From the NCBI GenBank assembly GCA_026710625.1, contig JAPOQQ010000045.1, forward strand, positions 1 through 33,786: a stretch of 33,786 nt of DNA. The letters are read 5' to 3'. The position numbers were made by a program, and so were the translations under genes. The notes beneath the pieces are model-generated. The model was given only the letters and a program-made list of their open reading frames with translations. It was not told the origin of the DNA and made no database searches. Shown here one piece after another: positions 1 through 33,786 of this stretch (position 1 is the first letter of the stretch; each line of letters begins with the position of its first letter). Source of the DNA: Candidatus Dadabacteria bacterium (lineage in GTDB: Bacteria; Desulfobacterota_D; UBA1144; Nemesobacterales; Nemesobacteraceae).

Positions 1-29
1 AATTTCATTTTTCTCTCCCGAATGGATAA

Positions 30-581
30 TTACGAATCAGCCGGAGTGGGGAACATGACCCTGTAGACGGCGAGGACCCTTCTCGTGGCTTGTGAAAAAG
101 ATCTTGCGCTTATCGTAGCCCCTGTAATGTTAGGAATTCCTTTTCCTACCTTCATTCTGTCCATCTTGGTCTTTCCTGGGAACAAGTTTATCCATTTTCC
201 GCTCGGCATGTAATCCGTGGGTTCAAAAAACGCGAGAGTTTCGGCGTGGCGAAGCGTTCCGTCAGGATTTATTACGAACATTACAGTTTCGGTAAGTGTT
301 CGAAGAGTGTGGGTATCGATGACCGCGTAGCCTGTCCCCTTCCCGCCTGATTTTGCTATGTAGAAGGTGTAGAGTCTTGAATCCACCTCGGCCTTAGCCA
401 TTTCGCGTACGCTCTCGGCCTGGCGCTCGGTAAGAAAAACATGTCTTTTTTCTATCTCTTCTGCTTCAGGGAAAACGAGTTCAAGCGCCTTGCCCTTGGT
501 AAGAAAGACCTTGGCGGAGACATCTCCCGCACCATGCAGAAAAAACAAAAGCGTTATTAGAATAAGGATTCTTATGCTCAT
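30..581 (-). CDS. Periplasmic FMN-binding domain protein
   Basis: A 183-residue exported protein with a hydrophobic N-terminal signal (about residues 3-22) and a C-terminal FMN-binding domain of the kind found in RnfG, NqrC and related electron carriers. The diagnostic motif is TGATIS at residues 153-158. In the family the Thr of GAT (here T156) receives FMN through a phosphoester bond made by the flavin transferase ApbE. The usual motif is Dxx(S/T)GAT; here the Asp position is Pro150, so flavinylation is less certain. The protein lies downstream of a porin on the same strand and across a divergent spacer from a cytochrome c/FTR1 permease. I infer a periplasmic redox role linked to iron handling. 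The ATG lies 6 nt after a strong stem-loop, with no clear Shine-Dalgarno sequence. Confidence 0.8.
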   Translation of the reverse strand: MSIRILILITLLFFLHGAGDVSAKVFLTKGKALELVFPEAEEIEKRHVFLTERQAESVREMAKAEVDSRLYTFYIAKSGGKGTGYAVIDTHTLRTLTETVMFVINPDGTLRHAETLAFFEPTDYMPSGKWINLFPGKTKMDRMKVGKGIPNITGATISARSFSQATRRVLAVYRVMFPTPADS

Positions 582-587
582 GATGGA

Positions 588-623
588 ACAAGGGCAACAT
601 TCTATCTTGAATATTGCCCTTGT
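588..623 (-). promoter_or_regulatory. Strong stem-loop just upstream of the FMN-binding gene start
   Basis: Perfect 10-bp arms (588-597 ACAAGGGCAA and 614-623 TTGCCCTTGT) are extended, after one mismatch, by 4 more pairs (599-602 with 609-612), leaving a 6-nt loop. In the transcript the hairpin ends 6 nt before the ATG at 581, with no T-run after it, so it is not an intrinsic terminator. It may control ribosome access or stabilise a processed mRNA. The structure is visible; the role is inference. Confidence 0.55.
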
Positions 624-654
624 GAAGAGAGAGAAAAGAGAGAGAAAAAAAGAA

Positions 655-680
655 GCATAAACCCGCGCCCGTTTATCGCG
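655..680 (-). terminator. Probable intrinsic terminator or attenuator after the porin gene
   Basis: Reading the minus strand, an ATAAAC/GTTTAT stem extended by a GC/GC pair around a one-base bulge encloses a GGGCGCGG loop. A T-rich tract (654-644) follows. The stem is short, so termination may be partial, lowering expression of the FMN-binding gene downstream. Confidence 0.4.
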
Positions 681-697
681 GATTTAAGTCCTGTATC

Positions 698-2011
698 CTA
701 AAACACATATCCAAGCCCGAAATTAAACTGATCCGTTGCCTCATCCGCCGCGTTGTCAAGCTTCTGATATTCGGCTTTTACGACCACGTTTGAAATCGGC
801 TTATAATTTATCCCGAAAGTATATTGGGTTCTTTCATTCGCAGGGTTTCTTTCAAACCCGGCGGGAACATCCTTCTGTGTATCAAATTTTTCATACCGGA
901 AAAAAGGCGCCAAGTACTCCATGTACGTGCTTCCGGAATTAAGCAGAGAGAAAATATTGTATCCTCCGAGAACATACCAGCCGGACTGTTCTTCCCCGAC
1001 GGATTTGTTGCCCACAAGCCCGTTGTTCTGGTTTATAAGCTCGGCGTCATCGAGCTTGGTCCAGACCGACAGCGCTCTTAGGTCAAGTCCCGCGTACTGA
1101 AACTGCGCGTCCACCTCGTACATCCGGAAGAGTCCGTCTATTGTCTGGCCGTTAACTTCTTCGTCCTGACCCGTATTGCCGTAGAACATGGACCCTCCGA
1201 TTTTGAGTCCCGGAATCGGATCGTACTCAAGCCTTCCGACAAAGGCTATGTCATCGAATCTTGCCCTGTTACCCTTGACCCGGAGACCTCTGTTGTCCGA
1301 TGCCTTGAATCCTCGAGAGTCGGCACTCGACATTGCATAGGTCCTGTACGAAAGTGCCCCGGCACTGCCTAGGTCAAACGTTCCGTGCGCTCCGGCTCCG
1401 GCCTCTCTCCAGGTACTCGGAATTATCCGTCTCTCCACCTCGGGTCGCCCCACTCCGTAAAAGGTCGTCGGCTCGTGAATTTCGTTTACGACTCCGAAAG
1501 GGGTCAGGAGAAGTCCGCCCCGAAGGTTAAACTCATCGCTTATAAGAAAATCAAGCAGCGCGAACTCAACCGATGCCGACCCCTCTTTTCCGTCTTTGTT
1601 GCTCCCTGTAGTGCCGTGTTCAAACTCTATTTCCGAGTTGAAAACTATGTGGTCGTTGTACTTGTAGCCGTTATAGAGAACCAGCCTCAGGGTATCCACT
1701 ATGTTGTGCGAATCCTCTTTTACGTTGGCTACAAGCAGCTCGCCGTATCCTCCGAACGATACTCCCTGATCAACCCTGTAGACTTTTGAAGCCGCCGGAG
1801 CCACTCCGAATTCCGTTTCATAGACTGGAGGCTCCGTTACCGAAGCCGATTTAATGGCTTCTATCTCGTCTGCGAGAACCTTTATCTGTTCCTCAAGCTT
1901 TTTAATCCTTTCCTCAGAAGCTGGGCGTGCCAGAGAAACCTGCGTGCCCGCTAGTGAAAAGATCAGGAAAAAGGCAAAAAACATTCTCCACCGTTTCGTA
2001 TAATTCACCAT
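698..2011 (-). CDS. Outer-membrane porin-like beta-barrel protein
   Basis: A 437-residue protein with a signal peptide (about residues 1-28, ending near SLA). A short predicted coiled coil follows (about 32-55, rich in Glu, Lys, Leu and Ile), as in trimeric porins that keep a periplasmic stalk. The rest alternates polar and aromatic residues in beta-barrel style, beginning near GGYGELLVANV. The protein ends in Tyr-Val-Phe, the C-terminal aromatic signal recognised by the BAM machinery. The start is supported by an AAGGAGGA ribosome-binding site. It is divergent from the cytochrome c/FTR1 gene and upstream of the FMN-binding gene, which suggests a role in entry of iron or another ion. The substrate cannot be read from the sequence. 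Confidence 0.75.
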   Translation of the reverse strand: MVNYTKRWRMFFAFFLIFSLAGTQVSLARPASEERIKKLEEQIKVLADEIEAIKSASVTEPPVYETEFGVAPAASKVYRVDQGVSFGGYGELLVANVKEDSHNIVDTLRLVLYNGYKYNDHIVFNSEIEFEHGTTGSNKDGKEGSASVEFALLDFLISDEFNLRGGLLLTPFGVVNEIHEPTTFYGVGRPEVERRIIPSTWREAGAGAHGTFDLGSAGALSYRTYAMSSADSRGFKASDNRGLRVKGNRARFDDIAFVGRLEYDPIPGLKIGGSMFYGNTGQDEEVNGQTIDGLFRMYEVDAQFQYAGLDLRALSVWTKLDDAELINQNNGLVGNKSVGEEQSGWYVLGGYNIFSLLNSGSTYMEYLAPFFRYEKFDTQKDVPAGFERNPANERTQYTFGINYKPISNVVVKAEYQKLDNAADEATDQFNFGLGYVF

Positions 2012-2056
2012 CTGTTAACATCCTCCTTTTAGGATTTATTAGGCTTGCAGAACTAA

Positions 2057-2082
2057 TAGATATTATGGATATTTAATATCTA
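2057..2082. promoter_or_regulatory. 26-bp inverted repeat, candidate operator in the divergent spacer
   Basis: Perfect 8-bp arms TAGATATT and AATATCTA are separated by 10 bp. The repeat sits 46 bp upstream of the porin start, where a repressor could act on it. The AT-rich, GATA-like composition recalls Fur-type boxes, but it is not a clear match to the Fur consensus, so the regulator is unknown. Confidence 0.45.
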
Positions 2083-2122
2083 CGATGCAGATGAATAACA
2101 TTATGGAGTGAGGATGTCAAGA

Positions 2123-2139
2123 ATATTTTTTAAAAATAT
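2123..2139. promoter_or_regulatory. AT-only inverted repeat, candidate operator or UP-like element
   Basis: Arms ATATTTTT and AAAAATAT flank a single central T, in the middle of the spacer between the porin and permease genes. Being pure A/T, it could be a regulator site, an UP-like element or simply an easily melted tract. Confidence 0.3.
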
Positions 2140-2227
2140 CTGCGAAGAAAAAAATCAGCTGGATTGCCCGTCTGGCTTCCTCTTTCCTGTCGAAGATCAA
2201 GGGGAAAAATAATGGCAACAGGAATTA

Positions 2228-2256
2228 TTGACAATAAAGGTCTAGAATGGTAAAAA
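2228..2256 (+). promoter_or_regulatory. Candidate sigma-70 promoter for the cytochrome c/FTR1 gene
   Basis: A perfect TTGACA at 2228-2233 is followed by 17 bp and TAAAAA (2251-2256, 4 of 6 matches to TATAAT). This would give a leader of about 35 nt. A small CCCC-AGAT-GGGG hairpin at 2271-2282 overlaps the GGGGAG ribosome-binding sequence. Confidence 0.4.
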
Positions 2257-2297
2257 GTACCTTCCCTTATCCCCAGATGGGGAGATATCCGTAGATT

Positions 2298-4232
2298 ATG
2301 CTTAAAAAAAGTTTCTTCTGTTTGTCCGTTCTCATATTCTTTCTTCTTCCTCAGCTTTCCTACGCCGGAGAGATAGACAGGGTCCTCTCTCTTGTCGATT
2401 ACATAGGAGGAGATTACTCAAACGCCGTAAAAGATGGGGAGATAGTAAACGAATTTGAGTATCAGGAGATGCTGGATTTCTCTTCTGCCGCGGTTCACCT
2501 GTGGGAAAAGACGGCTGAGAAGGGAGAAAAAACGGCTGATTTTTCCGAAAAATTTGCGCGGCTGCACTCAATCATAGTATCCAAAGGTCCTGTCTCCGAT
2601 GTGGAAAGTCTTGCCAATGAGCTTAAGGGGCGGATCATTTCAGCCTATGACATCAAGCCTTACCCGGCGAAGATTCCGGATTACGAAAGCGGAAAGGCGC
2701 TTTACGCGGAGAACTGTTCCTCATGTCATGGGATTTCCGGAAGGGGAGATGGGGTTCTCTCTAAAAACCTTAACCCTCCCGCCACGGATTTTACAGATCC
2801 CGACATAAATCTTGGATTTTCCCCTTTTAAAGTTTACAACACCGCCACTTTCGGGATCGAAGGCACCGCCATGACCTCGTTTGAAAATGTGCTTGACGAT
2901 TCGCAGAAGTGGGACGTGGCGTTTTACGTTCTCTCACTTGGGTACCCGGATGTTCCAAAGGGCGGGAATGGGTTGGGGGGGACACCCCGGAACATTCCGA
3001 ACGATATGAGAAAACTTGAGAATCTCGCCCTCGCAAGCAACGCGGAAATCCTGCTGGATGCTGATACCGGGGGCCATGACGAAGACATTCTTTTTTACCT
3101 TAGAACCGCTTATTTTCGGGACGGGATTGCCGGGGGAGCTTCCGAGGCTATTGCCCATACCCTTGGTAAGCTTGAGAAAGCCATCGATCTTTACGAGGCC
3201 GGCAGAAAGGATGAGGCATTAAGTGAAGCTCTCGACGGGTACCTGGAGGGCTTTCAGAAAATCGAGCCCGCCTTGGTCTCGAAAAAAAGATCACTTGTTT
3301 TTGAGGTTGAGAAGAAAATGGGGTTTTTCAGGTCATGGGTAATGTCAGAGAGGGACTCGTCTGAGCTTCGTGATCTGAAAGCGAGCATAGAGAAGGACCT
3401 GCTCGAATCGGAACGTATCCTAAAAGGCGGTTCGTCTCTCGGCAAATACCTGAGCTTCGTTAATTCCTTTGCCATAATACTGAGAGAAGCCCTTGAGGCT
3501 CTGCTGATAATCGCGGCAATTATCGCCGCTTTGGCGCATTCGGGAAACCGCGGGATGATCAGGTACGTTCACTACGGATGGGTGGTTGCCCTTTTAGCGG
3601 GTTTGGCCACATGGGTTGCGGCTAGAACCGTGATAGATATCTCGGGAGCGAGAAGGGAGATTGTAGAGGGAGCAACTTCTCTTTTGGCGGCCGTGGTTCT
3701 TTTCTACGTGAGCTATTGGCTTGTCTCAAAAGCGGACGTGAAAAAATGGAAGGAATACGTCCGCTCCAAAACCCAGGGAGCACTTACCCGCAGAAGCGGG
3801 CTTACTCTTGCCTTCGTTTCATTCCTGGCCGTTTACAGGGAGGCTTTTGAGACGCTGCTTTTCTACCAGGCGCTTTTCTACCAGACCGGTTCCTCCACGC
3901 CCCACGTGATCTACGGACTTGTCGCGGGAGTAGCGGTTGTGTTCGTAATAGCTTTTCTTATGTACAGGTTTACTCTCAGGATTCCTCTTAAGTACTTCTT
4001 TTCCTTCACAAGCATTTTCCTTTATCTGCTCTGCTTCATACTGCTTGGCAAGGGAATACTGGAATTTCAGGAATCGGGAATTATTTCTTCAACCTCAGCG
4101 GATTTCATTCCTTACATGGATATTCTCGGGATATATCCCACTTATGAAACCGCGATTCCCCAAGCTGTTCTGCTTGTCCTTGCCTTTTTGCTATTTGCAC
4201 GAAATTACGTCTACCGGGAAAAACATTCCTAA
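2298..4232 (+). CDS. Cytochrome c/FTR1 family iron permease fusion
   Basis: A 644-residue fusion. A signal peptide (about 1-23) is followed by a c-type cytochrome domain with the haem site CSSCH at residues 140-144 and a likely axial Met192 in the GTAMTSF segment. A Gly-rich linker (221-229) and a helical region (about 270-375) lead to an FTR1-type membrane domain (about 385-640). This carries the REALE (396-400) and REAFE (513-517) motifs in membrane helices; the RExxE Glu residues bind iron in the FTR1/EfeU family. A third RExxE, REIVE, is at 453-457. Known relatives couple ferrous iron oxidation to ferric iron permeation; the attached cytochrome probably accepts the electron. The divergent porin and FMN-binding genes fit an iron-uptake and electron-transfer locus. 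The linker DNA contains a G-quadruplex motif. Confidence 0.92.
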   Translation: MLKKSFFCLSVLIFFLLPQLSYAGEIDRVLSLVDYIGGDYSNAVKDGEIVNEFEYQEMLDFSSAAVHLWEKTAEKGEKTADFSEKFARLHSIIVSKGPVSDVESLANELKGRIISAYDIKPYPAKIPDYESGKALYAENCSSCHGISGRGDGVLSKNLNPPATDFTDPDINLGFSPFKVYNTATFGIEGTAMTSFENVLDDSQKWDVAFYVLSLGYPDVPKGGNGLGGTPRNIPNDMRKLENLALASNAEILLDADTGGHDEDILFYLRTAYFRDGIAGGASEAIAHTLGKLEKAIDLYEAGRKDEALSEALDGYLEGFQKIEPALVSKKRSLVFEVEKKMGFFRSWVMSERDSSELRDLKASIEKDLLESERILKGGSSLGKYLSFVNSFAIILREALEALLIIAAIIAALAHSGNRGMIRYVHYGWVVALLAGLATWVAARTVIDISGARREIVEGATSLLAAVVLFYVSYWLVSKADVKKWKEYVRSKTQGALTRRSGLTLAFVSFLAVYREAFETLLFYQALFYQTGSSTPHVIYGLVAGVAVVFVIAFLMYRFTLRIPLKYFFSFTSIFLYLLCFILLGKGILEFQESGIISSTSADFIPYMDILGIYPTYETAIPQAVLLVLAFLLFARNYVYREKHS

Positions 4233-4303
4233 GCTGCGGACGGCACTCAAAACGCGGCATCTCGCGGGTGCTGTCTTTCAGCAAGTATAAATATGCACTG
4301 ATC

Positions 4304-4543
4304 ATGAGTCCTACGGTGTTCAAAGAAAGAGGGTATCGATTCTTCTTTTTCTCAAGGGAAGAACAACGAATTCATATCCATGTAGTATCCGGTGACGGTG
4401 AGGCGAAGTTTTGGCTTGAGCCCAAAATTGAGTTAGCAAAAAATTATCGTTATTCTATACATCAACTGAAGGAGATTGAATTACTCGTGGAGGCTCATTA
4501 CGATGAACTTGTCGCAGCATGGAAGCAGCATTTCGGCAGTTGA
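4304..4543 (+). CDS. DUF4160 domain protein
   Basis: A 79-residue protein beginning MSPTVFKERGYRFFFFS, matching the DUF4160 pattern. It has the conserved IHIHV segment, the GEAKFWLEP core and a C-terminal helix ending in AWKQHFG. I chose the ATG at 4304 because family members start at this Pro-Thr-Val segment; an upstream in-frame ATG at 4268 is less likely. Its 3' end overlaps the DUF2442 gene by 41 bp, the standard arrangement for this pair. DUF4160/DUF2442 pairs are often discussed as toxin-antitoxin-like, but no activity is established that I can cite. The pair is more AT-rich than the flanking permease and tig genes, which suggests acquisition. Confidence 0.85.
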   Translation: MSPTVFKERGYRFFFFSREEQRIHIHVVSGDGEAKFWLEPKIELAKNYRYSIHQLKEIELLVEAHYDELVAAWKQHFGS

Positions 4544-4769
4544 GGTGACAAATATCTCTGTTCATGGAGTATGGCTTCTGGCTCACGGAAAAGAGTTATT
4601 TATGTCTTATGATGATTTTCCTTGGTTCAGGGATCAGTCTGTGAAATCAATCATTAATGTTGAAGAATCGTCACCAGGCCATTTCTATTGGCCCGATATT
4701 GATGTTGACGTTACGGAAGAAATAATTGAAAATCCTGCAAAGTTCCCCCTAAAAGCAAAGAGCAAATAA
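4503..4769 (+). CDS. DUF2442 domain protein
   Basis: An 88-residue protein with the DUF2442 signature: a VTNISVHGVWLL strand pair, LFMSYDDFPWFRD, a variable middle, and YWPDIDVDV followed by a short tail ENPAKFPL. The start is placed at ATG 4503, inside the DUF4160 gene; an earlier ATG at 4476 is possible. The 41-bp overlap implies translational coupling. Function is unknown; it is the usual partner of DUF4160 proteins and may bind DNA or its partner. Confidence 0.85.
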   Translation: MNLSQHGSSISAVEVTNISVHGVWLLAHGKELFMSYDDFPWFRDQSVKSIINVEESSPGHFYWPDIDVDVTEEIIENPAKFPLKAKSK

Positions 4770-4839
4770 CGAATATATCAGCATCCCAGAGAGAAGATTG
4801 CTTTATCTGGAAATTATTTACCGAGAGGTCTTAAACTAA

Positions 4840-6147
4840 ATGAAAATAGATATTGAAGATATTGACAGCACCAGAAAAAAGATAAGGGTTTCTCTTTCTT
4901 CAGAGCAGGTCGCGGAAAAAAGAAATTCCGTGTTCCGCGATGTTATGGGGGGAGTGAGCGTCAAAGGGTTTAGAAAGGGGAAGGTCCCCCGTCACGTGGT
5001 CGAGTCCATGTACGGAAAGGAGGTAGATCAGGAAACCGCATCTAGCCTTGTCTCGGAGACCCTATCCGAAGCCCTTGCGCAGCGCTCGCTTTTGCCGGTA
5101 ACGCGTCCCGACATTACGGAAATGGGTGAGGTAAAGACCGGAGAGGAGTTTGCTTATTCGGCTGAATTCGAGGTGATTCCCGATTTTGAGCTTTCCGAGT
5201 ACAGCTCGATTCCAGTGAAGAAAACCGCCCGTCAGGCGACCGAGGAGGACATAGACGCCGAGGTACAGAAACTAAGGGAAAGGTCCGCGCAGTCAAGGCT
5301 TATCGAGGAGGACCGTCCTGCCAAGGAAGGTGATTACGTCTTTGTAGACTACAGCGGTACGTTTGAGGACGGGGAGACCATAGACGATCTTAGCAGGCAG
5401 AACGTGAGATTCTTGCTGGGCGAAGAACAGTTTGCACCCGAATTCGAAGAAAACCTGCTTGGGAAAAAGGCGGGCGAGGAAGCTGAATTCTCGGTTTCCT
5501 ACCCGGAGGATTTCCTGATATCCGAGGCCGCCGGGAAAACCGTCAGTTTCACCGTCAAGGTAAATGAGATTCATGACAGAATTCTTCCCGAGGCGGACGA
5601 TGATTTCGCGAAGGATTTCGATGTCGAGGGCATCTCTGAGTTGCGAGAGGCCATAAAGGAGCAGCTTGAGCGCCTTCACGAAGACGAACAGCTCTCATCC
5701 ATGAGGGATCAGATAGTCGACGACCTTCTCTCAAAAAACCAGTTCGACGTTCCTCGGTCGCTGCTTGAAAAGGAGGAGGAAAGCCTTAGAGCGAGATTCC
5801 TCTCCGACATGCAGAGAGGCGGAGTCGCGGAGCCCGAGATCGGGGAGGACGTGGCACCGAAGTTCACCGAGAAGGCTGCCGAGAGCGTCAGGACATCCAT
5901 AATTCTCGGCCGCATCGCTCAGAAGGAGAACGTGAGAGTTACCCGCAAGCAGTTAAACGAGCACATAGACCGCCTCGCCGCCTCATACAATCTCCCCCCG
6001 GATCAGGTACACAAGGCTTATGAACAGCCAGGGACTATGGAGCATCTGGAATCCCAGATCAAAACCCGTGGAGTCTTGGATCTTCTCCTGGAGCGGGCCC
6101 AGATTGAGGAAGTGGAAGGTGAACCTGCGCAGATTGACAAGGAATAA
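4840..6147 (+). CDS. tig: Trigger factor, ribosome-associated chaperone and prolyl isomerase
   Basis: A 435-residue protein with full trigger-factor architecture. The N-terminal ribosome-binding domain contains the signature GFRKGKVP at residues 43-50, which docks at the exit tunnel by protein L23. An FKBP-type PPIase domain (about 155-245, with [15 protein letters not shown]) follows, then a long helical C-terminal chaperone domain. The protein binds nascent chains in the cytoplasm. A GAGAGG sequence upstream supports the ATG at 4840. It precedes clpP and clpX, a very common gene order. The last codons of tig contain the -35 element of the clpP promoter. Confidence 0.97.
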
Positions 6148-6163
6148 CCCGCTTAGTTATAAT
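6134..6163 (+). promoter_or_regulatory. Consensus sigma-70 promoter for clpP, apparently leaderless
   Basis: TTGACA (6134-6139) and TATAAT (6158-6163) are both perfect matches, 18 bp apart. The -35 lies within the final codons of tig. The clpP ATG at 6171 begins 8 nt after the -10, just where transcription should start, and no Shine-Dalgarno sequence precedes it. The sequence therefore predicts a leaderless or near-leaderless clpP message. Confidence 0.65.
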
Positions 6164-6170
6164 CGGTTTG

Positions 6171-6773
6171 ATGATAACCGATTTCATACCTTACGTTATT
6201 GAGCGTACTAGCAGGGGTGATCAGGGCTATGATATTTTCTCGAGGCTCCTTAAGGACAGAATCGTTTTTATAGGTTCTGATATAAACGATGCGGTAGCCA
6301 ACGTCGTCATTGCCCAGCTCCTTTTTCTTGAATCCGAGAACCCCGAGACGCCTATTTATCTCTACATAAATTCCCCCGGAGGGCATGTCACTTCCGGTCT
6401 TGCTATCTACGACACAATACAGTACGTAAAGCCCGAAGTTTCTACCATATGCATCGGGCAGGCGGTCAGCATGGCCGCGGTTCTTCTGGCAAGCGGCGCA
6501 TCTGGCAAAAGGTACGCGCTGCCTCACTCGAGGGTGATGATTCACCAGGTGCTCGGGGGTGTTTCCGGGCAGGCAAGCGACATAGAGATACACGCAAAGG
6601 AGATCGTCAGGGTGAAAAAGCAGCTCAATTCCATACTTGAGAAACACACCGGGCAGACTCTTGAGAAGATAGTGAGCGATACGGATAGAGACTTTTTCAT
6701 GACCGCTCAGGATTCTATTGATTACGGTATAGTGGATGCCATAATTACCGAAAGGGAGGAGGCGACCGGATGA
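6171..6773 (+). CDS. clpP: ATP-dependent Clp protease proteolytic subunit
   Basis: A 200-residue serine protease that forms the tetradecameric barrel of ClpXP. Counted from the ATG at 6171, the catalytic triad is Ser100 (in GQAVSMAA), His125 (in SRVMIHQ) and Asp174 (in DTDRDFF), with spacings identical to E. coli ClpP. GQAVSMAA is a slight variant of the usual GQAASMGA. The oxyanion and handle regions ([18 protein letters not shown]-like) are intact. There is almost no N-terminal propeptide. A TTG at 6168 is in frame, but ATG 6171 fits the promoter and family length better. The stop overlaps the clpX start (ATGA), so the two are translationally coupled. Confidence 0.97.
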
Positions 6774-8062
6774 GTCCTAAAAAAAGCAAGGAAGAAACGA
6801 AGCACTACTGTTCTTTCTGCGGGAAGAATCAGGAAGAGATCAACAAGCTCATAGCGGGTCACGGAGTCTATATCTGCGATGAGTGCATAGATCTCTGCAA
6901 CCAGATCATAGCGGAAGAAAAAACTAAGGACAGCGCTTTTCCGAAACCGAAGAAATCCTTTCCGACGCCACAGCAGATAAAGTCCTTTCTTGACGGTTAC
7001 ATAATAGGTCAGGAAACCGCTAAGAAAGTACTTTCCGTCGCAGTCTACAATCACTACAAGCGGATGCAGTTTAACGAATCCGGCAGGAGAAGAAGCGATA
7101 AAGTGGAGGTGGAGAAAAGCAACATACTTCTCATAGGTCCCACGGGTTCCGGAAAAACCCTGCTTGCGCAGACGCTGGCCAAGATTCTCGATGTTCCCTT
7201 CACCATAGTGGACGCTACCTGCTATACGGAAGCCGGCTATGTGGGCGAGGATGTGGAAAACATGATAGTGAGTCTGCTTCAGGCGGCAAACTACGATGTC
7301 GAAAAGGCTTCCCGTGGAGGCATTATCTATATAGACGAGATAGACAAGCTCACGCGCAAATCAAGCGACAGTCCCTCGATCACGAGGGATGTCTCGGGAG
7401 AGGGTGTGCAGCAGGCGTTGCTCAAGATAATGGAAGGGACTCTGGCAAATGTTCCTCCCAAGGGGGGAAGGAAGCATCCGCAGCAGGAATTTACTCAAGT
7501 GGACACCACGAACATCCTTTTCATATGCGGTGGTGCTTTCTGTGGCCTTGAGGACCTTATCCGCGCGAGGATCGGGGAGAAGTCAATCGGCTTCGGGGCT
7601 AAATTGTCAAACAGTTCTGGTGAGGACGAAAACAACCTCCTCAACAAGGTCCAGCCTGAGGACCTCATCCAGTTCGGACTGATTCCCGAATTCGTCGGTA
7701 GAGTCCCGGTTATCGCCAGTCTGAGCGAACTTACCGAAGAGCAGCTGGTCGAAATTCTGACCGAACCCAAAAACGCCATCGTGAAGCAGTTTGAGAAGAT
7801 GATGGAAATCGAGAAGGTGCAGCTGGAGATAACAGAAGATGCGAGAAAAGCTATCGCCAGGGAGGCCGTCTTGAGAAATACCGGAGCCAGGGGGCTTCGG
7901 GCCATCATAGAATCGATTATGCTTGAGGTTTTCTATGAAGTGCCTTCGCTAGAGGGGGTGACACGCTGCGTCATTGACGAGAGCGTTATAGCCGGGCGTA
8001 GCGATCCCAAGTTTTATTTTGAGAAATCGGATGAGGAAGCCCAGAAGCTGCTGGGGACATAG
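6770..8062 (+). CDS. clpX: ATP-dependent Clp protease ATP-binding subunit ClpX
   Basis: A 430-residue AAA+ unfoldase. The N-terminal zinc-binding domain has Cys14, Cys17, Cys36 and Cys39. Walker A is GPTGSGKT at 123-130, the pore loop is GYVG within [12 protein letters not shown], and Walker B is in [11 protein letters not shown] family sensor-2 segment ([10 protein letters not shown]) is present. The IGF-type loop (KSIGFGA) that docks on ClpP is intact, so it should pair with the overlapping clpP product. It recognises, unfolds and feeds substrates into ClpP in the cytoplasm. The gene starts within the clpP stop codon. Confidence 0.97.
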
Positions 8063-8068
8063 AAGATT

Positions 8069-8082
8069 TCTCGCAAGCGAGA
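8069..8082. repeat. Short inverted repeat after clpX
   Basis: TCTCGC-AA-GCGAGA lies 7 nt after the clpX stop. It could form a hairpin at the end of the clpPX message, but no T-run follows, so it is not a standard intrinsic terminator. Confidence 0.35.
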
Positions 8083-8139
8083 GCTCCACTGCACCCGCAT
8101 CCCAATGATTCTCCTCGGAAACCGTTAATCCAGAAACCG

Positions 8140-8388
8140 ATGATTGACAAGGAACTGCTTGAAATTCTCGTGTGTCCTGAGACCGGAGAACCTCTTGAAG
8201 AGGCTGGTCGGGAGACCATTGTGCGGCTTAACGAACTTGTTGAGCTCGGAACTCTCGTTGACAGGTCGGGAGAGCGGGTTTCCGAAAAGATCGAGGGGGG
8301 TCTTATCTGCCGAGGGGGGAAATATCTCTACCCCGTAAGGGAAAACATACCGATTCTTCTGATCGAAAATTCTATTCCCGTTGCTTGA
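8140..8388 (+). CDS. Trm112-like / UPF0434 family small protein
   Basis: An 82-residue protein with the fold signature of Trm112/YcaR proteins. It begins DKELLEILVCPETGEPL and ends in GLICRGGKYLYPVRENIPILL, matching the family's terminal YPIRDGIP segment. Relatives in eukaryotes and archaea activate methyltransferases; bacterial copies are small adaptor-like proteins of uncertain role. The usual zinc-ribbon CPxC is reduced to CPET, leaving only Cys12 and Cys57, and the central part is longer than in the roughly 60-residue E. coli YcaR. Zinc binding is therefore doubtful. It follows clpX at 77 bp. Confidence 0.75.
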   Translation: MIDKELLEILVCPETGEPLEEAGRETIVRLNELVELGTLVDRSGERVSEKIEGGLICRGGKYLYPVRENIPILLIENSIPVA

Positions 8389-8503
8389 TTTGTCGCTTGT
8401 ATGGCAAAGCACAATGTGCGCCTACTGTAGCCGGGCGTTTGATGTCGCGTTGTAAGTTCCGTTACATGCTAATCTGATAACTTCGATTTTTCGTGCAGTA
8501 TTA

Positions 8504-8512
8504 TGTTATAAT
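8504..8512 (+). promoter_or_regulatory. Extended -10 promoter of the TonB receptor gene
   Basis: TGT-TATAAT is a perfect -10 hexamer (8507-8512) with an extended TGn element. The -35 region is weak, as expected for extended -10 promoters. The predicted start at about 8519 leaves a very short leader that contains the AGAGGGGG ribosome-binding site (8521-8528) before ATG 8536. Confidence 0.5.
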
Positions 8513-8535
8513 CTCTGGCAAGAGGGGGCATCGAA

Positions 8536-10779
8536 ATGATTAAAAGAAAATTCCAGTCTGCAATAAAGGAGTTCCTGTGCCTGTTTCTCGCAGGTATGCT
8601 CCTAGCATCGCTCGGCGGCGGTGACGCAGTTGCACAAGAAGATGACGCGACTGTACAGGATGTGTTCGGGATAAGCGGAGTACTTCTCAAAAAAATCACG
8701 GTCACCGCCCGAAAACGAGAAGAGCTGATTCAGAACGTTCCCCTGGCGATCACCCATTTCAGTTCCGAAAAGATCGAAGCTTTGAAGGTGAACGACCTTG
8801 AAAGTCTAGCAGTGAGCATGCCCAATGTGGCACTTGACGATTCCATCTCGGGAATGGCAATAGCCAACTTTTCCATCCGCGGTGTCGGAATAAACAACTC
8901 CATAGCGTCTGTTGATCCGACCGTGGGAGTGTTTGTCGACGGCGTGTATCTAGGGCAGACAACCATCGTTTTGTTTGATACCTTCGATGTTGAAAGCATA
9001 GAGGTGCTGAGGGGACCGCAGGGAACGCTTTTCGGGCGGAATGTCACAGGGGGCGCCATACTGGTTAACACGAAAAAACCGGGAGATGCTCTTGAGATAT
9101 CGGCCCGCACTTCGTTTGAAGGAGGAGGGGAGAGCCTTAACAGCTATTACATGGCCACAGTCGGAGGCCCGGTTAGTGATACTGTCGGCGTAAAGATAAC
9201 TGCCTACACAAATCAGGATAACGGCTGGTTTAAGAATCTCCACACTGGCAAGGCTTTCGGGGATAATGACACACGAATGGTACGATCGGTTGTTACGTGG
9301 GATCCGACGGATGACGTAAGCCTTGTTCTGCGCTACCGGTATGAAACTTCGAACAGCGATGGCACCGCGGGACAGAACCAGCGCGACTTCGATATCAACA
9401 GTCATGATTTCAGCATTGACGAGGAAGGCTTCAGGGAACATAGAAATCACTTCTTCTCCGCTCGGGTGGACTGGGGTGTGGATTTCGGAGACGGCACCAT
9501 AACGAACATATTCGGTTTTTACGACGCGGACGGGTCCGCTTTGATAGATGTCGATTCTTCACCGCAAAGCGCTTTGCATATACAAGGATGGACTCCCTAC
9601 CGCCAGTGGAGCAACGAACTGCGCTACGCGGGCAGATTCTTCGAAAGTCTCCATGCGACGACCGGCTTTTATTACTTTACAAACGAGATAAGTTATCATG
9701 ACCGCCGTTATCTGTTTGGAGGGAATTTTATCCAAGACCTGGGAGGGAATTATTACGTCGATACGCTAGGGGTGTTTCTCTCCTTTGATTACGATCTTAC
9801 GGATCGGATAATGCTTACCGCGGGCACCCGTTACAGCTATGAAAAGAGAAAAGCTGAGACCGTTTCCGGTACTCCCAAACCAGCGCCATGCAACGTTGCG
9901 ACCGGACCTGCATGCCCCCCGTTTGATTTCACCGACGAGGAGACCTGGAACAGCTGGTCGCCCAAGCTCGGCGCTGCCTACTATCTAGGCGGCGGAGAGA
10001 GCTTTGAAGCGAACGTTTACGGGCACTGGACCAGAGGATACCGCTCCGGAGGCTATAATCTGCGAAATACCAATGCCCTAGATGTGGAACTCCCAGGACC
10101 GTACGATGAAGAAAAGATCGATACCTTCGAGGCGGGACTCAAGATATCAACAAACATAGGCATCCTGAACGGCGCGGTTTTCTATAATATGATCGATGAT
10201 GTGCAGAGGGTGATAACTAGTTCTGCCCCCGCGGCCCTCGGCGGCATAGCCGAGGAGATTCACAACACTGCGGACGTAGAAGCCTTCGGCTTTGAGGTTG
10301 ACGGACTGATCGCCGTTACCGATCAGCTTTTTCTTTTGGGTTTCGTCGGATACGTAGATCCTGAGTACACCAAGATAAAATATGACCTTAACCGAGACGG
10401 TACTCTTGACGAAAAAGATCTAGCTTTAGAGCTTCCCCGGGCCGCGAAGTGGACTTGGAGCCTCGGCGCGACCCATGACGCCGGACTTGCGAACTGGGCG
10501 AAGATCACTTCAAGGGTAGCCTACTCATTTCGCGACAATTTATACCTTACAGATGACAACAAAGGATATACTCCCGCGCAGAAAATTCTTGATGCCGGAA
10601 TTGATATCACCCCAATGGACGGCGGGTTTTCAATCGGATTTTACGGAAAGAACCTTTTTGACAAAGTCAAGCACGGAAGCTATGTTGAGCTTCTCCCCGA
10701 AGTCGGGGGAGGTTCGTTCGCGCCAATTTCCAGAGGCAGAACCTTCGGTGTGCAGCTGACCTACCGGCACAGGTCATAG
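8536..10779 (+). CDS. TonB-dependent outer-membrane receptor
   Basis: A 747-residue receptor. A signal peptide (about 1-33, ending DAVA) precedes a TonB-box-like KKITVTARKREE segment (52-63). The plug domain follows (about 65-185), with family motifs including SIRGVG and the IEVLRGPQGTLFGRNVTGGAI stretch around 155-175. The remainder is a 22-strand-type beta barrel with aromatic-rich strands. These receptors import siderophores, haem, vitamin B12 or glycans using TonB energy; the substrate is not evident. Barrel residues 617-628 (DLNRDGTLDEKD) form a canonical EF-hand-type calcium loop. Two cysteines in APCNVATGPAC probably staple an extracellular loop. The gene has its own promoter, and no TonB/ExbBD genes are nearby. 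Confidence 0.93.
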   Translation: MIKRKFQSAIKEFLCLFLAGMLLASLGGGDAVAQEDDATVQDVFGISGVLLKKITVTARKREELIQNVPLAITHFSSEKIEALKVNDLESLAVSMPNVALDDSISGMAIANFSIRGVGINNSIASVDPTVGVFVDGVYLGQTTIVLFDTFDVESIEVLRGPQGTLFGRNVTGGAILVNTKKPGDALEISARTSFEGGGESLNSYYMATVGGPVSDTVGVKITAYTNQDNGWFKNLHTGKAFGDNDTRMVRSVVTWDPTDDVSLVLRYRYETSNSDGTAGQNQRDFDINSHDFSIDEEGFREHRNHFFSARVDWGVDFGDGTITNIFGFYDADGSALIDVDSSPQSALHIQGWTPYRQWSNELRYAGRFFESLHATTGFYYFTNEISYHDRRYLFGGNFIQDLGGNYYVDTLGVFLSFDYDLTDRIMLTAGTRYSYEKRKAETVSGTPKPAPCNVATGPACPPFDFTDEETWNSWSPKLGAAYYLGGGESFEANVYGHWTRGYRSGGYNLRNTNALDVELPGPYDEEKIDTFEAGLKISTNIGILNGAVFYNMIDDVQRVITSSAPAALGGIAEEIHNTADVEAFGFEVDGLIAVTDQLFLLGFVGYVDPEYTKIKYDLNRDGTLDEKDLALELPRAAKWTWSLGATHDAGLANWAKITSRVAYSFRDNLYLTDDNKGYTPAQKILDAGIDITPMDGGFSIGFYGKNLFDKVKHGSYVELLPEVGGGSFAPISRGRTFGVQLTYRHRS

Positions 10780-10905
10780 AAGAAAAAAAGGGCATGCACA
10801 TGCACGGTGGCCGCATTTTCTAAAGCGGACAGATAGAGGCCCGCAGGATCTGGATCGATTACGGGGCAGGAACCGCAGCCGTTTTTTGGGCGGAGTTCCG
10901 TGTAG

Positions 10906-11697
10906 CTAGTCTTTCGTGAGAAAATCAAGCACGGCTTTATCCACCTCGGCCTGGCACTCTCTCCAGAACCCATGGCCGACGTCCGCAAACGCCTTTTCAA
11001 CCGCGTTCGGTATAGATTCCACGAGCTTTTTCGATCTCTCGGGAGGCGTGACGATGTCCCGCTCTCCGTACATGACCAGGGTTTTCGCGGAGATCTTCCC
11101 GAGTTGGGCTAATACGTCGTGGTTCTCGCACGCGTAGCTTTGATTTCTGTATCCGGCGGCCGCGTCGGGGTCAACGGGAACTTCCCCGATTCTGCTTATT
11201 AAGGAGTCGTAGTTCTCTTCGATGTATTTCCTTCGGTATCCGAGAAAAAGCGCAAAAACCCATCCCGCCCCAGGTCCCGCTTTATCCACTATGTCCCTTG
11301 CGGTTTTGATAAGCAGATTTCCGACCTCGTCCCTGTGTGCGGAGGAGCATCCCATAACGAGTTTGTTGACCCTCTCGGGGTATTTTATACCCAGCCACTG
11401 GCATATCATTCCGCCCATTGATTTTCCAACGAAGTGGGCTTTTTCTATCCCTAAAAAGTCCAAGAGCCCCGCGGCGTCGTCTGCCATCTGTTCCATCGTA
11501 TAGGGATAATCAGGTTTCTCGGAGCGACCCGAGCCCCTGTTGTCAAGCACTATCACGCGGAAATGTTCCGAGTAGATGGGGACCTGTACATCCCAGCTAT
11601 CAAGACTGCTTCCAAGACCGTGAATGAGCACGAGCGGGTCTCCCTTCCCATACTCTTTGTAATAAAGATTTATTCCGTTTGTCTTTGCGTATGGCAT
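10906..11697 (-). CDS. Alpha/beta-fold hydrolase
   Basis: A 263-residue alpha/beta hydrolase. The oxyanion-hole motif LIHGLGSS (24-31) is present. The nucleophile elbow GKSMG places Ser93; Asp214 (in YGERDIVTPP) and His242 (in DVGHGFW) complete the triad. DNRGSGRS is typical of the enol-lactonase, haloperoxidase and esterase-like branch. The substrate cannot be assigned. The frame stays open upstream through ruvX in antisense-like sequence, but homology starts at MPYAKTNG, so ATG 11697 is used. It lies 23 bp downstream of ruvX on the same strand, so it is probably cotranscribed. It converges on the TonB receptor gene across a 126-bp spacer with no obvious terminator. Confidence 0.9.
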   Translation of the reverse strand: MPYAKTNGINLYYKEYGKGDPLVLIHGLGSSLDSWDVQVPIYSEHFRVIVLDNRGSGRSEKPDYPYTMEQMADDAAGLLDFLGIEKAHFVGKSMGGMICQWLGIKYPERVNKLVMGCSSAHRDEVGNLLIKTARDIVDKAGPGAGWVFALFLGYRRKYIEENYDSLISRIGEVPVDPDAAAGYRNQSYACENHDVLAQLGKISAKTLVMYGERDIVTPPERSKKLVESIPNAVEKAFADVGHGFWRECQAEVDKAVLDFLTKD

Positions 11698-11720
11698 ATC
11701 AGGTTTGCCCCGAGGTTTAC

Positions 11721-12167
11721 CTAATTTCTGCTCAGAAGATATTCTTCCAGTATTACTGTAGCGGCCATCTTGTCTATTACCGTTTTCCGCTTCTTTCTTC
11801 CCATTCCGGCTTCTATCAGTGTCCGCTCCGCAGTCTTGGTGGAAAAGCTCTCGTCCCAGTATTTCACCGAAAGACCCAGAGAATCTCGAATGCGTTCGGA
11901 AAACCTCTTTATGCTTTTTGCCCTGCTTCCGAGAGAACCGTCCTGGTTGTAGGGTATCCCCACGAGGATTTCGCAAGGAGAATATTGCTCTATTATATCA
12001 CGAAGCTGCGCGAGGTCTTTTTTCTCGTTCCCCCGACTTATGGTACAGACGCCGTTTGCCGTGATCCCCAGCTCGTCGCTTACGGCAACCCCTATCGTCT
12101 TGGTTCCTATGTCAAGCGAGATTGTTCTCCCCGAAGTTCTGTCTTGCTTTTCAGGCGGTGTTTTCAT
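11721..12167 (-). CDS. ruvX: Putative pre-16S rRNA nuclease / Holliday junction resolvase, YqgF/RuvX family
   Basis: A 148-residue protein with the RNase H-like fold of YqgF. Visible motifs are SLDIGTKTIGVAVSD (first acidic residue, Asp19), ILVGIPYNQDGS, WDESFST and VIDKMAATVILEEYL, which carries the late catalytic Asp. E. coli YqgF is essential and trims the 5' end of 16S rRNA; it is also described as a resolvase. Length and all motifs are normal, so it should be active. Its start codon overlaps the end of a decayed symporter fragment by 17 bp. The hydrolase gene follows in the same direction. Confidence 0.95.
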   Translation of the reverse strand: MKTPPEKQDRTSGRTISLDIGTKTIGVAVSDELGITANGVCTISRGNEKKDLAQLRDIIEQYSPCEILVGIPYNQDGSLGSRAKSIKRFSERIRDSLGLSVKYWDESFSTKTAERTLIEAGMGRKKRKTVIDKMAATVILEEYLLSRN

Positions 12168-12276
12168 CGGGCTCCAGTTTCTCTATGACTGCCGCTCCTA
12201 TACTGTCACCCCATACGTTTATGGTGGTGAGGAGCCTGTCCAGAACCAATCTGTTTTTTGATATGAAGGATTCCAT
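12151..12276 (-). pseudogene. C-terminal remnant of a dicarboxylate/amino acid:cation symporter
   Basis: A 41-codon reading frame on the minus strand. From about residue 9 it reads RLVLDRLLTTINVWGDSIG and continues AAVIEKLE, the very conserved last transmembrane segment and tail of DAACS family (GltP/DctA) transporters. The preceding residues (MESFISKN) do not look like the family, and an in-frame TAG lies at 12298-12300, so all upstream membrane segments are gone. The fragment overlaps the ruvX start by 17 bp, which suggests that an intact transporter gene once led this operon and was deleted. The frame could still be translated but cannot form a transporter. Confidence 0.6.
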
Positions 12277-12354
12277 GGATGTTGACTCTTTTTCTTCCTA
12301 AGTTAGGTTAACTAACCATATGGGTTTTTTTTGTAAAGCCTGCCGGGAGTGAAA

Positions 12355-12753
12355 ATGAATTTCCTGCCAAAAAAGTATCACGCCGTGCTTTTGTGCTTGC
12401 TTGTAATTGTTTTTTCTTCGGGTTGTGTACTCGTGATGGGCGGCGTGGTCGGCGGTGGTACCGCGGCTTATCTCAGGGGAGTTCTAAAGAGCAAGGAGCC
12501 CACCTCGTTTGACAAGGTCTGGTTCGCGGTGGTGGAGGTGGTGGAACAGCAGGAGTTTGAGGTAACCAAAAAAGAAAGCAAGATGGGCAAGGCGCTTATC
12601 GAAGCTAAGCTTCGCGACCAAGATAAATTGGTCTATATAACCGTCAAGTACGACAAGCCCGAGATAACTGATCTGATTATCCGCGTGGGCATCTGGGGAA
12701 ATGAGGAAGAATCAAGGCGTATACTCAAGCTTATTCACGAAAAACTCTATTGA
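12355..12753 (+). CDS. DUF3568 family lipoprotein
   Basis: A 132-residue predicted lipoprotein. An N-terminal signal ends in the lipobox FSSGC, with the Cys as lipidation site, followed by a Gly-rich stretch (GGVVGGGTAAYLRG) and a small alpha/beta domain typical of DUF3568 (FDKVWFAVVEVVEQQ, VYITVKYDK, LIIRVGIWGNEEESRRIL). Function is unknown; the protein is expected to be membrane-anchored in the periplasm. GTG at 12349 is in frame, but ATG 12355 has GGGAG at a better distance. No clear operon partner. Confidence 0.8.
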   Translation: MNFLPKKYHAVLLCLLVIVFSSGCVLVMGGVVGGGTAAYLRGVLKSKEPTSFDKVWFAVVEVVEQQEFEVTKKESKMGKALIEAKLRDQDKLVYITVKYDKPEITDLIIRVGIWGNEEESRRILKLIHEKLY

Positions 12754-12820
12754 ACAACAGAAACGACCCGCTTGACACCCCACCTCAGGGAAGGGATCTG
12801 CGGCCGAATGTTGTGCGATC

Positions 12821-13174
12821 ATGAAAGAAGACTCCCGGATCAATTATGTCGAGTTGCCCGCGGAAGACTTCACTAAAGCCAAGGCGTTTTACGGCGACGT
12901 GTTTGGCTGGACCTTTCAGGACTACGGCGACTGCTACTGCGCCTTCAATGACGGTAGCATGGACGGCGGGTTCTACCGCTCCCCGCTGCATTCTGACAGC
13001 AGCCGGGGCGCTGCGCTGGTGGTGCTTTACGCGGAAGATCTGGAAGCCACTCTGGAACGCATCACTGCCGCCGGGGGCGAACTCTGCAAGCCGATATTTT
13101 CCTTCCCCGGCGGGCGACGGTTTCATTTTCTAGATCCCAACCGCAATGAACTGGCGGTCTGGAGCGACCGGTAG
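12821..13174 (+). CDS. VOC family (glyoxalase/bleomycin-resistance fold) protein
   Basis: A 117-residue single VOC module. It begins with NYVELPAEDFTKAKAFYGDVFGW, the first beta-alpha-beta unit with the typical F-Y-x-x-x-F-G-W, and ends in FHFLDPNRNELAVW, the second unit with the metal-ligand Glu. In the family these supply ligands for a divalent metal in lyases, dioxygenases and resistance proteins; the reaction here is unknown. Its GC-rich codon use differs from the flanking genes and suggests recent acquisition. Confidence 0.88.
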   Translation: MKEDSRINYVELPAEDFTKAKAFYGDVFGWTFQDYGDCYCAFNDGSMDGGFYRSPLHSDSSRGAALVVLYAEDLEATLERITAAGGELCKPIFSFPGGRRFHFLDPNRNELAVWSDR

Positions 13175-13253
13175 GAAGCGGCTTCCCCGATGACCCGTGA
13201 AAATGCAACCATCGGATTGGCGGTGTAGTTTCAACTGTTGGCTATAAGTGCCA

Positions 13254-14195
13254 TTAGTTTTTCCCGAGATTTTCGTAAAGTTCCATTTCAATATCAAGTT
13301 CCGTTCTGATTCCCGCTTCGTTAAGCTTTGCGTTTGCTTCTCCTATAGTTCTGCACCCGTAGATCGCTTGCGCAGGTCTTGACACCTTTTCGTAAACCAC
13401 CCGGGGATCTACGTAGAAAGTTACTGTGGAACTTATATCGAGTTCGACTTTTCTTCTGCCGTTTCTTATTGAAGTGGTGCTGAAAACTCCTTTTGCGTAT
13501 TCAACGGGTCCTCTGCTTGCCTCGGTGGGTATTACGCTTATCGCCTTTTCCATTAATTCCAGTGTGGTTGCAGATATCCCCCAGCTCCCGAGCATTCCAT
13601 TGTTCCGTGCTATGATGCCGAAGGACCTCTCAAGTTCTTCTTTGGAGAGCTCTCCGTCGCTTCCGAAGCCGAATACTCCCATTACGGTAGGCATCCGGAA
13701 GCTCTGTCTGTAAAGCGCCGCGGTCATTATGGCGTCAGCAAGCGGACTCATGAGCCCCTTTTCGTCTCCGAATCCAAGCACGTCTCCCCCGACGTCTATT
13801 CCCACCACCAGATCTGCGCCGAGTTTCTCGGCGGCGTCCGTTATGCCCTCAAAAACCTTCTCCGGACCGTAACTTATATCGACAAGAAGAGTTTCCTCTC
13901 CCAGAACTTCGGCCATTCCTGCTTCGGCGAATCTCGCTCCACCTCGGGCGGTAGAATCCTTATTGCATCTCCAGACCACGTCGTTTATCTCGTGGACGTT
14001 GCGTGATTCTTCAAGTTTTCTGGGCCCCGGATCGGGGTCTATTGTGAAACGCTCCCAGCTGAGTCCCCCCAAAACGCATTGTGTTCCGTTTATCTCGAGC
14101 AGGTTCGCCGTCGGAAGGGTTCCGACTATATCGCCTCCTCCTCCTATTCCGAGCAAGATAGCCTTTTTCGAATTTCTAAGGATTTTCTCAAGCAT
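13254..14195 (-). CDS. DUF1152 domain protein
   Basis: A 313-residue cytoplasmic protein of the DUF1152 family. The N-terminal LLGIGGGGDIVGTLPTANLL is a glycine-rich nucleotide-binding-like loop. Further family blocks are LGGLSWERF, VVGIDVGGDVLGFGDE and a C-terminal Tyr/Arg-rich segment. No biochemical role is established that I know of; the Gly-rich loop suggests binding of a nucleotide or phosphate. It is transcribed away from the BtrH-like gene, with only about 140 bp between the chosen starts. Confidence 0.82.
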   Translation of the reverse strand: MLEKILRNSKKAILLGIGGGGDIVGTLPTANLLEINGTQCVLGGLSWERFTIDPDPGPRKLEESRNVHEINDVVWRCNKDSTARGGARFAEAGMAEVLGEETLLVDISYGPEKVFEGITDAAEKLGADLVVGIDVGGDVLGFGDEKGLMSPLADAIMTAALYRQSFRMPTVMGVFGFGSDGELSKEELERSFGIIARNNGMLGSWGISATTLELMEKAISVIPTEASRGPVEYAKGVFSTTSIRNGRRKVELDISSTVTFYVDPRVVYEKVSRPAQAIYGCRTIGEANAKLNEAGIRTELDIEMELYENLGKN

Positions 14196-14336
14196 GCTGA
14201 TTTACCCGTGGTGGTCATTACTAATATCCGTTCTGGCGTAATGATCAAGATGACTTCCCCGAGTGATGAGTGTTCCGGGGTCTTTATGGAATATCGATTT
14301 CCGGCTATATTAATTCCCTCGGTTCTGCGGCTTCTC

Positions 14337-15380
14337 ATGAAGAAAATAATAAATGGCTGGAAACACTTAAAGGGGGTGCACTGCGGTTCCGCGGCGCTGA
14401 GAGATATATGCCTCTACTACGGACACGATCTCTCAGAACAGATGTGTTTCGGGCTGGGAGCCGGGCTCGGTTTTTATTACTCCTGCGAGGAAGGAATGAG
14501 CCCGAGCAGGATTATACAGCCTCGCGGTCCCCTGATGGAAATTAATTTCCTGAGAAGTTTCGGTGTTGATGTCACCGACTGGAAGTACGAGGACGACAAC
14601 GAGCGGGCCTCGGCTGACCTCAGGGAGTTTATTGACAGGGACGTTCCGGTGTTGATACAGGCTGATATCTGCTACCTTGAATACTTTGACTCCAAGACCC
14701 ATTTCCCCGGACACATAATAGCGGTATGCGGATACGACGACTCCGAATCCGTTTTTTACGTGGCAGACAATTCGTTTGAAGATCTCCAGACTGTTTCTTT
14801 TGATAACATGGCGAAAGCGAGAAGCTCAAAAGCAAGGCCGTACCCCCTTTCCAACAACCGTGTTGAAGTGAATTCTCTTGAAGACGGCTTCGATGCCGGG
14901 GAGATGCTTCTCGGTGCCGTGAGAAAAAACGCCGAGATGATGCTTGAAGGCAGAACCACTCTAAGAGGAACTTCAGGTGTTGAAGTTATAAAGAAATGGG
15001 CCGAGGACCTTCCTAGCTGGAGGGATCTTGCCGACTGGAAGTGGACCTCAAGGTTTACTTACCAGGTCATATGCAGAAGAGGGGTCTGCGGTGCTGCTTT
15101 CAGATGGTTTTACAGGGATTTCCTCCAGGAGGTCTCCCCGGTGCTTTCCCCTTTTTACGGGGAGGGTCTTCCCGACGAGATGAACAGTATCGGTCAGAAG
15201 TGGTACGACATGGGAATGCTTTTCAAGGAGATAAGCGAGAGCGCTTCGTGCGGAGAGGGGTTCGAGCAAGCCTCGGAACTTGCTTTTGATATATATGGTC
15301 TTGAAAAGCGGTATTTTTGTTTTGTGCTTGAAAACTTCCCCGTTGTATCCGCGGCGGGTGAGATGAATCGGAGAGGGTGA
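14337..15380 (+). CDS. BtrH N-terminal domain / DUF4872 protein
   Basis: A 347-residue protein (from ATG 14337) with a papain-like N-terminal domain as in butirosin protein BtrH. A GxHC motif supplies Cys16, His126 lies in FPGHIIAVCGYDD and Asp144 in YVADNS. BtrH transfers an aminoacyl group from an acyl carrier protein to the antibiotic scaffold. The C-terminal half (about 170-330) resembles DUF4872, the usual partner domain. No carrier protein or antibiotic genes surround it, so the acyl donor is unknown. The start is uncertain: ATG 14286, preceded by CGGGGT, and earlier ATGs are in frame, but family members begin about 13 residues before the GxHC motif. Confidence 0.75.
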   Translation: MKKIINGWKHLKGVHCGSAALRDICLYYGHDLSEQMCFGLGAGLGFYYSCEEGMSPSRIIQPRGPLMEINFLRSFGVDVTDWKYEDDNERASADLREFIDRDVPVLIQADICYLEYFDSKTHFPGHIIAVCGYDDSESVFYVADNSFEDLQTVSFDNMAKARSSKARPYPLSNNRVEVNSLEDGFDAGEMLLGAVRKNAEMMLEGRTTLRGTSGVEVIKKWAEDLPSWRDLADWKWTSRFTYQVICRRGVCGAAFRWFYRDFLQEVSPVLSPFYGEGLPDEMNSIGQKWYDMGMLFKEISESASCGEGFEQASELAFDIYGLEKRYFCFVLENFPVVSAAGEMNRRG

Positions 15381-15470
15381 ACATTGCACGGGCATTTGAA
15401 AAACCTCTGCACGATATCGTTTGAGAATTCTGAGTTTCCAAAGAGTAGCGTTCTCGCGGCAATGGGGATA

Positions 15471-15499
15471 TTGCCAAAAAATAAGGTATTCTATTAAAT
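15471..15499 (+). promoter_or_regulatory. Candidate promoter of the type II secretion operon
   Basis: TTGCCA (15471-15476, 5 of 6 to consensus) is followed by 17 bp and TTAAAT (15494-15499, 4 of 6). It lies in the 146-bp gap before gspC, whose ATG 15527 has AGGA upstream. It could drive gspC to gspK and the tRNA. Confidence 0.4.
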
Positions 15500-15526
15500 T
15501 ACGTAAAATTAATTTAGGAATTTACT

Positions 15527-16474
15527 ATGCTTTTGTTTGTTCTAAGAAAGTATGTCTGGGTCGTAAACGTCTTGCTGATAGTCGCCATCGCCTACTCGGT
15601 TTCGGCCACGATCAACAACGGCCTGCGCGACAAAATAGAGTCCGACAAGGGTGGCCTGACAGGCGAACACCTCTACAAGGAGAAGTATGGACGGGTTAAG
15701 ATTCCCTACCGTTCAAGGGAGTACTACGACTCTATACTGAAAACGAACCTGTTTGGAACGGGTGGGTATGCTGGACAGATGGAAACGGTTGATTTCTCGG
15801 AAGTTTTCGAGGGGGGAATTACCCCGAGAACATCCCTCAATCTTGAACTTCTTGGAACTTTCATACTTAAAAGCCGCACTAATTCTGCGGCCAACAAGAG
15901 CATTGCCGTGATAAAGAATATGGAAAATAGCAAAATAAAGGGTTATTCTGAAGGGCAGCTGGTTGATCTTGTAGCATCCGAAAAGGTGGAGGTAGTGAAA
16001 ATAGACGACTGCGAAGTAACCATACGAAGAGCAGAAGGTCCCGAATTGATTACCTGCGGAAACGAGCTTGAATCCGTTTTTGCAAAAAGCCCCCCGAGTT
16101 CTTCAGGAAGGAACAAAACATCTGTTAAGTCAAAAAAGTCGTCGGCTTCAGGGGTCAGCAAAGTCAGTGAGGGCGTGTATCAGATAGAGAGAATGATGTT
16201 TGACGAGCTGCTCGCTGAACCCAGCAGTTTAATAACCGAGGCTAAGATTGTGCCCCGCGATGACGGTATCAAGATTTTCGGAGTGAAAAGCCGGAGCGTG
16301 TTTTATAAAATGGGTCTTAGAAACGGGGATATAGTTCACCAGATAAATGAAGTTGCTTTAAACGACGTGCAGAGTGCTCTTTCGCTTTTTACCGACTTGA
16401 GGGGCCAGAGCGAGTTTACCGTTGATTTCACGAGAAAAGGTAAAAGAAAGAGCAACAGGTACACAGTTTACTAG
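15527..16474 (+). CDS. gspC: Type II secretion system protein GspC
   Basis: A 315-residue inner-membrane protein. A short cytoplasmic N-terminus and one transmembrane helix (about 8-26) lead to a periplasmic homology region (about 95-160, with LNLELLGTFILKS and AVIKNMENSKIKGYSEGQ). A Ser/Lys-rich linker precedes a C-terminal PDZ domain (about 225-312; GIKIFGVKSRSVFYKMGLRNGD). GspC links the inner-membrane platform to the N0 domain of the GspD secretin and is thought to help select substrates. It opens the run C-D-E-F-G-H-I-J-K. Confidence 0.9.
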   Translation: MLLFVLRKYVWVVNVLLIVAIAYSVSATINNGLRDKIESDKGGLTGEHLYKEKYGRVKIPYRSREYYDSILKTNLFGTGGYAGQMETVDFSEVFEGGITPRTSLNLELLGTFILKSRTNSAANKSIAVIKNMENSKIKGYSEGQLVDLVASEKVEVVKIDDCEVTIRRAEGPELITCGNELESVFAKSPPSSSGRNKTSVKSKKSSASGVSKVSEGVYQIERMMFDELLAEPSSLITEAKIVPRDDGIKIFGVKSRSVFYKMGLRNGDIVHQINEVALNDVQSALSLFTDLRGQSEFTVDFTRKGKRKSNRYTVY

Positions 16475-16516
16475 GCCTAATACGAAAAATTCAGTTTCTT
16501 AAGGTTAAAACAGATT

Positions 16517-19039
16517 ATGAGATATTTTCTGAATAAAAATCTTTTCCCAGTTCTGTCTGCGGTTCTCGTTTTTTCCGCTTCTGTTCTCTGTCCCCAGTTG
16601 GCTCCTGCAGAGAAGTCTGAGCCGCTTCCGGATCTTACGAGGGCTAGGGTTGTCGTCGCCCCGGGTGCAAAACTGAAAAAGGCGAGCGGGGAGGATGAAT
16701 CCAAGGAGGATTCGCCCGCGAAACCCGCTGATATTGCCGAGAGAGCTGCGGAGTTGCTGGCCGAGGAGGCCGCAAAAGACCCGGGCAAGCAAGACTTAAG
16801 GCCTCTCGGGAAGGATGCAATGAAAGTCTCGGGCGACGAGATTCTGGAAGATTTGGTTGAGGACCCCGGCCTACCGCTCGATTTAGCGGAGGAAGATGCT
16901 GTAGCCGAAGTTGGGGAAGCCCCTGAGCCCGAGGGGGAGAAGCCTGAGAAAATGTCGCCCGCAATCGCCGAGGGTTCAGAGGATGATATTCTCGATGAAG
17001 AGGGTGAGCAAATTCCCGAGGACGAGGGAATGGTCAACCTTCGCGCCAACATGACGCTTAATGAGATGGTAAAGACCATAAGCGAGATCACCTCCGAGGT
17101 TTATCTCCTGAGTGACAAGATCAGGGACAAAAACGTGACGATCATAACTCCCCAGGGCGGTTTCGAGAAGGAGAATGCGTTTAGGATTTTTGAAATACTG
17201 CTTGATATGAACGGCTATTCGGTCATAAGCACGGAGGGAGTCAACAAGATCGTTCCGAAAAAAGGGATAAAGTCAGAGAGCATACCACTAAGACGGGATT
17301 TTGACCCCGGAGAATCTTCCCGGAAATACGTGATGAAGCTGATAAAGCTTAAGAGCGTAAAAGCCAAAGGAGTCTCCAACGTCCTTCGAGCCCTGGTTAG
17401 CAAGGATGGGTTCATGAAGGCTCACGTACCGTCGAATACCCTAGTGGTGGTTGATAATGAACAGAACGTGAACAAGATAGCCGAAGTGATTGCGAATCTT
17501 GATTACGAGAAGAAAATAGAGTTCGTCAAAGTGGATAACACAAACTCGGCGAGCGTCATTTTTAAGCTGCTTGAGATCTTCAACCCTCAGAGCAGCAAGA
17601 CCAAGCCGTCAAAGGGCAAGAATGACGGTTTCATATCCGGAAGCTCTGATCTCCTAGGGTTTAAAGTGATAAACGACGAGAGGACAAATTCCATAATAGT
17701 GATTGCTGATCCGAGGGACCTTCTCCTGATAAAGGAAACGATTGCCGTTTTGGACATCGAGAGCGAGCATGCGGAACAGGACGTCTACGTTATACCGGTT
17801 AAAAACGCCGACGCCGAGCAGATAATCGAAGTTCTGGGAAATCTGTTCGCGGAGGGGGAAGGGGGCTCAGTGTCTTCAGTTTCCTACCGGGACCAGGCGC
17901 GGCAATCCGGTAGAACCGGCCAGCCTTCAAGCCGTCTCGGAGAGGGGAAAGTGGGCGGCAGCGGAAATGTCGGTGGTCTAGGTTCCCAGGGCGGGAACAT
18001 CCAGAGGGGAGGAAGCGAGCAGACCGGTGGTTCCGTTATAGTGTCTTCGGGTGATGGGCTTAAGATAACTTCAGACCCGGCGACAAATTCCATTATAGTG
18101 ATCGGTTCTCTCACGCAGTACAGAATGGTCAAGCAGATAGTGGACAAGCTTGACGTAAGGAGAAGGCAGGTGTTTGTGGAGGCTGCAATACTCGAGGTGG
18201 GCCTTGACAACCTTAACGCGCTGGGAACCAATTTTGGTCTCGGTGTTACAATCGAGGGCGACAATCTCGGTTTCCTCGGACAGCAGCTGCCGGGCATCCC
18301 GAGCCTTCTCGGAGTTGCGGCCGATCCCACAATTGCAACGACTTCCATAGGCGGTCTTTCAGGGCTCTTTCTCGGAGTAGTGGGAGAGGAAGTTGACCCC
18401 GACGGTTCGGGTCCGCTTCCGTCTCTTCCTTCGTTCTCCGCGGTGTTTCAGGCCCTGAGTTCCGTAACCGACGTCAACGTCCTTTCAACTCCGAGCATTA
18501 TTACAACCGACAACGAGCCGGCTGAGATAGTCGTGGCTGACATAATACCGTTTCCGATGGGCAGCACCGTGGGAACAAGTGGCGTGACGGTTCAGACGAT
18601 CGAGAGGCTGCCGGTAGGAATAAGGCTTAGCATCACCCCCCAGATAAGCGAAGGAGAATACCTTAACCTTGACATAGTGACCGAGGTTTCCTCTACCCGG
18701 GAGGCGCCTGCGGGACTTAACACCGCCCAGTTCGGCATCGCGACTACAACAAGAAGCGCCGATTCGTCGGTTATAGTCAAAAATGGACAGACCCTCGTTA
18801 TAGGCGGGCTGGTTCAGGACAGAGAAGAGGTGCTTCACAACAAAACACCTCTTCTCGGAGATATTCCGCTGATTGGAAACCTGTTCAGGTTCAAGCGCAA
18901 TCAAACCAGGAAGCTTAACCTGATGATACTTCTTACACCGCGGATAGTTGAGACGGAAAGCGATATGAAGCAGTTGCTTATGGATTACCAGAAAAGAAAG
19001 ACCTTGCTTCATAGAAGGGACCTAAATACGCTTGAGTAG
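16517..19039 (+). CDS. gspD: Type II secretion system secretin GspD
   Basis: An 840-residue secretin, longer than the roughly 650-700 typical of the family. A signal peptide (1-31, ending APA) is followed by an unusual acidic, proline-rich, probably disordered stretch (about 33-171). Then come N0 (172-247), N1 (about 270-335), N2 (335-415) and N3 (420-548), with a long Gly/Ser-rich loop at 446-510. The secretin core (about 550-815) ends with the signature TPLLGDIPLIGNLFR. The protein forms the outer-membrane exit channel. It lacks a lipobox and no pilotin gene is adjacent. It is followed by gspE after 14 bp. Confidence 0.95.
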   Translation: MRYFLNKNLFPVLSAVLVFSASVLCPQLAPAEKSEPLPDLTRARVVVAPGAKLKKASGEDESKEDSPAKPADIAERAAELLAEEAAKDPGKQDLRPLGKDAMKVSGDEILEDLVEDPGLPLDLAEEDAVAEVGEAPEPEGEKPEKMSPAIAEGSEDDILDEEGEQIPEDEGMVNLRANMTLNEMVKTISEITSEVYLLSDKIRDKNVTIITPQGGFEKENAFRIFEILLDMNGYSVISTEGVNKIVPKKGIKSESIPLRRDFDPGESSRKYVMKLIKLKSVKAKGVSNVLRALVSKDGFMKAHVPSNTLVVVDNEQNVNKIAEVIANLDYEKKIEFVKVDNTNSASVIFKLLEIFNPQSSKTKPSKGKNDGFISGSSDLLGFKVINDERTNSIIVIADPRDLLLIKETIAVLDIESEHAEQDVYVIPVKNADAEQIIEVLGNLFAEGEGGSVSSVSYRDQARQSGRTGQPSSRLGEGKVGGSGNVGGLGSQGGNIQRGGSEQTGGSVIVSSGDGLKITSDPATNSIIVIGSLTQYRMVKQIVDKLDVRRRQVFVEAAILEVGLDNLNALGTNFGLGVTIEGDNLGFLGQQLPGIPSLLGVAADPTIATTSIGGLSGLFLGVVGEEVDPDGSGPLPSLPSFSAVFQALSSVTDVNVLSTPSIITTDNEPAEIVVADIIPFPMGSTVGTSGVTVQTIERLPVGIRLSITPQISEGEYLNLDIVTEVSSTREAPAGLNTAQFGIATTTRSADSSVIVKNGQTLVIGGLVQDREEVLHNKTPLLGDIPLIGNLFRFKRNQTRKLNLMILLTPRIVETESDMKQLLMDYQKRKTLLHRRDLNTLE

Positions 19040-19053
19040 GGAATTTTTAGAAA

Positions 19054-20736
19054 ATGAAGGCTCTTGACGAAATAATAGGCAGGCGTTACCCCGAGGTTAT
19101 GGGGAGGATTGAAGAGCTTAAAGGGAAAAACGGCCGGAACACAGAAGACATACTGCTCAAAACTGACGTACTGAACGACTCCCCGGCTCTTGATGTTCTT
19201 TCCGAATTTTACGGAGTCGAGAAAATCGAATCGATTCCCGAAGACGATATAGATTATGAACTGATAAAACAGTTTCCGATCAGCTTCGCGAAAAGATTCA
19301 GAATACTCCCCATAAACAAGGACAACGGAACTCTTAAAGTCATATTCGCCCCGCCCCAGGAACTCTACGCCCTTGACGAGGTCCGCTCCCGCTTTAATTG
19401 TTCGCTTGAAACTTACATTACTCTTGAGCGCGTGCTGACCGACAGCATTAACAGGATTTACGAGCAGGGCAAAGACGTTGTATCGGAGGATATGAACGAA
19501 GGTTCGGGACTCTCCGATATGGAATTTACCGAACCCCAGGATCTGATTGAGGCCGAAGACGAAGCCCCGATCATAAAATTCATAAACACGCTTCTTTTTC
19601 AGGCGGTAAGGGAACACGCAAGCGATATTCACATAGAGTGTTTCGAAAAAGAAGTGCTGGTACGGTTCAGAAAGGATGGCATTCTGCACGACGTGACGAA
19701 AGTTCCGAAGACGGTGCAGTCTTCGGTGATCTCGCGCGTGAAAATCATGTCTGAACTTGATATAGCCGAGAGAAGAAAACCTCAGGACGGAAGCATAAGG
19801 CTGAAGATCGGAGGAAGGGATATCGACGTAAGGGTTTCGACGGTTCCCACTTCATGGGGAGAGAGCGTGGTAATGAGGCTGCTTTACAGGTCTTCGGTGC
19901 TGATGAGCTTTGAGCAGCTGGGGCTTGAAGGAAAAAAACTCAAAACGGTGGAATCCCTTATTAAACGTCCTCACGGAATCATTCTGGTTACGGGGCCTAC
20001 GGGAAGCGGAAAGACAACAAGCCTCTATGCAGCCCTGCAGAGAATCAATCTTCCCGACAAGAAGATAATCACCATAGAAGACCCGGTTGAATACCAGATA
20101 CAGGGAATTAACCAGATCCAAGTCAATACCAAAGTCGATCTTACGTTCGCAAATGGACTTCGCTCAATACTCAGGCAGGATCCCGACGTTATACTAGTCG
20201 GGGAGATAAGGGACAGGGAAACCGCCGATATTTCCATGAACGCTTCACTCACTGGGCATCTCGTATTTTCCACTCTGCATACCACTGATTCGGTAAGCGC
20301 CGTGACCAGGCTTGCCGATATGGGAGTGGAGTCTTTTCTTATAGCTTCTACCCTCTCAGCGGTCATAGCTCAGAGGCTTGTCAGGGTTCTTTGCACGCGG
20401 TGCAGAGAACAGTACGTGCCGATTGATGAGGAGGTCAGCCGTATCGGACTTGCTCGCGAGGCTTGTCCGGAAGGAAAGATATACAGAGCCAAAGGATGCC
20501 AAGAGTGCATGGAGACGGGGTTTTCGGGAAGAATAGCGATTTTTGAAATACTGATTATCGATGATGGACTTAAAAACACTATTCTCACACACCCGGATTC
20601 TTCAACCCTTAAGGAAAAGGCCCTGAGAAACGGACTCATTACCCTTAGAATGGACGGTGCCGACAAAGTCGCAAAAGGCATAACGTCAATTGACGAAGTG
20701 CTCAGAGTTACGGAAGAGGAACCGGCGGAGAGCTAG
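19054..20736 (+). CDS. gspE: Type II secretion ATPase GspE
   Basis: A 560-residue cytoplasmic ATPase. N1E-type domains occupy about 1-150. The catalytic core has Walker A GPTGSGKT at 314-321, an Asp box in ITIEDPVEYQ (about 339-348), Walker B in DPDVILVGEIRD (about 376-387) and a His box in STLHTTD. A zinc-binding CM domain carries Cys447, Cys450, Cys482 and Cys485, as in canonical GspE. It powers pseudopilus assembly and normally docks on GspL, which is not encoded in this window. It belongs to the same family as PilB, but neighbours gspC, gspD and gspK assign it to secretion. Confidence 0.95.
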   Translation: MKALDEIIGRRYPEVMGRIEELKGKNGRNTEDILLKTDVLNDSPALDVLSEFYGVEKIESIPEDDIDYELIKQFPISFAKRFRILPINKDNGTLKVIFAPPQELYALDEVRSRFNCSLETYITLERVLTDSINRIYEQGKDVVSEDMNEGSGLSDMEFTEPQDLIEAEDEAPIIKFINTLLFQAVREHASDIHIECFEKEVLVRFRKDGILHDVTKVPKTVQSSVISRVKIMSELDIAERRKPQDGSIRLKIGGRDIDVRVSTVPTSWGESVVMRLLYRSSVLMSFEQLGLEGKKLKTVESLIKRPHGIILVTGPTGSGKTTSLYAALQRINLPDKKIITIEDPVEYQIQGINQIQVNTKVDLTFANGLRSILRQDPDVILVGEIRDRETADISMNASLTGHLVFSTLHTTDSVSAVTRLADMGVESFLIASTLSAVIAQRLVRVLCTRCREQYVPIDEEVSRIGLAREACPEGKIYRAKGCQECMETGFSGRIAIFEILIIDDGLKNTILTHPDSSTLKEKALRNGLITLRMDGADKVAKGITSIDEVLRVTEEEPAES

Positions 20737-20767
20737 ACCACAGTTATCTTTAGCATCGGTATTTCAA

Positions 20768-21976
20768 ATGCCTGTTTATAACTATAAAGCCATTAACGAC
20801 AAGGGCGAATCGGTAAAGGGAGCTATCAGCGCAGAATCGGTCAAGATCGCAAGCGACAGGCTCAGAAAAGGCGGCATCTATCTTTCCTCTATAAAGGAGG
20901 CGAGCGGGTCCCGCCGCTCGTCGGTGAGCCTTCCGTGGAACAGGGTGAGCATCTCGGAGCTTGCCGTTATGACAAGACAGTTCTCAACCCTGATTTCATC
21001 AGGTCTTCCTCTTGAGACGTCGCTTGTGGCCCTCTACGACCAGACCGATGACCAGAAGCTCAAGGGAATTCTCTCTCAGGTGCGAAGCCGAGTGAGTGAA
21101 GGCAGTTCTCTTCACTCCGCACTTGAGGAGCACGAAGGTGCTTTCTCCGATCTTTACGTGAGCATGGTTCGTGCTGGCGAGGCTAGCGGCACTCTTGATG
21201 TCGTACTTGACCGTCTTGCGGATTTCCTTGAAAAGCAGCTCGAGCTGACTTCGAAGATCAGGGGCGCCATGATATATCCGGCGATAATGTTTGTCGTCGG
21301 GCTTGGGGTACTGGTTTTCATGATGACTTTCGTAATTCCCAAGGTCGCCAATATATTCGAGGCCAGCAACAAGGCTTTGCCCTTTGTTACCGTAGTACTT
21401 ATAGGGGCAAGTGATTTTCTGAGGGAGAATTTTATCCTTCTGCTGGTTTTCCTGGCCGTCGTATTATTTTTTGGACACAGGTACGTAAAAACTCCTTCCG
21501 GAAAGAAGGTCTACGACAGGTTTTCCCTAAGGGTTCCAGTGTTCGGGAAAATGTCTTCAAAAGTGATGATTTCCCGTTTCACAAGAACGCTTGCCACACT
21601 GCTTTCAAGTGGCATTCCTCTTCTTGAATCCATCAGGGTGAGCGAATCGGTTATGGGAAACAGTCTTTATGTTGACAATATAAAGGATGTGCGGGTCAAG
21701 GTTGCTGAGGGAGCGGCGTTTGGAGGCTGTCTTGCACAGACCGGGATTTTTCCTCCTCTAATGGTGAGAATGGTGTCTGTGGGCGAGGAGGCGGGTAAAA
21801 TGGAAGTCATGCTGTCGAAAGTGGCCGATATGTATGATACCGAGGTCGACGGCATGCTTGCCACGCTGACTTCCCTTCTTGAACCGGTAATGATACTGAT
21901 TATGGGCGTCGTGATGGGTTTTATAGTTTTTGCTATACTTTTACCCGTATTGAATCTAACTTCTGTAATAAGCTGA
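20768..21976 (+). CDS. gspF: Type II secretion inner-membrane protein GspF
   Basis: A 402-residue platform protein with two cytoplasmic T2SSF helical domains (about 65-190 and 270-395) and three transmembrane helices (about 170-190, 220-240 and 375-395). It starts MPVYNYKAINDKGE, typical of GspF. An upstream in-frame ATG (20690) lies within gspE and is rejected. It binds GspE and GspL and anchors pseudopilus growth. The spacing to gspE is 31 bp and to gspG 17 bp. Confidence 0.95.
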   Translation: MPVYNYKAINDKGESVKGAISAESVKIASDRLRKGGIYLSSIKEASGSRRSSVSLPWNRVSISELAVMTRQFSTLISSGLPLETSLVALYDQTDDQKLKGILSQVRSRVSEGSSLHSALEEHEGAFSDLYVSMVRAGEASGTLDVVLDRLADFLEKQLELTSKIRGAMIYPAIMFVVGLGVLVFMMTFVIPKVANIFEASNKALPFVTVVLIGASDFLRENFILLLVFLAVVLFFGHRYVKTPSGKKVYDRFSLRVPVFGKMSSKVMISRFTRTLATLLSSGIPLLESIRVSESVMGNSLYVDNIKDVRVKVAEGAAFGGCLAQTGIFPPLMVRMVSVGEEAGKMEVMLSKVADMYDTEVDGMLATLTSLLEPVMILIMGVVMGFIVFAILLPVLNLTSVIS

Positions 21977-21993
21977 ACAGGGAGGTGGAAAAA

Positions 21994-22413
21994 ATGAGAT
22001 CCCAGATGGGGTTTACTCTGATTGAAATTATGGTGGTCGTGCTTATCATAGCGGGGCTTGCCTACATAGTGGGAACGAATGTGATAGGTCAGGGGGAGAG
22101 GGCAAAGGAAAAACAGGCCATGATTCAAATCAAGCAGTTTGAGCAAGCGCTCCAGCTGTTTAAGTTTGATAACGGTTTTTATCCTGAAACCCAACAGGGG
22201 CTGCGCGTTCTGGTCGAACCGGTAACGGTGGGCAGGGAGGCCAAGAGGTGGAGACGTTATCTTGAATCCGCGAGCGTGCCGCTTGATCCTTGGGGGAACG
22301 AGTTTGTATATTTCGGGGTCGACCAGACCGAGGACGGATTTTATTATATAAGATCTAACGGTCCGGATGGGATAGGGAATTCAGACGATGATCTGTCCAG
22401 CAGAGACAGATGA
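21994..22413 (+). CDS. gspG: Major pseudopilin GspG
   Basis: A 139-residue pseudopilin. The prepilin cleavage site MRSQMG|FTLIE has Gly at -1, Phe at +1 and Glu at +5, followed by a hydrophobic helix. The globular part includes FDNGFYPETQQGLRVL, a PLDPWGNEF segment, and the C-terminal SNGPDGIGNSDDD calcium-binding loop characteristic of GspG. The start at ATG 21994 is set by GGAGGT 7 nt upstream; GTG 21985 lies inside that ribosome-binding site. GspG polymerises into the periplasmic pseudopilus. Its stop overlaps the gspH start (ATGA). Confidence 0.96.
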   Translation: MRSQMGFTLIEIMVVVLIIAGLAYIVGTNVIGQGERAKEKQAMIQIKQFEQALQLFKFDNGFYPETQQGLRVLVEPVTVGREAKRWRRYLESASVPLDPWGNEFVYFGVDQTEDGFYYIRSNGPDGIGNSDDDLSSRDR

Positions 22414-22943
22414 GAAGAAATTCCGCCGGTTTTACCTTAGTTGAACTCCTTGTGGTCGTTTTTCTGCTCGGAGCTTTTTTCTCCGTGGCCATGCCCAGAG
22501 TCCTCAAAACGGGTGACATGAACCTTCGCAGCGCTTCAAGAGGGCTTGTCACTACGATAAGACATATTTACAGTAAAGCCATTTTTGAAAAACGGATATA
22601 CAAGCTTTCTTTCGATATCGATACCGGGGAATACTGGGCAGAATTTCTTGAGGGAAACCAGTTCCGCTTGGAGGAGGATTCCGCAGCTGGACTCAGAAAA
22701 CTTCCCAGCGGGGTCTTTTTCAGCGATATACAGACGGAGAGAACCCAAGGGAAGATCGCTTCCGGAAGAGACGCATTTATACTTTTTCTGCCGACTGGGA
22801 TTGTTGACTCGGCGGTTATTCACCTGCGAACTGGTAAGGACAATTTTTTCACGCTTTCCACAAACCCCTACACCGGGGCCACTAAAGTTTTTGACGAGTA
22901 CGTCGAATTTAACAGCCGGCTTCAGAATCTGGCGGAACGGTAG
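22410..22943 (+). CDS. gspH: Minor pseudopilin GspH
   Basis: A 177-residue minor pseudopilin. The cleavage site is MRRNSAG|FTLVE, followed by a hydrophobic helix and a GspH/FimT-like beta-rich globular domain with GRDAFILFLPTG. It sits near the tip of the pseudopilus. Translation is coupled to gspG by a 4-bp ATGA overlap. Confidence 0.9.
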   Translation: MRRNSAGFTLVELLVVVFLLGAFFSVAMPRVLKTGDMNLRSASRGLVTTIRHIYSKAIFEKRIYKLSFDIDTGEYWAEFLEGNQFRLEEDSAAGLRKLPSGVFFSDIQTERTQGKIASGRDAFILFLPTGIVDSAVIHLRTGKDNFFTLSTNPYTGATKVFDEYVEFNSRLQNLAER

Positions 22944-22955
22944 GGAGAAGACTGT

Positions 22956-23330
22956 ATGAGGGCCTCGAGAAACAGCGCTTGCGGGTTCACGTTGCTTGAA
23001 GTCATGGTTGCCGTGGGGTTGCTTGCCTTCGCGATGGTGTCAATCCTCGGCATTGTAAGTCACAATATAAATCTTGCCACAAGATCCACCAACTACCTGA
23101 TAGCCACGAGTCTGGCCGACGACTTAGCTTCACGGATCGATGCTGAAGGGCTCCCGTCAGCATCGGAGAGAAGCGGGAAATTTGAAAATTATCCCGGTTT
23201 TGAGTGGTATGTCACAGTTTCCCCATACAATTTAACCCAATTCGAAGCGAGAATGACCATTGTCAGTGTTCTTATAACCTGGAACGACGGGGAGGAGAGC
23301 TATGAGATCAGCTTCGTTGATTCGGGATGA
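22956..23330 (+). CDS. gspI: Minor pseudopilin GspI
   Basis: A 124-residue pseudopilin with cleavage site SACG|FTLLEVMVA and a C-terminal beta domain (FEWYVTVSPYN, MTIVSVLITWNDGEESYEIS) typical of GspI. In characterised systems GspI, J and K form the tip complex. The 3' end overlaps gspJ by 29 bp. Confidence 0.9.
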   Translation: MRASRNSACGFTLLEVMVAVGLLAFAMVSILGIVSHNINLATRSTNYLIATSLADDLASRIDAEGLPSASERSGKFENYPGFEWYVTVSPYNLTQFEARMTIVSVLITWNDGEESYEISFVDSG

Positions 23331-23976
23331 TAAGAGCGGGTTCACCCTTATAGAGGTTCTTATCGTTGTTGCCATAACGGTCATCGTGCTCACGATGCTC
23401 TACAGTTCCTTTTCCCAGCTTGTAACAGCCAAACGCAGGGTGGAGACGGAAAACGAATTGATCCAGGAAACAAATACTATCCTGCTTAAGATGCGCCACG
23501 ACCTGGTGAATGCTTTTCCCAGAGGCAATATCAATTCCAAGGTTTCTTCTCCCTCCGCATATAGTTACTTTACCGGGAGTCTCGAAGGGGATAACAGCAG
23601 GATAGTATTCACCTCTTTTGCAAAGGACCCCACGCATTATTCCACCCAATCCGGCCAGAGCGAGATCTCCTACTATCTGGTTCCGCTTCGTAGCGAGCGC
23701 GAAGATATGTTTGCGCTTATGAGGAAAGATAATTACTGGATCGGAAACGATGAGGCCGGAGCTGCGTATCCGATCTCGGAAAGGGTGCTGAGTTTCAGAG
23801 TGAATTTCCTTTCCGAACGATCCCCAGCCTCGGCTAACGAGCAAAAGGTGTGGGAGTGGAATTCGTCAGTAATGCGGGGATTTCCCAAAGCGGTTCAGGT
23901 CCAGATCATTCTTTTGGGAGACGGGGACCAGAAGGAGGCCTATTCCATGATTGTTGCTATACCGGTGGCTGACTGA
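23302..23976 (+). CDS. gspJ: Minor pseudopilin GspJ
   Basis: A 224-residue pseudopilin with cleavage site DDKSG|FTLIEVLI and the long GspJ-type globular domain (LVPLRSEREDMFALMRKDNYW, RVLSFRVNFLSE). It belongs to the I-J-K tip complex. GGAGAG just before ATG 23302 supports the start inside gspI. The stop codon abuts the gspK ATG with no gap. Confidence 0.9.
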   Translation: MRSASLIRDDKSGFTLIEVLIVVAITVIVLTMLYSSFSQLVTAKRRVETENELIQETNTILLKMRHDLVNAFPRGNINSKVSSPSAYSYFTGSLEGDNSRIVFTSFAKDPTHYSTQSGQSEISYYLVPLRSEREDMFALMRKDNYWIGNDEAGAAYPISERVLSFRVNFLSERSPASANEQKVWEWNSSVMRGFPKAVQVQIILLGDGDQKEAYSMIVAIPVAD

Positions 23977-25068
23977 ATGCGCAGAACAGATCCGAAGACA
24001 ACCCAGAGGGGGATAGTACTTGTTATCGTTGTTATAACGATTGCTATACTTTCCACGATCGTGATTGATTTCATATACTCGACCCGCGTGAGTTACGAAA
24101 TTTCCGTGAACAGCTCAAGCGATGTCCAGGCAAGACATATTGCGAAATCAGGGGTGAGAGTTGTGCGAGGGGTGCTGAGAAAGAAAACGCCGGAGGATTT
24201 ATCCTTACTGCAGGGAATGCTTGCGCAGGCGATAAGCTCAGAAAACGGTGCCGACGGCTGGAAGCTTTCTATCACCTCTTTTCCGATCGGAGAAGGAAAC
24301 ATATCTCTTCAAGTGGTAGATGAGAGATCGAAAGTCAATCTCAACGCTCTTGTGGACCAGAGATCGGGCCGGGTGGATTTTCAGGTTCGAACGCAGCTAA
24401 ATGAACTTTTCCGCTTTCTCGGAGTGGAGACGGAGAAGGCCGATCTCTTCGTGGCAAGTCTGGTGAACTGGCTTGACGGGGCGGCGCCGGGTAGCGGAAA
24501 TGATCAGGCCCCTGATGGAGCCGGTGGGAACTATTACACAAGACTTGATAATCCTTATTATATTAAGGACGGACCGCTTGACAGCGTTGAGGAAATTAGG
24601 ATGATTGAGGGGATGGATAAGGACTTCTTTTTCAAGGTCAAAGACTATCTCACCGTCTATCCTGAAGACAAGAAGGTGAATTTCAGCACCGCTTCAAAAA
24701 CAGTGATAATGGCTACCATTAAGGCCGCGGGGGTCTCGGTCAACGAGAGGCAGAACGATCCCCGGGAGATAAAAGACAGCGTAGTCGGAAGAATGGCTGA
24801 CGAGATAATCATTCGCAGGAGCACCAAGAGAGTCATATCTGCCAGCGAGACCAATAAAATCTTAAAGGGAGTGGATTCCGCTCTGAAGATAAGCTCCGGT
24901 ATTTCGGGAGTGGTTCTTAAGGGTGGAAAAAGCGATGTCTACACCGCTGTTTCCACGGGCATAGTGGGAGAGCAGATTCCCGTTACAAGGCAGGTTCAGG
25001 CCGTTATCCGTAAAAACCTGAAAAAGAAAAATTCGTATCCGACCGTGGCGTCTTGGAGAGAAAGATAA
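23977..25068 (+). CDS. gspK: Pseudopilin tip protein GspK
   Basis: A 363-residue protein with a short leader cut after TTQRG and a hydrophobic helix without Glu at +5, the normal GspK exception. The large globular domain includes VVDERSKVNLNALV, LFVASLVNWLDG, NPYYIKDGPLDSVEEIRMIEGM and a second helix-hairpin-helix-like lobe, as in family members. It caps the pseudopilus with GspI and GspJ. It is the last gsp gene here, and its TAA lies 2 nt before the mature 5' end of tRNA-Leu, which must then be processed from the gsp transcript or have a promoter inside gspK. Confidence 0.93.
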   Translation: MRRTDPKTTQRGIVLVIVVITIAILSTIVIDFIYSTRVSYEISVNSSSDVQARHIAKSGVRVVRGVLRKKTPEDLSLLQGMLAQAISSENGADGWKLSITSFPIGEGNISLQVVDERSKVNLNALVDQRSGRVDFQVRTQLNELFRFLGVETEKADLFVASLVNWLDGAAPGSGNDQAPDGAGGNYYTRLDNPYYIKDGPLDSVEEIRMIEGMDKDFFFKVKDYLTVYPEDKKVNFSTASKTVIMATIKAAGVSVNERQNDPREIKDSVVGRMADEIIIRRSTKRVISASETNKILKGVDSALKISSGISGVVLKGGKSDVYTAVSTGIVGEQIPVTRQVQAVIRKNLKKKNSYPTVASWRER

Positions 25069-25070
25069 GA

Positions 25071-25155
25071 GCCGAAGTGGCGGAATAGGCAGACGCGCAG
25101 GATTCAGGATCCTGTGGGCATTGCGCCCGTGGGGGTTCGACTCCCCCCTTCGGCA
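25071..25155 (+). tRNA. tRNA-Leu (anticodon CAG)
   Basis: An 85-nt class II tRNA. The acceptor stem is GCCGAAG/CTTCGGC with discriminator A. The anticodon loop TTCAGGA sits between CAGGA-type stem arms and gives anticodon CAG. A long variable arm (GGGC/GCCC) and a GGGGG-TTCGACT-CCCCC T arm are present. The CCA end is not encoded. It is immediately downstream of gspK and upstream of a strong terminator. Confidence 0.97.
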
Positions 25156-25161
25156 GAACAT

Positions 25162-25200
25162 AAAAAAAGGGGTGTCCTTCGAAAAGGCACCCCTTTTTTT
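25162..25200. terminator. Bidirectional intrinsic terminator between tRNA-Leu and glnA
   Basis: A GGGGTG/CACCCC stem (25169-25174 with 25188-25193) stacks on CCTT/AAGG with loop CGAA. Seven A's precede it and seven T's follow, so it can terminate the gsp-tRNA transcript on the plus strand and glnA on the minus strand. Confidence 0.9.
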
Positions 25201-25217
25201 ATCAGTTTTTTTCTTGC

Positions 25218-26663
25218 TTATACGTCGTAATAAAGCATGAATTCATACGGTACGGGTCTCAGCCTGATCGGGTTGATCTCGTTTTCCGTTTTGTAGTCAA
25301 TCCATGTCTCGATTACGTCTTCTGTGAACACTCCTCCCTTGAGCAGAAACTCGTGGTCGTCTTCAAGGGCTTTTACGGCCTCTTCAAGTGAACCTGGTAC
25401 GGAGGGGATGTTGCTTAACTCCTCGGGTCCCAGTGCGTAGATATCCTTATCAAGCGGGTCTCCCGGCTTGATCTTATTCTCGATTCCGTCAAGTCCGGCC
25501 ATCAGCATAGCGGAAAACGTCAGGTAGCCGTTACACGATGGATCGGGGAATCGGGTCTCGATTCTCTTTGCCTTGGGGCTGGGAGAATACATGGGGATCC
25601 TTACTGCGGCGCTTCTGTTCCTAGCCGAGTAGGCGAGGTTAACAGGAGCCTCAAACCCGGGAACGAGCCTTCTGTATGAATTCGTTATCGGGTTGCTGAA
25701 CGCACATATGGCCCTTGAGTGCTTCAGGATTCCGCCTACATAATGCATCGCGAGATCGCTTAGTCCCGCATACCCTTTTCCGGCGAAAAGAGGCTTTCCG
25801 TTTTTCCACAAGGACTGATGAATATGCATTCCGGAACCATTATCGTCAAAAATGGGCTTTGGCATGAAAGTGGCCGTTTTCCCGTGTTCGCGGGCAACGT
25901 TTTTTACGACATACTTATACCATTTCATATTGTCACCCATGTCGACCAGTGGTGCGAAACGCATGTCAATCTCAGCCTGCCCCGATGTTGCAACCTCATG
26001 GTGATGGGCTTCAACGGAAATACCAAGGCTTAGAAGCGTGCTTACCATTTCGGAACGTATGTCGTGCATGCTGTCTGAAGGGGGCGTTGGAAAGTAGCCT
26101 TCCTTGTGCCTGAGCTTGTGACCGAGGTTCGGCTGCTCATCGGCCCCGGAATTCCAGATGCCTTCCTCAGAATCTATGAAGTAATATCCGGCGCGTGGAC
26201 TCTGGTCGTACCTGACATCGTCAAGAATAAAGAATTCCAGTTCCGGACCGAAGAAGGCGGTGTCCGCGACTTTTGTGCCCTGCATGAAGGAAATAGCTTT
26301 TCTCGCTATGTTTCTCGGGTCTCTCGTGTAGGGTTCCCTTGTTATGGGATCTTCGATATTACATATTATGACGAGGGTCGGGGCCTGCATGAAAGGATCG
26401 ACCTTGCAGGTGGTGGGGTCCGGCATAATGAGCATATCGCTTGTGTTAATCGCCTGCCAGCCCCTGATACTTGAACCGTCAAAACCAAGGCCATTTTCAA
26501 AAAATGACTTGTCAACTTCCTCCGCCGGTACGGTGAAGTGCTGCCACATCCCTATAAAATCAAGAAACCTGAGATCAACGAACTCAATCTCGTAATCTTT
26601 TATGAATTTAATTACTTCAGCCGGCTTTTTCGGAAAAGCAGGCTGGCCCGACTTAGTAGCCAT
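25218..26663 (-). CDS. glnA: Glutamine synthetase, type I
   Basis: A 481-residue enzyme that makes glutamine from glutamate, ammonia and ATP. Visible family motifs are FDGSSIRGW (61-69), [16 protein letters not shown] (about 218-233), [13 protein letters not shown] (272-284) and NRSAAVRIP (349-357). Tyr409, in [10 protein letters not shown], aligns with the Tyr that GlnE adenylylates in enterobacteria, so covalent regulation is possible; glnE is not in this window. AAGGAGG precedes the ATG. It follows glnB after 62 bp, forming a glnB-glnA operon. Confidence 0.97.
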
Positions 26664-26725
26664 GATTAATAATCCTCCTTAATGCGATTGTTTCCAGAGA
26701 AAAGTTTCTTTGGTGCGAGCGCTAA

Positions 26726-27079
<354 letters not shown>

Positions 27080-27115
27080 CTACGCGTATTATTCAATCAC
27101 AATAAAGTATCAAAA

Positions 27116-27145
27116 AATATACCATTTGTTTCGTTTTCAAGTGAA
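27116..27145 (-). promoter_or_regulatory. Candidate sigma-70 promoter of glnB-glnA
   Basis: On the minus strand, TTCACT (27145-27140), an 18-bp spacer and TATATT (27121-27116) precede glnB, giving a leader of about 45 nt. I found no -24/-12 (GG-N10-GC) sigma-54 element between here and 27340. Confidence 0.35.
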
Positions 27146-27593
27146 CTGGTTCTTAAAATAGGGGTATAAAATAACTGTTTCTTTTGCGAAGGGGAAGTTT
27201 TTTGTTTTATAACTAATTCTTATAATTAAATATTCTCGGAATCTGAAGCCGACTCGATTTATATTTTTCTGCGTAAAAAAATCTCTTTTTCCCTGAAGCG
27301 ATGTTTCATGTTTTTCCGGCGGTGCACGTTTATTGTGCATAGAATCTTAAAATTTGAACATTTCCCCTGTGGCAGTAACGAGGTTCTAGGGGCAGGTGTT
27401 AGAGCGAGATTTATGAAAATCGGTATCCGACTGGCTGTTTCGGCAGAAAAGCAGTCCGATTACTTTCCCAGTTTGCACTTAGACTGTTCGTATTAGGTCT
27501 GGCAACTCTGTTCTAACGGCATTGATGCTGGGTGGCGCAAGCGACTCTCAATGAACCAGTGGTACGAGTTTTCCATATCGGTCCGTGCTACGC
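27146..27593. other. 448-bp gene-poor gap between glnB and the toxin gene
   Basis: No convincing gene is seen. Short open frames on either strand lack family features and good ribosome-binding sites. The glnB-side half is AT-rich. A 17-bp dyad with the layout of an NtrC site lies at 27323-27339. The toxin-side half is less AT-rich and resembles no recognised element; it may be debris from arrival of the toxin-antitoxin module. Confidence 0.5.
27323..27339. promoter_or_regulatory. Candidate NtrC-binding site
   Basis: TGCAC-N7-GTGCA is a perfect dyad. It matches the enterobacterial NtrC site layout (TGCACC-N5-GGTGCA) in length and half-sites except the inner C and G. It lies about 260 bp upstream of glnB. 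NtrC is encoded in this window, so the assignment is plausible, but five-base arms can occur by chance and no sigma-54 promoter was found. Confidence 0.35.
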
Positions 27594-27920
27594 TCACGCC
27601 CAAAGCAGGCGCTGTTCCAGTAGCGCCTGCATGTTCCGCCGTCCGTCTGCGACCATCAACACGAAGACATTGTCACCATTTACCCGGTAAATGATCCGGT
27701 AAGGCTTAAAGAAAACCTCGCGGTATTCCCGAATACCCATATCCAGCAGTTCTTTCGGATAATTTCCGTGCTGAGAATGCTCCGAAAGGTTGGCAAACAC
27801 CGCTTCGATTCGCGCTAGCACGTGGTCTGCGCTACCCGGTGAGTCGTGTCGCTTGATGTAATCATAAATCTCCTCTAGGTCGCGCACTGCGTCATCGGTC
27901 AACTGGACCAGAAAGGACAT
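27594..27920 (-). CDS. Type II toxin, RelE/ParE family
   Basis: A 108-residue protein with the RelE/ParE fold pattern: TDDAVRDLEEIYDYIKRHDSP (first helices), a LSEHSQHGNYPKELLDMG linker, then the strands REYREVFFKPYRIIYRV and NVFVLMVADGRRNM. The conserved R-x-x-Y-R-I-I-Y and late D-G-R-R-N are typical of the ParE/YafQ-like branch. It could act on gyrase or on ribosome-bound mRNA; the sequence does not decide. Its ATG overlaps the antitoxin stop by one base (TAATG). The last codons hold a 9-bp inverted repeat. Confidence 0.9.
   Translation of the reverse strand: MSFLVQLTDDAVRDLEEIYDYIKRHDSPGSADHVLARIEAVFANLSEHSQHGNYPKELLDMGIREYREVFFKPYRIIYRVNGDNVFVLMVADGRRNMQALLEQRLLWA
27605..27630. repeat. 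9-bp GC-rich inverted repeat in the toxin 3' end
   Basis: Perfect arms GCAGGCGCT and AGCGCCTGC with an 8-nt loop lie within the last codons of the toxin gene. No T-run follows, so it is not a classical terminator; it may protect the mRNA 3' end. Confidence 0.4.
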
Positions 27921-28201
27921 TAGGGAACCTGCTGCCGCCCTCGAAACCGTGCTATTACGTCAGCGGCGGGCTGCACCCGTCCCGCTTCGATCTGGCGGTT
28001 GCCCAGAGCAAGCATCTTGAGCAGTGCGACCGTTTCCTGCATCTGCTCGTAGCTGTCAATATCCTGTATTACTGCTTTGGCTTCACCGTTCTGAGTGATG
28101 ATCAAGGGCTCTCCCCGGTCCCCGAGCGTACGAACGATCTCGGCAGCGTGGGCCTTGAGGTAACTGATTGGCTTGATCCGGCTCGACAGCTTCATGGTCA
28201 T
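27920..28201 (-). CDS. Type II antitoxin, Phd/YefM family
   Basis: A 93-residue antitoxin. The N-terminal Phd/YefM DNA-binding domain contains RIKPISYLKAHAAEIVRTL and EPLIITQNGEAKAVIQDIDSYEQMQET, the family core. The C-terminal tail (about 65-93) should wrap and neutralise the ParE-like toxin. The start is at ATG 28201; an in-frame ATG two codons later is possible. It is first in the operon, as usual, and probably represses the overlapping promoter and palindrome upstream. Confidence 0.92.
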   Translation of the reverse strand: MTMKLSSRIKPISYLKAHAAEIVRTLGDRGEPLIITQNGEAKAVIQDIDSYEQMQETVALLKMLALGNRQIEAGRVQPAADVIARFRGRQQVP

Positions 28202-28211
28202 TTCCTTCCCA

Positions 28212-28245
28212 GACTAAATATAGTCATAAATGAGTCAGATTGCAA
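28212..28245 (-). promoter_or_regulatory. Toxin-antitoxin promoter with overlapping operator palindrome
   Basis: On the minus strand TTGCAA (28245-28240), a 17-bp spacer and TATATT (28222-28217) form a good sigma-70 promoter. The -10 is embedded in the perfect inverted repeat GACTA-AATA-TAGTC (28212-28225). A TGAGTCA element (28231-28237) sits in the spacer. This layout suits autorepression by the antitoxin. Confidence 0.6.
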
Positions 28246-28319
28246 GATGTAAGAGCGGAGGATTTATGAAAGCAATAATTCCCATTGATTTTGAATGTTG
28301 TTGATGATACTTTTCCCGA

Positions 28320-28976
28320 ATGATCGATCAGAAGCTTGGCTATGAGTTCAAAGATATCTCTCTGCTTGAAACGGCACTTACCCACAGTTCATACGCAAAC
28401 GAGTTTTCATGCCCCAGCAACGAGAGACTTGAGTTTCTCGGAGACGCGCTGCTTGGATGCATGATCAGCGCGCTGCTTTACGAAAAATACCCTTCGTACA
28501 CCGAGGGAGATCTCTCAAAGATCAAAAGTCGGGTGGTAAGCGGTGCGAATTTCGCGAAATACGCCGAGATGCTGGGTCTGAGAGAGCAGATAAGGCTTGG
28601 AAAGGGCGAGGAAAGCACCGGGGGAAGAGAAAGGGAGTCAAATAACGCAAATGCTTTTGAGGCACTTATAGGGGCGCTGTATCTTGATGCGGGCTACGAG
28701 AAAACTTTCGAAGTGGTGTCTCGACTGTTTCGAGACGCTATTGAGGAAGACGATTTTCCCCGCGACAGCAAGACGCAGCTTCAGGAAGTTTCCCAGAGCG
28801 TCTTCGGGAAGACGCCCGAGTACAGGATCCTGAGTGAAGAAGGTCTTCCGCATGAAAGGACTTTCACGGTGGAGGTCAGAATTCCTTCCGATCTGACGGG
28901 TACGGGCAAGGGCAGAAGCAAAAGGCAGTCCGAGCAGTCCGCGGCGCGCGATGCGCTCAGGAAGCTTGGATATTAG
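28320..28976 (+). CDS. rnc: Ribonuclease III
   Basis: A 218-residue double-strand-specific endoribonuclease that matures rRNA and cleaves structured RNAs. The signature NERLEFLGDALL (38-49 region) carries the first catalytic acidic cluster; NANAFEALIGALYLD carries the second. In the second motif the position of E. coli Asp114 is Asn (codon AAT), while the following Glu is kept. A C-terminal dsRNA-binding domain (about 145-216) ends RSEQSAARDALRKLGY-like. Asn here also occurs in some other lineages by my recollection, so activity may be retained. The gene converges on ntrC, 3 bp apart. Confidence 0.95.
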   Translation: MIDQKLGYEFKDISLLETALTHSSYANEFSCPSNERLEFLGDALLGCMISALLYEKYPSYTEGDLSKIKSRVVSGANFAKYAEMLGLREQIRLGKGEESTGGRERESNNANAFEALIGALYLDAGYEKTFEVVSRLFRDAIEEDDFPRDSKTQLQEVSQSVFGKTPEYRILSEEGLPHERTFTVEVRIPSDLTGTGKGRSKRQSEQSAARDALRKLGY

Positions 28977-28979
28977 GTT

Positions 28980-30395
28980 TTAACTCTTTTCTATTCCCAG
29001 GTCATTTATTTTTTTTGACAGCGTGTTTCTGTTTATCCCCAGTATTGCTGCTGCCTGTTTCATGTTTCCGTCAGTTTTTGCGAGAATGGCTTTGATTAAC
29101 TGTTTTTCAACTTTCCCGATTACCTCTTCGTAGACGTTGTGCAGGGATAAGTCAGAATTTTCTACCATCATGCGGACAAGTTCCTCGGTCTTCTTCTCCG
29201 TCGTTTCCGTTTCTACGTAGCCGGTTTGCGAATCGATGGCTTCTTTTGTTTCCTCACCGCTTATTATGCTGTCGGGAGTTAAAACCAGAAGACGTTTTAT
29301 AGTGTTTTCAAGTTCTCTTACGTTTCCGGGCCAACTGTGGCTGATCAATAACTGCTCCGCTTCGAGGGAGAGCACCTTTTTCTCGGTGCCCAATTCAGCG
29401 GAGTGTTTCTTCAAGAAGTGTAGAACCAGTTCCTTTATATCCTCTTTTCTTTTCCTGAGAGGGGGCAGGTTTATGCTTATAACGTTTAGTCTGTAAAACA
29501 GGTCCTCTCTGAAAGAGCCTTCCGTGACGGCATCTCTTAGGTTCTTATTCGTGCTCGCGATTATTCTGGGGTCAACAGAGACCGGTTTTTCACTGCCGAG
29601 TCTGTAGATCTGTTTTTCCTCAATGGCCCTTAGGAGCTTTGACTGCAGGTCGGTTGAAAGCTCCCCTATTTCGTCTATGTGAAGGGTTCCGCCGTCGGCT
29701 TCTTCAAATCTTCCCTTCTTTAAGGCGGTGGCGCCGGTGAATGCTCCTTTTTCGTATCCGAACAGTTCACTTTCGATAAGTTCCTTGGGGATCGCGGATA
29801 TGTTTACGGATACCAGTCTTCTCTTTCTTCTCGGACTGTTATAATGGATGGCTCTTGCGATAAGTTCTTTCCCGGTACCGCTTTCACCCGTTATCAGCAC
29901 GGTGATGTTCTTGGAGGCGGTGCGACCGATAAGCTTGTATACGTTCAGCATGTCGGGTGAACTGCCGACTATTTCTTCGAACGAAATATTCTCTTCGGAA
30001 TCCTGAGACAGCCTTATTTTTCTCCCTGCCTCGTAGTTTTTTATGGCCCGCTCGGCAAATAGTTTTACCTCTTCGAGGTCAAACGGCTTGGTCAGATAAT
30101 CATAAGCGCCGAGCTGTATTGAATCTATGGCGTTGCTGACTGTGTTCTGCGCGGTAATGAATATTATGGGCGAGTCGATTTCTCTGTTTCTAAGCTGGGT
30201 GAGAACCTCAAACCCGTTCATATCCGGCATGTTTATGTCAAGAAGAATCAGGGAGTACGCTTCCTCGGATGCTTTTCGGACGGCGTCCTCTCCGTTTTCG
30301 GCGCACTCGACTTCAAAGCCCGATTTTTTAAGGGATGTCTCGAGTATCCACCTGATGTCTTCTTCATCGTCGGCTATTAGGATACGGTTTTTCAT
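28980..30395 (-). CDS. ntrC: Nitrogen regulation response regulator NtrC-like
   Basis: A 471-residue sigma-54 activator. The receiver domain (1-120) has acidic pocket residues at 9-11, phosphoacceptor Asp53 and Lys103. The AAA+ domain (about 140-375) has Walker A GESGTGK (170-176), the sigma-54-contacting GAFTGA loop (217-222) and an arginine-rich sensor region. A Fis-type helix-turn-helix (about 430-470, [17 protein letters not shown]) ends the protein. It follows a NtrB-like kinase and lies near glnBA, which supports NtrC over other family members such as AtoC. It should activate nitrogen genes when phosphorylated. Confidence 0.9.
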
Positions 30396-30466
30396 AAATT
30401 GATTTCTCTAGACGGCGCCTCGCGCACTACGTGTTTATCCCCGGATGGCTAAGGGTAGACAATTTA

Positions 30467-31561
30467 CTAGCTTGACGGGAGCTGTATCTTGAATTCGGAG
30501 CCCATTCCTTCTGCACTCTCCGCGGTAATTATTCCTCCGTATTTGGCTATCACCTGGCTTGATATGAAAAGACCAAGCCCTGTTCCTTTCTTTTTGCTCG
30601 AAAAAAATGGGGTGAATATTTTTTTCAGGTCTTTTTTCTGTATGCCTGTTCCGTTGTCCTTTACCGATATCAGGACCGTGTGCTTATTGCGTATCTTGTA
30701 ATCTGTTACCCACTTTGTGCTGACGGTTATCTGCCCGTTGTCCTTTATCGAACTCACCGCGTTTTGGATAATGTTTATGAACACCTGTTTCAGGGAATTA
30801 TAGTCCCCCGGTATGGGAGGAATGGTAATGTCGAGCTTGTGCTTGAATTTTATGTTTTTATGAAGATTCGATTCGAGAAATATTATGTCAATCAGAATTT
30901 CATTTATATCTACCGACATCAGGTGCTGCGCTGATACCGACGACGGTTTCACGAGTCTGTTGACCAAGTCTTTCAGTCTTTCCGTTTCCTTTATTATTAT
31001 CTTCGAGCACCGGTTCTTCTCCGTTTTTGACAACGTGCCGTTTAGAAGTTGTGCAGCTCCCTTTATGCCGCTCAGGGGATTTCTTATTTCGTGCGCAAGC
31101 CCCCTTACAAGGGTTTCGTAATTCTCTTCGAGGCTGCAGTTTCTGCTGATGATGGACATCATGTTCATTTTTTCAGTGTTTCTTATCTGGATTACAAGTC
31201 CATTCATCCTGCCGTCGCTTCCGTGTAGCGGAGATACCGTGCATTCCACGTTGATTGAAGAGTCGCGGGATATGCGGAAAAGCAGATCGTTTTCCTGCAC
31301 GACTCTCTCTTCATTTACCGCCCTTGAGCAGAGGTTGGTTATTTCTTCCGGCAGAAACCTTGATATATGCTTTCCGATGGTCTTTCGCCTTGAGATATTG
31401 AGTATGGTCTCAGACGGTTCGTTAACGGAAATTATATTAAGATCCTTGTCAGCTACTATCACTCCCTCGGGAAGCGAATCCAGAAGATCCTTGTAGAACG
31501 TCGCATGTTCCTGCGGTTCTGTGTCCGCAAGCATTTTTCTCGCCACCGCCGGTTCTCTCAT
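30467..31561 (-). CDS. ntrB: NtrB-like PAS-domain sensor histidine kinase
   Basis: A 364-residue soluble kinase with no transmembrane segments. A PAS domain (about 20-130, LLDSLPEGVIVADKD) is followed by a HisKA dimerisation helix with His157 in GLAHEIRNPLSGIKGAAQLL, as in NtrB. The ATPase domain has an N box (IIQNAVSSI), G1 (KDNGTGI), an F box (FTPFFSSK) and G2 (GTGLGLF). It should phosphorylate NtrC under PII control. Its ATG overlaps the hom stop codon (ATGA), and the gap to ntrC is 71 bp. Confidence 0.88.
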   Translation of the reverse strand: MREPAVARKMLADTEPQEHATFYKDLLDSLPEGVIVADKDLNIISVNEPSETILNISRRKTIGKHISRFLPEEITNLCSRAVNEERVVQENDLLFRISRDSSINVECTVSPLHGSDGRMNGLVIQIRNTEKMNMMSIISRNCSLEENYETLVRGLAHEIRNPLSGIKGAAQLLNGTLSKTEKNRCSKIIIKETERLKDLVNRLVKPSSVSAQHLMSVDINEILIDIIFLESNLHKNIKFKHKLDITIPPIPGDYNSLKQVFINIIQNAVSSIKDNGQITVSTKWVTDYKIRNKHTVLISVKDNGTGIQKKDLKKIFTPFFSSKKKGTGLGLFISSQVIAKYGGIITAESAEGMGSEFKIQLPSS

Positions 31562-32865
31562 ATTTCTTCAATCCTTATGAAAATCGCGTCAGCTACGGAT
31601 GTCATGGACTTCCTTATTCTATCAAGGGCCTTCCTGAGGCTTTTCTCCACCGACTCGTGGGTCATTATTATAATGGGGACCTCTCCGCCGTTTGTTTCCC
31701 TTGTCTGCTGAATTATGGACTCTATGCTTATTCCGCACTTTCCGAGAATCGTGGTTATTTTCCCCAGCGTGCCCGGCTTGTCCTCAACCTGGAATCTAAG
31801 GTAGTAGCGGCCCGAAAGACCGTCGGTACTGACAAGAGTCCTGTGTCCGGCATCTTCCGCATAAAGCATGGGAGGAGCGGGCTGCGAACCGTTTTGGGCG
31901 GTTTTTGCGATTGAAACCAGATCGCCCACAACGGCGCTTGCCGTCGGGAGCATTCCGGCCCCCATTCCATATAGCATTGTCGGACCTACCTTGTCTCCCA
32001 CGATATGGATCGCGTTAAACGCGTCTTTCACATCGGCAAGCTGAGTGTTTTTTCTTATGAGCGCCGGATAAACCCCAGCCTGTACGCCCGAGTCGGTCGA
32101 CTTGGCGATGGCAAGCAGTTTGATCTTATAGCCGAGCTGCTCGGCGAAGCCTATATCGGTTGAGGAGATGTTTCTTATTCCCTCGACGTATATGTCATCG
32201 AATTCTGGAAAGAATCCGTAGGCAAGCATTATCAGGATCGACAGCTTGTGCGCGGCGTCAATGCCGTCTATGTCAAACGAGGGGTCGGCTTCTGCGTATC
32301 CTTCTTTCTGGGCGCGCTGCAGCATTTCGTCAAACCCTTTTTTCTGTTCCGACATGTTATGAAGTATGTAGTTGCACGTCCCGTTCATTATTCCGTGTAT
32401 GGAGAGAATGTTGTTTGCCACATAGCTCTCATGCGTTGCCTTGATTATGGGTATTCCCCCTCCGACGCTTGCTTCAAACGCCACGTGGACCCCGTTTGCG
32501 GCCGCTTCCCTGAATATCTCACCCCCGTGGTGGGCCAGAAGGGCCTTGTTTGCGGTTACGACGTTTTTTCCGCTCCGTATCGCGGCCAAGACCAGCTCGC
32601 GCGCTGCCGTAGTTCCGCCGATAAGCTCGATTATTATCGAGATGTTCTCGTCGTCTATGAGTTCGCGCGCGTCGGTGGTGAAAAGCTTCCTGGGGATTTT
32701 TACCGGGCGTTTTCTCTTTATGTCGATATCGGCTACTTTTTTTATGCGCAGCCTTATCCCGGTTCTTTTTTCTATTATGTCCTTGTTTTCGCTTATTGTT
32801 TTATAAACTCCGCAACCTATGGTTCCGGCGCCTATAAGACCTATATCTACGGAATGGGAATTCAT
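31558..32865 (-). CDS. hom: Homoserine dehydrogenase
   Basis: A 435-residue enzyme of the aspartate pathway to threonine and methionine. The N-terminal Rossmann domain has GLIGAGTIGCGVY (9-21) and VVTANKALLA (102-111, NAD(P) site). The catalytic domain has GIMNGTCNYIL (158-168) and DIDGIDAAHKLSIL with the catalytic Lys207. A C-terminal ACT domain (about 350-430, LRFQVEDKPGTLGKIT) suggests threonine feedback. It is the first gene of a hom-ntrB-ntrC operon and overlaps ntrB by 4 bp. TTAAAAAAAGGGAG upstream provides a ribosome-binding site. Confidence 0.96.
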   Translation of the reverse strand: MNSHSVDIGLIGAGTIGCGVYKTISENKDIIEKRTGIRLRIKKVADIDIKRKRPVKIPRKLFTTDARELIDDENISIIIELIGGTTAARELVLAAIRSGKNVVTANKALLAHHGGEIFREAAANGVHVAFEASVGGGIPIIKATHESYVANNILSIHGIMNGTCNYILHNMSEQKKGFDEMLQRAQKEGYAEADPSFDIDGIDAAHKLSILIMLAYGFFPEFDDIYVEGIRNISSTDIGFAEQLGYKIKLLAIAKSTDSGVQAGVYPALIRKNTQLADVKDAFNAIHIVGDKVGPTMLYGMGAGMLPTASAVVGDLVSIAKTAQNGSQPAPPMLYAEDAGHRTLVSTDGLSGRYYLRFQVEDKPGTLGKITTILGKCGISIESIIQQTRETNGGEVPIIIMTHESVEKSLRKALDRIRKSMTSVADAIFIRIEEI

Positions 32866-32899
32866 CCGACATCTCCCTTTTTTTAAGCATAAAAAGAAG

Positions 32900-32905
32900 A
32901 TTATA
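32900..32905 (-). promoter_or_regulatory. -10 element of the hom-ntrB-ntrC promoter
   Basis: A perfect TATAAT on the minus strand lies 35 bp upstream of hom, with a start predicted near 32893. The -35 region is poor (TTCTGT-like at 18 bp), so this is a partial promoter call. Confidence 0.4.
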
Positions 32906-32954
32906 CATAATTCACTTCACAATACAGAAGGACTGCCGTTTCGGCGCGGAGGGT

Positions 32955-32983
32955 TTGACAGTATGCACTATTATTTGTTAGAC
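32955..32983 (+). promoter_or_regulatory. Weak candidate promoter for the FN3/Calx-beta gene
   Basis: A perfect TTGACA (32955-32960) lies 17 bp before TTAGAC, a poor -10. The -10 region overlaps a perfect inverted repeat GTTAG-A-CTAAC (32977-32987), which could be an operator. It is about 70 bp upstream of ATG 33055. Confidence 0.25.
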
Positions 32984-33054
32984 TAACCAGTACATATCTA
33001 GACCGACCGTATGTTCCTAATACAAGAAGTCTGCAATCAGGGAGAAGCGCTTCC

Positions 33055-33135
33055 ATGAAAAATTCAGCCCATAGAAATAACCCTTTACAACTGAAGTTTA
33101 GTTCTACCCCCCCCCTCAAAAACTTGATTCTGTAA
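33055..33135 (+). CDS. Short leader frame that would be the 5' end of the surface-protein gene
   Basis: ATG 33055 follows a good ribosome-binding site (AGGGAGA, 33039-33045). The frame runs through a C9 tract and stops at TAA 33133-33135 after 26 codons. With one extra C the same frame continues into the FN3/Calx-beta gene downstream. I see it as the displaced N-terminus of that gene rather than an independent peptide. Confidence 0.45.
   Translation: MKNSAHRNNPLQLKFSSTPPLKNLIL
33107..33115 (+). repeat. Nine-C homopolymer tract, candidate phase-variation switch
   Basis: C9 lies between the only ATG with a good ribosome-binding site and the signal peptide of the surface protein. Upstream and downstream frames differ by exactly one inserted C. 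Slipped-strand mispairing in such tracts switches surface genes ON and OFF in many bacteria. Confidence 0.55.
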
Positions 33136-33786
33136 TACATAAACGGAGGACGTTACTTTCCCTTGTGCTGACTGCGCTGCTGGGAGCGCTGTCGCTGTTC
33201 GCCGCCGCGCCCGCGCAGGCGCAGAGTCCGAATCCGGTAACCAATCTGACGGCAACCCCGGGCGACGGAAAGCTGACGGTAGCTTGGACCAATCCATCTG
33301 ATGCGATTGCTGCACCCAACAACCATTTCCCCCAGGTGCGCTGGAAGGTGCAGAACACGAACACCTGGTTGAATTCTGGCGAGGCGACCGGTAACCCTGC
33401 AGGAATCGGTGCAACGTCGTACGAAATCCCGACCTTGACGAACGGCACGACATATGTGGTCGAGGTCAGAATTTTTCGAGGGAGCGATTCATTCGGTAGC
33501 AACTGGGTTTCCACGACCGGAACGCCGAATGTGCCACGCCCCACCGTCTCCCTCTCGGCCTCCCCGAACCCGGTGACGGAAGGTTCGTCGGTAACGGTGA
33601 CGGCGACGCTGTCGGAGGCGCTGTCGAACAGCGTGGACATCCCGCTGACGATTACGGACAACACGGCGGAGTCGGGCGATCACGGTACGCTGACGAGTAT
33701 CACCATCGCTGCCAACGCGATAAGCGGCACGGGGACGATCACTACGAAGCAGGACGGGGACACGGAGGTCGAGACCTTCACGGTGT
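33135..33786 (+). CDS. Secreted or surface protein with FN3 and Calx-beta-like domains (partial, no normal start in this frame)
   Basis: A reading frame open from 33102 to the window end. It reads HKRRTLLSLVLTALLGALSL then FAAAPAQA, a clear signal peptide cut after AQA. A fibronectin type III-like domain begins at PNPVTNLTATPGDGKLTVAW and continues to WVSTTGTP. A Calx-beta-like repeat follows (PTVSLSASPNPVTEGSSVTV, then IPLTITDNTAESGDHGTL), as in adhesins and large exoproteins. No ATG exists in this frame: ATA sits at 33135, and GTG 33165 would remove the KRR n-region and is 14 nt from GGAGGA. An upstream ATG (33055) would join the frame if the C9 tract gained one C. GC content jumps sharply at the gene, suggesting foreign origin. 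Confidence 0.7.
   Translation, partial: MHKRRTLLSLVLTALLGALSLFAAAPAQAQSPNPVTNLTATPGDGKLTVAWTNPSDAIAAPNNHFPQVRWKVQNTNTWLNSGEATGNPAGIGATSYEIPTLTNGTTYVVEVRIFRGSDSFGSNWVSTTGTPNVPRPTVSLSASPNPVTEGSSVTVTATLSEALSNSVDIPLTITDNTAESGDHGTLTSITIAANAISGTGTITTKQDGDTEVETFTV

What the first reader, a model, noticed from the sequence alone, without database searches (positions are those of the whole stretch)
33055..33240. Apparent phase-variable surface protein in the OFF state (C9 tract between start codon and signal peptide)
ATG 33055 has a good ribosome-binding site and enters a run of nine C's (33107-33115), then hits a stop at 33133. The downstream frame encodes a textbook signal peptide plus FN3 and Calx-beta domains but has no ATG of its own. 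Adding one C fuses the two frames exactly, adding about 29 residues before the KRR n-region of the signal. Poly-C slippage controlling adhesins is well known in other bacteria; here the pairing of features is read directly from the sequence and the switching is inference. A sequencing or assembly homopolymer error would look the same.
Basis: partly seen in the sequence, partly recalled or inferred. Interest (0 to 1): 0.85.

Follow-up and report, generated by a model that had tools for sequence, protein, structure and literature searches.

The report
Poly-C on/off switch for surface protein
A run of nine C's near the start of a secreted, adhesion-like protein gene in an uncultured Dadabacteria bacterium leaves the gene reading as 'off'; the same layout recurs in its genus in both on and off states, so it is very probably a slip-strand switch of a known type in a little-studied lineage.

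Summary
In detail: ATG 33055, C9 at 33107-33115, stop at 33133, and a signal peptide plus FN3 in the other frame with no good start of its own; one more C joins the frames. It is not an isolated error. A paralog in the same genome has the same leader, C9 and neck but is in frame (C9TT); two congeneric species carry the layout out of frame. Neck and signal peptide show purifying selection in the joined frame; the leader only weakly. In 12 genus genomes, 29 of 142 C/G runs of 9 or more precede a signal peptide (random positions: mean 5.6, max 13), and 26 such loci divide ON 9, one base short 10, one base long 7 (7:10:3 without six weak calls). Another 24 of 141 runs lie in promoter spacers (control mean 2.6, max 7). 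Mechanistically this is ordinary SSR phase variation, but a genus-wide repertoire in an uncultured lineage for which my searches found no report. Against it: all four family-1 tracts are exactly C9, the OFF states lean to 'one short', and no reads were available. Side finding: an IS110 clade whose guide segment reads poly-C sits in poly-C runs and apparently splits one gene of this family.

The parts
32955..32984 (+). sigma-70-like promoter by eye: TTGACA 32955-32960, 18-nt spacer, TAGACT 32979-32984; this promoter/leader region is repeated upstream of other genes
   Evidence: sequence; similar upstream DNA at own contigs C71, C79, C6, C124, C7
33040..33044 (+). ribosome-binding site GGGAG, 10 nt before ATG 33055
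   Evidence: the homologous place is a G10 run in G010:C8
33055..33135 (+). leader ORF as sequenced (C9): 26 codons then TAA
   Evidence: ATG to first C is 52 nt in all four family-1 copies compared
33107..33115 (+). C9 homopolymer, proposed switch; C10 joins the frames
33117..33140 (+). neck (QKLDSVIH) between tract and signal peptide, read in the downstream frame
   Evidence: distance from tract to signal peptide differs only by multiples of 3 among C45, G004, G010
33141..33221 (+). signal peptide KRRTLLSLVLTALLGALSLFAAAPAQA (crude scan and eye; no dedicated predictor)
33234..33491 (+). fibronectin type III domain
   Evidence: PF00041, E 2.8e-5
33540..33786 (+). Calx-beta/LapA-like domain, cut by the contig end; similar DNA in own contigs C57, C87 and C49
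33165..33167 (+). GTG, first ATG/GTG/TTG of the downstream frame; judged not the start

Best explanation
The C9 run is a translational phase-variation switch of a surface protein. The protein starts at ATG 33055 with a 29-residue extension before a Sec signal peptide. Slipped-strand mispairing adds or removes C's. With C10 (or another length in the same frame) ribosomes read leader, signal peptide, FN3 and Calx-beta-like domains; with C9, as assembled, they stop after 26 codons, so the drawn state is OFF. Shown in silico: layout, joined frame, in-frame paralog, selection on neck and signal peptide, three frame states across the genus. Inferred: slippage as the cause, reversibility, surface exposure, a role in contact with the host.
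For: Paralog C57 in the same genome has leader, C9 and neck, but C9 is followed by TT and the gene is in frame for 439 codons to the contig end. G004:C20 and G010:C8 keep ATG-52 nt-C9-neck-signal peptide with only 3-nt differences in the neck. Pooled over three pairs, neck plus signal peptide changed at 28 of 82 synonymous and 25 of 221 nonsynonymous sites (Fisher p 1e-5); leader 7 of 30 and 12 of 123 (p 0.06). 29 of 142 runs of 9+ C/G in 12 genus genomes are followed by a signal-peptide-like segment, against mean 5.6, max 13 of 200 random draws. In 26 loci with a leader start: ON 9, one base short 10, one base long 7, lengths 9-15. Family 2 in G003 has the same design on a G run: G9 in frame at C23, C83 and C99, G10 out of frame at C32, and copies with no tract in the coding leader, uninterrupted, at C72, C18 and C41. 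24 of 141 runs lie in promoter spacers (control mean 2.6, max 7). A PLD/SNF2 helicase gene is split by C9/C9/C8 in G000, G011 and G012, yet both halves have dN/dS 0.06-0.21.
Against: All four family-1 tracts are exactly C9, and three of them are out of frame in the same direction. Without six weak calls the leader loci read 7:10:3 (one short against one long 10:3, p 0.09). Mid-gene breaks that survive inspection are 6 one short, 1 one long (p 0.125). No within-population length mixture could be looked for. The own genome has no excess of 9-mers. The leader's selection signal is weak. The G001:C6 copy keeps neck and signal peptide but has a different upstream region, C6 and no ATG/GTG/TTG in its 57-codon open stretch, so not every copy has this switch.
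Confidence: 0.8

Rival explanations
1. Programmed -1 ribosomal frameshifting or transcriptional slippage on C9 makes the fused protein from a fixed tract; no DNA switching.
For: Window, G004, G010 and the three split helicases all need exactly +1 (equivalent to -1 frameshifting), and downstream halves are under selection; the leader loci and mid-gene breaks lean the same way, 10:3 and 6:1.
Against: The 26 leader loci show all three frame states, nine of them in frame. The 100 nt after C9 fold no better than shuffles (z 0.64; 144 of 200 shuffles fold at least as well).
Confidence: 0.1
2. Assembly or sequencing error: the true tract is a fixed C10.
For: One base would join the frames; homopolymers are error-prone; contigs end near these repeats; the lean to one base short is what under-calling would give.
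Against: C9 also found in separate MAGs G004 and G010; runs of 10-15 are recovered in sister genomes; some genus loci are one base long.
Confidence: 0.06
3. Decayed gene: a frameshifted pseudogene.
For: Out of frame as assembled; an IS110 element apparently splits the G007 copy.
Against: No other stop in 670 nt downstream, and neck plus signal peptide under purifying selection across copies.
Confidence: 0.04

Closest known systems
Neisseria pilC-type translational phase variation (tract position recalled, not from a call)
   Same: Homopolymer in the 5' coding region of a surface or adhesion gene; +/-1 changes the frame.
   Different: Poly-C here, between a 29-residue extension and the signal peptide; unrelated protein; class Ca. 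Dadabacteria; switching not observed.
Neisseria porA/opc/fetA promoter-spacer phase variation (recalled)
   Same: 24 of 141 genus tracts lie between -35 and -10 boxes with spacers of 14-20.
   Different: Not the mechanism at the window locus, whose promoter has no tract.
Homopolymeric tracts at 5' ends of genes (PMC2831843, passages seen)
   Same: 5'-proximal tract that inactivates by frameshift.
   Different: The passages seen concern poly-A and poly-T; here long C/G runs before signal peptides.
IS110 elements with bridge RNA (PMC11208160, passages seen)
   Same: DEDD transposase domain; left-target-guide segment matches the left flank; CC before the left end in 25 of 26 readable copies.
   Different: One clade's guide segment is poly-C and its copies sit in poly-C runs; none of the 12 papers listed held the term 'poly-c'.

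Membership tests
SSR translational phase variation | Long mono-repeat in the 5' coding region, with a change of one unit switching the frame | tested here: met
SSR translational phase variation | Both sides of the tract are translated as one protein | tested here: met
   C57 in frame; neck plus signal peptide selection p 1e-5, leader only p 0.06
SSR translational phase variation | Tract length and ON/OFF state vary among copies | tested here: met
   Across the genus 9:10:7, or 7:10:3 without six weak calls; within family 1 only C9 or C9TT
SSR translational phase variation | Length varies within a population, reversibly | not testable with these tools
   no reads or further strains of this species
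SSR translational phase variation | Slippage shown by its genetics (mismatch-repair dependence and the like) | not testable with these tools
   no culture
Programmed frameshifting | One conserved offset across homologues | tested here: inconclusive
   not met over 26 leader loci, but 3 of 4 family-1 copies and 3 of 3 split helicases share one offset
Programmed frameshifting | Stimulatory downstream structure | tested here: not met
   window 33116-33215 folds no better than shuffles, z 0.64; pseudoknots not tested
IS110 (side finding) | DEDD_Tnp_IS110 domain | tested here: met
   E 2.2e-36 on L125:4222-5079
IS110 (side finding) | Left target guide matches target | tested here: met
   14 copies, 99 of 126 matches, shuffled mean 68.8, max 94, 0 of 5000 reach it; 16 copies 110 of 144, and 12 without poly-C copies 83 of 108, also 0 of 5000
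IS110 (side finding) | Right target guide and donor loop pairing; activity | not tested
   not attempted

The most novel reading that the evidence does not exclude
This Dadabacteria genus carries a genus-wide set of contingency loci (C/G tracts before signal peptides and in promoter spacers, three leaders with a second G tract at the ribosome-binding site), and a lineage of IS110 elements has a bridge RNA programmed to poly-C, so that the switch tracts are also its homing sites and insertion locks switches off.
Probability: 0.55. Interest if true: 0.75.

Novelty: new member of a known kind. Interest (0 to 1): 0.6.

Why it matters
If true, an uncultured and probably sponge-associated lineage diversifies its FN3/Calx-beta surface proteins by the same stochastic switches that host-adapted pathogens use. 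That suggests variable recognition by an animal host or by phages outside the pathogen world, and it can be tested from existing metagenome reads. Gene callers will tend to annotate such loci as broken or shortened. The IS110 clade would be a natural bridge RNA whose target is a repeat that the host keeps for its own switching.

Tried and rejected
Counting C9 runs in the own genome gave no excess (7 of 9+, about 5 expected), so tract count alone is not evidence. A start at GTG 33165 was rejected (ATA in G007, no charged n-region). Synteny of the window locus with G004, G010 and C57 was sought by the neighbouring homoserine dehydrogenase and not found in the stretches held, about 1.3 and 1.6 kb upstream for G004 and G010 and the whole contig for C57; copies are treated as family members, not orthologues.

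The first view that every broken tract needs +1 (note) was tested. The codon-score test gave 10 one short, 1 one long, but it mixes the two sides of a tract; L238, L285 and L332 gave no real protein on one side and L266 and L332 are in frame by the ORF test, so six to one remains (L129, L134, L144, L146, L161, L312 against L330). The ORF-only test gave 36 in frame, 24 needing +1 and 17 needing -1 entries over 145 tracts of 8 or more, with several tracts entered twice.

Of the 31 rows I dropped five: L138 and L158 (own ATG after the tract), L289 twice (5'UTR or spurious) and L156:1989 (second tract of one gene). I kept L065 and L248, which the signal-peptide scanner missed. Six calls are weak: L246 (two possible starts; ON by the start conserved in L298), L254 (start 21 nt from the tract), L263 (no ribosome-binding site), L265 and L277 (an ATG just after the tract) and L269 (off by either of two starts). 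Several other leader starts also lack a clear ribosome-binding site and rest on conservation (L145, L237, L250, L255). In one search the two tracts of L156 count twice; L158, L254 and L289 are in both the signal-peptide and the promoter list. The position column of the promoter hits is a stale value; loci and sequences are right. G009 (29 runs) was not fetched, and G011:C13 was left out of the 142 by oversight.

In one search, 14 of 19 aligned IS110 rows were used; five were dropped (two with short targets, three with the loop apparently cut). With two of those three put back the result held; the last has too short a guide. Sorting signals: the C87 C-terminus gave MYXO-CTERM below cutoff (16.7 against 20); the G003:C41 C-terminus gave LPXTG_anchor just above its cutoff (16.5 against 15.9), which I do not trust for this lineage. 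The Taibaiella hit (L082) was not looked at.

Full report
What is there. The window is the whole contig C45 of a 1.83 Mb, 174-contig MAG (G000). Its right end holds ATG 33055, a leader, C9 at 33107-33115 and TAA at 33133, then in the other frame a neck, a signal peptide, an FN3 domain and the start of a Calx-beta-like domain. A DNA pattern from the leader found the same sequence in two named MAGs of Candidatus Dadabacteria whose contig lengths equal those of G004:C20 (JAJEGO010000022.1, 14,532 bases) and G007:C25 (JAPPFE010000047.1, 34,965 bases, isolate RHO1_bin_23); both are in the window's genus. That the host is a sponge is inferred from the isolate name and from sponge MAG surveys that include Dadabacteria (PMC8163846, passages seen); it is not shown for G000.

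The family of the window gene. The leader and promoter region recur in G000 and in sister species. Own contig C57 has the same leader, C9 and neck, but C9 is followed by TT, which puts the ATG in frame with the signal peptide and 439 codons to the contig end. G004:C20 and G010:C8 have ATG, 52 nt, C9, neck and signal peptide; both need C10. The distance from the tract to a signal-peptide anchor is 46, 43 and 40 nt in C45, G004 and G010, so the differences are multiples of 3. In pooled comparisons (C45/C57, G004/G001, G010/G007) neck plus signal peptide changed at 28 of 82 synonymous and 25 of 221 nonsynonymous sites; the leader (C45/C57, G004/G010, G007/C71) at 7 of 30 and 12 of 123 (Fisher p 1e-5 and 0.06). 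So neck and signal peptide are translated in the joined frame; for the leader the signal is weaker. The codon at 33165 is GTG, ATG, GTG, ATG, GTG and ATA in C45, C57, G004, G010, G001 and G007, which speaks against it as the start. One copy does not fit: G001:C6 keeps neck and signal peptide behind a different upstream region with C6, and its open stretch of 57 codons before the neck has no usual start codon.

The wider pattern. I counted C/G runs of 9 or more in the 13 genomes of the genus, one match per run: 186 runs, 8.5 per Mb, against 151 runs in 29 other genomes of the order, 2.2 per Mb (Mann-Whitney p 4e-5; genome sizes rounded), and 0 in 14 small genomes of family f8. This is not unique to the genus: G014 of the order has 26 and the more distant G057 has 42. 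Base composition was not corrected for. Flanks were fetched for 12 of the 13 genomes (not G009); 151 distinct tracts were held, 9 at contig ends were dropped and 142 tested. Of the 142, 29 are followed within 70 codons by a signal-peptide-like segment in an open frame; random positions in the same loci gave mean 5.6, sd 2.2, max 13 in 200 draws. With two loci the scanner missed added and five rows dropped, 26 loci divide into ON 9, one base short 10, one base long 7, not different from thirds (p 0.76). Six of these calls are weak; without them the division is 7:10:3 (p 0.16; one short against one long p 0.09).

Examples. In G012 two paralogs share leader and neck, C50 with C11 in frame and C23 with C10 out of frame. 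In G003 a second family uses a G run: C23, C83 and C99 with G9 in frame, C32 with G10 out of frame, and C72, C18 and C41 with no tract in the coding leader and uninterrupted, C18 having a G10 farther upstream. The tract-free copies show that the long N-terminal extension is real protein. Twenty-four of 141 tracts lie between a -35 (5 of 6 or better to TTGACA) and a -10 box with spacers of 14-20; with shuffled flanks the mean was 2.6, max 7 of 200. One is in the own genome: C21, TTGACA-15-TAGAAT with G9, before a lipoprotein-like gene with RTX-type repeats (recognised by eye). Three leaders have a second G tract at the ribosome-binding site: G010:C8, G003:C83, G011:C11.

Mechanism. The simplest account is slipped-strand change of tract length at DNA level. 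Programmed frameshifting or a systematic under-call of homopolymers would give one constant offset; leader loci show all three, and the 100 nt after the window tract fold no better than shuffles. Three results fit less well. All four family-1 tracts are exactly C9. A PLD/SNF2 helicase gene is split at C9 in G000 and G011 and at C8 in G012, each one base short, while G006, G025 and G033 are intact there; both halves are under purifying selection (dN/dS 0.06-0.08 and 0.14-0.21). And the OFF states lean to one short, 10:3 among the firmer leader loci and 6:1 among mid-gene breaks that survive inspection. Contraction-biased slippage from an ON length, frameshifting at some genes, or some under-calling could each add to this; I cannot decide.

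IS110 and the tracts. G007:C25 carries the leader and C9 directly followed by the left end of an IS110 element, and G007:C31 starts with a right end identical over the 53 bases shown to that of the G012:C3 element, followed by the neck and signal peptide of the same family. The two contigs are therefore read as one gene copy split by the element at the tract; the join itself is inference. Of 27 left ends aligned (of 29 matches), 7 follow runs of 8 or more C's, 19 follow flanks with at most 4 C's, and 1 was misaligned. Four of the 7 have the guide segment in view and it reads six or seven C's. In 14 copies with target and guide both readable, the guide matches its own left target in 99 of 126 positions, against a shuffled mean of 68.8 and max 94; none of 5000 shuffles reached it, and the result holds with two dropped copies restored and with the poly-C copies left out. 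[quoted passage not shown] Own C71 (C6 then an IS110-like left end) and C87 (a right end before a surface gene) look alike.

What is known. 5'-proximal homopolymers as switches are established (PMC2831843, passages), and Neisseria phasomes of about 15 poly-G tracts per meningococcal genome are described (PMC5953494, passages; their length cut-off was not checked). A search for Dadabacteria with 'phase varia' gave two papers; the passages seen are not about phase variation in Dadabacteria. Sponge, metagenome-assembled and contingency loci gave none. Sponge, symbiont and phase variation gave ten listed papers, none of which appears from title and start of abstract to describe this. Only this open-licence library was searched. 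Verdict: a new member of a known kind, with good evidence for a genus-wide repertoire and a possibly new link to IS110.

Noticed in passing
L125 (G010:C1) 3970-5079; L179, L180, L199, L200; G007:C31 start (L159): IS110 clade with a poly-C guide segment inserted in poly-C runs; apparently splits the family-1 gene of G007 at its C tract.
   Followed up: partly
G000:C174:5108-5116 (L161); L211, L212: PLD/SNF2 helicase (second half matches PADLOC HKD+Snf2, DrmD, BrxHI models) split by C9/C9/C8 in three species, intact in G006; both halves under purifying selection.
   Followed up: partly
L129, L134, L144, L146, L161, L312 against L330: Mid-gene frame breaks that survive inspection: 6 need +1 base, 1 needs -1 (p 0.125); a possible unexplained lean.
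   Followed up: partly
24 loci, own L160 439-447: Poly-G/C runs inside promoter spacers, e.g. before an RTX-repeat lipoprotein-like gene in the own genome.
   Followed up: partly
L156 1989-1997, L066 1545-1554, L295 1480-1489: A second G9/G10 run at the ribosome-binding site of leaders that also have a coding tract.
   Followed up: no
G003:C23 (L151) next to the tract: The coding sequence beside the G9 tract equals, reversed, the first 19 bases of the IS110 left end (AGTACCTTTCTAAAAGCTT); perhaps an IS relic.
   Followed up: no
own C71, C79, C6, C124, C7 (L010, L069-L072): The window gene's promoter/5' region is repeated upstream of other genes, some of them lipoprotein-like by eye.
   Followed up: partly
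own C87, C49; G001:C6; G003:C41: C-termini with Gly-Gly-Cys, a hydrophobic stretch and a basic tail; MYXO-CTERM below cutoff for C87, LPXTG_anchor just above cutoff for G003:C41. T2SS genes (GspD, GspE, GspK) lie in the window at 16517-25068.
   Followed up: partly
G014 and G057: High numbers of C/G runs of 9+ outside the genus: 26 in G014 (same order), 42 in G057 (only the domain shared).
   Followed up: no
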